Origin: an uncultured Clostridia bacterium
Lineage (GTDB): Bacteria; Bacillota; Clostridia; Christensenellales; DTU072
Direction of reading: 5' to 3'
Length of the DNA stretch: 64,000 nucleotides
Assembly (NCBI GenBank): GCA_944363505.1
Contig: CALVUD010000001.1
Location: 335,633 to 399,632 of the forward strand
In this document: positions 1 to 64,000 of the stretch, piece by piece
Layout of the letters: every line of letters starts with the position of its first letter
How positions within the stretch are numbered: position 1 is the first letter of the stretch
Program-made: the position numbers and the translations under genes
Notes under the pieces: generated by a model
The model's input: only the letters and a program-made list of their open reading frames with translations
What the model was told of the DNA's origin: nothing
Databases searched by the model: none

Positions 1-1287
1 CGCTCCCGAATTTTTTATAAGTTTTTTTGCAAGCCGTTGCGACTGTACCAACGGCCGTTTCGCGGGGCACACGAATGCGCAGCAACCGCATTCTATACAC
101 AGCTCGGGGTGATACGCTTTCGCCTCGACGACCTTGTCTTTCAATATCAGCGCGTCCGTTTTCATCGGCATCAGCGACATCGGACAGACCGAAGCGCATC
201 TGGCGCAATTAATGCACGGCGTAGGTTCTATGCCGCGGATCTCCTCCTCGGTCAGCAATAGCAGCGCGCCGGAGGACTTGGTGACGGAAGGCTTCAGCGA
301 ATGCATCGAGATCCCCATCATGGGTCCGCCCTGCACCGCCTTGACGTATTGCGAGCGGATACCCGCCGCGTCGGCGAGTTCCTCGAAAGTCATTCCCGTC
401 TTTACAAAATAATTTCCGGGTCTTGCGACTGCAAGTCCGGAAACGGTTACCACTCTTTCGTATAAAGGTTTCCCGAAGTCCACGGCTTCGTGCAAAGCGT
501 ATGCGGTCTGACAGTTGGTGACTATACAGCCTATATCGCCGGGAAGCTTTCCCGCAGGCACTTTTTTACGCGTCAGCGCGTAAATAAGTTGTTTTTCGCC
601 GCCCTGCGGATATTTCGTCTTTAAAAGTTCGACCCTTATACCGCCGCCCGCCGCTTTTTTCAGCGCTTCGTATGCGTCGCGCTTGTTGGATTCGACGCCT
701 ATTACCGTGTCCGCGGCGTTCAATGCCTTGGCGACCAGTTCGACGCCGCGCACGATACCCTCGGCATTATCCATCATCAGTCTGTAGTCGGCGGTTATGT
801 ACGGTTCACATTCGGAGCCGTTGATCAACAAAGTCTGTATCGGGTTTTTAACGGAAAGTTTTACGTCGAACGGAAAAGCCGCGCCGCCCATTCCGACGAT
901 GCCCGCTTCGCGCGCGCGTCCGATAATATTTTCACGCGTCGGCGAGCCGAGCGGCTCTAATCTTTCCTCGGAATATTCGAAATCGTTTTTAATTACGACG
1001 TGCAGGCATTTGCCGCCCGAGACTGTTTCCCCCGACTCTATCGCCGCGACCTCTCCCGAAACGGAGCTGAAAACATTTGCCGAAACGATGGCGCCCGCTT
1101 TTCCCACCAATGATCCCGCTTTGACCTTATCCCCTGCTTTTACGACGGCCTCGGCGGGAGCGCCGATATGTTGTGAAAGCGGGATCCTGACAAACTCGCC
1201 GGCTTCTATGGGTACGACGGGTTTGTCTTTGGACAATTCCTTCCTCTCCTCGGGGTGAATACCATACCTGAAAGTCTTGGTTTTCAT
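1..1287 (-). CDS. rnfC: Rnf electron transport complex subunit C (3' end cut by window)
   Basis: RnfC is the membrane-peripheral subunit of the Rnf complex, which couples ferredoxin oxidation by NAD+ to ion pumping; it takes part in the NADH/FMN and Fe-S electron path. All 429 visible residues read without interruption to the window edge, close to the usual length of about 435-440. The N-terminus (KTFRYGIHP) is family-typical. A glycine-rich GMGGAAFP stretch lies at 132-139 and SECEPY at 158-163. Two [4Fe-4S] motifs are present: C358/C361/C364/C368 and C397/C400/C403/C407. The rest of an rnf operon would lie left of the window. The ATG at 1287 has no Shine-Dalgarno sequence and sits 8 nt after a perfect -10 box, so the mRNA may be leaderless. 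Confidence 0.95.
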   Translation of the reverse strand, partial: MKTKTFRYGIHPEERKELSKDKPVVPIEAGEFVRIPLSQHIGAPAEAVVKAGDKVKAGSLVGKAGAIVSANVFSSVSGEVAAIESGETVSGGKCLHVVIKNDFEYSEERLEPLGSPTRENIIGRAREAGIVGMGGAAFPFDVKLSVKNPIQTLLINGSECEPYITADYRLMMDNAEGIVRGVELVAKALNAADTVIGVESNKRDAYEALKKAAGGGIRVELLKTKYPQGGEKQLIYALTRKKVPAGKLPGDIGCIVTNCQTAYALHEAVDFGKPLYERVVTVSGLAVARPGNYFVKTGMTFEELADAAGIRSQYVKAVQGGPMMGISMHSLKPSVTKSSGALLLLTEEEIRGIEPTPCINCARCASVCPMSLMPMKTDALILKDKVVEAKAYHPELCIECGCCAFVCPAKRPLVQSQRLAKKLIKNSGA

Positions 1288-1295
1288 ACAATTCA

Positions 1296-1324
1296 ATTAT
1301 ACAGTAAGTCGTAGAAACTGTAAA
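1296..1324 (-). promoter_or_regulatory. sigma-A-type promoter of rnfC, leaderless geometry
   Basis: On the minus strand TTTACA (1324-1319) and TATAAT (1301-1296) are separated by 17 bp. The expected transcription start near 1289 is about 2 nt before the rnfC ATG. Confidence 0.75.
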
Positions 1325-1415
1325 CCCCCAAATTCGCTCGCGGCTCAAAAAACTTTATCGCTTTACTTCGCTGAACGGCGGCATGGCGGGCGATTGTTTT
1401 CTTTTCCGCGCGTGG

Positions 1416-1444
1416 GCATATTCGACGGCGGCTCCACATAGAAT
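1416..1444 (+). promoter_or_regulatory. sigma-E-type sporulation promoter of spoIVA
   Basis: GCATATT (1416-1422), a 14-bp spacer and CATAGAAT (1437-1444) match the known mother-cell sigma-E pattern (KMATATT, 14-15 bp, CATACAMT) with one mismatch in the -10. spoIVA is sigma-E controlled in Bacillus subtilis. The start would fall near 1451, giving a leader of about 20 nt with a GGAGG ribosome site. Confidence 0.75.
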
Positions 1445-1470
1445 TTAACAAAAATATTTGGAGGACTGAT

Positions 1471-2946
1471 ATGTCGGAATACAATATATACGCCGATATC
1501 GCGGCGCGGACGGGCGGCGATATTTATATCGGAGTGGTCGGTCCCGTGCGCACGGGTAAATCCACGTTTATCAAACGCTTCATGGAAGAGCTGGTGCTTC
1601 CCGGAATGACCGACGAAATAAAACGCGACCGCGCACGCGACGAACTGCCGCAGTCGTCTACGGGAAAGACAATAATGACCACCGAGCCGAAGTTCGTGCC
1701 CAACGAAGCCGTCAAAGTCTTAGCGGGCGCGGGCGAAGCGGGAGTCAGACTCATCGACTGCGTGGGCTTTATGGTCGACGGAGCGCTCGGCGCTTCCGAA
1801 GGCGACGCCCCGCGCATGGTCGGCACCCCGTGGAGCGAAGAAAAGATGCCTTTCGAACGCGCCGCCGAACTGGGTACGGAAAAAGTCATACGCGACCATT
1901 CCACCGTCGCGGTGGTCATAACGTCGGACGGCTCGTTCACCGATATCCCGCGTTCGGGATATACCGACGCCGAAGACCGCGTCATAAAGGAAGTCATAGC
2001 CTCGGGAAAGCCGTTCGCCATAGTGTTAAACTCCGCCGAACCCGAAAGCGACTCCGTAAAACAGACCGCCGCCACGATCGAGGAGCGTTACGGCGTAAAG
2101 ACCGTACCCATGAACGTGCTCGGGGCGACCAGGGAAGATTTTCAGGCGTTACTCGGCGACATCCTGCTGGAGTTCCCCGTAAAACGCGTGGACGTAAAAC
2201 TTCCCGTATGGATGTTCGCTTTGGGCATGGAACACCCCGCTCTCCGCTTTGTAACCGAAACGCTGATAAAAAGCGGCGAAGGCGTCAAGAAAATGGGCGA
2301 CTATCTCGCATGGGGCGAACTGTTCACGGACAACGAATATCTGGAGGACTCCCCCGACGTGCTTGCCGATCCCGCCACGGGCGTCATCACCTTGGAATTC
2401 AGAGCCAAAGAAGGTGTGTTCTATAAGATTCTTTCCGAAAAATGCGGCGAGGACGTATCGGACGATCTGAAACTGATGCGTTACCTGATAAAAGCTTCCG
2501 AGGGCTATGCCGCGTACAGCAAGATCGAAAGCGCGATGGAATCCGTCAGGGAAACGGGTTACGGCGTGGTTACGCCTACGCTCGCGGACATGAGTCTGGC
2601 GGCGCCCGAACTCACCCACAAAGGCGCGCAATACGGCATCAAATTAAAAGCCACTGCCCCGTCCATTCATATGATACGCGTGGACGTGGAAACGGAAGTC
2701 AGCCCTATAATCGGCTCCGAACAGCAGAGCGCCGAACTGGTCAAAAACCTAAGCGACCGCTACGTTTCCGATCCCGCCGCTCTGTGGGAAACGAATATGC
2801 TGGGAAAACCCCTCTCCGCTTTGGTCGAAGGCGACCTTCAGGGCAAGACGGGAAGCATGCCCGAAGCGGTTCAGATAAAACTCAGAAAAGCGTTGAAGCG
2901 CGTGGTCAACGAAGGCAAAGGCGGCATACTCTGTATCCTGATCTGA
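1471..2946 (+). CDS. spoIVA: stage IV sporulation protein A, spore coat morphogenetic ATPase
   Basis: SpoIVA is a mother-cell ATPase that polymerises on the outer forespore membrane to form the basement layer of the spore coat. The 491-residue product has the usual full length. Its P-loop GPVRTGKS is at residues 24-31 and the family-typical C-terminus ends in GILCILI. The ATG is preceded by TTTGGAGGACTGAT, a strong ribosome site. It stands alone, divergent from rnfC, behind a sigma-E-like promoter, and ends at a terminator shared with lysA. Together with the spoVB-like gene at 24.7 kb it marks the organism as a spore former. Confidence 0.97.
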   Translation: MSEYNIYADIAARTGGDIYIGVVGPVRTGKSTFIKRFMEELVLPGMTDEIKRDRARDELPQSSTGKTIMTTEPKFVPNEAVKVLAGAGEAGVRLIDCVGFMVDGALGASEGDAPRMVGTPWSEEKMPFERAAELGTEKVIRDHSTVAVVITSDGSFTDIPRSGYTDAEDRVIKEVIASGKPFAIVLNSAEPESDSVKQTAATIEERYGVKTVPMNVLGATREDFQALLGDILLEFPVKRVDVKLPVWMFALGMEHPALRFVTETLIKSGEGVKKMGDYLAWGELFTDNEYLEDSPDVLADPATGVITLEFRAKEGVFYKILSEKCGEDVSDDLKLMRYLIKASEGYAAYSKIESAMESVRETGYGVVTPTLADMSLAAPELTHKGAQYGIKLKATAPSIHMIRVDVETEVSPIIGSEQQSAELVKNLSDRYVSDPAALWETNMLGKPLSALVEGDLQGKTGSMPEAVQIKLRKALKRVVNEGKGGILCILI

Positions 2947-2970
2947 TTCTGATCTGAGTCTTCATATCGA

Positions 2971-2996
2971 AAAAGGCGCGGGAACCCCGCGCCTTT
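2971..2996. terminator. bidirectional terminator between spoIVA and lysA
   Basis: A 12-bp perfect stem (AAAAGGCGCGGG / CCCGCGCCTTTT) with a very short loop lies between convergent genes. It ends in T runs in both directions. Confidence 0.85.
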
Positions 2997-3012
2997 TCAT
3001 TACGGAAAAAGT

Positions 3013-4266
3013 TTAGTCTTTGAATTCGGGATAGATATCCAGCGTCGCGAAATAATCTTTCGGGGTCTCGGCGCGGCGGATAAGCTCGAAAGTGCCGTCG
3101 GGATTTAGCATTATTTCCGCACTCCTCAGTTTGCCGTTATAGTTATATCCCATCGAATGTCCGTGCGCGCCCGCTTCGTGGATAAACAGGTAGTCGCCTA
3201 TATCCAGTTTCGGAAGCGCCCTGTCGACCGCGAACTTGTCGGAGTTTTCGCAAAGGCTTCCCACCACGTCATAGACGTGATCGGCTTTTTCGTTTTCCTT
3301 GCCGAGGACGGTGATGTGGTGATACGCGCCGTAAATCGCGGGACGCATAAGGTTGGCGGCGCATGCGTCCACGCCCGCGTATTCCTTATAAATGTGCTTG
3401 AAATGCACCACCTTGGTGATCAGCGCGCCGTATGGAGCGAGCATGTATCTGCCAAGCTCCGTGAAAATTTTGGGGCTGAGTCCCGCGGGAGCGAGGATTT
3501 CGTCGTACTGCTTTTTGACGCCGCGGCTTATCGAGTAAATGTCCGTTTTTTTCTGCTCGGGACGATATGGGACGCCTATGCCGCCGCTGAGGTTGACGAG
3601 TTCGAACTCCGCGCCCGTTTCCTCGTGTATCTCGCGGATCAGTTTGAACAATGTCCCCGCGAGCACGGGATAGTATTCGTTTTCTATATTGTTGCTGGCA
3701 AGGAAAGCGTGTACGCCGAATTTTTTTACGCCTTTACCCTGCAAAATCTTTACCGCCTCGAACATCTGGGCGCGCGTCAAGCCGTATTTCGCGTCCGCGG
3801 GAGTACCCATTATCATGTTGTTGATGGTAAATTCGCCGCCCGGATTATAGCGGAGACATATCTTTTCTGGGATACCGCACGCTTTTTCCAGAAATTCTAT
3901 GTGCGTGATGTCGTCCAGATTGATTATCGCGCCGAGCTTTTTGGCGTAAACGTACTCGGCGGCGGGCGTTTCGTTGGAAGAAAACATTATTTCGTCTCCC
4001 TTAAAGCCCAGTTTTTCCGCCATCATCAGTTCCGTCATGCTGGAGCAGTCTACTCCGCACCCCAATCCTTTCAGCAGCTTTATTATCGCGGGATTGGGAG
4101 TGGCTTTTACCGCGAAATACTCCTTGAAACCTTTGTTCCAGCCGAACGCGTCGAACAGTTCTTTTGCGTTGTCCTCTATCCCCTTTTTGTCGTAAAGGTG
4201 AAAAGGAGTGGGATATACCGCGGCGATCTCTTTGACTTTATCGAGTCCTACAAAAGGCTTTTTCAT
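3013..4266 (-). CDS. lysA: diaminopimelate decarboxylase
   Basis: This PLP enzyme of fold type III decarboxylates meso-diaminopimelate to lysine, the last step of lysine synthesis, in the cytoplasm. The 417-residue product has the usual length. The PLP lysine is K54 in EYFAVKATPNP. The substrate-binding signature GSLCENSDKF and the dimer-interface EAGAHGHSMG lie near the C-terminus, and both are typical of LysA rather than ornithine decarboxylase. The ATG follows a GAGG ribosome site about 25 nt from its own promoter. It is divergent from the AraC-type gene, whose -35 box is only 23 bp away, so the regulator could in principle touch both promoters; that is inference. Confidence 0.93.
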   Translation of the reverse strand: MKKPFVGLDKVKEIAAVYPTPFHLYDKKGIEDNAKELFDAFGWNKGFKEYFAVKATPNPAIIKLLKGLGCGVDCSSMTELMMAEKLGFKGDEIMFSSNETPAAEYVYAKKLGAIINLDDITHIEFLEKACGIPEKICLRYNPGGEFTINNMIMGTPADAKYGLTRAQMFEAVKILQGKGVKKFGVHAFLASNNIENEYYPVLAGTLFKLIREIHEETGAEFELVNLSGGIGVPYRPEQKKTDIYSISRGVKKQYDEILAPAGLSPKIFTELGRYMLAPYGALITKVVHFKHIYKEYAGVDACAANLMRPAIYGAYHHITVLGKENEKADHVYDVVGSLCENSDKFAVDRALPKLDIGDYLFIHEAGAHGHSMGYNYNGKLRSAEIMLNPDGTFELIRRAETPKDYFATLDIYPEFKD

Positions 4267-4294
4267 AAGAACCTCACTGTGAATTTATAATACG

Positions 4295-4323
4295 ATTATA
4301 CATTTTACGTCTTTTCCAGTCAA
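4295..4323 (-). promoter_or_regulatory. sigma-A promoter of lysA
   Basis: Minus strand TTGACT (4323-4318), 17 bp, TATAAT (4300-4295). The start is expected near 4288. Confidence 0.8.
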
Positions 4324-4346
4324 TCGCTTTAAACCTCAAACACTCT

Positions 4347-4375
4347 TTGACTTCGAATAAAATCCGATTTATAAT
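4347..4375 (+). promoter_or_regulatory. sigma-A promoter of the AraC gene, leaderless geometry
   Basis: TTGACT (4347-4352), 17 bp, TATAAT (4370-4375). Only 6 nt separate the -10 box from the ATG at 4382, so the predicted first transcribed base is the A of the start codon. No Shine-Dalgarno sequence is present. Confidence 0.8.
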
Positions 4376-4381
4376 GATTAA

Positions 4382-5311
4382 ATGACATACATTCGGGATA
4401 TTTTGCAAAAACAGGAAGAGGCCGACGGAAAGCTTTGCAATTACACGGCTCTGATCAGAGAAGAATACGAAAACGCGGATGAAATTTTAAGCGGCTTTGC
4501 CGAGCCGGAAACCGAGCTTAAAACTTACGGCGACGTTTCGAAATCCTCGGTCCTGCCGGTCAGAAAATCGGATTCTCTTTACGTCAAAAAGCATACGTCT
4601 TCTCAGCGCCCCTATTTTCATTCCCAGACGTTTTACGAAATCGTATGCGTGGTTACGGGAAAAATCGAATGCGCCTTTTCCGAGTTCGCTAACGAAAAAC
4701 TGATTAAAGGCGACGTCATCGTCATAGCGCCACGAACGGTGCACGCCCTGTCGCGCGTTACGGATAAAGACGTCGTGCTGAAAACGGTCGTTCCCCGAAA
4801 GGTTTATTCGGAATTGAATATCGATCCGACGGGCGGCGCGCCTTTTGCGAGATTCAGGCTGAACGCCGCCGCCGAATATTATCTGTATCGCCTGCTGAAA
4901 GAATGCGTACTCGGCGACTCGCGTTCCGAAGTCGCAAAGAAAATGCTGACGGCGCTTTTAACGATAGAATTGGAGCGCGGCGACTCTCTCGCGTCCGACG
5001 TAAATTATTCTAAACTCCTTTCAGATTACTTCGAAAATTCCCCTGATCCCGAACTTAACGAACTGAGCGTCGCCTGCGGTTACAGCCGCGAACACCTCGG
5101 TCGCACGATAAAGCGTTTTACGGGCAAAACCTTTTCCGAACACCTCGGCGACTTCCGCGCCGAACGCGCCAAGCGGCTTTTGACCGATACCTCTCTCGCA
5201 ATAGACGAAATAGCGCGCATGACGGGATTTAAAACGCGTTCGGGCTTCTGGAAAAATTTTTCGGAAAGGTTCGGAGTATCGCCCGCGGTTTACAGAAACT
5301 CGCTGAAATAA
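4382..5311 (+). CDS. AraC family transcriptional regulator with N-terminal cupin
   Basis: A 309-residue DNA-binding regulator. Residues about 65-145 form a cupin-like effector domain (HSQTFYEIVCVVTGK and a GDVIVIAPRTVHAL turn), as in sugar-sensing AraC proteins. Residues about 205-309 carry the double helix-turn-helix: LSVACGYSREHLGRTIKRF and then IDEIARMTGFKTRSGFWKNF, ending in the usual FGVSPAVYR. The effector cannot be told from sequence. It diverges from lysA and precedes a kinase-like and a hydrolase gene on the same strand, 77 nt downstream, which are possible targets. Its start codon coincides with the predicted transcription start. Confidence 0.9.
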   Translation: MTYIRDILQKQEEADGKLCNYTALIREEYENADEILSGFAEPETELKTYGDVSKSSVLPVRKSDSLYVKKHTSSQRPYFHSQTFYEIVCVVTGKIECAFSEFANEKLIKGDVIVIAPRTVHALSRVTDKDVVLKTVVPRKVYSELNIDPTGGAPFARFRLNAAAEYYLYRLLKECVLGDSRSEVAKKMLTALLTIELERGDSLASDVNYSKLLSDYFENSPDPELNELSVACGYSREHLGRTIKRFTGKTFSEHLGDFRAERAKRLLTDTSLAIDEIARMTGFKTRSGFWKNFSERFGVSPAVYRNSLK

Positions 5312-5388
5312 TCACATCGGGAAACGTTTTCGTCATACGCGCGTATTGCGAAAGATTGCAAGGCGTGATAAACTTTGTACGGTGAAAT

Positions 5389-6336
5389 ATGCAAATAACA
5401 AGAGTTATCCCTAAACCTTTCATTTTGTCCGAAGGGGCGGAATTCGCTTCAAACCTCGTCCGCGAACTGACAGGCGAAAAAAATAAAGCAAAGTATCTCG
5501 GCGGCGGCTCGTTCGGCAGAGCGTTCCGCGTTCAGACCTCGGACGGAGATTTCGTCGTAAAAATAATGCTCGCGTCGGGAATGGCGGAAAAGGAAACGCA
5601 TGACCTTAAACTACTCGGATCCCGTTGCCCGATACGCTTTCCCGAGGTTTTATACACTTCGTTTGCGGACGGCAATAGCGGTTTCGACGCCTACGTCATG
5701 GATACTATCCCCGGCAAAAACGCCCTTTTTTCCATACCGCTGTTTTTGGCTTCAAAGTCAAAGCGGCTTGCCTTTGCCGACGAAGTCACCGAGGCTTTAC
5801 ACGAAATACATAAGTTTACGAACCCGAAATTCGGGGATACTTTAAATCCTGATTCGGATACCTGGACGGAATATTACCGTCCGTTTGCGGAGGCGATTCT
5901 GCAACACGCCGAAGAAGCCGAGAAGCGGCGCGAACTGCGCGGGGAAATCGTTTGTACTTTGCGCCGCGCCATGGACAAATTCGACTTTATCTTTTCCGAG
6001 CCCGTTACCGAAGCCTCGCTTATACACGGCGATCTGAATGTAGCCAACATCATGGTCAAGGGCAAAAAAATAACCGGGTTCATAGACCCGCTGAACTCGA
6101 TGTTCGCTGACAGAGAATACGATTTGTTCCAGTTCGACAATCTGACGGGAAAAAGGTTTTCTCTGTGTTCGAGATACGTCGAAAAGTATTCTTCGTCCGA
6201 GAAATTCGCTTTCAAAAAGGCTTTTTACGCGCTTTACAACGAAGTCTACTGCTTTATAAGATCGGGCGCGCTGATCCCGTTGATCATGAATCCGCTGGTC
6301 GAAAACATGCTCGCGCTGCTTAATAAAACCGAATGA
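5389..6336 (+). CDS. aminoglycoside phosphotransferase / choline kinase-fold protein
   Basis: A 315-residue member of the APH superfamily of small-molecule kinases. The nucleotide loop GGGSFGRAF is at residues 38-46 and the ATP-binding lysine in FVVKIM is at 58. The Brenner motif HGDLNVAN is at 213-220, with the catalytic aspartate D215, and a metal-binding FIDP is at 231-234. The substrate (an aminoglycoside, an amino sugar, choline or other) cannot be assigned. The stop overlaps the next start by 4 nt (ATGA), so it is translationally coupled to the alpha/beta hydrolase. A promoter-like TTGCGA, 17 bp, TAAACT lies just upstream, leaving a short leader with a weak GGTGA site. Confidence 0.8.
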   Translation: MQITRVIPKPFILSEGAEFASNLVRELTGEKNKAKYLGGGSFGRAFRVQTSDGDFVVKIMLASGMAEKETHDLKLLGSRCPIRFPEVLYTSFADGNSGFDAYVMDTIPGKNALFSIPLFLASKSKRLAFADEVTEALHEIHKFTNPKFGDTLNPDSDTWTEYYRPFAEAILQHAEEAEKRRELRGEIVCTLRRAMDKFDFIFSEPVTEASLIHGDLNVANIMVKGKKITGFIDPLNSMFADREYDLFQFDNLTGKRFSLCSRYVEKYSSSEKFAFKKAFYALYNEVYCFIRSGALIPLIMNPLVENMLALLNKTE

Positions 6337-7232
6337 GCCTCGCCGCAAACCTGACCTCAGCGCTGTTAAGGCTGTATACTTACCCATACCGAAAGGCGCA
6401 CGCCTCGCTTTCGCGTTCGATAAAATTAAAATCCGCGACGCGCGCTCCTAAAGGTACCATTTTAAGTTCATACCCGATCGCGGGCATAACATGCAAAGTT
6501 CTTACCCCCGAAAAAACGCCGCTGAATCCGCCGCTTTTATTCATACACGGCGGAGGAGTCACTCAGCCGCTTAGCCGCCCTTACATAGCCTTTGCCGCTA
6601 AACTTTCGCGGCTAATGTCCGCCGAGGTTTTCATGCCGGATTATCCGCCCGACCCCGAAGCGACGTATCCGTCGCTGCACGATACGATTTACGATTTTTA
6701 CGTTGACTTTCAAGCCGAAACGCCTGTATTTTACGCATGCGGAGACTCTTACGGCGCAAATTGTTTGATTTCGTCCGTTCTTCGCGCGCGCTCGGAAAGC
6801 CTAAAACTACCCGAAAGGGTGGCGCTCGTTTCGCCTTTTATCGATATGAGCGTAAGCGGAGATTCGTACCGACTGAACGCATATCGCGACCCGATGTACG
6901 GACTGATAAAAAGGCAATCTTTTAAGGAAAACGAGAAGTATTTGAGAAGACAGCCGAAATATATCGGATCGGCGGACGCATTAAACCCCGACTTGTCGCC
7001 CGTATTCGCGGATTTTTCCGATTTCGTCCCCACGCTGATACAGGTCGGAGAATACGAAACCTCCCTTTCGGATTCGGAAACGCTTTCGAGACGCCTTGAC
7101 GAAGCGGGCGTAAAAAACACCCTCAGCGTTTACCGAAAGCTTTGGCACGATTTCCAGATATTCACCCCTTTTATCCCCGAAAGCAAAACTGCTATCGGGG
7201 AAATCGCCGATTTTTTATTAAAATCCCGATAA
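6333..7232 (+). CDS. alpha/beta hydrolase, HSL/acetyl-esterase type
   Basis: A 299-residue cytoplasmic esterase-like hydrolase. The oxyanion-hole motif HGGG is at residues 72-75, the nucleophile elbow GDSYGAN has S139, and the terminal LWHDF supplies the catalytic histidine. This arrangement is that of the hormone-sensitive-lipase/Abhydrolase_3 group, which deacylates short-chain esters. It starts inside the stop codon of the kinase-like gene and ends at a weak hairpin. The pairing of a small-molecule kinase with an esterase suggests modification of the same compound class, but the substrate is unknown. Confidence 0.8.
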   Translation: MSLAANLTSALLRLYTYPYRKAHASLSRSIKLKSATRAPKGTILSSYPIAGITCKVLTPEKTPLNPPLLFIHGGGVTQPLSRPYIAFAAKLSRLMSAEVFMPDYPPDPEATYPSLHDTIYDFYVDFQAETPVFYACGDSYGANCLISSVLRARSESLKLPERVALVSPFIDMSVSGDSYRLNAYRDPMYGLIKRQSFKENEKYLRRQPKYIGSADALNPDLSPVFADFSDFVPTLIQVGEYETSLSDSETLSRRLDEAGVKNTLSVYRKLWHDFQIFTPFIPESKTAIGEIADFLLKSR

Positions 7233-7253
7233 AGCGGTCAATATCGCTTTTTT
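7231..7253 (+). terminator. short intrinsic terminator after the hydrolase gene
   Basis: AAAGCG (7231-7236) pairs with CGCTTT (7245-7250), followed by TTT. The stem is only 6 bp, so it is a weak candidate. Confidence 0.45.
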
Positions 7254-7304
7254 ACCGGAGACCCGCCGCTAAAAATTAAATTCAAAATTTTTTAGTGAAA
7301 AGAG

Positions 7305-7333
7305 TTTACAAACCGGAATATATTTAGTATAAT
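7305..7333 (+). promoter_or_regulatory. sigma-A promoter of tRNA-Gly
   Basis: TTTACA (7305-7310), 17 bp, TATAAT (7328-7333). The expected start near 7340 is about 13 nt before the mature 5' end. Confidence 0.8.
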
Positions 7334-7352
7334 AGCAAAGCACAAACGAAGT

Positions 7353-7427
7353 GCGGGAGTGACTCAGTGGTAGAGTGTCACCTTGCCAAGGTGAAAGTCG
7401 CGGGTCCGAATCCCGTCTCCCGCTCCA
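7353..7427 (+). tRNA. tRNA-Gly (anticodon GCC), CCA encoded
   Basis: A full cloverleaf: acceptor GCGGGAG/CTCCCGC, D arm with CAGTGGTAGAG, anticodon stem TCACC/GGTGA around TTGCCAA (anticodon GCC), and a T arm with loop TCCGAAT. The discriminator T is followed by an encoded CCA. The 3' end forms part of a 22-bp inverted repeat with the downstream sequence. Confidence 0.95.
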
Positions 7428-7470
7428 CAAAAAGAAGACAGCCGATGCGCTGTCTTCTTTTTGTGGAGCG
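7421..7470 (+). terminator. tRNA-Gly terminator within a 22-bp perfect inverted repeat
   Basis: The arms 7421-7442 and 7449-7470 are perfect reverse complements around a 6-nt loop. The left arm begins inside the tRNA acceptor (CGC TCCA). The inner part (GAAGACAGC / GCTGTCTTC, then TTTTT) is a good intrinsic terminator. The right arm resembles the linkers between the downstream 161-bp repeats. Confidence 0.8.
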
Positions 7471-7631
7471 GACGGGATAACGCACCCGTACGCTTCAGCG
7501 TATCGGGGGCGCAAGTTTCAGCCACAAGGCTGAAACCTGATGAGGGAACTTTACCGCATTACTCTCCCTTTATCCCCTTTGGCGCGTGTTTTCCCTGTCA
7601 AACTGCCGCCGCAATTTCGAATTATCCCGTC
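7471..7631 (+). repeat. 161-bp structured repeat, copy 1
   Basis: Bounded by 10-bp terminal inverted repeats (GACGGGATAA at 7471-7480, TTATCCCGTC at 7622-7631). Inside are the hairpins TACGC-TTCA-GCGTA and GTTTCAGCC-ACAA-GGCTGAAAC, and a possible AGGGA/TCCCT pairing. No coding sign; short open frames through it are probably accidental. It starts right after the tRNA-Gly terminator. Confidence 0.85.
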
Positions 7632-7673
7632 TGTATGCTTTATTGCTTAACGGCTGTTGTTTTTTTGTGAGCG

Positions 7674-7834
7674 GACGGGATAACGCACCCGTACGCTTCA
7701 GCGTATCGGGGGCGCAAGTTTCAGCCAATCGGCTGAAACCTGATGAGGGAACTTTACCGCATTACTCTCCCTTTATCCCCTTTGGCGCGTGTTTTCCCTG
7801 TCAAACTGCCGCCGCAATTTCGAATTATCCCGTC
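7674..7834 (+). repeat. 161-bp structured repeat, copy 2
   Basis: Identical in length to copy 1 and, by eye, identical in sequence except in the loop of the 9-bp hairpin (AATC instead of ACAA). It has the same 10-bp terminal inverted repeats (7674-7683, 7825-7834). The period to copy 1 is 203 bp, and the linkers between copies are themselves related (TGTATRCTTTATTG and TTTTTTGTGAGCGG). Confidence 0.85.
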
Positions 7835-7870
7835 TGTATACTTTATTGATTAATGTTTGTTAATTAATGC

Positions 7871-7901
7871 GCTGTCATTTTTTGTGAGCGGGCGGGATAA
7901 C
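7871..7901 (+). repeat. remnant or start of a third 161-bp repeat
   Basis: CGCTGTCATTTTTTGTGAGC followed by GGGCGGGATAA repeats the linker and first inverted-repeat arm of the upstream copies. The similarity stops at about 7902. Confidence 0.6.
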
Positions 7902-8314
7902 CCATACGTACAGAATTTTGCAGGAGCGAAAGCGCACATTTTTGTGCTATCGTGTACATGTGTCGTTATGAGGGCGCAATTGTAAACTTATCGTACCGGT
8001 AAGTTCCGATCCGAGGTATCCCCCGTATGCACGATTTCACATACGGATATTTATTATATGCCAATTTTCCGTTACGGGAACGCCCTCGGGTGTATCTTTT
8101 CTCTTTCGGGAAGTCTTTTTAATATGTTTTGAAATACTATTTTAACTCATTCTTACGTGAGACCCCGCGCGTGAACGTAATATCGTTCCGTAAAAAATAG
8201 AATACGAACTTTTATTTCCCTTTCGGATATTTCAAACGGTTTCCCCTATCGCAATTTATGTATAGATGTACTTTTACGCATACGAAATTCGGATAGTTTG
8301 AATATTAATCGAAA
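7902..8314. other. non-coding stretch without recognisable gene
   Basis: No convincing open frame or ribosome site on either strand. It contains a 7-bp hairpin CCGTATG/CATACGG (8023-8046) and an imperfect palindrome around ACTTATCGTACCGGTAAGT (7986-8004). It may be a degraded gene or further repeat-related DNA. The T-rich parts look like neutral spacer. Confidence 0.4.
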
Positions 8315-8330
8315 CGCGCCCTGAGGCGCG
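8315..8330 (-). terminator. possible terminator of the GH3-rdgB unit
   Basis: CGCGCC-TCAG-GGCGCG on the minus strand, 48 nt beyond the rdgB stop, followed by TTTCGATT. The U tract is poor. Confidence 0.4.
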
Positions 8331-8378
8331 CTTGAAAATTACGTTTATAGTTTAAAGTATTATCGTATGCTTAAACGT

Positions 8379-8981
8379 TTATACGAGATAACCTTGCCCG
8401 CTCAGCTTTTCCCTCAGATCGGCAAGCGCCCTGGAACGGTGGCTGACGGAGTTCTTCTGTTCGGGAGTGGCAATCCCGAAGCTGATACCCAGATCCTCGG
8501 ACAAAAACAGATTGTCGTAACCGAAGCCTCCCTCGCCCGTTTCTTCGAAAAGAATGGTACCTCGCGTATCTCCCTCTCCGCAGAGCGTCTTGCCGTCGGG
8601 AAAACATATAACGACCGAAGAATGAAAGCTCGCTCCGCGTTTTTCGATCTCTGTCACTCCGCGCATTTCGTACAACAGCTTTTTGCGATTCGATTCGTCG
8701 GTGGCGTGAAAGCCCGAATATCTTGCCGAATACACTCCCGGAGCGCCTCCCAGCGCGTCGACCAACAGCCCCGAATCGTCCGAAAGAGCGGCAAGCCCGG
8801 TGATACGCGCGACCTCGCTCGCCTTTTTCAGCGCGTTGCCGTAAAAAGTGTCGGCGTCCTCCTCGACTTCTATTTCCAAACCCGCTTCCTTCAACGAAAC
8901 TATCTCGAAGCCGTCGCCGAGGATCTCGCGGAATTCTTTCAGTTTATGAGCGTTGTTGGTTGCGGCAACTAATTTTATCAC
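8379..8981 (-). CDS. rdgB: XTP/dITP diphosphatase (HAM1/RdgB family)
   Basis: Hydrolyses non-canonical purine triphosphates (dITP, XTP) to monophosphates, keeping deaminated purines out of nucleic acids. The N-terminus reads MIKLVAATNNAHKLKEF and the family signature ALSDDSGLLVDAL with GVYSARYSG follows; about 200 residues, the usual length. The GTG at 8981 was chosen because GGAAGGAAG lies 4 nt before it and it forms a GTGA overlap with the stop of the GH3 gene. An ATG at 8996 would add five residues but has no better ribosome site. Being coupled to a glycosidase gene is unusual and probably a matter of operon packing. Confidence 0.93.
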   Translation of the reverse strand: MIKLVAATNNAHKLKEFREILGDGFEIVSLKEAGLEIEVEEDADTFYGNALKKASEVARITGLAALSDDSGLLVDALGGAPGVYSARYSGFHATDESNRKKLLYEMRGVTEIEKRGASFHSSVVICFPDGKTLCGEGDTRGTILFEETGEGGFGYDNLFLSEDLGISFGIATPEQKNSVSHRSRALADLREKLSGQGYLV

Positions 8982-11443
8982 GATTCTTCCTTCCATTCCG
9001 GATACAGTTTTCTCTTGGACACGGGCTTACGAATAAATCCCGAGATCAGCTTAAAAATGCCGCGGAAGAATTTCCCGTTAACCAGATCCAACAAACCTTC
9101 CGACGCCCGGTATGTTACGTTACCGTCGCTCATGGCGGAAGTGTTTCTGACGGGCATCTCGAGCGAACCCGCCCGCGTCATCTTGATTTGCGAATAAGGC
9201 ACGTTTTTGGGAAGCAGCAATACCGAAAATCTGAACGCAGCCCACCTGACGAATTTTGCCATGACTCCGTGATTCATCTGTCCGCAACACGTCAGCATCG
9301 TATATTCGCCGCGCTTCGGTTCGACGTATTTTTCGGGTTCGCGTCCCAGTATCGCGACGAAATCGGCTTCGGGGTAATCCTTTAGAGACTTCAGCGAATA
9401 GTATGCGGGTGCGATATTTCTAAGATCCGGGGAAGCGTCTTTACCTTCGACGAATACTTTTCCGGACAGCCTTATATCCTCGGAGGAAGCGCCGACAAGT
9501 ATTTCGAACTCGCCCGTTTCGGCGCGGAAAGCCTTATCGCCCACGTCGTAATACATAAACGCTTCGGGCTCCAATTCAATCTCGACGCGTTTTGTCTCGC
9601 CGGGTTCCAAATAAATTTTATCGAAGCCCTTCAACTGCTTTTCGGGGACGAAAATCGTACTTTCGGTATCCTTAACATAGACTTGCACGACTTCGGCGCC
9701 GGCGCGGTCGCCGGTATTTGTAACGTTGAAATCGACTTTTAAACCTTCGCCTTCCGTCAGCTTGTTTCCGTCCGTTTGCAATTCTGAATATTCAAACGAA
9801 GTGTACGACAGTCCGTGTCCGAACGGGAATGCCACCGCCTTACCCGCCGTTTCGTAATAGCGGTACCCTACGAAAACGCTTTCGCGGTACTCGGCGATTT
9901 CGTTGTCGAAAAATTTGTACATCGGGTTGTCTTCAACCTTATGCGGGAAGGTTTCGGCAAGTTTTCCCGACGGGTTGACGTCTCCGAACACCAGGTCGTA
10001 AACGGCTTCTCCGCCCGCTTCGCCCGTAAGATACACGTTTAAAATGGCGCGAACTTTATCGGAATACGAGGTGTCCGAAGGCGACCCGCCCGTTAAAACT
10101 ACGGCAACGTTGGGATTATAACGCAACACCTCTGTCAGCACCTTCAACTGGGCGCGGGGCAGGAACAGATCTTTTCTGTCGAAAGCCTCCGATTCGAATG
10201 CGTCGGTAAGTCCCAGGAAGAACAACACGGCGTCCTTGCCCTTTACGCTTTCCGCCGCTTCGTTTATCAGCCTGTCGTTCGTCTCGTCCGTCAGAGAATC
10301 GTAGCCTTTCGCATAAACGTAATCCGCGCCGATCTCGTCCAGATAGTCGATAAACGAGGTTTCCTTTAAAGGGCTGAGGCGCGAAGAACCGCTTCCCTGA
10401 GAGCGCAATTTTTTGGCAAGCTCGCCGACGACGGCGATATTCGCGCTTTTATCGAGCGGCAATATTCCGTCGTTTTTCAAAAGAACGGCGCCTTCCGCCG
10501 CAGCGTGCCGCGCAAGCTTGCGGTGCGCTTCGAAATCGGCTTTATAGCCTTTTTTCGCCTGTTTGTTCCGGTGGCATTTGAAAATGACGTCGATCAGTTC
10601 CCTTACGCACTCGTCAAGCGCAGCTTCGTCGAGTTTGCCTTCTTTCACCGCCTTGACTATTTCGCGGTCGGTAACGCCGTTTGCGGTGGGCATCTGAAGA
10701 TTCATTCCCGCGCGGATGCCTTCTACGCGGTCGGTGACGGCACCCCAATCGGAAACTACTATGCCGTCAAAGCCCCATTCGTCTCTTAAAATATCTTTTA
10801 GCAAACGCTTGTTTTCGGCGGCATAAGTGCCGTTTACGCGGTTATAGGAGCACATCACGGTATAAGGTTTCGCCCTCTTTACCGCGCGCTCGAATGCGGA
10901 AAGGTATATCTCCCTTAACGCCCTTTCGTCTATTTCGGACGAGGAGGTCATACGCCTGAATTCCTGGGAATTAGCCGCAAAGTGTTTCAGCGACACGCCT
11001 ACGCCCTCGGACTGGACGCCCTCGATGTATTCGACTGCCATTTCCCCCGCGAGAAAAGGATCCTCCGACATGTATTCGAAGTTCCTGCCGCAGAGCGGAC
11101 TGCGTTTGATGTTTACGCCGGGTCCCAGAAGTACTTCGACCTTCAGTTCCAGACACTCTTCGGCGAGCGCTTGTCCGACCGCCCTCGCCAGTCCTCTGTT
11201 CCACGAAGACGCCAGCGTAACCGCGGGCGGGAAACAGGTTGCGGGATACGCTTCCGCAAACACGTTGCCGAAGCCGGAAAGCTGTTTTTCGCGCCTTACC
11301 CCGTGCGGACCGTCTGAAAGATAAATCGACGGTATCCCCAGCCGTTTTATCGGCGTGGTCTGCCAGCTGGTTATTCCCGAGCAGAGCGCCGCTTTTTCCT
11401 CGAGGGTAAGTTCTTTTATAAGTTTTTCGCAATCAGGTTGCAT
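8978..11443 (-). CDS. glycoside hydrolase family 3 beta-glucosidase, normal domain order
   Basis: A retaining exo-glycosidase of GH3, probably releasing glucose or xylose from short oligosaccharides in the cytoplasm, as no signal peptide is seen. The 821-residue product has the TIM-barrel domain first: GRNFEY at 119-124, KHFA at 153-156 and the nucleophile D232 in GIVVSDWGAV. An alpha/beta sandwich follows (about 340-560), then a fibronectin-III-like domain (about 590-665, QVYVKDTEST) and a 150-residue C-terminal extension of the type found in several Clostridia GH3 enzymes. The ATG at 11443 follows GGAGGGAAT and lies about 40 nt after a good promoter; the open frame extends 53 codons further up but that part contains the promoter. 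The substrate linkage cannot be fixed. Confidence 0.92.
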   Translation of the reverse strand: MQPDCEKLIKELTLEEKAALCSGITSWQTTPIKRLGIPSIYLSDGPHGVRREKQLSGFGNVFAEAYPATCFPPAVTLASSWNRGLARAVGQALAEECLELKVEVLLGPGVNIKRSPLCGRNFEYMSEDPFLAGEMAVEYIEGVQSEGVGVSLKHFAANSQEFRRMTSSSEIDERALREIYLSAFERAVKRAKPYTVMCSYNRVNGTYAAENKRLLKDILRDEWGFDGIVVSDWGAVTDRVEGIRAGMNLQMPTANGVTDREIVKAVKEGKLDEAALDECVRELIDVIFKCHRNKQAKKGYKADFEAHRKLARHAAAEGAVLLKNDGILPLDKSANIAVVGELAKKLRSQGSGSSRLSPLKETSFIDYLDEIGADYVYAKGYDSLTDETNDRLINEAAESVKGKDAVLFFLGLTDAFESEAFDRKDLFLPRAQLKVLTEVLRYNPNVAVVLTGGSPSDTSYSDKVRAILNVYLTGEAGGEAVYDLVFGDVNPSGKLAETFPHKVEDNPMYKFFDNEIAEYRESVFVGYRYYETAGKAVAFPFGHGLSYTSFEYSELQTDGNKLTEGEGLKVDFNVTNTGDRAGAEVVQVYVKDTESTIFVPEKQLKGFDKIYLEPGETKRVEIELEPEAFMYYDVGDKAFRAETGEFEILVGASSEDIRLSGKVFVEGKDASPDLRNIAPAYYSLKSLKDYPEADFVAILGREPEKYVEPKRGEYTMLTCCGQMNHGVMAKFVRWAAFRFSVLLLPKNVPYSQIKMTRAGSLEMPVRNTSAMSDGNVTYRASEGLLDLVNGKFFRGIFKLISGFIRKPVSKRKLYPEWKEES

Positions 11444-11490
11444 ATTCCCTCCGTAATACGGAAAGCGCACTTTATGCGCGCACACTGTGA

Positions 11491-11519
11491 AGTATATCAT
11501 ACCGCGCCTTTTTTGTAAA
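11491..11519 (-). promoter_or_regulatory. sigma-A promoter of the GH3-rdgB operon
   Basis: Minus strand TTTACA (11519-11514), 17 bp, TATACT (11496-11491). The start is expected near 11484. It also rules out the longer upstream start for the GH3 gene. Confidence 0.75.
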
Positions 11520-11621
11520 GGAAACGCCGCAGATTTAAATGTAAATACGATTTTGAACGCTATATGTTGTGGAAATACGAAAAAAATTCGTATATATACC
11601 ACGATATTTTGTGTAATTGGT

Positions 11622-11650
11622 TTGACATTCGCATACGCGGTATATATAAT
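11622..11650 (+). promoter_or_regulatory. consensus sigma-A promoter of guaBA
   Basis: TTGACA (11622-11627), 17 bp, TATAAT (11645-11650): a perfect consensus promoter. Start near 11657, leader about 28 nt with AAGGAG. The leader is too short for a purine or guanine riboswitch. Confidence 0.9.
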
Positions 11651-11669
11651 TGTAAAAAAGTATTTTTAA

Positions 11670-13139
<1,470 letters not shown>

Positions 13140-13148
13140 TTTCGGTTT

Positions 13149-14681
13149 ATGAAAAAGAATATCGTTCTCGTACTCGATTTCGGCGGACAATACAATCAGC
13201 TTATCGTCCGCCGCATACGCGACATGGGAGTTTATTCGGAGCTTATCCCTTACTCCGCGAGCGTGGAAAAGATTCGTTCATACGCTCCTTCGGGTATAAT
13301 TCTGACGGGCGGTCCCAATTCGGTATTCTCAGCGGATTCATTGATTATGGATCCCGAAATTTTGAATCTCGGTATCCCCGTTCTCGGAATATGCTACGGC
13401 GCACAGCTGATCGCGCACCTGAAAGGAGGCATAGTTAAGAGCGCCGCGACAAAGGAATACGGCAAATGTACGATGCGCTCCGTCCCCTCTTTGCTTTTTA
13501 AAGGTATTCCCGAAAGCAGCACGGTGTGGATGTCGCATACCGATTATGTCGAGACCCCTCCCGCGGGATGCAAGGTCATCGCCACGACCGATACCTGTCC
13601 CGTCGCCGCGTTCGAGGACGAATCAGGTCCGGCTTACGGAGTACAGTTCCATCCCGAGGTCGTGCATACCGAATACGGCAACCAGATACTCAGGAATTTC
13701 CTGTACGAAATCTGCCGCGCCGAAGGCGACTGGACGATGAAAAACTTTATCGGCGACATGGTGGACAAGATCCGCAAAAAAGTCGGCGGCAGAAAAGTGC
13801 TTCTCGCCATGAGCGGCGGCGTGGATTCCGCCGTGGCGGCAACTCTCATGCACCGCGCCATAGGCAAGAACCTCGTATGCGTGTTGGTGGATCACGGTCT
13901 GATGCGCAAAGGCGAGGTGGAAGAAGTCGTAAAGGTATTCCGCGACGGACTCGGCATGAATCTGGAGGCGATCGACGCTTCCGACAGATTCCTTTCGCGT
14001 CTGGACGGCGTATCCGACCCCGAAGAAAAACGCAAGATCATAGGCAGCGAATTTATTCGCGTATTCGAAGATTTCGGCAAAAAACTGGGCAAGGTCGATT
14101 TTCTGGCGCAGGGAACGATATATCCCGACGTCATAGAATCGGGTTTCGGCAAAGCCGCGCTGATAAAGTCTCATCACAACGTCGGCGGGCTGCCGAGCGT
14201 TATCGATTTCGACGAGATAATCGAACCTTTGCGCGATCTGTTCAAGGACGAAGTCCGAAAAGTCGGATCGGAACTGGGGCTTGACAAAAAAATCGTCATG
14301 CGTCAGCCCTTCCCCGGACCCGGGCTTGCGGTCAGGGTCATCGGCGCGATAACGCGCAAAAAACTGGATATCCTGCGCGAAGCGGACGCCGTACTGCGCG
14401 AGGAGATCGCCGCTAACGGCTTGGACGGCGAGATATGGCAGTATTTCGCCGTTTTGACGGATATGCGCAGCGTGGGCGTTATGGGAGACATGCGCACCTA
14501 CGATTATACGGTGGCAATCCGCGCCGTAACCAGCGTGGACGCAATGAGCGCCGACTGGGCAAGGATCCCATACGAAGTTCTCGCTAAAATTTCTTCGCGC
14601 ATCGTCAACGAAGTCGCGGGCGTAAACCGCGTAGTTTACGATATAACCTCGAAACCTCCCGCCACCATCGAATGGGAATAA
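13149..14681 (+). CDS. guaA: GMP synthase (glutamine-hydrolysing)
   Basis: Converts XMP to GMP using ATP and glutamine. The 510-residue protein has an N-terminal class I glutaminase (C82 in GICYGAQL; H168 and E170 in FHPEVVHTE), an ATP pyrophosphatase with the PP-loop SGGVDS at 222-227, and the C-terminal dimerisation domain ending in KPPATIEWE. All catalytic residues are present. It is 9 nt downstream of guaB and has only a weak ribosome site (TTTCGGTTT), so translation may depend partly on guaB. A GC-rich terminator follows. Confidence 0.97.
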
Positions 14682-14694
14682 AGCTTTAAAACGC

Positions 14695-14722
14695 CCCGCC
14701 CTTATTGGGCGGGCTTTCTTTT
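14695..14722 (+). terminator. guaBA terminator
   Basis: CCCGCCC-TTATT-GGGCGGG followed by CTTTCTTTTT. Confidence 0.85.
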
Positions 14723-14728
14723 TGCACG

Positions 14729-14755
14729 GAAAAAGCCCGCCATAAAGGCGGGCTT
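14729..14755 (-). terminator. terminator of the large surface-protein gene
   Basis: On the minus strand AAGCCCGCC-TTTAT-GGCGGGCTT ends in a TTTTTCC tract, 20 nt past the stop codon. Confidence 0.8.
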
Positions 14756-14775
14756 CGTTTCGACCTTACTCGGTC

Positions 14776-17700
14776 TTAGTCTTGATAATCGTCCACGTCG
14801 TCGATGTCCTTCTTCTTCGCTTCGAGTTTGCGGTTCAATTCGTTCCTCTTTGCACGTTCTCCGAGGTCGGTGGGCACCTTGCTCTCGACTTTGGTCTTCT
14901 TCAGTTTCTTCTTGACCTTGTCTTTTAGCTTTCTGTAAGTCAACACGACTATAACGGCTATGATGATTACGCCGATCAGCACCGAGCTGACGATGAGCCA
15001 TACCTGCGGATTGACTCCGCCGCCGTCTCCGTCGCCATCGTCCCCGTCGTCGGGATCGTCGTCGGGGTCCTCGGGCGTAGCCTCTTTGACATAACCCGCT
15101 TCGGTGTTAAGCGTGGTACCCGCCTCGACTCTCGCCTGATACTCTGCATATTCCTCGGGCGCTTCGCCGTCGGCGGCTTCGTCCATTTTTTCGATCGTCA
15201 GATTGTCGATCAGCACAATTCCGCTTACGAAGTTCTGGACTCTGTCCGCGTCGCCCTTGGCGTCGTTGGAACCGAGATTGAAGTACAAATACGCCGATAC
15301 CGAAGACGCGCTCGCGTTATGGAAGTAGAACGTATAGGTTTCGTACTCGTTTCCGGTAGTCTGAATCAGAGGCAGAGACTGCCAGTAACCGTTCGAATTG
15401 TCGTACACGAACCTGAACTCGGAGTTCTTCTCGTCGCCCAACGCAAGATATTTGGCTTGGAAAGTAACCTTGTAATAGCTTTCGGAGCTGAACGAGAAGC
15501 TGGAAGCCGACTGATAATACTGACCGCTGGGAGCGGCGATATTCGCCATCATCAGCACCATTCTGTCGTTTGCCTCCGCACCGCTTTGCAGGAACGCTTT
15601 CAGGGTGTCGGTAGTCCAGCCGCTGCCCTCGAAAGCGCTGCCGGCGAGCAGATAATCCACGAAAGCGTTGTCGCCGAAGTGCGAATTTCTGTCGTATACG
15701 CCGTAAAGCGAGGTGGGTTCGTCGTCTTCGCCGGTCTCGGCGGAAGATGAATTATAGTGATCGAAAGACGCCGCGTCATGACCTTGATAAATTTCGTCCT
15801 CGTCGCGTTCGTCGAAGTTGTCGAACGAATCTGTCCTTCTGACGATCACCTTGAAAATATACTCGTTGTCGAAGTAGCTGCCGGTCTCGGGTCTGTCGCT
15901 CAAAACGAACATATCCGAATAATCGACGGTACCCGCGGCTTCGTCTTTGTCGAGTTTGTATTCGCGCGCCGCGAAAAGCGCGTCGATAAGGTCGGCTTCG
16001 TCGACGGTGTTGAAGTCTTCGTCGGTATAAGTTACGCCGTATCCTTCGAGCTCTTTCCTCAGATCGTCTTTCGTCAGATCGTTAACGTTCTTTACTCCGT
16101 AAACAAGCATGTTGTAAGTGCTTTCGTCAATGCTGGTCAAATACACGTCGTCGAAGTATACCGTGCCGCTGGAAAGTCCGTAAGAAACTTTTGTGGCGTC
16201 GTCGCCCGAGCCGAGAGCGCGGGTGTTTTCGGCATATTTGTTACCCAGGAAAAGTTCTATCTTGGCGCTGACGGAGCTCATTCCCGTCGAAATATACAGA
16301 TCGAAGCGTTTCCATACGTCGCCCGTATTGATGTTGACGTAGCCTTCGTATCTGCCGTTGTTTTCCTCGTCATATCCGAAGTATCCCGTATTGATGCTGA
16401 GCGCGTTTGCGGTGTTCTGAAGCGTTACCGAAGCGAGCGCGTCCCCTACGGTCTTGACCCATACGCTGAGTCTGTAATAGGAATTTGCGCTGAAGCTGGT
16501 GGAAGTGCTCTGATATCCCGCATAGGTTTCGTACTCGGACGAGATCATCAGGAGATTTTCGGAAGCGGTGGAACGGTAAGGATGCTCTATCGCGGAGGAA
16601 GCGTCTCCGGAATAAATGTTCTCGATGACCTTTACGCCTCCAACCTGATAGTTTTTATAGTTCACGATACCCATTTCCAAAGAACCGAAAACCGAAGCGT
16701 TTCCGTCGGTGATCTCATTGGGCTGGGTCTGAGAACCCGAACCGGTACCCACGTCTCCGGTATCCGCGGTACGCACGGTCGAGGCGGGAGATATATAGAT
16801 CTTGCCGTCCACTACCGCTATCGCGCGGACATAGAAGCCCTTATTGGAAACGGGAATGTCGTAAGTATAGTTGAGGTCGCCTTCGTCGTCCGCCGTAACG
16901 GAATCCGCCGCAATATAGCCAACTACCACGCCGTCTCTTTCGGTGCCGTCCTCGTCGACGAAATCGTTCATGAAGATATAATAGCCCGTTACCTCGGGAT
17001 TTACGCCCGTCCATTTCAGGTCGCCCGCCGATTCGGTTACCGTGGGCGCGGTCAGGGGGCTGACGGGAGTGGAATCCGTCCACGAACCGGGATCGGCAAC
17101 GCCTATCAGATTGCCTTCCGCGTCAAACAGCTCGTCGTAAACGTCGTCCTCGTAGTTATCGGTGGAGATGCTCGAGAAGTCGCCGTTCGAGACGGAACCG
17201 TAAGAAGTGCTGGACGCAAGCGAGACCTTCTTTAAATAGGTACCCGTGGAAGCGTCGTTGTATTCGGAATAGGTAACTTCGCCTAATGTGAACGCAGTCA
17301 GGTAAATAGTGCCTTTAGCGTGGTTGTCGGGAGTGAAGATGTCGCCCGAGCCGAACGTTACGACGATATACAGGTCGTTGGAATCGGTCGCGCCCGCGCG
17401 GAACAATATGGATATCTCGGTCCAGTCGTCGAGCTGTCCTATACCCGTAACGCTTGCGGAGGAATTCACCGCGGCGTCGGTCTCGGCGTCATAAACGGAA
17501 ACGCCGAACGTCGAATCGACCAGATCTTCCGTCTTGACCCACATGGACAGCCTATAGAAGTGGTTGGGCTTTATAGTCATGAAACGGGCTTCTCCCGAAC
17601 CCTCGTCCACGGCAGCGGGCTTAAAGTAAAGCGTCGAAGCGGTGTAATCGAAGTGACGTATCATTACCACGTTGAATTCGTCGCCGCCCACGCTGAACGC

Positions 17701-20004
17701 GCCCATGGGCAGAATGCCGTCCAGGGCGGGAGCTTCGGAAGCCGAGTCTCCGGATGCAAAAGCGTAACTGATCTTACCGACGCTCATCAGGTCGTCCTTA
17801 CTGCGCTCGTCGGCTTTGGCATAATACCACTCTTTGGTGTCGTCGGTATCCAGAGCGACAAAATCATCCGTCTGTGCGGCGGTCAGTCCGAATCCCGAGT
17901 AATCGCCGCTTTCGATAACGGAAATCTCCTGGAAAGTTTCGGAGGCTATCTCGTCGTCGGTGGCTTTACGGATAGTCAGATTGTCGAAGAAGCATCCGCC
18001 GGGATACAGGGTTTCGTCGCCCCATTCGCCTTCGCCGTACCACAGTTCGAGCTGCATGTTGCGGTCGGCAAGCGCGTTGCCCTGAACGTAGAGTTTAAGT
18101 TCCGTCCATTCGCCCTGAACGCCGCCTTTCACGTCCGTCAGATCGGCGCCCGAAAGACGCAGCGTCGCTTTGGGGAAGTCGGCTTTCCCGCCGCCGGGGA
18201 TATAGTCGTTATACTTTTCCCAAAGATCGTACTCTTCTTCCCAGTTCAGATAATCGGAAGAGGTGCGGTATGCGTGATAGTCTTCGTAAAATTCGTTGTA
18301 CTCGGCGTCGTAACCGCTTTCGCCCTCTTCGACGGGTTTTTCGCCCGCTTCGTATCTATCGATCTTAGCCTCGTATGCCTCGACCGCGGCGTCAAACTGT
18401 TCCTGAGCCGTCAAACCGCCTTCGATGTCGGCAAAGTCGGAAAGTTCGGGATAATTCTTGTCCTCGGGAGCATCGGGAGCATCGACCTCGGGTACCCAGA
18501 TATATACCCATACGGATATGACGTAATATTCCTGGGCCTCGATCATGAAGTCGTAATTCGATGTGTATCCGGCGCCGGAGATCGCGTTATCTATATGGTA
18601 TATCAGCAGAGCTTCGCTGTCGGCGGAGCCGTTCAAAGCGGATGTGTACTCGCCCGTTTTTATATTGAAAAAGTCGTTTACGTCGGGCGCGACGAAATCG
18701 GAATTGAGTTTATTGAACATATCCACGGGTTTCAGATTACCGCTTTCGTCGTAAACGTACTCGCCCGTTTCGGAATTAGTTTCGAAAGTATAGAGTTTGG
18801 AAAGGTCGAATATACCTCTGGGATCGGTCGAATAAGACAGATAGCTGTTAGATATCGTACCGTATACGGGGAATTCGTCGTCGTCTTTCAAATCTTTCTT
18901 GCCCAATACCCAGGTGTAATTCAACGCGTCGCCCACTTTGGTTGTATTGAAAACTCTGGTGTACGAAGTCGAAGTGCTGCCCGCGTCGTACTCCCTGTAT
19001 GCCGTAAAGTTGGGATCGGGATAGATAAAGCTTATCACCGTCATCTTGCCGGTAAACGTATCGCCGCTATAGAGGTTGGAAGCCAGTCCCTCGTAACGCT
19101 GATCGGAAGTCGCGGGCACGTCGGAAGCGTCGTACGCCGCCTTGACGTCGGCAAAAGCCGCTTCGTATTCGGCGCAGACCCCGTTTTCGACCGCGAGTTC
19201 CTCGAGTACCACGTTATCGAAGAACACCGTGCCTTTGGCAAGATACGGGTTGACGGTATCGGGATAGAAAGGATTCTGGTTGGAAGAGCTTCCCAGCTGG
19301 GCGGGACCGTGTCCGAGCCACAGTTCGATCTCTATTTCGCGGTCCTCGAAGTTCGAGCCTTCGATATATATTTCGTAGGTCTGCCAGGTCTGGGAGGTGT
19401 TTATGGAAAGGTATTCCACGAACGCGTCGCCGCGCACCACTATCGCGGCGCCCGAATATTCGTTACCTTCGGCGTCAAGAAGATGCGTCCACACGTCAAC
19501 CGAAAGTTTATAATATTTTCCTTTCTTGACTGTCGGATCGGTGCTGGCGGCAAAGAATATCGAACCCGCTTTTTCGGACTCGTCCATCGAGATCACAAGC
19601 GCGTTGGTGTCGGTATAGTTGCTGTCTGCGTCGCGGGGCGTGTTAGGAGCGACTCCGGGATTGCCCAAGGTAGCGTTTATGCCGCTCTTGTTCTCGGAAT
19701 ACACGCTGTCTTTCAGATCGACCACGCCGTATTTTAAGCCTTGCGCGGAACTGGTCCAAGAGCCGTCCGAGGACGAGATCGCCCAACCCGTAACGTTGGT
19801 TTTGATATAAGCAGTAGACGTGCCCGTAGCGTTTGCGAACGTGCCGTTTGAAATCAGCGCGCCGTCGGAAACGGAGGTATCCTGTTCCGAATCGGAGTCG
19901 TTGTCCGTCGTGGGATCCGGCGGATCGCAGGCTACCATCATCAGCATGCCGAAAACAAGGAGCGCCGCCAGAAGCAATGTCAGTAGTTTTTTAGACTTTT
20001 TCAT
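14776..20004 (-). CDS. giant lipobox surface protein with repeated jelly-roll domains and C-terminal membrane anchor
   Basis: A 1742-residue exported protein of unknown function. The N-terminus has a lysine-rich start, a hydrophobic core and a lipobox (MVAC, C about 26). At least five beta-sandwich domains resembling carbohydrate-binding modules follow, at about 50-270, 350-680, 690-905, 1100-1295 and 1370-1605. They share phrases such as YYKLSVDVWT, YYRLSVWVKT and GTVFFDNVVLEEL. A fibronectin-III-like domain lies at about 980-1090, and an acidic, tyrosine-rich insert at about 505-610. An Asp/Gly stalk (DDDPDDGDDGDGDGGG) leads to a transmembrane helix (about 1667-1690) and a basic cytoplasmic tail. 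A polysaccharide-binding or adhesive role is inferred. The ATG has a GGTGG site. Its own terminator lies downstream, so it is probably monocistronic. Confidence 0.85.
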   Translation of the reverse strand: MKKSKKLLTLLLAALLVFGMLMMVACDPPDPTTDNDSDSEQDTSVSDGALISNGTFANATGTSTAYIKTNVTGWAISSSDGSWTSSAQGLKYGVVDLKDSVYSENKSGINATLGNPGVAPNTPRDADSNYTDTNALVISMDESEKAGSIFFAASTDPTVKKGKYYKLSVDVWTHLLDAEGNEYSGAAIVVRGDAFVEYLSINTSQTWQTYEIYIEGSNFEDREIEIELWLGHGPAQLGSSSNQNPFYPDTVNPYLAKGTVFFDNVVLEELAVENGVCAEYEAAFADVKAAYDASDVPATSDQRYEGLASNLYSGDTFTGKMTVISFIYPDPNFTAYREYDAGSTSTSYTRVFNTTKVGDALNYTWVLGKKDLKDDDEFPVYGTISNSYLSYSTDPRGIFDLSKLYTFETNSETGEYVYDESGNLKPVDMFNKLNSDFVAPDVNDFFNIKTGEYTSALNGSADSEALLIYHIDNAISGAGYTSNYDFMIEAQEYYVISVWVYIWVPEVDAPDAPEDKNYPELSDFADIEGGLTAQEQFDAAVEAYEAKIDRYEAGEKPVEEGESGYDAEYNEFYEDYHAYRTSSDYLNWEEEYDLWEKYNDYIPGGGKADFPKATLRLSGADLTDVKGGVQGEWTELKLYVQGNALADRNMQLELWYGEGEWGDETLYPGGCFFDNLTIRKATDDEIASETFQEISVIESGDYSGFGLTAAQTDDFVALDTDDTKEWYYAKADERSKDDLMSVGKISYAFASGDSASEAPALDGILPMGAFSVGGDEFNVVMIRHFDYTASTLYFKPAAVDEGSGEARFMTIKPNHFYRLSMWVKTEDLVDSTFGVSVYDAETDAAVNSSASVTGIGQLDDWTEISILFRAGATDSNDLYIVVTFGSGDIFTPDNHAKGTIYLTAFTLGEVTYSEYNDASTGTYLKKVSLASSTSYGSVSNGDFSSISTDNYEDDVYDELFDAEGNLIGVADPGSWTDSTPVSPLTAPTVTESAGDLKWTGVNPEVTGYYIFMNDFVDEDGTERDGVVVGYIAADSVTADDEGDLNYTYDIPVSNKGFYVRAIAVVDGKIYISPASTVRTADTGDVGTGSGSQTQPNEITDGNASVFGSLEMGIVNYKNYQVGGVKVIENIYSGDASSAIEHPYRSTASENLLMISSEYETYAGYQSTSTSFSANSYYRLSVWVKTVGDALASVTLQNTANALSINTGYFGYDEENNGRYEGYVNINTGDVWKRFDLYISTGMSSVSAKIELFLGNKYAENTRALGSGDDATKVSYGLSSGTVYFDDVYLTSIDESTYNMLVYGVKNVNDLTKDDLRKELEGYGVTYTDEDFNTVDEADLIDALFAAREYKLDKDEAAGTVDYSDMFVLSDRPETGSYFDNEYIFKVIVRRTDSFDNFDERDEDEIYQGHDAASFDHYNSSSAETGEDDEPTSLYGVYDRNSHFGDNAFVDYLLAGSAFEGSGWTTDTLKAFLQSGAEANDRMVLMMANIAAPSGQYYQSASSFSFSSESYYKVTFQAKYLALGDEKNSEFRFVYDNSNGYWQSLPLIQTTGNEYETYTFYFHNASASSVSAYLYFNLGSNDAKGDADRVQNFVSGIVLIDNLTIEKMDEAADGEAPEEYAEYQARVEAGTTLNTEAGYVKEATPEDPDDDPDDGDDGDGDGGGVNPQVWLIVSSVLIGVIIIAVIVVLTYRKLKDKVKKKLKKTKVESKVPTDLGERAKRNELNRKLEAKKKDIDDVDDYQD

Positions 20005-20050
20005 TTAACCACCATTTTCGTTTTTTTAGCCGGGCTATAAAGCCCGTAAG

Positions 20051-20079
20051 TATAAACAATCTTACCACAACGCGCGACC
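20051..20079 (-). promoter_or_regulatory. probable promoter of the surface-protein gene
   Basis: Minus strand TTGTCT, 17 bp, TAAGAT. The leader then carries a small hairpin (GGGCT-TTAT-AGCCC, near 20031-20044) before the GGTGG ribosome site. The boxes are moderate matches. Confidence 0.45.
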
Positions 20080-20188
20080 AAAGACAAGGATTTGACGTGA
20101 ACATTTGGAAAATTTCTTTAGAACACGCGCGTATAAATTATGTATTGACTTCCGCGTGAAAAAAATCCGAAAAATTACGCGAAATCGC

Positions 20189-21586
<1,398 letters not shown>

Positions 21587-21601
21587 TCTTCGTACACATT
21601 C

Positions 21602-21638
21602 AAAAAAGACAAGCGTTTTATGCGCTTGTCTTTTTTTT
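21602..21638 (+). terminator. gdhA terminator
   Basis: AAGACAAGCG-TTTTATG-CGCTTGTC followed by eight T. The A/T arms extend the stem, so it can also work for the convergent gene. Confidence 0.9.
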
Positions 21639-21664
21639 AAGTCTTTTTGACCTGTACTTAAAAG

Positions 21665-22132
21665 CTATTCCGAACGGAGGACCTTTCGCTTTCCGCTGAT
21701 TTCCGTGATCGTTACCCGCCATACCGCGGTACGTTTAAGACTTGCTTTCACCGCCTGGTCGAAAGCCGCCATGTTCGACGGAGTATGCCTTTCGCACAAA
21801 AGCCTCAGCGCCTCGATCTTCTCTTCGTCCGAAATAACTTCTTCGGCGATCCCGCGTATACACGCCGATTCGTAGCCCGTGGTAAAAGCGCGTTCGGCGC
21901 GCCTGGTATCCCCCACGAACGTCATACAAACGTAAGGAGCGGCTCGCATGCAATCGGTTTTAAAGCCCTCCGTCGCCGAATGGAAATATATGTGATCGCC
22001 TTTTCTGACTATCGACAACGTTACGGCGTAAGGTTTACCTTCTGTATCTACGGTCGCGAGCGTCGCGAACTCGCATTTGTCTATCACTTCCCTCGCAAAC
22101 TCCGCGGGCATTTCCCTGTCTTTTCTCCTCAT
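21665..22132 (-). CDS. pyridoxamine 5'-phosphate oxidase-like flavin-binding protein
   Basis: A 155-residue split-barrel protein of the PPOX-like/NimA-related group that binds FMN or a related cofactor. The opening pattern MRRKDREM and CEFATLATVDTEGKPYAVTLS is typical, followed by YFHSATEGFKTD and YVCMTFVGD. Some relatives reduce nitroimidazoles but most have no known substrate, so no resistance role is claimed. It lies 7 nt behind the inverted GH3 gene and lacks a clear ribosome site, which suggests translation coupled to that gene. Confidence 0.82.
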   Translation of the reverse strand: MRRKDREMPAEFAREVIDKCEFATLATVDTEGKPYAVTLSIVRKGDHIYFHSATEGFKTDCMRAAPYVCMTFVGDTRRAERAFTTGYESACIRGIAEEVISDEEKIEALRLLCERHTPSNMAAFDQAVKASLKRTAVWRVTITEISGKRKVLRSE

Positions 22133-22139
22133 ATGCGCT

Positions 22140-24578
22140 TTAACCGTTCAAACCCTTTTCAGTTTCGGTCTTTTCCGAAACCATGTTTCGCGCGAACTCC
22201 AGAACGTATTTCGCGTTTCGTTGCAATTCGGCTTTGGTCAGACCGTCCGACGAAGCCAAAGAGCTTTCTATACCGTCAAGTTTACCCGAGCGCGATCCGC
22301 GTTTTATCTCTCCCGGCATCAGAACGTTGACGCCCGCGCGGACTCGCCATGCCGAATTCGACAGTTCGCCGAAATCCTTGCTGCGGCTCCTTTCCGCCCA
22401 CCAGTCCGTTATGACCGTGCCGCCATAGCCCCATTCTCCGCGCAAAACGACGGTCAGCAGATCGTAATTATAATAGCACCATGTGCCGTTGATTTTGTTG
22501 TACGCGGTCATCAAAGCTTTCGGCGCGGAGTGTTTCAGCGCCGTTTCGAAAGATTTCAGGTATATCTCTCTCAGCGCGCGCTCCGATATCCTTGTGTCGA
22601 CGGTTTTGCGCATAAACTCCTGATTGTTCGTCGCAAAGTGCTTTACGCAGGCTCCCACTCCCTCCGACTGCACGCCGTTGACCATAGCCGCCGCGGTCAT
22701 GCCGCTGAGATAAGGGTCCTCGGAAAAGTATTCGAAGTTTCTGCCGCCCAGCGGATTGCGGTGTATATTCATCCCGGGAGCAAGCAGCAGATCCGAACCC
22801 GTGAGCTTCATTTCCCTGCCTATGAAAGCGTACAAACGGGTAACCGTATCCGTATTAAAGGTAGCCGCAAGCGCCGTTCCGCAGGGAAGGAGCGAGGTCA
22901 CGCGTTTAAGTCTTATCCCGGAGGGTCCGTCCGTGGTGATTACCGGGGGAACCCCCTTTGCTCTGAGGCTTTCCGAGACTCCGCCGAATGCTCCCGCGTT
23001 ACCCTTCGAGCCGAGCGCGGAATCCATTTTCCCCTCGCCGTGCGCCAGCGTTTTCAGCTCCGCTATACTTAGTCCCGCGATAAAATCCTCCGTCGTAGCT
23101 ATGCCGCAAAGGACGTCGGAAAATTTATCGGTCGGTTTATCCGAAACGATTTCTTCGGGCAGATTACGGAGTATCCTTTCCCTCAGATTCCTTTCCGTCA
23201 CGGGCACACGCTCGTATACTCCGTGCCCCGCGCGGTTGACGAGCCTCTCGAAGGCGTTTCCTTTTTCCACGGGCATTACCGCGCTGCATTGTTTTACGAT
23301 GGTGAATCCGAGTTCGACTTCGCCCGCTTTTTTCGCGGAGCGCGAATCCCGACCGACGTATAACGAATATACGCCCTCCTCCAGGATGAAAGCCGATTTG
23401 TACCCGTTCACGCCCGTTTCGTCGTAAACTGCGAAATCATTGAGGTCTACCTTTATCTCGCGCGTCGCTTTTTCGCCCGCTTTCAGCGGTATTTTGACAA
23501 ATCCGACCAGTTCGCGCGCGGGATTTCCGAGTTTCCCCTCCGGTTTTTCCAGATACGCCTGCACGACCGCCTTACCGAAAACCTCTCCCGTATTTTCGAC
23601 TTGTATCTCCAGCGCGACGGCGGCGTCGACTACGCTTTTTACTTTTGCGCCGTACTTAAATTCTGTATAAGACAACCCGTATCCGAACGGGAAAAGCACC
23701 TTTTCCCGGGCGAAAGTTTCGAAATAACGGTATCCGACGTAAACGTCCTCGCGGTATTCGCTGAAACGCATGCCGCCGAAACAATCGGACGAGGGATAAT
23801 CCGAATATTTTTTTGCGACCGCGTCCGGCAGACTGCCCGACGGATTTTCTCTGCCCGTCAGGACGTCGGCAAGCGCGTTTCCGGATTCCATTCCTCCCTG
23901 CCAGGCATACAGCAGCGCGCCGATCTTATACTTTTCGACCCAGCCGAGATCGATTATGTTTCCGCAATTCATCACGACGACCGTCTTGTCGAAAGCGGCG
24001 CATATTTTTTCAAGCATGTCGGTTTCCGCGTCGGTCAGATAGTAACTGCCCTTTTTCAACACGTTTTCCCTGTCCTCGCCCGCGGCGCGCCCTATCACCG
24101 CCACTGCGACGTCGCTGACCGAAGCCGCTTCTTTAACGACCGCGTCGGACAAAGGCATCTCTGGAAAACTCATCGGCCAGTGCCCCCAGAATCCCTCGTC
24201 GATCTCGTTTCCGGGTGCGGCTCTCCAGTCCTCGTATATTTTTATCAGCCTTTCGTTCAGTTTAACGCCCGCGTTTTTCAATCCTTCGACGACATTGACC
24301 TTATAAGGAGCTATGATGTCGCCGCCCGAGCCGTATCCCACGGTAAAATAGTCGAACGCCGTTCTGCCGAATACGGAAACGGTTTCGCCAGATTTTAACG
24401 GGAGTGTTCCGTCGTTCATCAGCAATACCGCGCTTTCGGCGGCGGCAAGACGCGCCGCGGGCGCGATTTCCGGAACGCACATGCTGCCCGCCGCCGTACC
24501 GTTCAGCTCCTGTTCCAAACCGTTGCCCGAAAATTTCCCGATAAAATATCTGACGATCTTATTGAAAGTTTTACCCAT
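22140..24578 (-). CDS. GH3 beta-glucosidase with inverted domain order
   Basis: An 812-residue family 3 glycosidase whose two catalytic halves are swapped. The alpha/beta sandwich (GH3_C) occupies about 30-270 (SAVLLMNDGTLPL onward). A fibronectin-III-like domain follows (about 295-400). The TIM-barrel nucleophile domain comes last: GRNFEYFSEDPY near 611, KHFATNNQEF near 646 and the nucleophile aspartate in VITDWW near 725. Reversed GH3 enzymes of this kind are known from rumen and gut Clostridia. No signal peptide is visible, so it is probably cytoplasmic. The ATG follows CGGAGAGAGC. A PPOX-like gene follows at once. Confidence 0.92.
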   Translation of the reverse strand: MGKTFNKIVRYFIGKFSGNGLEQELNGTAAGSMCVPEIAPAARLAAAESAVLLMNDGTLPLKSGETVSVFGRTAFDYFTVGYGSGGDIIAPYKVNVVEGLKNAGVKLNERLIKIYEDWRAAPGNEIDEGFWGHWPMSFPEMPLSDAVVKEAASVSDVAVAVIGRAAGEDRENVLKKGSYYLTDAETDMLEKICAAFDKTVVVMNCGNIIDLGWVEKYKIGALLYAWQGGMESGNALADVLTGRENPSGSLPDAVAKKYSDYPSSDCFGGMRFSEYREDVYVGYRYFETFAREKVLFPFGYGLSYTEFKYGAKVKSVVDAAVALEIQVENTGEVFGKAVVQAYLEKPEGKLGNPARELVGFVKIPLKAGEKATREIKVDLNDFAVYDETGVNGYKSAFILEEGVYSLYVGRDSRSAKKAGEVELGFTIVKQCSAVMPVEKGNAFERLVNRAGHGVYERVPVTERNLRERILRNLPEEIVSDKPTDKFSDVLCGIATTEDFIAGLSIAELKTLAHGEGKMDSALGSKGNAGAFGGVSESLRAKGVPPVITTDGPSGIRLKRVTSLLPCGTALAATFNTDTVTRLYAFIGREMKLTGSDLLLAPGMNIHRNPLGGRNFEYFSEDPYLSGMTAAAMVNGVQSEGVGACVKHFATNNQEFMRKTVDTRISERALREIYLKSFETALKHSAPKALMTAYNKINGTWCYYNYDLLTVVLRGEWGYGGTVITDWWAERSRSKDFGELSNSAWRVRAGVNVLMPGEIKRGSRSGKLDGIESSLASSDGLTKAELQRNAKYVLEFARNMVSEKTETEKGLNG

Positions 24579-24627
24579 GCTCTCTCCGTCCGCGTATTAA
24601 ATTCCGGCGTAAATCCGCGCCGAAATC

Positions 24628-24656
24628 ATTTTAGCACTTTTTCAAATAAAATGGAA
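24628..24656 (-). promoter_or_regulatory. possible promoter of the inverted GH3 gene
   Basis: Minus strand TTCCAT, 17 bp, TAAAAT. A moderate match about 50 nt before the ATG. Confidence 0.4.
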
Positions 24657-24690
24657 TAAGGAATTACAATTCTAACGAACGAATAGCCCA

Positions 24691-24698
24691 CATACAAT
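24691..24698 (+). promoter_or_regulatory. sigma-E-like -10 element before the spoVB-like gene
   Basis: CATACAAT is a perfect sigma-E -10 match and sits 5 nt before the GTG at 24704. The -35 region (TTCTAAC) is poor, so this is a candidate only. Mother-cell expression would fit the gene product. Confidence 0.4.
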
Positions 24699-24703
24699 AA
24701 AGC

Positions 24704-26200
24704 GTGTCTATAGTGAAGTCGGTCGCGACCGTAACGGGAATAAGCGTTATCACCCGAACGCTGTCGTTCGTATTCAAAATTTATCTTTCGCGCGAAGTAG
24801 GCGCGGAAGTTTTGGGTCTGTACCAGATATGCCTGTCTGTGTTTTTCCTGTTCATAGCCTTTACCACGGGAGGGCTAAGTACGGTTTTATCCCGCAAAAT
24901 AGCCGAATCGGAAGCGCTCGGAAAATCCGATAAGCCGTTGTCGTACCTGACGTCCGCGCTCGGTATTTCGATGAGCGCCGCAGCGGTAACGCTGGCGATA
25001 AGCTATATATTGCTCCCCGAAGCATATCTTTTCATAAGCGACGAAAGAGCGGTACCTTTGCTGAAAATAATGCTGCCCGCGCTGATCACGACCACTTTTT
25101 ACATAATCATACGCGGCTGGTTCTGGGGCACCAAGAAATTTGGCATTTTCTCCGCCACGGAACTTCTGGAAGAAATACTCCGTATCGCGTTCACGCTCTT
25201 TTTCGTGTCGGGAGTCGTTTCGGGTATAGAAGGCGCAACCGGAATAGCCCTCGCGTTCACTCTCAGCGACGTACTGGTCGCGCTTGCGGTATTCCTCATT
25301 TTCATTAAAAAAGGCGGCAAACTAAAGCGCGGCGTCCCTGCGAAAGAACTGTTAAAACCCGCTCTGCCTCTGACAGCCATGCGCGTTTTCGGATCCGCCG
25401 TCAGTACGGTGCTGGCGCTGATTTTACCGCAGGCGTTGATCAACGCGGGAACTTCCGTCACGGAAGCCACCGCCACGGTCGGCAGAATCTCGGGGATGGC
25501 AAATCCCCTGTTGATGGCGCCGAACGCGATAATCGGCTCGCTCGCGGTGGTGCTTATACCGGAAATGAGCGCCGACAACGCAAAAGGCGATTTCGGCTCG
25601 CTGAACAAACGCATAGACTCGGGAATTTCGTTCGCGGTGATCGTATCCGGACTTTTCCTGGTAACATACATATCCCTCGGAGAAGAACTGACCTCGTTTT
25701 TGTATAACGACCTGCCCTCCGGAAGCTACCTCGCCGTGGCGGCGTGGCTGATGCTGCTGATCCCCGTCAATCAGATAGTTACCAGCGCGCTGAACAGCGT
25801 GGGAATGGAAAAAGAGAGTTTCCTGACCTTCGTTCCCGCCACGTTGGTGATGATCCTGGCGTGTACTTTTTTGCCGCGCTACATAGGCGTTTTGGCAGTG
25901 GTCGTGGCAAACGCGGCATGCGTTCTTATCGAAGTTATCGGGAATCTGATATTGTTGGATCGCAAAGTAAAATTGAACTTCGGGTTCCTGAAATCCGTAA
26001 TTGCGGTAGCAGTATTTGCGTTTCCCATAAAATTCTTTACGCGCTCGGTATACGGACTGACGGCGGGGGTCGGCGAATTCGGCTCCCTGATATTTGCGGG
26101 CGCGGCGGGTAGCGCGATGTATTTGGCGCTGGTCTACGGATCGGGACTAATGGATCTGTCCGCCGTAAAGTCGCGGCTTAAACGCTCCAAACCCGTTTAG
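24704..26200 (+). CDS. SpoVB/MurJ-like lipid flippase (MOP superfamily)
   Basis: A 498-residue polytopic membrane protein, probably with 14 helices, of the MOP flippase superfamily. The opening (GISVITRTLSFVFKIYLSREVGAEVLGLYQICLSVFF) resembles stage V sporulation protein B, which helps make the spore cortex, probably by moving lipid-linked peptidoglycan precursor. Other polysaccharide flippases look similar, so the exact role is open. GTG codons at 24704 and 24713 are both possible starts; neither has a Shine-Dalgarno sequence. A sigma-E-like -10 box directly upstream supports a sporulation role. It faces the folT gene, whose stop is overlapped by 4 nt, tail to tail. Confidence 0.8.
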   Translation: MSIVKSVATVTGISVITRTLSFVFKIYLSREVGAEVLGLYQICLSVFFLFIAFTTGGLSTVLSRKIAESEALGKSDKPLSYLTSALGISMSAAAVTLAISYILLPEAYLFISDERAVPLLKIMLPALITTTFYIIIRGWFWGTKKFGIFSATELLEEILRIAFTLFFVSGVVSGIEGATGIALAFTLSDVLVALAVFLIFIKKGGKLKRGVPAKELLKPALPLTAMRVFGSAVSTVLALILPQALINAGTSVTEATATVGRISGMANPLLMAPNAIIGSLAVVLIPEMSADNAKGDFGSLNKRIDSGISFAVIVSGLFLVTYISLGEELTSFLYNDLPSGSYLAVAAWLMLLIPVNQIVTSALNSVGMEKESFLTFVPATLVMILACTFLPRYIGVLAVVVANAACVLIEVIGNLILLDRKVKLNFGFLKSVIAVAVFAFPIKFFTRSVYGLTAGVGEFGSLIFAGAAGSAMYLALVYGSGLMDLSAVKSRLKRSKPV

Positions 26201-26778
26201 CGCTTTCCGGAGTCCGGCGTTTTTGCCGAAGCGGGCGTCAGACCTTTGAAAACGTATTTCGAAAACGGATAATACGTCGCCGCCGTCAAGCCCGCGTTTA
26301 CGAGAAGCACCACCGACTGCATGGCGAGTCTGCCCGCCAGGAACACGAAAAAGCTTTTGCCGCGCACATAGTACAGCCAAATGCCGAAAGAATTCAACCC
26401 CGCGGTACACACGATGAAAATCAACGCGTATGAGATAAAAACCGAAAGGAGCGGATTGAGTTTCAATTTGAAAACCAGCCCGGGGATCACTCCGAGCATT
26501 ACGGAGCCGAGCGTGATGAACACGTTGAACGGTCCCGCGGGCTGAATGACCCAACCCAGAATATCTCCCACGCCGCCTACTATGCCGCCTGCCACGGGTC
26601 CCAGGAAAATTCCCGCAAACGCGCAAACGATATAGTTAAAAGACAGCGATGCGGACGCGCCGACGCCCATAACGGGCAGAAAAACGCTGAAGCCGTTGGC
26701 GGCGATTGCCAGCGCCGCAAAGAGCGCGGTGTACGCTAAACGCTTCAGCACGATTTGCCTTTTCAGCCTTTCGTTCAT
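26197..26778 (-). CDS. folT: folate ECF transporter substrate-binding subunit
   Basis: A 193-residue integral membrane S-component of an energy-coupling factor transporter, with about six hydrophobic segments. The signature LSFNYIVCAFAGIFLGPVAGGIVGGVGDILGW and the following QPAGPFNVFITLGS are typical of the FolT group. It captures folate and works with a shared EcfAA'T module that is not in this window. Start at 26778 behind AAGGAGGAC. A THF riboswitch directly upstream supports the folate assignment. Its 3' end overlaps the convergent spoVB-like gene by 4 nt. Confidence 0.9.
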   Translation of the reverse strand: MNERLKRQIVLKRLAYTALFAALAIAANGFSVFLPVMGVGASASLSFNYIVCAFAGIFLGPVAGGIVGGVGDILGWVIQPAGPFNVFITLGSVMLGVIPGLVFKLKLNPLLSVFISYALIFIVCTAGLNSFGIWLYYVRGKSFFVFLAGRLAMQSVVLLVNAGLTAATYYPFSKYVFKGLTPASAKTPDSGKR

Positions 26779-26837
26779 GAAAAAAGTCCTCCTTGCAGAG
26801 AGAACTTACGCATAAATAGAGCTTTTTTCTATTTTTC

Positions 26838-26928
26838 GCAACGGACGCGGCACGCCACCGCAGGAGCTTCCTTTCGTCCGCGAACGACATCCCATTTCGC
26901 GGCACTTAACGCGACGTACCTACTCTGC
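26838..26928 (-). promoter_or_regulatory. tetrahydrofolate (THF) riboswitch
   Basis: On the minus strand the conserved core is easily recognised: AGAGTAGG, GCGTTAAGTG, GAAATGGGATGTCGT, ACGAAAGG and GCGGTG, then GCGTCCG. P2 pairs GGTACGTC with GGCGTGCC and P1 pairs GCAG with TTGC. The order is that of known folT-linked THF aptamers. It lies between the folT promoter and the folT ribosome site, so it probably controls translation or early termination of the transporter mRNA. Confidence 0.93.
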
Positions 26929-26934
26929 TTTTTC

Positions 26935-26963
26935 ATTATATAACTTCGCCGGTTTTTTTTCAA
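26935..26963 (-). promoter_or_regulatory. sigma-A promoter of folT
   Basis: Minus strand TTGAAA (26963-26958), 17 bp, TATAAT (26940-26935). The predicted start, about 26928, is the first base of the riboswitch. Confidence 0.85.
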
Positions 26964-26980
26964 CCGAATTTGCCGCAATT

Positions 26981-27021
26981 ATAAAAAAGTATTCCCGTAT
27001 GCACGGATACGCATACGGGAA
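26981..27021 (-). terminator. terminator of the DUF421/DUF4363 operon
   Basis: Minus strand TTCCCGTATGC-GTATCCGT-GCATACGGGAA (11 bp), then TACTTTTTTA, 6 nt past the DUF4363 stop. Confidence 0.85.
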
Positions 27022-27026
27022 CGGCT

Positions 27027-27401
27027 TTATATAATGTTTCCTATCCTTACCGAATATACGGTCTCGAATTCGCGACAAGTCATTCTGATACGAGTCAGAA
27101 GCGCCTGAGCGGAATCGAAGTCTTCGGCTCCCACCGCTCCGATAAGTTCCCCGAAAGTTATCGTTATTTCGAGGATCTGATTGTGCGGCAGAAACAGTTC
27201 CAGTACCTTATGCCTTTTATCCCACCATTCTCCCGTCGCTTTTATTTCGTCGAGATCGTAAACCTCGTCTTCCTCCACGATGAACGAATCGAGCCTGGAG
27301 AGCATTTCGTCCATAGTATCCTTTATGATAAGTTGCTCCGCCACTCCCAGTCCCACAATTAACGTCAGAGAAATGACCACGGCGGCTATTTTGTATTTCA
27401 T
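27027..27401 (-). CDS. DUF4363 family protein
   Basis: A 124-residue small protein with one N-terminal membrane helix (about 4-22, a possible signal anchor) and an extracytoplasmic helical part rich in E/D. No function is known. DUF4363 genes are commonly found next to DUF421 genes in Clostridia, as here (10 nt apart). The ATG follows GAGGGGG. It is the last gene of the long unit that starts at the acyl-CoA synthetase. Confidence 0.75.
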   Translation of the reverse strand: MKYKIAAVVISLTLIVGLGVAEQLIIKDTMDEMLSRLDSFIVEEDEVYDLDEIKATGEWWDKRHKVLELFLPHNQILEITITFGELIGAVGAEDFDSAQALLTRIRMTCREFETVYSVRIGNII

Positions 27402-27411
27402 ATTTTCCCCC

Positions 27412-28137
27412 TCACGCGTTATTCCCGTTCAGACTGCCGCCGTTAAGCGCGGTCTTCGGCGAAATTTCGACGTTCTCGGCTATGAATTTACCCTTTTGGG
27501 GCTGCAAGAACACTCTGTTTGCGTCTAAAGTCATTAAAACAACGTCTTCGAGTTTCAAATTTTTGCCGGCGATGTAGTTTTCCACGAATCCTTCGTCCAC
27601 GCCCGCAAAATCGAAATTCGTACTCATCTTTCTGCCCTCGACCACCAGCGTCACCGGTATGCCGTTAGGCTCGGGCGCCGAGGAGTTTTCGAGAATGGAA
27701 AGATTTCCGTTCGTTTCCAAAACGGCGTATTTAATCTGCTCTACGGAAAAAAACTGTTGCGAACGTATCGATTCCAATAAATCGTTTATCGTGAAATTGA
27801 GCTTCGCCATGGATTCCGAATCGATCCCCTCGGGCGTTACCACTATAATCGGTTTCCCATTCAGAAACTTCCGGAATTTGACGGATTTGGTGGCAAGCCA
27901 GGTAAAAGCGAAATGCAACAAAAACATCACGAACAGCGGAACCAGTCCGTAAACCAAAGGCACCGCGATATCCTGCATCGGCATGCACGCAAGATCCGCG
28001 ATCGCCATGGTGATCACGAATTCGAAAGGCTGAAGCTCGCTTATCGTGCGTTTCCCCATCAGCCTTATTCCCAAAAGGAGCGCGAGATATATGATTACGG
28101 TCCTGATAAATACCACCAGCATACGGGTAGTATGCAT
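27412..28137 (-). CDS. DUF421 (YetF-like) membrane protein
   Basis: About 241 residues: three N-terminal membrane helices containing the family phrase MGKRTISELQPFEFVITM, then the YetF domain with KPIIVVTPEGI and a C-terminal DUF421 half. The function is unknown; family members are linked to sporulation and the cell envelope. The ATG at 28137 was chosen; a TTG at 28149 would add four residues, and neither has a strong ribosome site. It follows uvrA by 21 nt and precedes DUF4363. Confidence 0.8.
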   Translation of the reverse strand: MHTTRMLVVFIRTVIIYLALLLGIRLMGKRTISELQPFEFVITMAIADLACMPMQDIAVPLVYGLVPLFVMFLLHFAFTWLATKSVKFRKFLNGKPIIVVTPEGIDSESMAKLNFTINDLLESIRSQQFFSVEQIKYAVLETNGNLSILENSSAPEPNGIPVTLVVEGRKMSTNFDFAGVDEGFVENYIAGKNLKLEDVVLMTLDANRVFLQPQKGKFIAENVEISPKTALNGGSLNGNNA

Positions 28138-28158
28138 GGCTGAAAACAATATATTCCG

Positions 28159-30990
28159 CTAAATCCTGTCCCTTTCCAGGAGCGGTTTCAGGAATTTTCC
28201 CGTATAACTCAAGGGATTTTCCGCCACTTCTTCCGGCGTTCCCGTAGCCACGACGGTGCCGCCTCCGTCGCCGCCCTCCGGTCCCAGATCTATGATATGA
28301 TCCGCTACCTTTATCACGTCGAGGTTATGTTCGATTACGATGATCGTGTTGCCCGCGTCCGCAAGCCGCGACAGTACCGATAAAAGCTTTTCCACGTCGT
28401 AACTGTGCAGTCCCGTCGTCGGCTCGTCGAGAATATACATTGTTCTGCCCGTTGCACGCTTGGAAAGCTCCGCGGCGAGTTTGACGCGCTGCGCCTCTCC
28501 GCCCGAAAGCGTGGTGGAAGGCTGACCCAGTTTCATATATCCCAAACCGACGTCTTTTAAGCATTTCAGCTTGTTATAGACTCTGGGCACGTTTTCGAAA
28601 AATTCGCAGGCGGTGTCGACGGTCATCTCCAAAACGTCGTAAACGGACTTGCCCTTATATTTGACCTCGAGCGTTTCGCGGTTGTACCTTTTGCCGCCGC
28701 AAACGTCGCAGGGCACGAACACGTCGGGCAAAAAGTGCATTTCTATCTTCAGGATACCGTCGCCCTTACAGCCGTCGCACCTGCCGCCCGCAACGTTAAA
28801 GCTGAATCTGCCCGCGTTATAGCCGCGCGCTTTGGCGTCTTTGGTTCCCGCGAACAGTTCGCGTATCGCCGTAAAAACTTCCACATACGTCGCCGGGTTG
28901 CTCCTCGGCGTTCTGCCGATGGGACTTTGGTCTATGCATATGACGTTATCGAAGTTGTCGGCGCCATCGACTCTGTCGGCGGCGCCCATCGTCTTGAACG
29001 CGCCGTTGACCGACGACGCGAGGAAAGGATAAAGCACTCCGTTGACCAAAGAGGATTTGCCGCTCCCAGACACCCCGGTAACGGCGGTTATCACACCGAC
29101 CGGAAAATCCACGTCGACGTTTTTAAGATTGTTTTGCCTGGCTCCCCTTACGGAAACGAACTTTCCGTTGCCGGTGCGTCTGAAACGGGGTACGGCTATC
29201 TTTCTCCTGCCCGCCAGATAATCTCCCGTAATAGAATCCTTACAATTTATAATATCCGAAACTGTACCTTGAGCTACCAATTTGCCGCCGTTTTCGCCCG
29301 CCCCGGGTCCTATGTCCACAATGTGATCGGCACAGAGAATGGTTTCCTCGTCGTGCTCTACAACTATAAGCGAGTTACCCAGATCCCTTAATCGTTTCAA
29401 AGCGTCTATAAGTTTTATGTTATCGCGCTGATGAAGTCCTATCGACGGCTCGTCCAGGATATACAGGACCCCGGTCAATCCGCTGCCTATCTGGGTCGCA
29501 AGTCTTATGCGCTGGCTTTCGCCGCCGGAAAGCGTCATCGCGGCGCGCGACAGCGTCAGATAATCTAGTCCCACGTTATTTAAAAATCCCAGTCTTGCCC
29601 TCACTTCTTTCAATATGGGTGCGGCGATCTTGCTTTCCTTCTCGTTCAGCTTCAGGTTATCGAAAAACGGCAACAGCTCCTTGACGGGCATATCGCTGAT
29701 CTCAGCTATGTTTTTACCGCCCACGGTAACGGCGAGCACTTCTTTTTTCAGTCTTTTACCTCCGCACGATTCGCACGGGCTGAAACTCATGTATCTTTCT
29801 ATATCGGCTTTGACGCCCTCGGACTGGGTTTCTCTGTAACGGCGCTGGAGATTGTTCACGACGCCCTCGAACGGCGCGCGGTAGACGGAGCTGAAGCGTT
29901 TGGAATTCCACTCCATTTCTATATCCTCGCCCTTGGTACCGTACAGAATTATCTCCTTTGCCTCGTCGGAAAGATCTTTGAACGGCGTATCCAGGCTGAA
30001 GCCGTATTTTCTCGCCACCGCGTGAAGCTCGCGTTCGTACATTTTGCCCATGTCCATTATCGACCAGCCGGAAACCTTTATTGCTCCCTGTCGTATCGAC
30101 AGCGACGGATCGCGGACGACCTTGTTCAGGTCGACTTCGTGGCGCATTCCTATGCCGCCGCAAGCTTCGCACGCCCCGAAAGGACTGTTGAAAGAAAAGC
30201 TTCTCGGAGTCAGTTCCTGCAAAGTGATTCCGCAATCGGGACAGCCGTAGCGCGACGAATATATCGTTTCCTTGCCGTCGATTTCCACGGCGACCATGCC
30301 GTCGGCAAGATTCATGGCGGTTTCGACGGAATCGGTAAGTCTGCGGTTTATGTCCTCTTTGACGATAAGTCTGTCAACGACGACGTAGACGGTATGCTTG
30401 AAGTTTTTGCCGAGTTCTATATCTTCGTCCAGCGAACGCATTTCGCCGTCCACCTTCACGCGCACGAAGCCCATTTTGCGGTATTTTTCGAAAAGGTTTT
30501 TAAATTCACCCTTTTTTGCGCGCACAACGGGCGCGGAGATTATAAGTTTTGCTCCTTCGGGCGCCTTCATTATCTCGGCGTTGATTTTATCCACGCCCAG
30601 CTTTGTGATCTCTCTGCCGCACACGGGGCAATGCGGAATACCGACGTGCGCGAACAACAGTCGTAGGTAGTCGTGTATTTCCGTAACCGTGCCCACGGTG
30701 GAACGCGGATTCTTGCTGGTGGTCTTCTGATCTATTGAAATGGCGGGCGAAAGTCCCTCGATGCTTTCGACGTCGGGCTTTTCCAGCTGTCCCAGGAACA
30801 TTCTGGCATAGCTCGACAGGCTCTCCATATATCGCCTCTGACCTTCCGCGAATATGGTGTCGAACGCAAGCGACGACTTGCCGGAGCCGCTGAGCCCGGT
30901 AAACACCACGAATTTATCGCGCGGGATAGTTACGCTGAGGTTTTTAAGATTGTTTTCTTTCGCGCCGAAAACGACTATGTCTCCCCGCAT
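28159..30990 (-). CDS. uvrA: excinuclease ABC subunit A
   Basis: The damage-recognition ATPase of nucleotide excision repair, acting as a dimer that loads UvrB. The 943-residue product has the expected length. The first P-loop GLSGSGKSS is at 32-40, the second [10 protein letters not shown] near 640. Zinc-binding motifs such as [30 protein letters not shown] and CDVCGG are present, and both ABC signatures (LSGGE) are intact. The start overlaps the uvrB stop by one base (TAATG), so the two are co-translated. The ribosome site GGAGAAAAA lies in the uvrB end. Confidence 0.98.
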
Positions 30991-32966
30991 TATTTTTCTC
31001 CTCTCATGCGCTTAAGCTCGGCTATTCTGTCTCTCAATTTGATCGCTCCCTCGAAGTCGTAGCTTGCCGCCGCCGAACTCATCAGCCCCTTTAAATGCTC
31101 TATTTCGGCGTTTATCTCGCGCTTCGACATCTTCTTGTCGCTCTTTTCAAGCTCCTTTTTGCTTATCTGCAAAGTGTTGACTATCGGTTTTACGATCGTT
31201 TTGGGCGTAATGCCGTGCTTCAAGTTGTACTCTATCTGTTTTTGTCTGCGGCGGTCGGTTTCCTCTATCGCTTCGCGCATACTGCCCGTAACGGTGTCCG
31301 CGTACATTATTACGCGCGCGTCCTTGTTTCTCGCCGCCCTGCCTATCGTCTGTATCAGCGAAGTACGCGACCTTAAGAAACCTTCCTTGTCCGCGTCGAG
31401 TATCGCCACCAGAGTTACCTCGGGAATATCCAGTCCTTCCCTTAAAAGGTTTATCCCCACTATGACGTCGATGTCCTTTCGGCGCAGTCTGTTGATTATG
31501 TCGATACGCTCCAGGGTATCGATGTCGGAATGCATATACTCGACCTTAATATGATGCTCTTTAAGGTACTCCGTCAAACTCTCCGCCATTTTTTTCGTCA
31601 GAGTAGTTACCAAAACCCTGCCGTCTTTTTCGACGGCGGCGTTGATCTCGCCTATAAGGTCGTCCACCTGACCCGAAATCGGACGGATACTGACGGGAGG
31701 CTCCAGAAGTCCCGTGGGCCGCAGCAGCTGCTCGACCACTTCGCCGCCCGCTTCATTAAGCTCGTAATCCGCCGGAGTTGCCGAAACGCAGATCATCTGT
31801 TTGATACGCGCGTTGAACTCGTCGAAATTCAGCGGTCTGTTGTCGAAAGCCGCGGGAAGTCTGAACCCGTACTCGACGAGGTTCGTTTTCCTCATTCTGT
31901 CGCCGTTGTACATACCGCGTATCTGGGGCAAAGTTATATGCGATTCGTCGATAAACACCACGAAATCGCCCTTGAAATAGTCCAAAAGCGTGAACGGAGG
32001 CTCGCCGGGGCGACGTCCGTCGAAATAACGGGAATAGTTTTCTATTCCGTTACAGTAACCCATCTCGCGGATCATTTCCACGTCGTAGTTTACGCGTTCT
32101 CGTATGCGCTGCGCTTCTATCAGCTTGTTTTCGGCGACAAATTCGCTCTCCCTGAACGCGGCGTCGTTCGAGATCGTCTCGAGAGTCCTTTCCAGATTTT
32201 CCGAACCCACGACATAGTGGCTTGCGGGATAAATCGCGACGTGCTTCAACGCGTTCAGAGGCTTGGACGTAACGGTGTCGAATTCGGATATCTTCTCTAT
32301 CGTGTCGCCGAAAAATTCCACCCTGACCGCGACGGTAGACTGGGAGGCCGGAAAGATTTCCAACACGTCGCCTCTCGCGCGGAACGTGCCGCGGATAAAG
32401 TCGATTTCGGAACGCGCGTATTGAATGTTGACGAGCCTGTCGATAACGGCGTCGCGGTCGATTTCCTGTCCTTCTCTCAACGAGATGGTATGCTTGAAAT
32501 ATTCTTCCGGGGCACCCAGACCGTATATACAGGATACCGAAGCCACGACTATAACGTCGTTGCGCTCTCCGAGCGACGACGTCGCGGAATGGCGCAGTTT
32601 ATCTATTTCGTCGTTTATCGCTATCTCTTTTTCGATATAGGTATCGCTTCTGGGGATATACGCTTCCGGCTGATAATAGTCGTAATACGATACGAAATAT
32701 TCGACGCGGTTTTCCGGAAAAAGTTCTCTGAATTCGTTGCACAGCTGGGCTGCGAGCGTTTTGTTGTGCGCGATGACCAGGGCGGGACGCCCGTAACGCG
32801 CGATCACGTTCGCCATGGTAAAAGTCTTGCCCGAGCCGGTAACGCCGAGGAGCACCTGAGTGCGCCTGCCCTCGTTCAGTCCCGCGACCAATTCGTTTAT
32901 CGCCTCGGCCTGATCGCCGCTCGGCGAATACGGAGCAGTTAATTTAAAAGGAAAATTCTCGCTCAT
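30990..32966 (-). CDS. uvrB: excinuclease ABC subunit B
   Basis: The helicase-like central subunit of nucleotide excision repair that verifies lesions and recruits UvrC. The 658-residue product has the P-loop GVTGSGKT at 41-48, the beta-hairpin [17 protein letters not shown] near 95, the DESH box and helicase motif VI (QTIGRAARN). The C-terminal UVR domain ([18 protein letters not shown]) binds UvrC. No Shine-Dalgarno sequence is visible before the ATG (TTAAAACCGT), 10 nt after the preceding stop, which suggests coupling. No SOS box was identified close to this operon. Confidence 0.97.
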
Positions 32967-32976
32967 ACGGTTTTAA

Positions 32977-33339
32977 TTACGCTATAATAGCCGAAATGAT
33001 TTCTTTGACCGCCCAACCGAGGAGCGCGCATATGACGGTAAGCGCCAGACGGAGTATCAGTTTCCGTCTGGATTTTAATTTGTCGCGCTCGTAGGAAAGC
33101 CCTTTTTCCCTTAAAACTATGCAATATACGGTCTCGTCCTTTCTTTTGGCTTTGTCATACTCGAAATACCCTTCGACTTTCAGCGCTTCGAGCGTTTTTT
33201 CGACGTCCTCTTCGCGAAAATCGTTTTTGTAGGGTATCAGGGAAAGCAATTCGACGCCCGTGGCAAGGCACTGCCCTTTCGGGGAAGCTATCGAATACAC
33301 GGCGTTCATCATCAGCTTTTCCTTTTTGCTAAGTATCAT
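32977..33339 (-). CDS. small winged-helix-like protein with C-terminal membrane helix
   Basis: A 120-residue protein of unknown function. Residues about 5-85 look like a winged helix (SKKEKLMMNAVYSIA, FREEDVEKTLEALKVEGYF, and a strand TVYCIVLREKGL). A basic stretch and a single hydrophobic helix (about 94-117) follow, so it is likely tail-anchored. It shares this layout with the next gene upstream (33350-33733). It sits directly ahead of uvrB with 10 nt between. Any role in damage response is only inferred from position. Confidence 0.65.
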   Translation of the reverse strand: MILSKKEKLMMNAVYSIASPKGQCLATGVELLSLIPYKNDFREEDVEKTLEALKVEGYFEYDKAKRKDETVYCIVLREKGLSYERDKLKSRRKLILRLALTVICALLGWAVKEIISAIIA

Positions 33340-33349
33340 TTTGCCACTT

Positions 33350-33733
33350 TCACACCAGTTTTATAATCAAATATACCGCCGCCGCAAGTATCAACGCGAG
33401 CGCGCCGCCTAAAATACCGCCCAAAAAGCCGTACAGAAACGTTTTTTTAGCGTCGGAAGAGAGCGTCGGTTTTTTACTTCCCGCCGCCTGAGTAGCCTCG
33501 GCGCGCGCGGCGAGAATGAGTTCCGTTCCTTTTTCCTGCGGCTCTAAACAAAAGTTTTCGCCGTCTGAATATTTCAGCTTGATAAACCCGTTCAGCGCGA
33601 GTTCCTTTATGGTAGCGGCGCTGACCGAGGCGTCTGCTTCCTTTTTGAACTCGTCGACGTCCGCCACGGCGGGGGCGCCGGGCGAAGAGATCTTGCATAC
33701 GTATTCGAGCGCCGCGCGTGAAACCGGATCCAT
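33350..33733 (-). CDS. small helix-turn-helix-like protein with C-terminal membrane helix
   Basis: A 127-residue protein without recognised family. The first 75 residues resemble a winged helix (VDEFKKEADASVSAATIKELALNGFIKL, then a strand ENFCLEPQEKGTELI). After an Ala/Lys linker comes a glycine-rich membrane helix (about 103-126). The ATG overlaps the stop of the acyl-CoA synthetase by one base. With the neighbouring 120-residue protein it forms a pair of probably related tail-anchored proteins. Confidence 0.65.
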   Translation of the reverse strand: MDPVSRAALEYVCKISSPGAPAVADVDEFKKEADASVSAATIKELALNGFIKLKYSDGENFCLEPQEKGTELILAARAEATQAAGSKKPTLSSDAKKTFLYGFLGGILGGALALILAAAVYLIIKLV

Positions 33734-35394
33734 TACTTAGCTTCCTTGTTTTCGCGTATCTCTTTGTGTTTTACCTTGCCGGAAATAGTCTTGGGCAGTT
33801 CCTTGACATACTCCACTATTCTCGGATACTTATACGGCGCGGTTGCGTTCTTGACGTGATTTTGTATCTCCTTGGTCAGTTCTTCGGAGGGAGCATAGCC
33901 TTTGTTTAACACTATCGTCGCCTTTACGACCTGTCCGCGTATCGGGTGCGGAGCACCCGTTATCGCGCATTCGAGTACGGCGGGATGCTCCATCAAAGCC
34001 GATTCCACCTCGAATGGTCCTATGCGGTAGCCGCTGGATTTTATGATGTCGTCCTTTCTGCCCACGAACCAATATGTGCCGTCGGCGTCCTTATATGCGA
34101 GATCGCCGGTATGATAATACCCCGAACCGAATGCGTTTTCCGTGCGTTCGGGATCGTTATAATAGCCGACAAAGAGCCCAAACTGCTCTTTTTTGAGCTT
34201 TATGACAATTTCGCCTTCCGTTCCCGTTTCGTTTACCTCGTTGCCGTCGTAGTCGACGAGAAGTATATCGTATATCGGATCGGGTTTACCGCACGAACCG
34301 GGCACGCCCTTGGAATAACGGAAGTTTGCGAGTATGACCGCGGTCTCCGTCTGCCCGAAGCCCTCGCGTATCTCCAGCCCCGTATGCTCCTTGAACAGTC
34401 TGAAAACTTCCGCGTTCAGCGCTTCGCCCGCCGTCGTGCAACTGACCAGCGACGAAAAGTCGTAAGCGTCCAGATTTTCGCGGATAAGGAATCTGTAGAT
34501 CGTGGGCGGCGCGCAGAAGGTCGTGATGCCGTATTTGGCGATGAGCGGCAGAATGTCCGTAGGCGTGAATCTGCCGTAATAATCGTAACAGAACACGGCG
34601 CTGCCGGCTATCCATTGTCCGTATATTTTGCCCCAGCTGAACTTTGCCCAGCCCGATTCCGCCATGGTGAAATGCAGTCCGTCGTCCACGACCGCCTGCC
34701 AGTAATACGCGGTCATGATATGCCCCAGAGGATATTTGAAATTGTGCGTAACCATTTTGGGCTGACCGGTCGTTCCCGAAGTGAAATATACCATCATCGG
34801 ATCGTTCAGCGCGGGCTTTTCGCTTTCGGCAAGCTCCAGGACGTCGGAATACTTTTCCCATTCTTCGTGTATATCCATGAAGTTCACGCGCTTGCCTATC
34901 GTGAATTTGTATTTCAGTCCGGGGCATTTTCCGGCGGCTTCCTCGACGTATTCGATAACTTCGTCCTCGTTTATGGCTATGATCGCCTGAACGGAGGCGC
35001 TGTTTACGCGGTAAGCTATGTCTTTTACCGTCAAAAGGTACGTCGCGGGCACCAGCACAAGTCCCAGTTTGCAGCAAGCCACATTGACGATATAGTATTC
35101 GTATCTGCGATTCAACATCGTCATTACGAAATCGCCCTTTTTCAGTCCCATCGCGCGGAACATATTCGCGACGCGGTTGGAGAGCTTGGAAAGTTCGCCG
35201 AAAGTCAATATCTTTTCTTCGCCGCGGTTGTTGCACCATACGACGGCGCGCTTTTCCGGGACAAGTCTCGCGTATTCGTCCACCACGTCGTAACCGAAAT
35301 TGAATTCGGTAACGCTTTTATAGCGAAGATTCTTGAAATAATCGTCATAGTCGGTAAAATTGCTCTTTTCCAAATACCTGTCGATCAGATTCAT
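33733..35394 (-). CDS. AMP-forming acyl-CoA synthetase
   Basis: A 553-residue ANL-superfamily ligase that activates a carboxylic acid as acyl-AMP and transfers it to CoA. The P-loop YFTSGTTGQPK is at 203-213. Motifs GFGQTE, GYYHTGD (near 430), GRKDDIIKSSGYRIGPFEVE and the C-terminal catalytic lysine in KTISGKVKH are all present. The pattern is closest to medium-chain acyl-CoA synthetases, but the true acid is unknown. The ATG follows AAGGAGTAA and the gene has its own sigma-A promoter. It is the first gene of a seven-gene unit ending in DUF4363. Confidence 0.9.
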   Translation of the reverse strand: MNLIDRYLEKSNFTDYDDYFKNLRYKSVTEFNFGYDVVDEYARLVPEKRAVVWCNNRGEEKILTFGELSKLSNRVANMFRAMGLKKGDFVMTMLNRRYEYYIVNVACCKLGLVLVPATYLLTVKDIAYRVNSASVQAIIAINEDEVIEYVEEAAGKCPGLKYKFTIGKRVNFMDIHEEWEKYSDVLELAESEKPALNDPMMVYFTSGTTGQPKMVTHNFKYPLGHIMTAYYWQAVVDDGLHFTMAESGWAKFSWGKIYGQWIAGSAVFCYDYYGRFTPTDILPLIAKYGITTFCAPPTIYRFLIRENLDAYDFSSLVSCTTAGEALNAEVFRLFKEHTGLEIREGFGQTETAVILANFRYSKGVPGSCGKPDPIYDILLVDYDGNEVNETGTEGEIVIKLKKEQFGLFVGYYNDPERTENAFGSGYYHTGDLAYKDADGTYWFVGRKDDIIKSSGYRIGPFEVESALMEHPAVLECAITGAPHPIRGQVVKATIVLNKGYAPSEELTKEIQNHVKNATAPYKYPRIVEYVKELPKTISGKVKHKEIRENKEAK

Positions 35395-35415
35395 AAGTTA
35401 CTCCTTAGTCCTAAT

Positions 35416-35444
35416 ATTATACCACGCTCCGACGTATAAATCAA
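35416..35444 (-). promoter_or_regulatory. sigma-A promoter of the acyl-CoA synthetase-uvrBA unit
   Basis: Minus strand TTGATT (35444-35439), 17 bp, TATAAT (35421-35416). Start near 35409, just before AAGGAG. Confidence 0.8.
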
Positions 35445-35522
35445 TTTTTTTAAAGGTATTGGACTTACGCGCCGCTTTAAAAGTCGAAATAGACTCCGCT
35501 TTTCGGACCACAAAAACAACTG

Positions 35523-35552
35523 TTGACAATTCGGGGGTAATTAAGATATAAC
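35523..35552 (+). promoter_or_regulatory. promoter of the ECF sigma gene, leaderless geometry
   Basis: TTGACA (35523-35528), 18 bp, TATAAC (35547-35552). The ATG at 35560 lies 7 nt after the -10, so the mRNA would start at or one base before it. Confidence 0.7.
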
Positions 35553-35559
35553 CATATTG

Positions 35560-36090
35560 ATGGACGCGCTGGTCAAAAAAGTCAATCGGCTGATACTGCT
35601 GACAGCCTCGGGCGACAGATACGCTCTGGGCAGGCTTTTCGAGCTTACCGCGGGATACCTGAAAAACATGGCTTTCGGCTATGTCCGCGACAAGTCTTTG
35701 GCGGACGACGTCGTTTCCGAAGTATATTTAAAGGTCGTCCGATACTCTGAAAATTTCGACCCGAAACAAAACGGTCTGAACTGGCTTTTTAAAATCACGA
35801 AAAACACGGCTTTGAATATTAATTCCTACGAAGCAAGGCGTGCGCACGAGGATATAGACGCCGCGCGCGACGTCGCGGCGGCTTTTGACGCGCTGAGTTC
35901 GGCGGGGCTGATGCGCGCCTGCGTCGCCGATGCCGTAAAGAGCCTCGATAAGGACGAACGCGAACTGATATATATGAAATACTGGGAAGGTTATACCGTC
36001 AGGGAACTGGCGGCAATTTACAAAATGTCCCCTTCTACCGTACAGGACAGACTGAAGCGCATATTGAAGCGTCTGAAAAAAATATTATGA
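35560..36090 (+). CDS. ECF-family RNA polymerase sigma factor
   Basis: A 176-residue extracytoplasmic-function sigma factor. Region 2 (about 15-85) includes FGYVRDKSLADDVVSEVYLKV and WLFKITKNTALN. Region 4 (about 120-170) has the helix-turn-helix YTVRELAAIYKMSPSTVQDRLKRILKRL. It would direct RNA polymerase to a small envelope-response regulon. A likely anti-sigma gene follows after 39 nt and a membrane beta-propeller gene after that, so the three probably form one autoregulated operon. The start was taken as the ATG at 35560; a TTG precedes it directly. No ribosome site is present. Confidence 0.9.
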   Translation: MDALVKKVNRLILLTASGDRYALGRLFELTAGYLKNMAFGYVRDKSLADDVVSEVYLKVVRYSENFDPKQNGLNWLFKITKNTALNINSYEARRAHEDIDAARDVAAAFDALSSAGLMRACVADAVKSLDKDERELIYMKYWEGYTVRELAAIYKMSPSTVQDRLKRILKRLKKIL

Positions 36091-36129
36091 CCGCACAAAC
36101 CGCGGAATGAAAATGTAGTTATAACGGAA

Positions 36130-36678
36130 ATGAAAGATAAACTGTACCGCGAACTGAATAGATCCAAACCCGACAAATCGGTACTGGACGCCGCAAAAGA
36201 AGAAATGCGCGCCGCAAAAAGGCCTAAGCGCGCATACCTTAAACCCGTACTCGGCGCATGCTGTTCGATAGTGCTGATAGCGGTCGTGATCGTAGCGCTC
36301 GTAAACCCCTATTCCGGCATAAACGGATGCACTTCCTCCGACAAAGACGCACAGTACACGGGGTCTCCCGACAAGAACGACTCCTCCGCGCCCGATGCCC
36401 CGGGAAGCGTAACCGAAATTATTCTGCAAGCGCCCTTTTACGAAACCGAGGACGGCGTATTCGAGGACGGGAGCGTTACCGTAAGCGTACTTCCGCCCGT
36501 TTCGGAATACGCTTACGACGGCGAAATAACGATCGGGGAATATTCTCTCCGCGCGCGTTACAGCGCCACCGCGGAGGGTTACGAAGTGTACGCCGAAGAA
36601 TTTATGCTGAAAATCGCGGGCGAAGGCGTTACTTTCGAACGTCTCGGGGAAATTCTCGATCTGGTGATAATTTTATAA
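36130..36678 (+). CDS. probable membrane-bound anti-sigma factor
   Basis: A 182-residue protein with a short, charged cytoplasmic N-terminus (1-38, helical KDKLYRELNRSK onward), one membrane helix (about 40-58) and an extracytoplasmic domain of about 120 residues starting with a Ser/Asp-rich linker. It has no recognised anti-sigma zinc motif (HxxxCxxC is absent). The call rests on its size, topology and position directly behind an ECF sigma gene. The ribosome site is weak (AACGGAA). Confidence 0.6.
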   Translation: MKDKLYRELNRSKPDKSVLDAAKEEMRAAKRPKRAYLKPVLGACCSIVLIAVVIVALVNPYSGINGCTSSDKDAQYTGSPDKNDSSAPDAPGSVTEIILQAPFYETEDGVFEDGSVTVSVLPPVSEYAYDGEITIGEYSLRARYSATAEGYEVYAEEFMLKIAGEGVTFERLGEILDLVIIL

Positions 36679-36745
36679 ATTTTTTCCGTACAAATCTTTC
36701 CGCATGCTGTAGTTTAAGCGAGATCCCGAAAAGGAGGCAACCGAT

Positions 36746-38539
36746 ATGGCAAAGAGTAAAGCGGGAAAATTTTTAAAGATAGCGGCGTTGATAATAATAT
36801 GCTTACTGTTAGCGGCGCTGATCACTGTAATGTTATATCAATATCTCCCCGCGCACCCCGTCAATAACGGCGCGGGACAATTCGAACTCAAACAGTTCTC
36901 TTCTTCCGACGAATTAAGCGACGTCCTTGGCGAATACCGTAATTATTACGCCACCACGCTCGACCTGGACGGCGTATTAAGTATGTACAAAGGCGCGACT
37001 TCCGAATACGATTCGGCTCCGGAATCCACGGGAAACAATACATCGGCTCCCTCGCACTCCGAAACCAACGTACAGGTCGAGGGCGTGGACGAGGACGACG
37101 TAATAAAAACCGACGGGCATTATATCTATTATCTGAACAATTCCGGCATAAATATTCTTTCTGCCAAAGACGGAGCGACGCAAAAGCTTTCGACTATAGC
37201 CACAAACGCCGGCGGAATGTATCTTTACGGAGACATTCTGGCGGTGGTAGGCACCGAATACGATTCCAACTACGCACCTAAAACGACTATTGCAGTTTAC
37301 GACGTTACCGACCGCGCCGCGCCCCGCCTGATCCGTGCCGTGGCCATGGAAGGCACCACGCTGACCACCCGAATGAATGACGGTAAAATATATTATATTT
37401 TATCGGCCGACTCGGATACCCTGCCGAAAGCGGGCGACGGCAACTCTTTCGAGGAGATGCCCGCAAGCAACGCATATTATTTCAAGGGGGTACCCTATAA
37501 CTACTTTACGACTTTGGGTTACGTGGATCTGAATTGTTCCGACGGCTCCATGGACGCGTACAAATCCTATCTCGGCGCGGGAAACACCTTTTATATGTCG
37601 ACAAATTACCTGTATATCACCGCGACCGATTATTCCGCCAGGTATTATACCAACGGATTCCGCACATATGCGGATTACTCCGTGACGGGTCAAACGCGCA
37701 TTCTGAAGTTTTCCCTTGACTCGCTGGAACCCGTTGCCCACGCAAACGCCGACGGCACCGTCCGCGACAGATATTCCCTGGACGAATACGAAGGGAATTT
37801 CCGTATCGCCACCACAGTCGGAAGCGAAGGTAGCGCCGTATTCGTATTCGACGAGAATCTGAACCCTCTCGGCGAAGTACGCGGCATAGCCCCCGGCGAA
37901 CAGATCTACTCCGCGCGTTTTAACGGCGACATCGCGAATATCGTTACGTTCCTACAGGTCGATCCGCTGTTCAAGGTAAATCTTTCCGATCCGAAAAACA
38001 TCACCGTGTCCGACGGGCTGAAAAAGGACGGCGTGTCCTATTACCTCCATTATATCGAAGGAACCGAGCTTCTGATCGGTCTGGGCTACGACACTTATAT
38101 GGGCGCGACCAAAGGGATAGAAGTCGTTCTGTTCGACAATTCGGGCGCCGACGCCGTAATTATAAACGCCTATGTCATAGGTACGGATAGCGCGTATTCG
38201 GAATCCCTGTACGAGCCTAAAGGTATCCTATACAGCAAAGAATCCGACTTCTTCGGTTTTCCAGCCACCGTGTACGATCACGACAATTATTCCGGCTTAC
38301 AAAAATATTATTTGTTCGGTTTCTCGACGGGCAAGCTTCAGCTAAGGGCTACGCTTTCCCACTCCCCATACATGGATTCACGCTACCAATATATCGGCGG
38401 CGAAGACTTAAATATACCGCAGTACGACATAAACCGCGCCGTACAGATCGGAGACTATATCTACGCGGCGTCGCCGAGACTTGTAACCGCGCACGATATA
38501 AACGACGCTTTCAATATAACTTCGATAACGGAGATCTGA
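36746..38539 (+). CDS. membrane-anchored beta-propeller domain protein
   Basis: A 597-residue exported protein with one N-terminal membrane helix (about 10-31) and no clear cleavage or lipobox site. The rest matches the family of secreted proteins with a C-terminal beta-propeller. Its hallmark VEGVDEDDVIKTDGHYIYY is at about 112-130, followed by repeated blade strands (GGMYLYGDILAVVGTE, TLTTRMNDGKIYYIL and others). The function is unknown. A ligand- or stress-sensing role in the envelope is inferred from its operon with an ECF sigma factor. The ribosome site AAGGAGG is strong. A terminator follows. Confidence 0.85.
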   Translation: MAKSKAGKFLKIAALIIICLLLAALITVMLYQYLPAHPVNNGAGQFELKQFSSSDELSDVLGEYRNYYATTLDLDGVLSMYKGATSEYDSAPESTGNNTSAPSHSETNVQVEGVDEDDVIKTDGHYIYYLNNSGINILSAKDGATQKLSTIATNAGGMYLYGDILAVVGTEYDSNYAPKTTIAVYDVTDRAAPRLIRAVAMEGTTLTTRMNDGKIYYILSADSDTLPKAGDGNSFEEMPASNAYYFKGVPYNYFTTLGYVDLNCSDGSMDAYKSYLGAGNTFYMSTNYLYITATDYSARYYTNGFRTYADYSVTGQTRILKFSLDSLEPVAHANADGTVRDRYSLDEYEGNFRIATTVGSEGSAVFVFDENLNPLGEVRGIAPGEQIYSARFNGDIANIVTFLQVDPLFKVNLSDPKNITVSDGLKKDGVSYYLHYIEGTELLIGLGYDTYMGATKGIEVVLFDNSGADAVIINAYVIGTDSAYSESLYEPKGILYSKESDFFGFPATVYDHDNYSGLQKYYLFGFSTGKLQLRATLSHSPYMDSRYQYIGGEDLNIPQYDINRAVQIGDYIYAASPRLVTAHDINDAFNITSITEI

Positions 38540-38563
38540 CGTTTTGTCCCGACCGTACCCGTT

Positions 38564-38594
38564 AAAAAAGCCGAGCGAAACGCTCGGCTTTTTT
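38564..38594 (+). terminator. terminator of the ECF sigma operon
   Basis: AAAAAAGCCGAGCG-AAA-CGCTCGGCTTTTTT, a 14-bp perfect stem with A and T runs, able to act in both directions. Confidence 0.92.
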
Positions 38595-38829
38595 AATTTA
38601 AACTTTTAACACGTTATCGCTTTTGCGTTTTACGCAAATTCCGATTATTATCGGATAAACCGTATTTTTCCGAACGCATAATGTGTTAATAATTCTTTGA
38701 ACGGAGCGTTTGGCAGCGATTCGGAGCGTATTTTTGAGCCGTTATGAAAAAAAGTACGCAGGAGCGTACAGGCTTACGCGCCGGAGTGCTTTTTAAGTAA
38801 CGGACGAAAAGCCGCACGAAGCGCGTGAG
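38595..38829. other. non-coding spacer
   Basis: No credible open frame. It has a 6-bp hairpin GTACGC-AGGA-GCGTAC (about 38755-38770). Otherwise nothing was recognised. Confidence 0.4.
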
Positions 38830-38960
38830 CGGTCAATATATTTGCGCCGTTATCTATCCTTATGAAAAAAGCCCGACGGAACGTCGGACTTTACTTATTC
38901 TATGCAATTTAAAACATTTAACGCTTTATTATATTATTTATCGCGCAAATATATTGACCG
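38830..38960. repeat. 131-bp segment bounded by an 18-bp perfect inverted repeat
   Basis: CGGTCAATATATTTGCGC (38830-38847) recurs exactly as its reverse complement at 38943-38960, right behind the hom stop codon. The inside holds a terminator-like hairpin and A/T-rich sequence but no gene. No target-site duplication is visible. Confidence 0.75.
38863..38893 (-). terminator. terminator of coaX-hom
   Basis: Minus strand CCGACG-TTC-CGTCGG extended to AAGTCCGACG/CGTCGGGCTT with one mismatch, then TTTTTTC. Confidence 0.75.
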
Positions 38961-38961
38961 T

Positions 38962-40227
38962 CTAAATAACGCGTATAACGGTATCCACCGATATCACGTC
39001 GTTCAACGACTCTGTCTCGGTCGCCGCCTTTTTGAGCGCGGCTTCGGAAGTGCGGTGGATCATAAAGATTATCGAGGCCTTGCCGTCGTCCGCCTGCTGT
39101 TGAACGGAGTTTATCGAAACGCCGTATTTGCCGAAAGATGCGGCGATCTTGGCAAGCACGCCCGCCTTGTCCTTTACGGTCATTCTGACGTAATATTCGC
39201 TGGTGAAGTCGTCCGCGAAGTCCTCGTCCGAAACGTCGGAGCTGTAACTGAAAAGCTTATGCTTATCCTGGACCGCGGCGTAAACGATATCGGAAACGAT
39301 CGCGGAACCGGTAGGCAGATCGCCCGCTCCCCTGCCGTAAAGCATTACGTCGTCCACGTTGTTGCCGTGGATCAGAACGGCGTTGAACGAGCCTTTGACG
39401 GAAGCTAAGGGGTTGGAGTTAAGAATGAACGCGGGATGTACGCGCGCTTCGATCTTGCCGTGCGTGAGTTTGCCTATCGCCAAAAGCTTCAGGGTATATC
39501 CGAAACGCTTGCCGTATTCGATGTCGGTTTTGCTGATTTTTGATATGCCTTCGCGGTATATTTTATCGAGCGGGACGTGTTTTCTGAAGCAAAGCGTGGA
39601 GAGGATGGACAGTTTGTACATGCTGTCGAACCCGTCCACGTCGGCGGTGGGATTGGCTTCGGCGTAACCCAGCCTCTGAGCCTCTTTCAGAACGTCGTCG
39701 TATTCCAGACCTTCGTCCGCCATTTTGGTCAGAATATAGTTCGTGGTGCCGTTCACGATACCCATTATGGAGTCGATGCGGTTGCCCTGCATGCTCTCGG
39801 TCAAAGCGCGTATGACGGGTACGCCGCCCACGCAACTCGCTTCGAAATAGAGTCCGGCGTTACCCTCTATCGCCGCGGCTTTCAAGTCTTCCATGCACTT
39901 GGAGAACATCTCTTTGTTGGCGGTGACGATGGATTTACCCGCTTTCAGGGAAGCGATCAGGAAAGAACGCGCGGGTTCTATGCCGCCGAAAAATTCGGCG
40001 ACTATCTTTATCTCGGGGTCTGAAATGACGTCGTTGATGTCCGTGGACAACAGCGCGGGATCGACGCCCAAAGCTTCCGCCTTGGCGACGTCGCGCTCTA
40101 TTATGCGCCTGATTTCGATATCCACGCCGTCGGACGCCATGATGTCGTCGTGCATGGATTTAAGTATGCGGTAGGTACCGCCTCCCACGGTGCCGAGTCC
40201 CAACAATGCAACTCCTACTTTTTTCAT
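38962..40227 (-). CDS. hom: homoserine dehydrogenase with C-terminal ACT domain
   Basis: Reduces aspartate semialdehyde to homoserine with NAD(P)H, the branch point to threonine and methionine. The 421-residue product has the Rossmann motif GLGTVGGGTYR (about 9-19), the catalytic region with GIVNGTTNYILT and EAQRLGYAEANPTADVDGFD, and an ACT domain (about 345-421) that usually gives feedback inhibition by threonine. The ATG follows AATAGGAGATAT. It is 8 nt behind coaX, so both are transcribed together. Confidence 0.96.
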   Translation of the reverse strand: MKKVGVALLGLGTVGGGTYRILKSMHDDIMASDGVDIEIRRIIERDVAKAEALGVDPALLSTDINDVISDPEIKIVAEFFGGIEPARSFLIASLKAGKSIVTANKEMFSKCMEDLKAAAIEGNAGLYFEASCVGGVPVIRALTESMQGNRIDSIMGIVNGTTNYILTKMADEGLEYDDVLKEAQRLGYAEANPTADVDGFDSMYKLSILSTLCFRKHVPLDKIYREGISKISKTDIEYGKRFGYTLKLLAIGKLTHGKIEARVHPAFILNSNPLASVKGSFNAVLIHGNNVDDVMLYGRGAGDLPTGSAIVSDIVYAAVQDKHKLFSYSSDVSDEDFADDFTSEYYVRMTVKDKAGVLAKIAASFGKYGVSINSVQQQADDGKASIIFMIHRTSEAALKKAATETESLNDVISVDTVIRVI

Positions 40228-40235
40228 GATATCTC

Positions 40236-41006
40236 CTATTTGTTCAGTTCGTATATTTTCATCAGCCCTTTCAACGAAAGCGCTCTGTCTACTATGTCGA
40301 AGTTCTTACCCGAGCCGCTGGTAACCAGTTCGCTCATACCGCCCGTCGCTATGACCTTAACGTTGTCGCAACCCGATTCGCGTATCATTCTGGTTATTAT
40401 TCCGTCCACAAGCCCCTGGAAGCCGTAGATTATGCCCGCCTGCATGTTCTGTACCGTCGTCTTACCGATTATTGACTGGGGTCTGATAAGCTCGATCCTG
40501 GGCAATTTCGCCGCGGTATTCGTCAGCGCCTCGGCGCTCGACTTGATACCGGGAGCTATCGCGCCGCCGAGAAAATTCCCTTCGCCGTCGATAAATCCGA
40601 AAGTCGTCGCCGAACCGAAGTCCACCGTAATGCACGGACCGCCGTATTCGTAGTAAGCCGCGACGGCGTTCACGATCCTGTCGGCGCCCAGTTCTTCGGG
40701 TACGAAATACTTCAATTTGATACCCAAATTGATCCGACTGTTTACCATAATCGGCTTTTTGTGCGTGTAATACCTGCACATATGCTCTATCGTATAGTTC
40801 AACGCGGGAGCAACCGAGCTTATGATAATACCGTCCACCGCGTCGAAGGTATAGCCTTTGGAACTCATCAGGTCCATAAACACCATGCCGAATTCGTCCG
40901 CAGTCTTATTGTGGTCGGAAGCGATACGCCAGGTGGTGACGATCTTGCCGCCCTCCATCACGCCGATCTTAATATTGGTATTGCCTATATCGAGTAATAA
41001 GACCAT
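40236..41006 (-). CDS. coaX: type III pantothenate kinase
   Basis: Phosphorylates pantothenate, the first step of coenzyme A synthesis; type III enzymes are not feedback-inhibited by CoA. The 256-residue product begins MVLLLDIGNTNIKIGV, with the phosphate loop DIGNTN at 6-11. It also shows PEELGADRIVNAVAAY and the TVDFGSATTF motif of the ASKHA fold. The ATG at 41006 has no ribosome site and lies 6 nt after a -10 box, so the message is probably leaderless. hom follows directly. The two pathways are not obviously linked. Confidence 0.96.
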   Translation of the reverse strand: MVLLLDIGNTNIKIGVMEGGKIVTTWRIASDHNKTADEFGMVFMDLMSSKGYTFDAVDGIIISSVAPALNYTIEHMCRYYTHKKPIMVNSRINLGIKLKYFVPEELGADRIVNAVAAYYEYGGPCITVDFGSATTFGFIDGEGNFLGGAIAPGIKSSAEALTNTAAKLPRIELIRPQSIIGKTTVQNMQAGIIYGFQGLVDGIITRMIRESGCDNVKVIATGGMSELVTSGSGKNFDIVDRALSLKGLMKIYELNK

Positions 41007-41012
41007 ACGAAA

Positions 41013-41041
41013 ATGATACCATACATATGGAAAATAGTCAA
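41013..41041 (-). promoter_or_regulatory. sigma-A promoter of coaX-hom, leaderless geometry
   Basis: Minus strand TTGACT (41041-41036), 17 bp, TATCAT (41018-41013), then TTTCGT and the ATG. The predicted first base is the A of the start codon. Confidence 0.75.
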
Positions 41042-41122
41042 AGTATTTTATTTGATCGGGCTGTTTCGCATAAATTTCCGCATAGAAAAGCGGTATAAAA
41101 TAATTATCGGCACGCTACCCCG

Positions 41123-41150
41123 AAAAAAAACCCGCGTAAATCGCGGGTTT
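41123..41150 (-). terminator. terminator of the ribosomal protein operon
   Basis: Minus strand AAACCCGCG-ATTTA-CGCGGGTTT followed by TTTTTC, 26 nt after the rplQ stop. Confidence 0.9.
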
Positions 41151-41175
41151 TAGGTTTTCGGTTCAGCCTAAGCTA

Positions 41176-41688
41176 TTACACGAGTTCCAGTATACACATA
41201 CTGGCGTCGTCGCCCCTGCGGTTCTCGGTGCGGATGATCCTGGTGTATCCGCCCTTGGTGCCGAGATCCGCGGCGCGTTTCGCGTATTTGGGCGCGAGTT
41301 CGCGGAAAAGCTTCTCTACCAGGGGATGATTGATGTCTGCGGTACGCTTTTTGAAGTCAGCCTTCTTTTCCTTGTCCGCCTGAAGCTCCTGGAGGTCGTC
41401 CAGAGTCGCCATGATCTTTCTGCGCGCGGCGAGCTTCTTGGGTCCGTCGTTTACGAACTTGACGTCTATCTTCTCGTCTTTCTGGTTGAGCTTCTGCTTG
41501 GTCACGGTAACGGTGTCCTCATAGGTGTTGACGGCGAGGGTGATCATCTTCTCCGCAACTTTTCTGACTTCTTTCGCCCTCTCGACGGTGGTCTTGATCT
41601 GACCGTGCCACAGTAGCTCCGTCGCCTGAGAGTTTACCAGCTGTACTCTTTGATCGGTTCTTTTACCTAATTTTCTTGCAATTGCCAT
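41176..41688 (-). CDS. rplQ: 50S ribosomal protein L17 with Clostridia-type insertion
   Basis: L17 sits near the peptide exit of the large subunit. The 170-residue product is about 50 residues longer than the minimal form. The extra part (about 65-118, DVKFVNDGPKKLAARRKIMATLDDLQ and a charged stretch) splits the conserved fold, with HPLVEKLFRELAPKY afterwards. A similar insertion is known in many Clostridia. It is the last gene of the operon, 14 nt after rpoA. Confidence 0.95.
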   Translation of the reverse strand: MAIARKLGKRTDQRVQLVNSQATELLWHGQIKTTVERAKEVRKVAEKMITLAVNTYEDTVTVTKQKLNQKDEKIDVKFVNDGPKKLAARRKIMATLDDLQELQADKEKKADFKKRTADINHPLVEKLFRELAPKYAKRAADLGTKGGYTRIIRTENRRGDDASMCILELV

Positions 41689-41702
41689 TGTTAACTACTC
41701 CT

Positions 41703-42656
41703 TTAGTCGTCCTTGTTGCTGAGACCCAGCCCCATGCTTTCCAGCTTCTTGATGATCTCGTCCAAAGACTTTCTGCCGAGGTTCTTGACCTTGAGCATGT
41801 CTTCTTCGCTTCTCTTGACGAGGTCGTCCACGGTGAATATACCCGCTCTCTTGAGGCAGTTAAGAGGTCTGACGGACAACTCCAATTCCTCTATGGACAT
41901 ATAAAGCGCTTTGGTTTGTTTGTCGTCGTCGCGAGCAACGAGGATCTCTTTGGAATCCATGTCGTCGACGAGATTGATAAACAGTTTGAGGTGATCCGCC
42001 AAAATCTTCGCCGCCAGCGAAATGACCTCTCTGGGGGTAGCGGCGACGTTGGTCTTGACGTTTACTCTGAGTTTGTCATAGTCGATGGACTGCTCCACGC
42101 GCGTCGATTCGACCTCGTAGCTGACCGCCTGAACGGGAGAATAGAGCGAGTCGATCGGAATATAACCTATGGGAGCGCCGGGGTTTTTGTTGTCCTTGGC
42201 GGAAACGTAACCTCTGCCCACGCCGACGGTGAGTTCCATATTCAGAGTAGCGCCCTCCTCGATGGTGCAGATGTACGCGTCGGGGTTCATGACCTCTATG
42301 CCCGTGGGGAAAGCGATGTCCTTCGCGCTGACCACGCCGGGAACGCTCTTGACGAGGTTCACGGTAGCGTCCTGGAAATTATCGGGATCGGAAACTTTGA
42401 TCGCAAGCTCCTTGAGGTTCAGAATAATGTCCGCAACGTCCTCTCTGACGCCGGGCACGGTGCTGAATTCGTGTTTTACGCCCTCGATCCTTATACCGCG
42501 AACCGCAGCTCCCGGAAGAGCGGTGCAAAGCACTCTCCTCAAGCTGTTGCCTATCGTAATTCCGTAACCCCTTTCGAGAGGTTCTACCGTAAACGTGGCT
42601 TCGGCGCCGCTGACGCTTTCTTCGACGGTAATTCTGGGCTTAAAGATTTCCAACAT
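41703..42656 (-). CDS. rpoA: DNA-directed RNA polymerase alpha subunit
   Basis: Scaffold subunit of RNA polymerase. The 317-residue product has the N-terminal dimerisation domain (FTVEPLERGYGITIGNSLRRVLCTALPG at about 22-50), the inserted domain, and the flexible linker. The C-terminal DNA-binding domain (about 245-310, NCLKRAGIFTVDDL and VKNLGRKSLDEI) contacts UP elements and activators. It follows rpsD by 18 nt with a CAAGGAGG ribosome site. Confidence 0.98.
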   Translation of the reverse strand: MLEIFKPRITVEESVSGAEATFTVEPLERGYGITIGNSLRRVLCTALPGAAVRGIRIEGVKHEFSTVPGVREDVADIILNLKELAIKVSDPDNFQDATVNLVKSVPGVVSAKDIAFPTGIEVMNPDAYICTIEEGATLNMELTVGVGRGYVSAKDNKNPGAPIGYIPIDSLYSPVQAVSYEVESTRVEQSIDYDKLRVNVKTNVAATPREVISLAAKILADHLKLFINLVDDMDSKEILVARDDDKQTKALYMSIEELELSVRPLNCLKRAGIFTVDDLVKRSEEDMLKVKNLGRKSLDEIIKKLESMGLGLSNKDD

Positions 42657-42674
42657 AACGTGCCTCCTTGGGGA

Positions 42675-43298
42675 TTACTTCGAGTACAACTCGACGATCA
42701 TGTGTTCCGCGATGGTCAGATCGACGTCCTCTCTGGTGGGCAGGCTCTCGACCTTGCCGGTAAGGGTCTCGGTATCGAAAGAAAGCCATTTGGGCAGGTT
42801 CGCGATCTTGGCGCCTTTCAGCTCCACGAAGAACGCCTTTTCCTTTTTGGTGTCCTTGACGGCGATGACGTCGCCCTCTTTTACCAGATAGGAAGGAATA
42901 TTGACGGTCTGTCCGTTGACGGTGATGTGGCCGTGGTTGACGAGCTGCCTGGACTGTGCGCGGGAGGAACCGATGCACATGCGGTATACTACGTTGTCGA
43001 GTCTGCGTTCGATAAGGATCAGCATGTTCTCGCCGGTAACGCCGCGCATTTTTTCGGCTTTGTCATAGTACATGCGGAACTGCTTCTCCAAAAGCCCGTA
43101 CGCCCTCTTTGCCTTTTGCTTTTCGCGCAGCTGTGCCGAATAAGCGGTGGCTTTCTTTCTGGCGGAGCCGTGTTGTCCGGGGGCGGTGGGACGTCTTTCC
43201 TGGGGGCAACCTTTGGAAAGGCACTTCTCACCTTTCAAAAATAATTTGCAACCTTCGCGTCTGCACATTTTGCAGACAGGTCCTGTATATCTTGCCAT
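42675..43298 (-). CDS. rpsD: 30S ribosomal protein S4
   Basis: A primary 16S rRNA binder that starts assembly of the small-subunit body. The 207-residue product has a zinc-type N-terminus with cysteines in [12 protein letters not shown] and KCLSKGC, and a central S4 RNA-binding domain ([29 protein letters not shown], about 93-125). In B. subtilis rpsD stands apart from this operon, so its place between rpsK and rpoA follows the more common bacterial order. Confidence 0.98.
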
Positions 43299-43313
43299 TT
43301 CTTTGTCCTCCTT

Positions 43314-43706
43314 TTACAGTCTTCTGGCTTTGGGCGGACGGCATCCGTTGTGCGGTATCGGGGATACGTCTGCTATCTTCGTAACCTCGATATCGGCGAC
43401 CTGCATCGCGCGGATAGCGGATTCTCTGCCTTGTCCGGGTCCCTTTACGTAAACTTCGACTTTGCGGATGCCGTGTTCCTTAGCCGCTTTCGCCGCGTCT
43501 TCCGCAACGAGCTGAGCCGCATAAGGAGTCGATTTACGGCTGCCCTTCAAGCCGATTTTGCCGGCGGACGACCATGCGATCGCGTTGCCGTCCAGATCCG
43601 TAAAAGTAACGATCGTGTTATTGAAAGAAGCGTGGATGTGCACTTGTCCTTTCTCGATGTGCTTTAAATCCTTTCTTCTCTTTATCTGACTTCTTCTGAC
43701 TGCCAT
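43314..43706 (-). CDS. rpsK: 30S ribosomal protein S11
   Basis: Part of the small-subunit platform near the mRNA exit. The 130-residue product has the signature [17 protein letters not shown] and the basic C-terminus [18 protein letters not shown]. It lies 14 nt after rpsM with an AGGTAAAG ribosome site. Confidence 0.98.
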
Positions 43707-43720
43707 ACTTTACCTCCGGA

Positions 43721-44089
43721 TTATTTCTTGGAACGACCAACGGTACGCTTCTTGCCCTTGCGGGTACGTGCGTTTTGCTTCGTGCTCTGTCCGCGGACGG
43801 GAAGACCCTTTCTGTGGCGGACGCCGCGATAGCAGCCTATTTCCATCAGACGCTTGATATCGAGCATGACGTCGCGGCGCAGGTCGCCTTCGACGTGCAG
43901 ATTGTTCTCGATATAATCACGGATTTTAACGATTTGTTCTTCTGTCAGGTTCTTGACGCGCGTATCGGGATCGATGCCGGTCTCCTCCAAAAGTTTCTTC
44001 GAGGTGGCCAGTCCGATGCCGTATATGTACGTCAGACCTATTTCTACTCTCTTTTCACGGGGTAAGTCTACACCTGATATACGAGCCAT
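43721..44089 (-). CDS. rpsM: 30S ribosomal protein S13
   Basis: Head protein of the small subunit that contacts tRNA and the large subunit. The 122-residue product starts [26 protein letters not shown] and ends in the basic [15 protein letters not shown] tail. It begins the alpha part of the operon after a 217-nt gap that holds a hairpin and a possible promoter. The ribosome site is GGAGG, 11 nt before the ATG. Confidence 0.98.
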
Positions 44090-44220
44090 TTAGTTTAATA
44101 ACCTCCAAATATTTCCTGTATATATCCAATCGCCGGGTTAAAAGGGGATAGAATGCCTCTCCTTTCAGCCGCCCCGCGCGACAACTTCTTCTACACGACA
44201 TAAGCGCACGATATCGCGCG
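44090..44220 (-). promoter_or_regulatory. possible structured leader of rpsM
   Basis: Untranslated region between the proposed internal promoter and rpsM. It includes a near-perfect palindrome (TAAGCGCGCGATATCGTGCG and following bases, about 44200-44224), and a weaker AAAGGAGA/TCCCCTTT pairing. An autoregulatory role for a ribosomal protein is possible but unproven. Confidence 0.4.
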
Positions 44221-44227
44221 CTTAGAT

Positions 44228-44257
44228 ATTGTACCACATCGTAACTTTTATACGCAA
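44228..44257 (-). promoter_or_regulatory. possible internal promoter for rpsM-rplQ
   Basis: Minus strand TTGCGT (44257-44252), 18 bp, TACAAT (44233-44228). The -35 lies inside the 16-bp inverted repeat. Confidence 0.45.
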
Positions 44258-44277
44258 ACGATTTGCGTATAAAAGTT
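44243..44277. repeat. 16-bp perfect hairpin in the rpmJ-rpsM gap
   Basis: AACTTTTATACGCAAA-CGA-TTTGCGTATAAAAGTT. On the operon strand it is not followed by a U tract, so it is not a plain terminator. Confidence 0.85.
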
Positions 44278-44306
44278 GCTTTATTTTGCGGTAATGGGGC
44301 ACGGAA

Positions 44307-44423
44307 TCAGCCCTGTTTTTGTTTATGGTTGGGGTACTTGGAGCAAATCACCATAACTTTTCCGTGACGCTTGATGATCTTGCACTTGTCACACATGGGT
44401 TTTACGGAAGGTCTGACTTTCAT
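44307..44423 (-). CDS. rpmJ: 50S ribosomal protein L36
   Basis: A 38-residue zinc-ribbon protein of the large subunit, often missed for its size. It reads [20 protein letters not shown] and continues to the end [18 protein letters not shown]. The zinc ligands are C11, C14, C27 and H33. The ATG follows AAAGGAG. It lies 24 nt after infA in the standard position. The zinc-binding form is the constitutive paralogue. Confidence 0.97.
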
Positions 44424-44447
44424 TTTCTTTCTCCTTTTGATTTTACG

Positions 44448-44675
44448 TTAATTTTTATTGCTGCGACGGTAAACGATGCGTCCGTTGTTGAGGTTGTAGG
44501 TGCTCATCGCCACTTTCACGGAGTCGCCCATAAAAACCTTGATGTTGTTCACGCGCATCTTGCCCGCAAGATATGCCGTGATGATATGGCCGTTCGTGAG
44601 TTTGACTTTGAAGTTCGTCCCGGGAAGGACTTCAACTACAGTACCCTCGACTTCGATTGTGTCGTCTTTGGACAT
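44448..44675 (-). CDS. infA: translation initiation factor IF-1
   Basis: A 75-residue OB-fold protein that blocks the ribosomal A site during initiation. It starts MSKDDTIEVEGTVVEVLPG and has the usual FKVKLTNGHIITAYLAGKMR core. The ATG at 44675 was chosen over one at 44690 because AAGGAGA lies at the right distance before it. It sits between the KOW protein and rpmJ as in other Firmicutes. Confidence 0.97.
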   Translation of the reverse strand: MSKDDTIEVEGTVVEVLPGTNFKVKLTNGHIITAYLAGKMRVNNIKVFMGDSVKVAMSTYNLNNGRIVYRRSNKN

Positions 44676-44693
44676 AAGGTTCTCCTTCAATTA

Positions 44694-44966
44694 TTATATC
44701 GAACCGTTATAGGAGCGAAGTATGCTCCGTATTTCGGCGTCGAAAACTTTCTTGCCCTCGCCGAGTTTCGCCGCTATCTTTTCCACGACTTCGCCTTCGG
44801 CTTTCAGGTGCTTGATTTTTTTCAGTTTCGGTTTGTCGATCCTCCTCAGTTCCCCGTCGGCTATCTTTACGTAGTCGGCGTTCACGATTTCGGTAACGAT
44901 ATAAAATCTTCCCGAATCCCTGCCTGATTTAGAGAACACCACCGAACCGATCTTGATTTCTTTCAT
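44694..44966 (-). CDS. KOW-domain RNA-binding protein
   Basis: A 90-residue protein with an N-terminal KOW-like fold (IKIGSVVFSKSGRDSGRFYIV, about 4-24) related to the L14e/L27e group, followed by a basic helix-rich tail. It is found between map and infA in many Clostridia and Bacilli. Its job is not known; a ribosome or RNA link is likely. It starts 2 nt after the map stop, with no clear ribosome site, so translation is probably coupled. Confidence 0.85.
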   Translation of the reverse strand: MKEIKIGSVVFSKSGRDSGRFYIVTEIVNADYVKIADGELRRIDKPKLKKIKHLKAEGEVVEKIAAKLGEGKKVFDAEIRSILRSYNGSI

Positions 44967-44968
44967 AT

Positions 44969-45718
44969 CTACAATGTGATTATTTCCACTCCGTCGGGAC
45001 GGATAACAACGGTGTTTTCGTAATGCGCCGACGGCTTTCCGTCCTGAGTGAGTATCGTCCAGTCGTCGCCTTCGACCTGCATTATGCGACGGGTGCCGAG
45101 GTTTATCATCGGCTCTATCGCCAGCGTCATTCCCGTAACCACGCGCATTCCCCTGCCGGCAACGCCGTAATTGGGAACCGAGGGGTCCTCGTGTACCGTT
45201 TCGCCGATACCGTGTCCGACCAGTTCCCTGACTACTCCGTAGCCGCGGGTCTCGGCATACTTTTGGCAAAGCGCGCCGTAATCGCCCAGTCTCGCTCCGT
45301 CCTTCAACGCCTTGATACCCTCGAAGAAGCACTCTTTGCAACAACGCATCAGAGCCGCTTTTTCGTTAGACACCCTGCCGATGGCGACGGTGCGCGCCGC
45401 GTCGGTGTGGAAACCTCCTATCCCGACGCCGCCGTCTATTTTCAGAAGCATGCCTTCCTCGAGCACTCTTTTCGGAGAAGGTATCCCGTGAACCACTTCG
45501 TCGTCTATGGAAAGACACAGGCTTCCCGGGAATCCGCCGTATCCCAGAAACGAGGGAACGGCGTTCTGCTTTACGATATAGTCGTAAGCGATATTGTCGA
45601 GCTGCTTGGTCGTTACGCCGGGCTTGGCTTTTTCGGAAACGAGTTCCAATACGTCCCTTAGGATCGCGCCCGCCTTTTTCATCAGTTCGATTTCGCTCTG
45701 ACTTTTGACGGTAACCAT
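44969..45718 (-). CDS. map: type I methionine aminopeptidase
   Basis: Removes the initiator methionine from new proteins. The 249-residue metalloenzyme has the ligand set of the family: D and D in LKIDGGVGIGGFHTDAART, the histidine in LVGHGIG, and glutamates in LAIEPMI and QVEGDDW. There is no N-terminal zinc extension. It follows adk by 2 nt. Confidence 0.97.
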   Translation of the reverse strand: MVTVKSQSEIELMKKAGAILRDVLELVSEKAKPGVTTKQLDNIAYDYIVKQNAVPSFLGYGGFPGSLCLSIDDEVVHGIPSPKRVLEEGMLLKIDGGVGIGGFHTDAARTVAIGRVSNEKAALMRCCKECFFEGIKALKDGARLGDYGALCQKYAETRGYGVVRELVGHGIGETVHEDPSVPNYGVAGRGMRVVTGMTLAIEPMINLGTRRIMQVEGDDWTILTQDGKPSAHYENTVVIRPDGVEIITL

Positions 45719-45720
45719 AT

Positions 45721-46335
45721 TCAGCCCAGCTTTTCGACTATATCGCGGTATACTTCGTCGAGTTCCCTGGTAGCGTCGACTTCGAACAGTTTACCCTGAG
45801 CGCGGTAGTAATCGGCAACGGGCGCGGTGGTCTCTTCGTAGACTTTCAGCCTTTCCTCTATCACTTCGGGCTTGTCGTCGTCGCGGATATAAAGTTTTTT
45901 ACCGCAAACGGGGCAATATTCCGAATCGAGCTTGGAAATGTGGAAAGTGCCGCCGCAGCTGCAGCTTCTCCTTCCCGAAAGCCTGTTGATGACGGTCGCG
46001 CGGTCGACCTTGAAATCGATAACGAGATCGACTGCCGTTATTTTGTCCAGCGCCTGAGCCTGATTGACCGTTCTGGGGAATCCGTCCAGGATAAAGCCTT
46101 TTTCGCAATCCGGCTCTTTCAGCCTCGCGTCCACGATGCCTACCACGACCTCGTCGGGCACCAACAGCCCTTTATCGATAAAGCTCTTTGCGTAAAGTCC
46201 TATCTCGGTGCCTTTCGCGATATTGGAGCGGAAGGCGTCCCCCGTCGAAATGTGGGGGATGCCGTAACGCTCTTTCAAATTCACCGCCTGCGAGCCTTTG
46301 CCGGCTCCCGGCGCTCCCAAAAGTATAAGGTTCAT
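45721..46335 (-). CDS. adk: adenylate kinase with zinc-binding LID
   Basis: Equilibrates ATP, ADP and AMP. The 204-residue product has the P-loop GAPGAGKGS at 7-15, the DGFPRT motif (about 84-89) and a zinc-type LID with four cysteines (CSCGG and YCPVCG). It is about 10 residues shorter than the usual long form, in the LID-flanking parts. The gene directly follows secY with 1 nt between them. Confidence 0.96.
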   Translation of the reverse strand: MNLILLGAPGAGKGSQAVNLKERYGIPHISTGDAFRSNIAKGTEIGLYAKSFIDKGLLVPDEVVVGIVDARLKEPDCEKGFILDGFPRTVNQAQALDKITAVDLVIDFKVDRATVINRLSGRRSCSCGGTFHISKLDSEYCPVCGKKLYIRDDDKPEVIEERLKVYEETTAPVADYYRAQGKLFEVDATRELDEVYRDIVEKLG

Positions 46336-46336
46336 A

Positions 46337-47665
46337 TTATTTGAGGAATCCCTTGTTGTTCTTGACGAGCAGCTGACTTTCGAGTTGCTTCTGGAACTCG
46401 AGAGCCGTGGAAACGACTATCAGCAGTCCCGTAGCGCTGAAAGCGTTGCCCAGTCCCAGCGCTTCGAACCCGTCGACCCACTGAAGTATCAGAGTGGGGA
46501 TCAGCGAAATGAACGCGAGGAACAGCGCGCCGAACAGCGTCAGTCTGTTGTTGACTTTTCTGAGGTACGCGGCGGTGGACTGTCCTGGACGTATGCCCTG
46601 GAGGAAGCCTCCGTTTTGCTGCAGCATCTGTGCCACGTCGTCGGGGTTGAACTGTATCTGCGAATAGAAGTACGCGAAGAAGATTATCAATATGAACATG
46701 ATAAGCGGATACAGGTTGCCGCCCGAGCCCAGCCATTTGGACCAGAACAGACCGAATTCGCTGCTGCCTGCCTGGGCAAACTGGATGATCATTTCGGGGA
46801 ACATTATCAGCGAGGACGCGAAGATTATCGGCATGACGCCGCTGGCATTGACCTTCAACGGAATGTAGGTGGTCTGTCCGCCGTACATCTTGTTGCCCTT
46901 GATCCTCTTTGCATACTGGACGGTGATCTTTCTTTCGGACATATCGATGAACACGATGATCAGGAAGAGTACGAACACCAACAGTACGAATCCGATCAGG
47001 AACCATATTCCCGACGTGTCGCCGCTGTCGAGCTGCGAGGGGATCACGGAATACATCGCCGTCCACACGCTGGTTCCGAGCGAAGAAATGATACCTATGA
47101 AGATTATAAGGGACGTTCCGTTGCCGATACCGTATTCGGTGATGCGTTCCGCGAGCCACATGACCAGCGAAGAACCGCCTACCAGAATAATGACTATCAG
47201 CATCATCGTGCATATCATATCCGCCTGATTCTCGGTATCGCCCGTAAAGACGGGAATTATGGCGTCACGCCACAAAAACATAACGCCGATAGCCTGGATC
47301 AGAGCCAGTAAAACCGCAACGTAACGGGTATATTGAGTCAGCTTTTTGCGACCCTCCTCACCCTCTTTGCTGAGTTTTTCGAGCTTGGGGATAATAAGCG
47401 TCAACAGCTGCATGATAATGAAGCTGTTGATGAACGGTACTATACCCAGAGCGAAAAGCGTACCGTAAGAAAACGCTTGACCCGTTACTGCCGAAAGCAT
47501 CAGACCGAAATCCGTCTGCCCCGCCGAACCGAAAATCGAGGCGGAATCCAGACCCGGAATCGGTAAGAAGCAACCGATACGGTACACCAGCAAGAGCACG
47601 AGTGTAATCAGCATCTTCTTGCGTATCTCGGGGGATAAAAAGGCGTTTTTTATGGTTTGAAACAT
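46337..47665 (-). CDS. secY: protein translocase subunit SecY
   Basis: Channel-forming subunit of the Sec translocon. The 442-residue product has ten membrane helices. The conserved plug-region phrase YRIGCFLPIPGLD is at about 25-37, and GGQTTYIPLKVNASGVMPIIFASSL and the cytoplasmic loop GIRPGQSTAAYL are present. It lies between rplO and adk as usual in the spc block. Confidence 0.98.
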   Translation of the reverse strand: MFQTIKNAFLSPEIRKKMLITLVLLLVYRIGCFLPIPGLDSASIFGSAGQTDFGLMLSAVTGQAFSYGTLFALGIVPFINSFIIMQLLTLIIPKLEKLSKEGEEGRKKLTQYTRYVAVLLALIQAIGVMFLWRDAIIPVFTGDTENQADMICTMMLIVIILVGGSSLVMWLAERITEYGIGNGTSLIIFIGIISSLGTSVWTAMYSVIPSQLDSGDTSGIWFLIGFVLLVFVLFLIIVFIDMSERKITVQYAKRIKGNKMYGGQTTYIPLKVNASGVMPIIFASSLIMFPEMIIQFAQAGSSEFGLFWSKWLGSGGNLYPLIMFILIIFFAYFYSQIQFNPDDVAQMLQQNGGFLQGIRPGQSTAAYLRKVNNRLTLFGALFLAFISLIPTLILQWVDGFEALGLGNAFSATGLLIVVSTALEFQKQLESQLLVKNNKGFLK

Positions 47666-47684
47666 TTAAAGTACCTCTCGAGTA

Positions 47685-48128
47685 TTAAACGGTTTCAGCC
47701 TTGCCGCCTGCTTTTTCGATTTTTTCCGCAGCCGATTTGGTGAACTTTTTGGCTTTTACGACGATTTTCTTGTCAAGTTCGCCGTCGCCCATAACTTTCA
47801 ACCCGTAAGGCATCGCCTTTTTGACGAGTCCCGCATTGACGAGAAGCTCGAGGTCGATGACGGTTCCGTCCTGGAAGTTGTTGAGATCGCCTACGTTGAT
47901 TAAGGAATACTCGGCGGAGAAGTGATTTTTGAATCCTCTCTTAGGTACCCTTCTGGTAAGAGGCATCTGTCCGCCTTCGAAGCCGGGACGAACGCCGCCG
48001 CCGCTTCTGGCCCATTGACCTTTATGTCCCTTACCGCTCGTTTTGCCGAGTCCGGAACCTATGCCTCTGCCAAGTCTTTTTGCGGGAGTTACCGCGCCGG
48101 GCGCGGGAGCAATCGTATGGATTTTCAT
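47685..48128 (-). CDS. rplO: 50S ribosomal protein L15
   Basis: Late-assembling large-subunit protein. The 147-residue product has the glycine/arginine-rich N-terminus ([20 protein letters not shown]) and [18 protein letters not shown]. The ribosome site is AAGGAGG. Confidence 0.98.
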
Positions 48129-48138
48129 AATGCCTCCT

Positions 48139-48324
48139 TTATTCCTTGACTTCTTCGACTTTCACCATATGCGATACTTTGAATATCATACCGCGGATAA
48201 CGGGATTGTCGTCGTGAATTCTGCTGGCGCCGACCTTGTTGAGTCCCAGCGCCTTGACGTTAGCCTTTTGATTTTCAAGGCAACCTATTGTGCTTTTTAC
48301 GAGCGTAACTTTTATCTTAGACAT
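48139..48324 (-). CDS. rpmD: 50S ribosomal protein L30
   Basis: A 61-residue large-subunit protein with the signature [28 protein letters not shown]. Typical bacterial length; 10 nt upstream of rplO in the operon. Confidence 0.97.
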
Positions 48325-48338
48325 CAGATTATACCTCC

Positions 48339-48857
48339 TTAGCCCAGAATCTCTTCTACGCTCTTGCCGCGCAGAGCAGCGTATTCCTCTGCGGTCTTAA
48401 GCGCTTTCAAGCCGGCGATGGTGGCTTTTACGGAGTTGATGGGGTTGGTCGTGCCGATGCACTTGGTGCGGATGTCCTTTATACCGCTGACCTCGAGCAC
48501 CTGACGCACGGCGCCGCCCGCGATAACTCCGGTACCTTCTTCGGCGGGGAGCATCAAAACTTTGCCTCTGCCGAACACGCCGGTAACCGCATGGGGAATG
48601 GTGCTTTCCTTGGTGGAAACGGTGAACATCGCCTTTTCCGCCGCTTTGGTCGCCTTTTCGATCGCTTCGGGAACTTCGGCGGCTTTACCGGTACCGGCGC
48701 CTACCCTGCCCTTTCCGTCGCCGACGACTACCAGCGCGGCAAAACGCATGTTACGACCGCCCTTGACAACCTTGGTGACGCGGTTGACCGATACTGTCTT
48801 TTTGATGAGATCGTCTTTGGGCTCTCTGTTGAATCTTTCTCTGTCATTTCTTGCCAT
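48339..48857 (-). CDS. rpsE: 30S ribosomal protein S5
   Basis: Small-subunit protein involved in accuracy and mRNA unwinding. The 172-residue product has the double-stranded-RNA-binding-like N-terminal half ([30 protein letters not shown]) and the C-terminal [16 protein letters not shown]. Confidence 0.98.
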
Positions 48858-48875
48858 TTCTGTATCTCCCTTGGA

Positions 48876-49268
48876 TTACTCCGCCGCGTTATCGGATTTG
48901 CCGATAGCGAGACCCGCCTTGCGGGCGCCGTCCGCGAGCGCTGCCACTCTGCCCGTGTAAACGTATCCGCCGCGGTCGTAAACGACTTCGGTGATACCCT
49001 TTTCGAGCGCCTTCTTGGCGATGGTTTCGCCCACTATGGCGGCTGCTTCGACCTTGGTCTTGCCTGCCACGGCTTTGGCGACGTCGGCTTGTTTGGTGTT
49101 CGCCGCGACCAGCGTTACGCCGGCAACGTCGTCGATGATCTGAGCGTAAATGTTCTCGATGGAACGGGTAACGCAAAGACGCGGTCTCGCGGCGGTACCG
49201 CTGAGGTGATGACGAAGTCTTCTGTGTCTGTTCTGCCTGACGGCATTTTTATTAGCTTGCTTAAACAT
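48876..49268 (-). CDS. rplR: 50S ribosomal protein L18
   Basis: 5S rRNA-binding protein. The 130-residue product has a basic N-terminus ([23 protein letters not shown]) and the FDRGGY-like [24 protein letters not shown]. The length is slightly above the usual 118-122 because of the C-terminal KSDNAAE tail. Confidence 0.97.
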
Positions 49269-49283
49269 TCTTCGATCCTCCTA

Positions 49284-49826
49284 CTATTTACCCGCGGTCT
49301 TGCCTTCTTTGCGCAGTATCGTTTCGTCCTTGTAACGGATCCCGTAGCCGTGATAAGGTTCGGGTTTCCTGATGGTCTTGATATCCGCGGCGAACTGACC
49401 TACCAGTTCCTTGTCGATTCCCTTGACCGAGATCTCGGTGGGAGAAACGACCTCGAGTTTCAATCCGGCGGGAGGCACTACGTCGACCGTATGGCTGTAT
49501 CCGACCGTCAGAACGACCTTGTCGCCCTGCTGAACGGCTTTGTAACCTACGCCGTTGATGATGAGGTTCTTGGCATATCCTTTCTCGACGCCGACAACCA
49601 TGTTGTGTATCAACGCGCGGTACAGACCGTGCGCCGCCTTTACGGCTTTTTCCTCGCTGGAGCGGGTAACGTGTACGACGCCGTCCTCAACGGTTACGTT
49701 GATCTTATCGTTCTCGATTTTACGCGTAAGGGTACCCATAGGTCCTTTTACGGTAACGACGCGGTCTTTGAACTCAACCGAAACGCCCGCGCCCAATTTA
49801 ATCGGTGCTCTACCTATTCTGGACAT
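49284..49826 (-). CDS. rplF: 50S ribosomal protein L6
   Basis: Large-subunit protein near the factor-binding site. The 180-residue product starts MSRIGRAPIKLGAGV and has the duplicated L6 fold, ending in the GYGIRYKDETILRKEGKTAGK tail. Confidence 0.98.
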   Translation of the reverse strand: MSRIGRAPIKLGAGVSVEFKDRVVTVKGPMGTLTRKIENDKINVTVEDGVVHVTRSSEEKAVKAAHGLYRALIHNMVVGVEKGYAKNLIINGVGYKAVQQGDKVVLTVGYSHTVDVVPPAGLKLEVVSPTEISVKGIDKELVGQFAADIKTIRKPEPYHGYGIRYKDETILRKEGKTAGK

Positions 49827-49836
49827 ATCCGACCTC

Positions 49837-50238
49837 CTACCAAACGTAAGCGAGAACTTCGCCGCCCGCGCCGAGAGCGCGCGCTTTCTTGTCGGTCATG
49901 ACGCCCTTAGAAGTAGAAATTATCGCGACGCCCAGTCCGCCCAGAACCTTGGGCAGAGCGTCGGACTTTGCGTACACGCGCAGTCCGGGCTTGGATATTT
50001 TCTTCAGACCGTTGATGACCTTTTCTTTTTGTGCCGTATATTTAAGCTCGATACGAATGACGTCCTGAGCCCCTTCAGTCTTGACGATCTCGGCGGATTT
50101 GACGTAGCCTTCCTCGACGAGGATGTCGGCTATCGCCGCTTTGATCTTGGAAGCGGGGATATCTACGCTTTCCTTCTTGACGGTAAGCGCGTTGCGGATA
50201 CGAGTCAGCATATCTGCGATGGGATCTGTATGTGTCAT
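49837..50238 (-). CDS. rpsH: 30S ribosomal protein S8
   Basis: 16S rRNA-binding protein of the small-subunit body and, in E. coli, the translational repressor of the spc operon. The 133-residue product starts [18 protein letters not shown] and ends in [13 protein letters not shown]. Confidence 0.98.
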
Positions 50239-50247
50239 ATATACCTC

Positions 50248-50433
50248 CTACCAGCTTGCCTTGCGAACGCCGGGGATTTCGCCCTTGTACGCGAGCTCTC
50301 TGAAGCAAATTCTGCAGATGCCGTATTTACGGAGAACCGCGTGAGGTCTGCCGCAAATAGAGCAACGGGTGTACTCGCGGGTGGAGTACTTTTGCTTTCT
50401 CTGTTGTTTATTTTTCAAAGAAGTCTTTGCCAT
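50248..50433 (-). CDS. rpsN: 30S ribosomal protein S14, zinc-binding type
   Basis: A 61-residue short S14. The zinc ribbon cysteines are C24, C27, C40 and C43 (RCSICGRPH and GICRICFRE), marking the zinc-dependent type Z form, not the longer zinc-free paralogue. The ribosome site AGGAGGACG precedes the ATG. Confidence 0.97.
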
Positions 50434-50450
50434 TTATGTCGTCCTCCTGA

Positions 50451-51038
50451 TTACCTGGCAAAGGGCATTCCGAGCAGTTTCAAAAGCTCTTTTGCCTCTT
50501 CGTCCGTCTTGGCGGTTGTTGTGATGCAAATGTCGAAACCTCTGACTTTTTCGATCTGATCGTAAGCGATCTCGGGGAAGATCAGCTGTTCCTTGATGCC
50601 CATAGAATAGTTGCCTCTGCCGTCGAAGGATTTACCGGATATACCTTTGAAGTCCCTGACGCGGGGAAGAGCTATCGAGATAAGCTTGTCGAAGAAGTTC
50701 CACATTCTGTCGCGGCGGAGCGTAACCATGGCGCCGACCTGCTGTCCTTCTCTGACTTTGAAGTTCGCGACGGAGTTCTTCGCCTTTGTGGGAACGGACT
50801 TCTGACCGGCGATCATCTCGAGTTCGTTGGTCGCCATCTGCATCGATTTGGAGTTGTCCTTGATGTCGCCAAAACGCATGTTCAAAACGACCTTTGCGAT
50901 TTTCGGAACTTCCATAACCGTCTTGTATCCGAAGGTCTTCATCAAAGCGGGAACGACCTCCGTGTTGTATTTGACCTGCATCCTGCTGATTTCTCTGACA
51001 GCGGGCTTGGTCTCTGCTGCTACTGCTTTTTTAGCCAT
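50451..51038 (-). CDS. rplE: 50S ribosomal protein L5
   Basis: 5S rRNA-binding protein of the central protuberance. The 195-residue product carries an extra 15-residue N-terminal lead ([16 protein letters not shown]) before the usual start. The core phrases [32 protein letters not shown] and [17 protein letters not shown] are all present. Confidence 0.97.
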
Positions 51039-51056
51039 TTTCGGTCGCCTCCGTTA

Positions 51057-51542
51057 TTATTCTTCGCTCTTTTGAGCTTCCGCCGCGGGTGCGTTGGTCT
51101 CCGCTACGGTCGCCGCGGGTGCGGTATCGACCTGTGCGTTATCCGCCGGAGCGGCTTTCTTCCTGCGGGCGGTCGCCTTAGCCTTGGTGGCTTTCTTCGC
51201 GGTCGCCTTCTTGGTTACGAGCGTAGCGCCGCACTTTTTGCAATAGCGCTCTCTCTTGCCGTCCTCGCCGATGCGGTAGCCTACTCTGGTGGGCTTGTTG
51301 CATGCGGAGCAGATGGGCATGACGTTGGAAATATCCACGCTGCCGGGTTGCTCCACGAGTCCGCCCTTGTCGCTGGCTTTTCTCGCTTTCACGGCCTTGG
51401 TGTTGACGGTCTTTAACCCGTCGCCCTCGATAAGCACGCGGTGCTTTTCTTTGTTGACGGCGCTGATGCGGGCGGTCTTGCCCTTATCTTTGCCGGTTAT
51501 GATCATGACGTAATCGTCCTTTTTAACGCTGTACTTTGTCAT
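51057..51542 (-). CDS. rplX: 50S ribosomal protein L24 with zinc ribbon and long C-terminal tail
   Basis: An assembly-initiating large-subunit protein with an N-terminal KOW fold (DYVMIITGKDKGKTARI). The 161-residue product is about 55 longer than usual. It contains a CxxC pair in ICSACNKPTRVGYR and another in YCKKCGATL, which could bind zinc. The Ala/Lys tail (from about 114) is low-complexity and ends acidic (EAQKSEE). The tail has no recognised domain and may be disordered. Confidence 0.95.
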   Translation of the reverse strand: MTKYSVKKDDYVMIITGKDKGKTARISAVNKEKHRVLIEGDGLKTVNTKAVKARKASDKGGLVEQPGSVDISNVMPICSACNKPTRVGYRIGEDGKRERYCKKCGATLVTKKATAKKATKAKATARRKKAAPADNAQVDTAPAATVAETNAPAAEAQKSEE

Positions 51543-51552
51543 TTCAGCCTCC

Positions 51553-51921
51553 TTACAGCACTTCGGGTGCCAAAGATACGATCTTCATATAGTCCTTCTC
51601 GCGCAGTTCTCTCGCGATGGGTCCGAAGATACGGGATCCGCGGGGCTGTTTCTGGTTATCTATTATGACAGCCGCGTTGTCGTCGAATTTGATGTGCGTG
51701 CCGTCCTTGCGCATGATACCTTTGTGGGTACGGACGATGACGGCTTTCACGACGTCGCCCTTCTTGACGGTGCCGCCGGGGGTCGCCGTCTTTACCGAAG
51801 CGATGATAACGTCGCCGATATTGCCGCTTCTGACATACGAACCGCCCAATACGCGGATGCACATAATTTCCTTTGCGCCGGAGTTGTCGGCCACTTTCAA
51901 TCTTGTCTGAGGTTGTATCAT
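51553..51921 (-). CDS. rplN: 50S ribosomal protein L14
   Basis: Large-subunit protein at the interface with the small subunit. The 122-residue product starts [27 protein letters not shown] and ends in [17 protein letters not shown]. Confidence 0.98.
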
Positions 51922-51934
51922 TGTCTGCCTCCCG

Positions 51935-52189
51935 TTACTTAGCCTTTTCTATGATGTTGAGAAGGCGCCAGTTTTTGTCTTTGGACAACGGACGGGTCTC
52001 CATGACCTCCACTTTGTCGCCTACGCCGCACTGATTCAGCTCGTCGTGCGCTTTCAGTTTCTTGGTGCGCATTACGTACTTTTTATACAGAGGGTGCTTG
52101 ACCTTTTGCTCGACGGCGACGACGATGGTCTTGTCCATCTTGTCGCTGATAACTACGCCGACTCTGGTTTTTCTGAGATTTCTTTCCAT
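51935..52189 (-). CDS. rpsQ: 30S ribosomal protein S17
   Basis: OB-fold small-subunit protein of 84 residues ([20 protein letters not shown] and [20 protein letters not shown]). The ribosome site is AGGATTGAACG, weaker than its neighbours. Confidence 0.97.
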
Positions 52190-52202
52190 CGTTCAATCCT
52201 CC

Positions 52203-52448
52203 TTAAGCCTTCTTTGCGCGGCTGCGGGTCTTTTTGACCTTCTCGGGCTCGACGGATATTCCGAGCTCTCTTTGACGCAGTACGGTCTTGGCTCTGGCAA
52301 TATCTCTCTTGCAAACTACCAATACGTTGGTGTTGGAAAGCTGATTGGTGGAGTTTTTGAACCTAAGTTCCATAAGCTCCGCTTTCAGTTCCGCGACCTT
52401 GTTCTGCAGTTCTTCGTTAGTCATTTCGAAAAAGTTCTTAGCTTTCAT
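52203..52448 (-). CDS. rpmC: 50S ribosomal protein L29
   Basis: Binds near the peptide exit and contacts SRP and trigger factor. The 81-residue product has the helical-hairpin core (ELQNKVAELKAELMELRFKNS) and a basic C-terminal extension (VEPEKVKKTRSRAKKA) about 12-15 residues beyond the usual end. Confidence 0.97.
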   Translation of the reverse strand: MKAKNFFEMTNEELQNKVAELKAELMELRFKNSTNQLSNTNVLVVCKRDIARAKTVLRQRELGISVEPEKVKKTRSRAKKA

Positions 52449-52460
52449 ATCGTCACCGCC

Positions 52461-52886
52461 TTATTCCGCTTTCTCGAGATCGCTCTTCTTCGCGACCTTG
52501 CACTTGATGGGAAGTTTGTTCGCAGCAAGACGGAGAGCTTCTTTCGCGATTTCTTCCTGAACGCCCGCCATTTCGAACATAACTCTGCCGGGTTTTACTA
52601 CCGCTACCCAGAATTCGGGAGCGCCCTTACCGGAACCCATTCGGGCTTCGGCGGGATGCTTCGTAACGGGCTTGTGGGGGAAGATGTTTACCCATACCTG
52701 TCCGCCACGTTTGATATATCTGGTCATCGCGACACGCGCCGCCTCGATCTGATTGGATTTGATCCAGCCGGGCTCGGTCGCGACCAAACCGTATTCGCCG
52801 TAAGCAATCTTGTTGCCGCGGAGCGCCTTACCGGTCATTCTGCCGCGGTGTTGCTTTCTTCTTTTAACTCTTTTAGGCATCAACAT
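52461..52886 (-). CDS. rplP: 50S ribosomal protein L16
   Basis: Late-assembling protein near the A-site tRNA elbow. The 141-residue product starts [17 protein letters not shown] and has the arginine region [19 protein letters not shown]. The first ATG was used: GGAGG lies 11 nt before it. Confidence 0.98.
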
Positions 52887-52887
52887 A

Positions 52888-53628
52888 TCAGTCTTTACCT
52901 CCTTTCGCTTTGAAAACTTCGCCCTTGTACACCCACGCTTTCACGCCGATGATGCCGTAGGTGGTGTGCGCTTCGGCAAAGCCGTAATCGATGTCGGCGC
53001 GGAGCGTCTGCAGAGGAATGGAACCCTCGTGATAGCTCTCGCTCCTGGCTATTTCGGCGCCGTCCAGACGTCCGGATACCATCGTTTTGATACCCTTGGC
53101 GCCCGCTCTCATCGCTCTGCCCATCGAATACTTCATCGCCCTGCGGAAAGGAGTCCTCTTTTCCAGCGAAGCCGCGATGTTTTCGGCTATCAGCTGAGCG
53201 TCGGTGTCGATATGCTTTACTTCGTGGACGTTGACGTTGAAGGTCTTGTCGGGTCCGACGATCTTGCGGATGGCCGCATTGATCTGGTCGATGCCCTTTT
53301 CGACTTTCTTGCCGCTCTTTTCGACGGTGGTCGCCACGGCGTCAGAGGAAGCCGTTGCGGTGATCTCGCGCTCTTTGGTGTTTCTGTTGAGCTTGCCGAC
53401 CGCCACGCCTACTCTGCCGCAGTATATATCGATTTTGATGTTGCTGGCGGCTCTGTCGATCTTGATCGAGGAGATAGCCGCGTCATAGTAGTTCTTTTTC
53501 AGGTACTTGCGGATCTCGTTGTCCTCTTTCAGGTTCTTGCCGAAATCCTTTTTGTTCGCGTACCAGGTGCTGCTCCAGGGAGCGTTGATACCTACTCTCA
53601 AACCATGCGGATTAACTTTTTGTCCCAT
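52888..53628 (-). CDS. rpsC: 30S ribosomal protein S3
   Basis: mRNA entry-channel protein with helicase role. The 246-residue product has the KH domain ([23 protein letters not shown]) and the C-terminal half with [21 protein letters not shown] and [24 protein letters not shown]. Only 1 nt separates it from rplP. Confidence 0.98.
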
Positions 53629-53641
53629 TTTGTCCTCCTGC

Positions 53642-54028
53642 TTACTTTGCCGCGTCGAGAATGACGGTGATGTGGCTGGTGCGCTTCAGAATACGCGCGC
53701 CTCTGCCCTTGGATCTCGCTCTCATACGCTTGAGAGTGGGTCCCTGATCGGCAAAGCACTCGGCAACGTAAAGCGTGTCTTTGTTCATGCTGAGGTTGTT
53801 TTCGGCATTGGCAGCCGCGGAATTGACAACCTTCAGAATAGGCTCGGATGCGGCCTTGTTCATCTGGGAAAGGAGCGCTACGGCTTCGTTATAGCTCTTG
53901 CCGCGGACAACGTCCAATACGCTTCTGACCTTGTAGGGGGACATTCTGACCATTCTGGCGACCGCGTAGGGACGCGTGTCTTTGTTCTCGAGTCTGGCCT
54001 TGGCTTTTTCTCTGATTCTGGTAGCCAT
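53642..54028 (-). CDS. rplV: 50S ribosomal protein L22
   Basis: Exit-tunnel protein whose hairpin lines the constriction. The 128-residue product has an N-terminal lead of about 18 residues before the conserved [22 protein letters not shown], and the tunnel hairpin [21 protein letters not shown]. Confidence 0.97.
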
Positions 54029-54038
54029 ATTTTACCTC

Positions 54039-54320
54039 CTACTTTTTGCCGGTCGCGGCTTTGCTGCCGGCGTGGCCGCGGAAGGTTCTGGTGGGCGCGA
54101 ATTCGCCCAGCTTCAAACCAACCATATCTTCGGTGACGTAGACGGGAACGTGCTTCCTGCCGTCGTGAACGGCGATGGTGTGTCCGACGAATTCGGGGAA
54201 TATCGTCGACGCTCTCGACCAGGTCTTCACGGGTTTTTTATCGCCCGATTCGTTCATTGCGACTATTCTTTTCATAAGGCTTTCTTCGCAGAAAGGACCT
54301 TTTTTGACTGATCTACTCAT
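54039..54320 (-). CDS. rpsS: 30S ribosomal protein S19
   Basis: Small-subunit head protein. The 93-residue product starts [19 protein letters not shown] and has [31 protein letters not shown]. Confidence 0.98.
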
Positions 54321-54331
54321 CTCGCTGCCTC

Positions 54332-55159
54332 CTAATTAACGCGCTTGATAATCATCTTGGAAGACTTAGCCTTCTTGCTGCGGGTCTTATATCCGAGCGC
54401 GGGCTTGCCCCAAGGAGTGACGGGGGACGGCATACCGATCGGGCTCTTGCCTTCGCCGCCGCCGTGCGGGTGGTCGCAGGGGTTCATGACCACGCCGCGG
54501 ACGGTGGGTTTGACGCCCATGTGACGGGTCTTGCCCGCTTTACCGACGCTGACGTTCTCGTGTTCGAGATTGCCCACCTGACCGATGGTAGCCTTGCATC
54601 TGATGTTGACGTAACGCATTTCGCCGGAGGGCATACGCAGAGTGGCTTTTCCGCCCTCTTTCGCCATCAGCTGAGCGCTGACGCCCGCCGAACGCGCGAT
54701 CTGTCCGCCCTTTCCGGGTTGCAGCTCGATGTTATGAACGGTGGTGCCGACGGGGATGTCCGAAAGCATCAGTGCGTTGCCCGCCTTGATGTCGGCGCCC
54801 GAGCCGCTGATAACGGTGTCGCCCACGTTCAGACCTACGGGAGCGAGGATATAACGCTTTTCGCCGTCCGCGTAGTTCAGGAGCGCGATGTTGGCGCTGC
54901 GGTTGGGATCGTACTGTATCGAGTGAACCTTGGCGGGAATTCCGTCCTTGTTCCTCTTGAAGTCGATGATCCTGTATTTGTTACGGTTACCGCCGCCGAT
55001 GTGTCTGACGGTGATTCTGCCCAGATTGTTTCTGCCGCCGGATTTGTTAAGGCTGACGATGAGGCTTCTTTCGGGCGTCGTCGAAGTGATCTCGGCGAAA
55101 TCCGATACGCTCATGTTGCGGCGCGCGGGCGAGGTAGGTTTATATCTGATAACTGCCAT
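54332..55159 (-). CDS. rplB: 50S ribosomal protein L2
   Basis: Core protein near the peptidyl-transferase centre. The 275-residue product carries the catalytic-centre signature [20 protein letters not shown] near 225 and the basic C-terminus [18 protein letters not shown]. Normal length. Confidence 0.98.
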
Positions 55160-55172
55160 CTTTCATCCTCCT

Positions 55173-55469
55173 TTACGCCAAGCTCTCGAAGAACTCGATC
55201 GCTTTGCTGTCCGCGGTCAAAGTGACGTACGCCTTTTTGTAAGACGCGGTCTTGCCCTCGTCCTTTCTGCCGGCGCGGCGAACTTTACCGCTGACTCTGA
55301 CGGTGTTGACCTTTGCTACGGTCACGCCGAAAATATGCTCTACCGCCGCCTTGATTTGGGTCTTGGTGGCTTTTTTCTGAACTTTGAACACGTATCTTTT
55401 CGAAGAAATGCCGTCGAAGCTCTTCTCGGAAAGCACGGGCTTTATTATGATATCGTGATAATTACTCAT
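55173..55469 (-). CDS. rplW: 50S ribosomal protein L23
   Basis: Exit-site protein that docks trigger factor and SRP. The 98-residue product starts with IIIKPVLSEKS and has YVFKVQKKATKTQIKAAVEHIFGV. Its start overlaps the rplD stop by 8 nt. Confidence 0.97.
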   Translation of the reverse strand: MSNYHDIIIKPVLSEKSFDGISSKRYVFKVQKKATKTQIKAAVEHIFGVTVAKVNTVRVSGKVRRAGRKDEGKTASYKKAYVTLTADSKAIEFFESLA

Positions 55470-56088
55470 TGCCGTAAGCCTCCTCTACTGCCTTTACCGC
55501 GTCCAGAGTGAATATGCACTTATTGACTCTTACCACGTCGTACACGTTGATGAGCGTGGACGGAGCGAGAGTGAGTTCTGCGATATTCCTGGAGGCGCGA
55601 AGGATGCCTTCGTTCGCGTCCACAGTTACGAGCATCGCGGTCTTGTCTACGCCGAGGTTTTTCAAAATCGCGGCGACTTCTTTGGTTTTATTGTTCTCGA
55701 GCACGACTTTGTCAAGGATAATGACGTCGCCGTCCCGGAACTTCTTGCTGATTGCGCTGACCATGGCGCCGTCGCGCATCTTCTTGTTGATTTTCTTAGA
55801 GAAATCTCTGGGCTTGGGAGCAAACACAACGCCGCCGTGCGTCCATTGCGGAGCGCGGATACTGCCCTGACGGGCGCGGCCGGTGCCCTTCTGACGCCAC
55901 GGCTTGATGCCGCCGCCCCTGACTTCGGTGCGGGTCAAAGCCGATTTCGTTCCCTGACGCTTGTTCGCCAGCTGCGCTACGACAACCTGGTGAATGAGGG
56001 GTTCGTTATATTCGGCGTTGAATACGGCGTCGCTGAGTTCTACTGTCTTCACTTTCTTACCGAGTGTGTTTAATACTGCAGCTTTCAT
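55462..56088 (-). CDS. rplD: 50S ribosomal protein L4
   Basis: Exit-tunnel protein; in E. coli it also represses the S10 operon. The 208-residue product has the tunnel loop GGGIKPWRQKGTGRARQGSIRAPQW near 65-90 and the FSKKINKKMRDGA region. Overlaps rplW by 8 nt. Confidence 0.98.
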   Translation of the reverse strand: MKAAVLNTLGKKVKTVELSDAVFNAEYNEPLIHQVVVAQLANKRQGTKSALTRTEVRGGGIKPWRQKGTGRARQGSIRAPQWTHGGVVFAPKPRDFSKKINKKMRDGAMVSAISKKFRDGDVIILDKVVLENNKTKEVAAILKNLGVDKTAMLVTVDANEGILRASRNIAELTLAPSTLINVYDVVRVNKCIFTLDAVKAVEEAYGNE

Positions 56089-56105
56089 ATGCGTATCTCC
56101 TTAAC

Positions 56106-56774
56106 CTATTTGAACCATTTGGAGCCGCGCGCCTTTTTCAAGGACTCTTTCACGATGACGAGAGAGTTCTTGGGTCCGGGTATGCCGCCCGCGATAAGTA
56201 TTACGTTACGATCGCCGTCAACCTTGACAACTTCGAGGTTCTGTATGGTTACGCGCTCGTGTCCGTATTGACCCGCCATCTTCTTGTTCTTGAAAACGCG
56301 GGAAGGGGTCGAGTTCGCGCTGAGGGAACCTACCGAACGGTGTATGGGTCCGGTACCGTGCGACATAGGTCCTATGCGGTGCGCGTTCCATCTTTGTATA
56401 ACGCCGGTAAAGCCTCTGCCCCTCGTGGTTCCGGTAACGTCCACGCGGTCGCCTACGGCGAACACGTCGCATTTGATGACGTTGCCCACGGCGTAATCGG
56501 CGCTGTTTTCGAGTTTAAGCTCTCTGAGATACTTCATGGGAGCGACTTTCGCTTGGGCAAAGATGCCCTGCACGGGCTTGGAAATATTCTTCGCCTTCTT
56601 CTCGGTATAGGCTTCGTATCCGACTTTCAGCGCGCTGTAACCGTCTTTTTCCACGGTCTTGACCTGAACTACCGAACAAGGACCCGCCTGAACCACGGTA
56701 ACGGGGATCACCGTGCCGTCCGGTGTGAATATCTGGCTCATTCCGATTTTTTTACCAAGTATAGCTTTCTTCAT
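56106..56774 (-). CDS. rplC: 50S ribosomal protein L3
   Basis: Large-subunit assembly protein reaching the peptidyl-transferase centre. The 222-residue product starts MKKAILGKKIGMSQIF and has the conserved loop GRGFTGVIQRWNAHRIGPMSHG and KMAGQYGHERVTIQNLEVVKVD. Confidence 0.98.
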   Translation of the reverse strand: MKKAILGKKIGMSQIFTPDGTVIPVTVVQAGPCSVVQVKTVEKDGYSALKVGYEAYTEKKAKNISKPVQGIFAQAKVAPMKYLRELKLENSADYAVGNVIKCDVFAVGDRVDVTGTTRGRGFTGVIQRWNAHRIGPMSHGTGPIHRSVGSLSANSTPSRVFKNKKMAGQYGHERVTIQNLEVVKVDGDRNVILIAGGIPGPKNSLVIVKESLKKARGSKWFK

Positions 56775-56785
56775 TATGAGCCTCC

Positions 56786-57094
56786 TTACAGTTTGATCTG
56801 AATGTCCACGCCCGCGGGAAGATCCAGCTTCATCAGCGAATCCACGGTACGCGCGGAACTGTTGTAAATGTCGATAAGACGCTTATGCGTGCGAAGTTCG
56901 AATTGCTCGCGGCTGTCTTTGTACTTGTGCGGGGAACGGAGAATCGTTACGATTTCCTTCTCCGTGGGTAGCGGTATAGGTCCCGAAATGCTGGCGCCGG
57001 TACTCTGAGCGGCATCTACTATTTTCGCGCAAGATGCGTCAATCAGATTGTGGTCGTAAGCTTTCAGCTTGATTCTGATCTTTTGACCTGCCAT
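56786..57094 (-). CDS. rpsJ: 30S ribosomal protein S10
   Basis: First gene of the operon; small-subunit head protein and NusE antitermination factor. The 102-residue product starts [19 protein letters not shown] and has [37 protein letters not shown]. The ribosome site AAGGAGGACAC is strong. It has a leader of about 200 nt. Confidence 0.98.
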
Positions 57095-57298
57095 TTATTG
57101 TGTCCTCCTTCGATATCTTTTCATTACCACGCTGCCGCGTGTTTTTCCGAATCCCGTTTTTTTACGGCTTAACGCCGTCAACTGAAATCGGATATACTGT
57201 GTGCCTCCGGAATTGACGTTCGTCGAACGCAATATTCCATCGTCGGCCACTTAAACGAGCGGTTTTACAGGAAATGACGCAAAATCCTCGTAGCCAGC
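57095..57298 (-). promoter_or_regulatory. long untranslated leader of the S10 operon
   Basis: About 204 nt between the predicted start and the rpsJ ATG. It contains a compound hairpin around GGAATATTGCGTTCG / AACGTCAATTCC, a stem ACGGC-GTTAA-GCCGT and a stem CACGC-GGCA-GCGTG close to the ribosome site. Regulation by a ribosomal protein such as L4 is a reasonable guess, but no known leader class was recognised. Confidence 0.5.
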
Positions 57299-57304
57299 CT
57301 GTCT

Positions 57305-57333
57305 ATAATAGCAAACACCCGGGAAGTAGTCAA
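57305..57333 (-). promoter_or_regulatory. main promoter of the S10-spc-alpha operon
   Basis: Minus strand TTGACT (57333-57328), 17 bp, TATTAT (57310-57305). Very A/T-rich DNA lies just upstream (57334-57380), as expected for an UP element of a strong ribosomal promoter. Confidence 0.8.
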
Positions 57334-57684
57334 CCGAAATAACATACTTTTTCAAATTTTTTTAAAAAAGTTTTCAAAGCGCACACAATATATTGGGTAC
57401 AAAGAACTTTATACCCCATTCTAACAGAAAAACATATGTATTTGCAAGACAAACGCGCAAATATTTTTACGCATTCATATGTCCGTAATCCCATATATCG
57501 GGAAAAAAGAAACGCGTAAGCGAATACGCATATGCGCTCTGCCGCGAGGAGCGAGGTCGCCGGCGCGCATATGCTCAAAAAAAACACCGGATCCGGGCGT
57601 CAAGCCGCCGCTCTCAGGAAAGCTATAACAATAAAATATGTTCGCGCGTGCGCGCATGAACTCCGCGATATATGCCTTTTGCCC
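57334..57684. other. A/T-rich intergenic region
   Basis: Spacer between the divergent S10 operon and uxaC. The left half is A/T-rich. The right half has no credible gene. A separated ACATATG/CATATGT inverted pair (about 57433-57483) is visible. Confidence 0.4.
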
Positions 57685-57713
57685 TTGCAAAGCCCGCGCC
57701 TTTACGATATAAT
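57685..57713 (+). promoter_or_regulatory. sigma-A promoter of uxaC
   Basis: TTGCAA (57685-57690), 17 bp, TATAAT (57708-57713). The start falls near 57720, just ahead of GGAGG. No operator was recognised. Confidence 0.8.
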
Positions 57714-57731
57714 CGGAGACGGAGGTAAAAT

Positions 57732-59129
57732 ATGAAAAAATTCATGCAGGACGATTTTTTACTTCAGACGCCTTCGGCGCAAAAACTATACGCCGCCGTT
57801 TCCGATACTCCGATAATAGACTACCACTGTCATCTGGACGCAAAGGAAATCTACGAAAACGTGAAATTCGAAAACCTTACCGAAGCGTGGCTGAAAGCCG
57901 ACCACTATAAATGGCGCGCAATGCGAAATATGGGCGTAAGCGAGGAACTGATCACCGGCAATGCCTCGGATTATGATAAATTTGTAGCTTGGGCAACAGT
58001 TATGCCCTACCTGGCGGGCAATCCTTTATACCATTTTTCGCATCTCGAACTCAAAAAATACCTTGGGATAGACGAGGCTCTTTCTCCCGAAACGGCAGAA
58101 AAAATCTGGAATATGGCAAAAAATGTATTGTCGGATACAGGAGCACGCCAAATAATGGAGAAAGCGAATGTCGAGGCGGTCATTACCACCAACGACCCTA
58201 CCGAAACGCTGGAATACCATGTTAAACTGAAAAAAGAAAATTTCCGCATAAAGGTATTGCCGGCTTTCCGTCCGGACAAGGCGCTGAATATCGAAAAGCC
58301 GGGATTCAACGCTTACGTTAAAGTCCTTGCCGCGTCGGCAGGAACAGAAATAACCGATCTCGACTCCCTGAAATACGCGCTAAAAACGCGACTCGATTAT
58401 TTCGTTTCGTCGGACGCGGTCGCAAGCGATCACGGACTCGATTACGTACCCGCCTATTCTTCTGAGGCGTTGAGTGCGGAAACCGTTTTCGGATGCGTTC
58501 TGTCGGGTAAGCCCGTTACTAAAGCGGATACGGACAATTTCAAATTCGAAATGCTCCGTTTCCTTGGAACGGAATACTATAAACGCGGTATGGTTATGGA
58601 AATTCATTTCGGCTGCGTAAGGAACCCCAATTCCGTTACATTTGCACAAATCGGAGCCGATTCGGGCTTCGACTGTATCAGGCGCGACACCGACGCGGAC
58701 AATCTGTTCGCGCTCCTGGACGCTCTTCGCTCGGCGAACGCGTTGCCGAAAACGCTTTTGTTCTCGTTGAATCCCGCGGACAACGACTTCCTGGTCTCTC
58801 TTTCGGGAGCATTCAACGACGACGCGGACGGAATAAAAGGCAAAGTACAGCAAGGCAGCGCATGGTGGTTCAACGACCATTTCGACGGAATGAACAAACA
58901 GATCTCGACGTATGCCGCAGGCATGCCGATAGATTCGTTTATTGGCATGCTCACCGACTCCAGAAGTCTTTTGTCCTATGCAAGACACGATTATTTCCGC
59001 AGGATACTTGCAAACTACCTCGGAAATCTGGTCGAAAGCGGAATGTATCCGGAAAACTGTTTCGGATACCTCGAAAAGATCGCGCGCGACGTCGCCTACG
59101 AAAACGTCAAGGCGTATTTTAATTTGTAA
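57732..59129 (+). CDS. uxaC: glucuronate (uronate) isomerase
   Basis: Isomerises D-glucuronate to D-fructuronate or D-galacturonate to D-tagaturonate, the entry to uronic-acid catabolism. The 465-residue amidohydrolase-fold protein has the family opening DDFLLQTPSAQKLY and metal-binding histidines H32 and H34 in IDYHCHLDAKEI. The C-terminal SFIGMLTDSRSLLSYARHDYFRRIL is also typical. The ribosome site GGAGG is strong. It stands alone here; the dehydrogenase and dehydratase steps are not in this window. Confidence 0.96.
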   Translation: MKKFMQDDFLLQTPSAQKLYAAVSDTPIIDYHCHLDAKEIYENVKFENLTEAWLKADHYKWRAMRNMGVSEELITGNASDYDKFVAWATVMPYLAGNPLYHFSHLELKKYLGIDEALSPETAEKIWNMAKNVLSDTGARQIMEKANVEAVITTNDPTETLEYHVKLKKENFRIKVLPAFRPDKALNIEKPGFNAYVKVLAASAGTEITDLDSLKYALKTRLDYFVSSDAVASDHGLDYVPAYSSEALSAETVFGCVLSGKPVTKADTDNFKFEMLRFLGTEYYKRGMVMEIHFGCVRNPNSVTFAQIGADSGFDCIRRDTDADNLFALLDALRSANALPKTLLFSLNPADNDFLVSLSGAFNDDADGIKGKVQQGSAWWFNDHFDGMNKQISTYAAGMPIDSFIGMLTDSRSLLSYARHDYFRRILANYLGNLVESGMYPENCFGYLEKIARDVAYENVKAYFNL

Positions 59130-59147
59130 CCGTGATACGTTAAACGC

Positions 59148-59180
59148 AACGCGGCGGTAAAAATACCGCCGCGTTTTTTT
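59148..59180. terminator. terminator between uxaC and the metal ATPase
   Basis: AACGCGGCGGTA-AAAA-TACCGCCGCGTT followed by TTTTT: a 12-bp perfect stem between convergent genes. The U tract favours uxaC. Confidence 0.92.
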
Positions 59181-59196
59181 AGATTCTTACTCGGTT

Positions 59197-61137
59197 TTAA
59201 CGGGAGCGTTCGGTATCCGAAGCATATTTTCCGTTCACTCGCATCGCGTTCAGTATCGCTATTACGGCGACGCCGACGTCCCCGAACACCGCCACCCACA
59301 TATTCGCAAGACCTAAAGCGGAAAGGATCAGGATAGCAGCTTTAACCGCTACCGAGAAAATTATGTTCTGATACACGACCGCCATTGTCTTTCTCGCGAT
59401 ACGTTTTGCAAGAGGTATTCCTTTTAAATCGTCGTGCATCAGCACTATATCCGACGCCTCAATCGCCGCGTCGGAGCCGACGCCGCCCATTGCTATACCG
59501 ATGTCCGAACGCATCAGCACGGGCGCGTCGTTGATACCGTCGCCAACGAAGCTCAGAACTTCTTTTTCGGACTTTCGGGCTAACAAACTTTCGACTTCGG
59601 ATACCTTATCGCCGGGAAGCAGCGACGCTTTGTATTCGCTGACTCCGATCTCGGAGGCAACGCGCGCGGCGGTAAGTTCGTTGTCACCCGTCAGCATCAC
59701 GGTCTTGGCGCCCAGTGCGTTCAGCTCGCCCACGACTTCCTTTGCCTCCGGTTTTATCTCGTCGCCGATAAGGATGTATCCCATGTATCTGTCGTTTTCG
59801 GCGATATATACCACCGTTCCCGCTCCGCTCGCGGGGGCGTATTCTATACTATAGCGCGCCATCAGCTTTTCGTTCCCGGCAAGGATGCGGCTTCCTTCTT
59901 TTTCCGCGACGACGCCTTCGCCCGCTTCGTTGGTGATGACGTACGTATTGTCGGGTTCGCCGCCGTATGCGTCGAGCACCGAACGCGCTATCGGGTGCGA
60001 AGAGCCCTGCTCAGCGTTCGCCGCGAGGCGCATAAGCTCCTCTTTTTCGACTCCGTCCGCGGTGGTGACGCCCGCTATGACGAAGTTTCCTTTTGTCAGA
60101 GTGCCCGTTTTATCGAACACAAATATATTCGCTTTGTTGAATTTCTCGAGGTAGTTGCTGCCCTTTATCAATATACCGTATTTTGACGCCTGACCGATGC
60201 CCGCAAAAAACGAAAGCGGTATCGATATCACCAGCGCACAGGGGCAGGACACAACCAAAAAGCTCAGCGCACGATATATCCACGTCGACCACATCCCCGT
60301 GACCGCGCCGGGCACAACGGCAAGGACGACGGCGACGAGCACGACGGCTGGAGTATAGTATTTTGCGAATTTCGTGATGAAGTTTTCGGCTTTAGACTTC
60401 TCGGAAGCGGCGTTCTCGACAAGATCCAATATCTTCGACACGGTGGAATCGTAAAATTCCTTCTCGACCCTGACCTCTATTTGCGAATCGAGGTTTACCG
60501 AGCCGCTGATGACGGTGTCGCCTACGGCGACGTCGCGCGGCATCGATTCGCCCGTCAAAGCCTTGGTGTCGAGCGACGCGGTGCCCGAAACGACTATGCC
60601 GTCGAGCGGTATCTTTTCGCCGGGATTTACGAGTATGGTTTCTCCTACGGCTACCTCGTCGGGACTCACCCTTTCGTTTGAAGCCCCGCGGATTACGTTC
60701 GCGTAATCGGGCCTCAAGTCCATAAGCGCGGATATGGAACGCCTGGATCTTACCGTAGCGTAATCCTGGAAGAACTCGCCAACCTGGTAGAACAAAAGCA
60801 CAGCGCAGGCTTCGTCGAAGCCCTCTATCTCCTCACCGGAAACGCCCCTGTAAATAGCTAGGGCGAACGCGCCCAAAGTCGCTATGCACATCAGAAAGTT
60901 CTCGTCGAACACCTGCCCGTGCGCTATGTTCCTGACGGCGCGCCACAAAACGTCGTAGCCTATCGCGATATATACCGCAAGGTACAAGATAAACGGCAGC
61001 ACCCAGGAGCTGCTTCCCGAAAACACATTCCCGAGGACGACGCTCTTATCGACGATGAATATCACTAAAAACGCCAGGAGGGAGCATACGATCCGTATGA
61101 GGTTCCTTTTCTGTTTTTTCGTTAATTGATATTTCAT
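59197..61137 (-). CDS. heavy-metal P1B-type ATPase, zinc/cadmium exporter type
   Basis: A 646-residue ATP-driven metal efflux pump. The metal-site SCPCALVISIP lies near residue 300, the phosphorylated DKTGTLTKG near 343, the actuator TGES near 190 and the GDGINDAPVL hinge near 550. The CPC motif in this context and the ArsR sensor point to Zn(II)/Cd(II) rather than copper. Unlike most relatives it has no N-terminal metal-binding domain; that domain is encoded as a separate small gene 46 nt upstream. The ribosome site (ACGGAT) is weak, so it may depend on the upstream gene. Confidence 0.93.
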   Translation of the reverse strand: MKYQLTKKQKRNLIRIVCSLLAFLVIFIVDKSVVLGNVFSGSSSWVLPFILYLAVYIAIGYDVLWRAVRNIAHGQVFDENFLMCIATLGAFALAIYRGVSGEEIEGFDEACAVLLFYQVGEFFQDYATVRSRRSISALMDLRPDYANVIRGASNERVSPDEVAVGETILVNPGEKIPLDGIVVSGTASLDTKALTGESMPRDVAVGDTVISGSVNLDSQIEVRVEKEFYDSTVSKILDLVENAASEKSKAENFITKFAKYYTPAVVLVAVVLAVVPGAVTGMWSTWIYRALSFLVVSCPCALVISIPLSFFAGIGQASKYGILIKGSNYLEKFNKANIFVFDKTGTLTKGNFVIAGVTTADGVEKEELMRLAANAEQGSSHPIARSVLDAYGGEPDNTYVITNEAGEGVVAEKEGSRILAGNEKLMARYSIEYAPASGAGTVVYIAENDRYMGYILIGDEIKPEAKEVVGELNALGAKTVMLTGDNELTAARVASEIGVSEYKASLLPGDKVSEVESLLARKSEKEVLSFVGDGINDAPVLMRSDIGIAMGGVGSDAAIEASDIVLMHDDLKGIPLAKRIARKTMAVVYQNIIFSVAVKAAILILSALGLANMWVAVFGDVGVAVIAILNAMRVNGKYASDTERSR

Positions 61138-61183
61138 ATCCGTATTTATATTTATATTTCGGATACCGAATATCGATGTTCGG

Positions 61184-61405
61184 TTACCTGATAAGGATTT
61201 TACAATCGGGTTCCACTCTCTTGGAAACCTTGACTACTTCCTTCAGAACGTCCTCGAAACGCGCGTCCTCGGCTTCGAGAGTCAAACGCTGTCCCATGAA
61301 ATTCACGCTCGCGGAATGTACTCCGTCCACTTTGCAGATGGCGCGTTCCATCTTTGCCGCGCAGTTTGCGCAATCGAGATCTTCGAGTTTAAATACCTTT
61401 TTCAT
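61184..61405 (-). CDS. stand-alone heavy-metal-associated (HMA) domain protein
   Basis: A 73-residue ferredoxin-like metal-binding protein. DLDCANCAAKME holds the ligands C12 and C15, and the rest (VDGVHSASVNFMGQRLTL) follows the HMA fold. The DCANCA form resembles the N-terminal domain of CadA/ZntA pumps. It likely delivers metal to, or regulates, the pump encoded next. The ATG follows GGGAGGTCAT. A palindrome for the ArsR protein lies 51 nt upstream. Confidence 0.92.
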   Translation of the reverse strand: MKKVFKLEDLDCANCAAKMERAICKVDGVHSASVNFMGQRLTLEAEDARFEDVLKEVVKVSKRVEPDCKILIR

Positions 61406-61455
61406 ATATGACCTCCCGGTTTTATTTTTTTATTTTTTTGTTGAACATTTACTCG

Positions 61456-61473
61456 ATTGAATAATTGTTCAAT
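61456..61473. promoter_or_regulatory. probable ArsR-family operator before the HMA gene
   Basis: ATTGAATAATTGTTCAAT is an 18-bp palindrome with two symmetric mismatches, similar in size and A/T character to SmtB/CzrA operators. No clear -35/-10 pair was recognised beside it. Confidence 0.65.
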
Positions 61474-61640
61474 TGATTTTCTTTTTTAATCGGGATCTCT
61501 CCCGATTGTTTCATACCTTACGTTTTGCGTAAGTATGGTTTTAATAATTTATATCAATGTTCTCCCCGCCTCGTTAGCGGTATTCGGTGCCTTATGGCAA
61601 CGCTCTTTCGCTCGCGTTGCGGCTCCCCTGCCGTTCTCCC

Positions 61641-61730
61641 CCTATTCTCACATGCGTGATCCCGCATTCGAGGGCACTATCCGCCCGGCTGTCGTCCGAC
61701 GAACGAACGGACTTCCCTATTGATATCACC
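61641..61730 (-). pseudogene. degenerate C-terminal fragment of an ArsR-like regulator
   Basis: Between the HMA gene and arsR, the minus strand encodes GKSVRSSDDSRADSALECG then ITHVRIGGERQGS in a frame that is not an independent gene. It parallels the C-terminus of the neighbouring regulator (GKEVKYSLDDSHVAEILECG then LEHIRHTGKR). At DNA level CCGCATTCGAGG and GGCTGTCGTC recur in the same order. The metal-binding histidines are lost. It looks like a decayed partial duplication. Confidence 0.65.
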
Positions 61731-61761
61731 GTAAGGTGCGCGGCTTCGGGCGGTTTCGCTT

Positions 61762-62106
61762 CTAACGTTTCCCCGTGTGCCTTATGTGCTCCAGTCCGCA
61801 TTCGAGGATCTCCGCCACATGGCTGTCGTCGAGCGAATACTTGACTTCCTTTCCCGCTTTTATGCCCTTTACGAGGCGCGCGTTGCGCAGCACTCGGAGT
61901 TGATGCGATACCGCGGAAACGCTCATCTCGAGCATCGACGCTATCTGTCCCACGTTGAAGTCGCCCGTCCCGAGACACGATAATATCTTCGTTCTCGTCG
62001 AATCGCCGAACACTTTATATAGTTCGCTAAGTTCGTATATCTCCTCTTCGGTGGGAAGAGCTTTGTTTACGCTTCCGATAGGATCGACTCCCTTTTTTTC
62101 GGTCAT
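61762..62106 (-). CDS. ArsR/SmtB-family zinc-type metal sensor repressor
   Basis: A 114-residue winged-helix repressor that releases DNA when it binds metal. The recognition helix region is SVSAVSHQLRVLRNARLV (about 62-79). The C-terminal helix has D94, H96, H107 and H110, the same order and spacing as the alpha-5 Zn(II)/Co(II) site of CzrA. The N-terminal cysteine site of CadC is absent. It is the first gene of the metal-efflux locus and probably represses itself and the HMA-ATPase genes. The ATG follows AAGGAGCGG. Confidence 0.93.
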   Translation of the reverse strand: MTEKKGVDPIGSVNKALPTEEEIYELSELYKVFGDSTRTKILSCLGTGDFNVGQIASMLEMSVSAVSHQLRVLRNARLVKGIKAGKEVKYSLDDSHVAEILECGLEHIRHTGKR

Positions 62107-62131
62107 ATCCGCTCCTTTCGTTTGAACGCTT

Positions 62132-62146
62132 CTTCAACTGTTCAAG
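62132..62146. promoter_or_regulatory. ArsR operator over the arsR start site
   Basis: CTTCAACTGTTCAAG, an imperfect 15-bp palindrome with the TTGAAC half-site also seen at 61456-61473. It covers the predicted transcription start near 62143. Confidence 0.65.
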
Positions 62147-62149
62147 TAT

Positions 62150-62178
62150 ATTATATGTCCGCACGCGCCGCCTGTCAA
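62150..62178 (-). promoter_or_regulatory. consensus sigma-A promoter of the arsR-type gene
   Basis: Minus strand TTGACA (62178-62173), 17 bp, TATAAT (62155-62150): a perfect consensus. Confidence 0.88.
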
Positions 62179-62229
62179 CTCTTTTTCGATAGTTTTCTAA
62201 ATATTTTTTTAGGCGCGCGGCGGCGTCTT

Positions 62230-63426
62230 TTACAGATCCTCGAAGACCTCTTTCAGCGCTTCGAGCATAGAGTCTATTTCGGACTTGGTAATGATGAGCG
62301 GAGGCACGAAACGCATCACTTTATGCCCGCATACGTTCAGTATAAATCCCTTTTCGAGCATTGTTTTATAGATTTTATTCGCGATTTCTTCGTTTTCCAT
62401 CTCCATTCCGACTACCAGACCCATACCGCGCACGTCCTTGACATACGGCGAAACAATCTTTTTCAGTCCTTCTTTCAGATATTCTCCGTTTTCTCTGACG
62501 GCTTCCATGAAGCCCGGCTCGCGCAGTTTCGTACATACCGCGTACCCGACGGCGCACGCCAAGGGATTCGCGCCGAAAGTGGTGCCGTGATCGCCCGGTT
62601 TCCACGCCGCGGCAACCTCGTCGGTCGCCATACACGCGGAGACGGGGAATCCGCCGCCTATTCCTTTTGCCGAGGACACTATATCGGGCTTTACGCCGTA
62701 CTGCTCGAACGCCCAGAACGTACCGGTTCTCGCCGCGCCCGTCTGTACTTCGTCGAAAATCAGAAGTTGTCCGTTAGCAGCGGTCAGTTCGCGCGCTTTT
62801 TCCAGATACTCTTTAGTCGCGGGAACAATACCGCCCTCGCACTGTATCGGCTCCACCATAAACGCGGCGACCTCTGGGTCGGAAAGCGCTTTTTCCAAAG
62901 CCGCGATATCGTTAAACGGAACGTAAATACCGATACCGCCGGGCAAAGGCGAAAAAGGTTTGTTGTACTGTTCCTGTCCGGTGGCGGTCACCGTTGCAAG
63001 CGTTCTGCCGTGGAAAGAGTGCAGCGCCGATACTATCTTATACTTGTTTTCGCCGCGCTGATAAAAATATTTTCTGGCGAGTTTGATGGCGCATTCGTTG
63101 GCTTCGGCGCCCGAATTGCCGAAAAAGGCTTTGTTCAGGTGCGTGCCGCGCATCAGCACTTCCGCCATCAGCCCGCGCGCTTCCGAATAAAAATAGTTTG
63201 AAACGACGGCTACCTTGTGCGCCTGTTCGGTGAGCGCGTTCGTAAATACAGGGTGGTCGTAACCCAGGCAGTTGACCGCGATACCCGCAAGAAAATCAAG
63301 GTAAGTTTTACCCTCGGAATCGGTCAGATAACAGCCCTTTCCCTTCTCGAAGGCAATATCCACGGGCGAATAAGTATTCATAAAATACTTTTTATCACGC
63401 GCTTTGATGGTTTGAAAATCAGACAT
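62230..63426 (-). CDS. argD: acetylornithine aminotransferase
   Basis: PLP-dependent transaminase of arginine synthesis, converting N-acetylglutamate semialdehyde to acetylornithine; relatives also act on succinyl-diaminopimelate. The 398-residue product has the cofactor-binding NSGAEANECAIKLARKY (104-120), the DEVQTG motif (225-230) and the PLP lysine K254 in SSAKGIGGGFP. Other class III transaminases cannot be fully excluded by eye. The ATG follows AAAGGAG. No other arg gene is visible. It lies 46 nt after a carrier gene on the same strand. Confidence 0.9.
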   Translation of the reverse strand: MSDFQTIKARDKKYFMNTYSPVDIAFEKGKGCYLTDSEGKTYLDFLAGIAVNCLGYDHPVFTNALTEQAHKVAVVSNYFYSEARGLMAEVLMRGTHLNKAFFGNSGAEANECAIKLARKYFYQRGENKYKIVSALHSFHGRTLATVTATGQEQYNKPFSPLPGGIGIYVPFNDIAALEKALSDPEVAAFMVEPIQCEGGIVPATKEYLEKARELTAANGQLLIFDEVQTGAARTGTFWAFEQYGVKPDIVSSAKGIGGGFPVSACMATDEVAAAWKPGDHGTTFGANPLACAVGYAVCTKLREPGFMEAVRENGEYLKEGLKKIVSPYVKDVRGMGLVVGMEMENEEIANKIYKTMLEKGFILNVCGHKVMRFVPPLIITKSEIDSMLEALKEVFEDL

Positions 63427-63448
63427 TTTATTTTTCTCCTTTCACGTT

Positions 63449-63466
63449 GCCGAATCGTTATTCGGC
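63449..63466 (-). other. hairpin between the carrier gene and argD
   Basis: GCCGAAT-AACG-ATTCGGC on the minus strand, 7 nt after the carrier stop and without a U tract. It could be a processing or partial-termination site. Confidence 0.4.
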
Positions 63467-63472
63467 TGAATA

Positions 63473-64000
63473 TTATGCGTAAACCAGATATTCCGCTATC
63501 GCCAGCACTCCCAAAGTAGCGGCGAACAGCACAAGGTGTATCTTGATGCTCCATTTGAACCAGGTTCCGTAATCGACCGTCGTCAGTCCGAGTATCAGTA
63601 AAAGTCCCGCGTTCGTTGGGAGAATGACGTTCGAGAACCCGTCCGCGAACGCGAACGCAAGTACCGCTACCTGCGGATGGATACCCACAAGCGAACACAG
63701 ATCGAATATCATAGGCATCAGCAAAAGCGCTTTTGCCGAGCCTGACTGAATGAATATTTCGAACACGAAAATTATCAGATAAATTAGTATCGTCGTGCCG
63801 AAACCGCCCTTGTCGCCGATAAGCGTTATGAATTTATATAGTATGGTATCCATGATATCGCCTTCTTCGACGATATAGCGTATACCGCCCGCTATCAGTA
63901 TCAGTATCACCGCTGGCAGAAGTCTTACCGCGCCGTAACCGAGTTCTTTAAACAGCGCTTTGCCTTTCAGCCCGCACATCAGCGAGGCGCCCACGCCCGC
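63473..64000 (-). CDS. YfcC/DcuC-superfamily membrane carrier (5' end outside window)
   Basis: The C-terminal 175 residues of a polytopic carrier, cut by the right window edge. It has hydrophobic segments (LLPAVILILIAGGI and TILIYLIIFVFEIF). The family-typical phrases QSGSAKALLLMPMI and AVLAFAFADGFSNVILPTNAG are also present, as in the YfcC/C4-dicarboxylate anaerobic carrier and arginine-antiporter-like group. Substrate unknown; amino acids, peptides or dicarboxylates are all possible. It probably shares an mRNA with argD, which hints at an amino-acid substrate but does not show it. Confidence 0.75.
   Translation of the reverse strand, partial: AGVGASLMCGLKGKALFKELGYGAVRLLPAVILILIAGGIRYIVEEGDIMDTILYKFITLIGDKGGFGTTILIYLIIFVFEIFIQSGSAKALLLMPMIFDLCSLVGIHPQVAVLAFAFADGFSNVILPTNAGLLLILGLTTVDYGTWFKWSIKIHLVLFAATLGVLAIAEYLVYA

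Follow-up and report, generated by a model that had tools for sequence, protein, structure and literature searches.

A THF riboswitch ahead of folT that may exchange its P1 strands with a terminator-like Shine-Dalgarno hairpin

How does a THF-I riboswitch, a class for which Ames et al. 2010 is cited, pass the state of its aptamer on to the gene behind it? Expression platforms vary greatly and are therefore hard to study by covariation. The folT leader of an uncultured Clostridia bacterium raises the question in a compact form: its expression platform, between the aptamer and the folT start, comprises 58 nt. We analysed this leader within the window (the whole stretch of 64,000 nucleotides) and compared it with its relatives. 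The reading that we favour, and consider fairly probable, is a THF OFF switch that governs folT by exchanging P1 strands against a terminator-like hairpin containing the Shine-Dalgarno sequence (SD). Taken together, the 160 leaders compared, which represent 73 genera, suggest two interchangeable designs of strand exchange combined with such an SD hairpin, and direct mutational predictions follow.

In the proposed mechanism, the P1 5' strand would form the first stretch of the transcript and the riboswitch would repress folT when THF is plentiful. With THF present, P1 would stay shut and leave CTCT free, the SD hairpin would form and the SD would be hidden; the U-run behind the hairpin may also stop transcription shortly before the start codon. 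With THF absent, P1 would open and each of its strands would find a new partner. The 3' strand would extend the linker hairpin, while GCAGAG would pair with CTCTGC, which would block the SD hairpin and allow folT to be made. The OFF direction is inferred here, as are the exchange of strands inside the cell and a possible end of transcription.

The folT leader and its aptamer

A covariance-model scan of the window at gathering thresholds gave RF01831 and one tRNA only, with no match to the THF-II model. The RF01831 match scores 73.1 bits against a cut-off of 36 (E 8e-15) and covers the model from position 1 to 99 of 99, which bears out the THF riboswitch that an earlier note had proposed for this leader. 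It is the only match to RF01831 in the genome, and the gene that follows codes for a product matching both TIGR04518 (84.6 bits, cut-off 60) and PF12822; the aptamer thus lies 58 nt upstream of a folate gene, the context looked for in this RNA family. The aptamer is an ordinary THF-I member and presumably binds THF. The features of the leader are collected in Table 1.

Table 1. Features of the folT leader, in positions of the window
Feature	Position	Strand	Remark
Sigma-70-type promoter: TTGAAA (26963-26958), 17 nt, TATAAT (26940-26935)	26935..26963	(-)	11/12 consensus matches
Predicted transcription start (±1)	26928	(-)	seventh base after -10 box
THF-I riboswitch aptamer	26837..26929	(-)	RF01831, 73.1 bits, full-length match
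P1 5' strand GCAGAG	26923..26928	(-)	GCAG forms P1; all six bases able to pair with 26800-26795
P1 3' strand UUGCG	26837..26841	(-)	also able to pair with CGUAA 26810-26806
Linker hairpin AAATAGA/TCTATTT	26814..26834	(-)	downward extension would capture P1 3' strand
CGUAA, candidate alternative partner of P1 3' strand	26806..26810	(-)	from fold with 5' alternative helix enforced
SD-containing hairpin AAGUUCUCU-CUGCAA-GGAGGACUU, 9 bp, terminator-like	26784..26807	(-)	local fold -9.4 kcal/mol
CTCTGC, candidate alternative partner of P1 5' strand	26795..26800	(-)	overlaps anti-SD arm and hairpin loop
Shine-Dalgarno sequence AAGGAGG of folT	26788..26794	(-)	5/7 bases paired in hairpin
U-run behind SD hairpin, before start codon	26780..26785	(-)	read from sequence
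folT, folate-family ECF transporter S component, 193 aa	26197..26778	(-)	TIGR04518, PF12822

Between positions 26600 and 27300 one promoter of the quality listed in Table 1 was found, against 0.4 expected in shuffles. The transcript would start (±1) at the seventh base after TATAAT, and this base is the first of P1 in a Watson-Crick pair. The claim that transcription begins with the first base of P1 therefore holds up as a prediction, pairing being counted from the first Watson-Crick pair; model position 1 itself is a mismatch (A26929 against G26837). The close spacing is shared by relatives. Among the 36 scorable loci of the family (L010 was not scorable), 29 have a -10 box that stops 4-9 nt short of P1, compared with a mean of 1.5 and a maximum of 4 for shuffled upstream sequence. 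Of the 128 loci of other families, 47 keep the spacing of 4-9 nt, and another 57 have 10-25 nt and so carry a longer 5' leader. Upstream on the same strand (26991-27022, minus) a 14-pair terminator-like hairpin with a T-run stands behind a DUF4363 gene, as would be expected if folT is transcribed separately.

A hairpin that contains the Shine-Dalgarno sequence

The SD hairpin pairs AAGUUCUCU with GGAGGACUU around the loop CUGCAA, and CTCT belongs to its 5' arm. Its nine base pairs are followed by six U residues, and a terminator scan lists it as terminator-like. The SD is predicted to be hidden in this way across the order: in local folds of 73 genera, SD pairing reaches 0.88 against 0.66 with shuffled upstream sequence (p 1e-9), and the hairpin folds in 154 of the 160 loci, 107 of these with a tail of at least five U. 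Some loci, L018, L026 and L034 among them, run against the model, their SD being scarcely paired when folded locally over a short span.

The U-run is enriched in the riboswitch genes. Of these 160 genes, 119 have at least five U in a row in the spacer between SD and start, and within the family 34 of 37 do; among other gene starts at the same loci it is 1 of 46. The figure of 119 counts the T of TTG starts for riboswitch genes and falls to 116 of 160 when that T is omitted. Under identical rules the comparison is 90 of 111 riboswitch genes against 1 of 46 neighbouring genes. Where a run of at least four U is present (128 loci), its first base falls close to the foot of the hairpin, at most 3 nt inside it or 1 nt behind it, in 97. 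The hairpin therefore resembles an intrinsic terminator too, and since the U-run is what makes it terminator-like, translation may be controlled together with transcription.

Could transcription attenuation then be the main control, with the SD hairpin and U-run serving as an intrinsic terminator permitted by THF and SD masking as a by-product? The enrichment of U-runs, their onset at the hairpin foot and the result of the terminator scan in the window would all be expected of such a design. Against it, the stem in the window has only 3 G-C among its 9 pairs (-8.9 kcal/mol), and the SD hairpin folds in nearly all loci even though 41 of the 160 are without a U5 run; U-rich spacers may also have some other use. 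We regard primary attenuation as possible but rather doubtful, and return to the exchange of P1 strands against the SD hairpin, in which we take SD masking as the common part and termination as a probable addition. Four loci of one genus (L062, L070, L074 and L102, f6 g73) combine a 5' alternative pairing of 7-8 bp with the lack of a U-run before the start codon, and because of this lack they may use translation alone.

Candidate partners for the two strands of P1

As the earlier note had stated, GCAGAG is exactly complementary to CTCTGC. The latter does not stand 2 nt before AAGGAGG, as was also claimed, and directly abuts it. Pairing of the P1 5' strand with CTCTGC and formation of the SD hairpin are mutually exclusive: the former opens the SD, whereas the hairpin hides it. 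The suggestion that P1, by pairing with either partner, could switch access to the ribosome site is accordingly kept in part. The alternative pairing finds support among relatives, but CTCTGC itself does not mask the ribosome site. The position of CTCT in the arm of the SD hairpin, the partner of the P1 3' strand and the U-run after the hairpin are additions to that proposal.

Taken alone, this sequence is equalled by many shuffles: 18.9% of 200 dinucleotide shuffles of the 45 nt upstream do as well in energy, and 23.3% of 300 shuffles do as well in contiguous score over the last 14 nt ahead of the SD. As stand-alone evidence the 6-bp match was rejected, because 19-23% of shuffles equal it; the claim rests on conservation, and it is through comparison with relatives that the putative 5' alternative pairing is supported. 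Of 40 genomes from the family, 37 have the THF-I aptamer; for the order as a whole the figure is 168 of 297. From among the order matches listed, 165 loci were drawn, of which 160 from 73 genera were kept (L042, L095, L106, L127 and L165 were left out); record L066, probably from the same genome as L020, is uncounted. L095 (f6 g73) has no 60-codon open frame after the expected folT start, owing perhaps to a disrupted gene or to an assembly error. The analyses of enforced folds and of the 14 nt before the SD cover the family only (37 loci).

In this family the 5' partner is sharply divided. In three genera (g1, g5 and g9) each of the 17 loci has a complement of the P1 5' strand scoring at least 5.5 within the last 14 nt ahead of the SD, where 2.1 would be expected, and these loci amount to nine distinct leaders (16 nt plus SD). 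By the same score and span such a complement is found in 0 of the other 20 loci, against 0.92 expected. Within the three genera, two-sided compensatory change in the 5' helix was not found, and variation is limited to G-U variants of the partner (CUUUGC in L007-L010, UUCUGC in L022). The 17 complements include UGC, in or beside the hairpin loop, which SD pairing does not need.

The P1 3' strand has its own candidate partner. When GCAGAG/CTCTGC is enforced in the predicted fold of the window RNA, UUGCG of P1 pairs with CGUAA and extends the linker hairpin downward, through a helix of only 5 pairs, one of them G-U. Of the 17 loci of g1, g5 and g9, folded under the same constraint, 15 show a 3' strand paired with the platform, the exceptions being L020 and L025. 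An anchored test of the 3' element at four positions gave permutation p values of 0.011, 0.006, 0.13 and 0.05 (47 loci, 23 genera). As a separate observation made by eye, L023, L025 and L030 keep the AAATAG/CTATTT flanks around much longer, unrelated-looking inserts, with distances of 125, 136 and 161 nt between start and aptamer compared with 58 nt.

Tests across the order, in which genera or loci were taken as independent, give signals for both strands. For the 5' strand, complements scoring 5.5 or more occur in 31.5 genera against 16.7 expected (z 4.3; 73 genera, 160 loci), those scoring 6 in 16.1 against 9.6 (z 2.3) and those scoring 7 in 4.2 against 1.7 (z 1.95). For the 3' strand, the counts are 13.8 genera against 5.1 at score 6 (z 4.1) and 8.75 against 1.09 at score 7 or more (z 7.5). 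When the platform was held fixed and offered the P1 strands of other species, the own strands proved better (p 0.005 for the 5' strand, 0.003 for the 3' strand), with reversed controls at 0.999 and 0.24, respectively. Swapping platforms between families gave p values of 2.5e-5 (genera) and 3.5e-5 (families) for the 3' strand, the reversed control standing at 0.085 and 0.075. For the 5' strand the same swap gave 0.019 and 0.10 (reversed control 0.066 and 0.15), a weak result that arises because GCAGAG is nearly invariant and CUCUGC is also present in other families. Taking the 5' strand together with a 13-nt leader lowered these values to 0.0004 (genera) and 0.001 (families); the signal is only partly one of pairing, since the reversed control is low as well (0.027 and 0.007). 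Inspection by eye offers examples, which are not a count, of variant P1 strands with their own complements: CAAAG/CUUUG in families f17 and f20, GGCAGAG/CUCUGCC in L074, AGCAGAG/CUCUGCU in L062 and UCAGAG/CUCUGA in L050. Also by eye, where P1 is farther from the promoter (L048, L052, L054, L055 and L061 of f4, L038 of f2, L065 and L150 of f31), the 5' leader seemingly joins the alternative helix, for instance GAUUCG with CGAAUC or ACAUAC with GUAUGU.

The stronger signal of the 3' strand across the order raises the possibility that this strand alone switches, and that GCAGAG/CTCTGC reflects the CUCU required by the anti-SD arm plus chance. The shuffles, which retain the CU-rich make-up, reproduce the match at the rates given above, and the empty 20 family loci point the same way. 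Such a reading leaves aside the UGC of the loop, kept in every locus of g1, g5 and g9 without being needed for SD pairing, as well as the preference for own 5' strands in the query swap with its flat reversed control and the variant strands matched by partners elsewhere; in the window, moreover, the 3' partner is the short helix with a G-U pair described above. We consider a switch by the 3' strand alone unlikely and retain the exchange of both strands.

A broader version of that exchange can be put forward tentatively for the order as a whole. THF-I riboswitches would start at or near the first transcribed base, both P1 strands would switch by being captured in tandem by adjoining platform segments, and the OFF hairpin would both hide the SD and terminate. 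Lineages would differ in where they place the weight: on the 3' strand, on the 5' strand, which some would supplement with a 5' leader helix, or on the two together.

Folding calculations illustrate how the exchange could work; because equilibrium folding takes no account of the ligand, of tertiary contacts or of the order in which the RNA is transcribed, their outcome neither proves nor excludes a switch. Enforcing the 5' alternative in the window RNA raised the unpaired fraction of the SD from 0.28 to 0.78, the alternative being 0.8 kcal/mol less favourable than P1. The corresponding means are 0.13 to 0.72 at -1.9 kcal/mol for the 17 loci of g1, g5 and g9, and 0.08 to 0.31 at +1.1 kcal/mol for the other 20 loci of the family. 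Merely forbidding P1 had smaller effects. Across the 73 genera the mean rise in unpaired SD was 0.027 (Wilcoxon p 4e-7), with five genera above 0.1 and one below -0.1; in the family the values went from 0.13 to 0.44 in the 17 loci and from 0.08 to 0.15 in the remaining 20. In both kinds of fold some loci run counter to the model. In the window RNA, forbidding P1 moved the unpaired SD only from 0.28 to 0.32, and as its folding hardly depends on P1, switching is something that we infer for this RNA. That the THF aptamer no longer switches here, the SD hairpin always forming and folT being made at a low constant rate, would agree with unpaired SD values of 0.28-0.32 whether P1 is forced, free or forbidden, but is very improbable given that the whole arrangement is conserved in the family together with the aptamer, that congeners L007-L010 rise from 0.01 to 0.81-0.82 with P1 forbidden, and that the alternative is so cheap in a calculation blind to tertiary contacts and transcription order.

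Related riboswitches and the folate supply of the cell

According to PMC11477058, the ligand controls the stability of P1 in the THF-I riboswitch. With that class, as described there, the present leader shares the full-length aptamer upstream of a folate transporter gene and P1 as the regulated helix, and differences in the aptamer are none. The THF-II riboswitch (folE motif) is likewise a THF sensor and a proposed OFF switch that hides the ribosome site, as stated in PMC6800512 and PMC9881143. Its aptamer is simpler, consists of two helices and has the ribosome site within P1, and it is located upstream of folE in Gram-negatives, whereas here the aptamer is of the other class and a hairpin apart from it holds the SD. 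Another parallel in design is the purine riboswitch of B. subtilis yxjA (PMC9756952), where a P1 strand is reportedly also exchanged between aptamer and expression platform, in that case against a terminator. The folT leader differs from it in its ligand, in a competing hairpin that also contains the SD, and in that both P1 strands appear to have partners. Our literature search, with most subscription journals outside its scope, showed no study of THF-I expression platforms in the titles that it listed, and we do not claim that the platform is unpublished. In the parts available, the TaRTLEt paper makes no mention of THF and PMC13273304 touches the THF riboswitch only as a citation.

The gene content of the genome gives the switch a physiological setting. 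Searches for DHPS and HPPK gave no match in the genome, which is 96% complete, and were positive in 13 and 11 of 14 control genomes, respectively; an EcfT-family protein is present. The cell therefore probably depends on imported folate and, with neither enzyme matched, folT probably carries its folate supply and the switch would govern it. An OFF switch on folT, if that is the direction, fits feedback.

Two further observations concern other parts of the window. Among 40 distinct start coordinates, two have a spacer with at least five U, folT and a gene on the plus strand starting at 11684, whose spacer between SD and start holds six. The latter presumably codes for IMP dehydrogenase, judging from its first residues, and its surroundings (11620-11690, plus) match no RNA family at gathering thresholds. 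On the minus strand, 22140-24578 codes for a glycoside hydrolase family 3 protein in which the C-terminal domain (51-304) precedes the N-terminal domain (541-793) and an Fn3-like domain separates the two.
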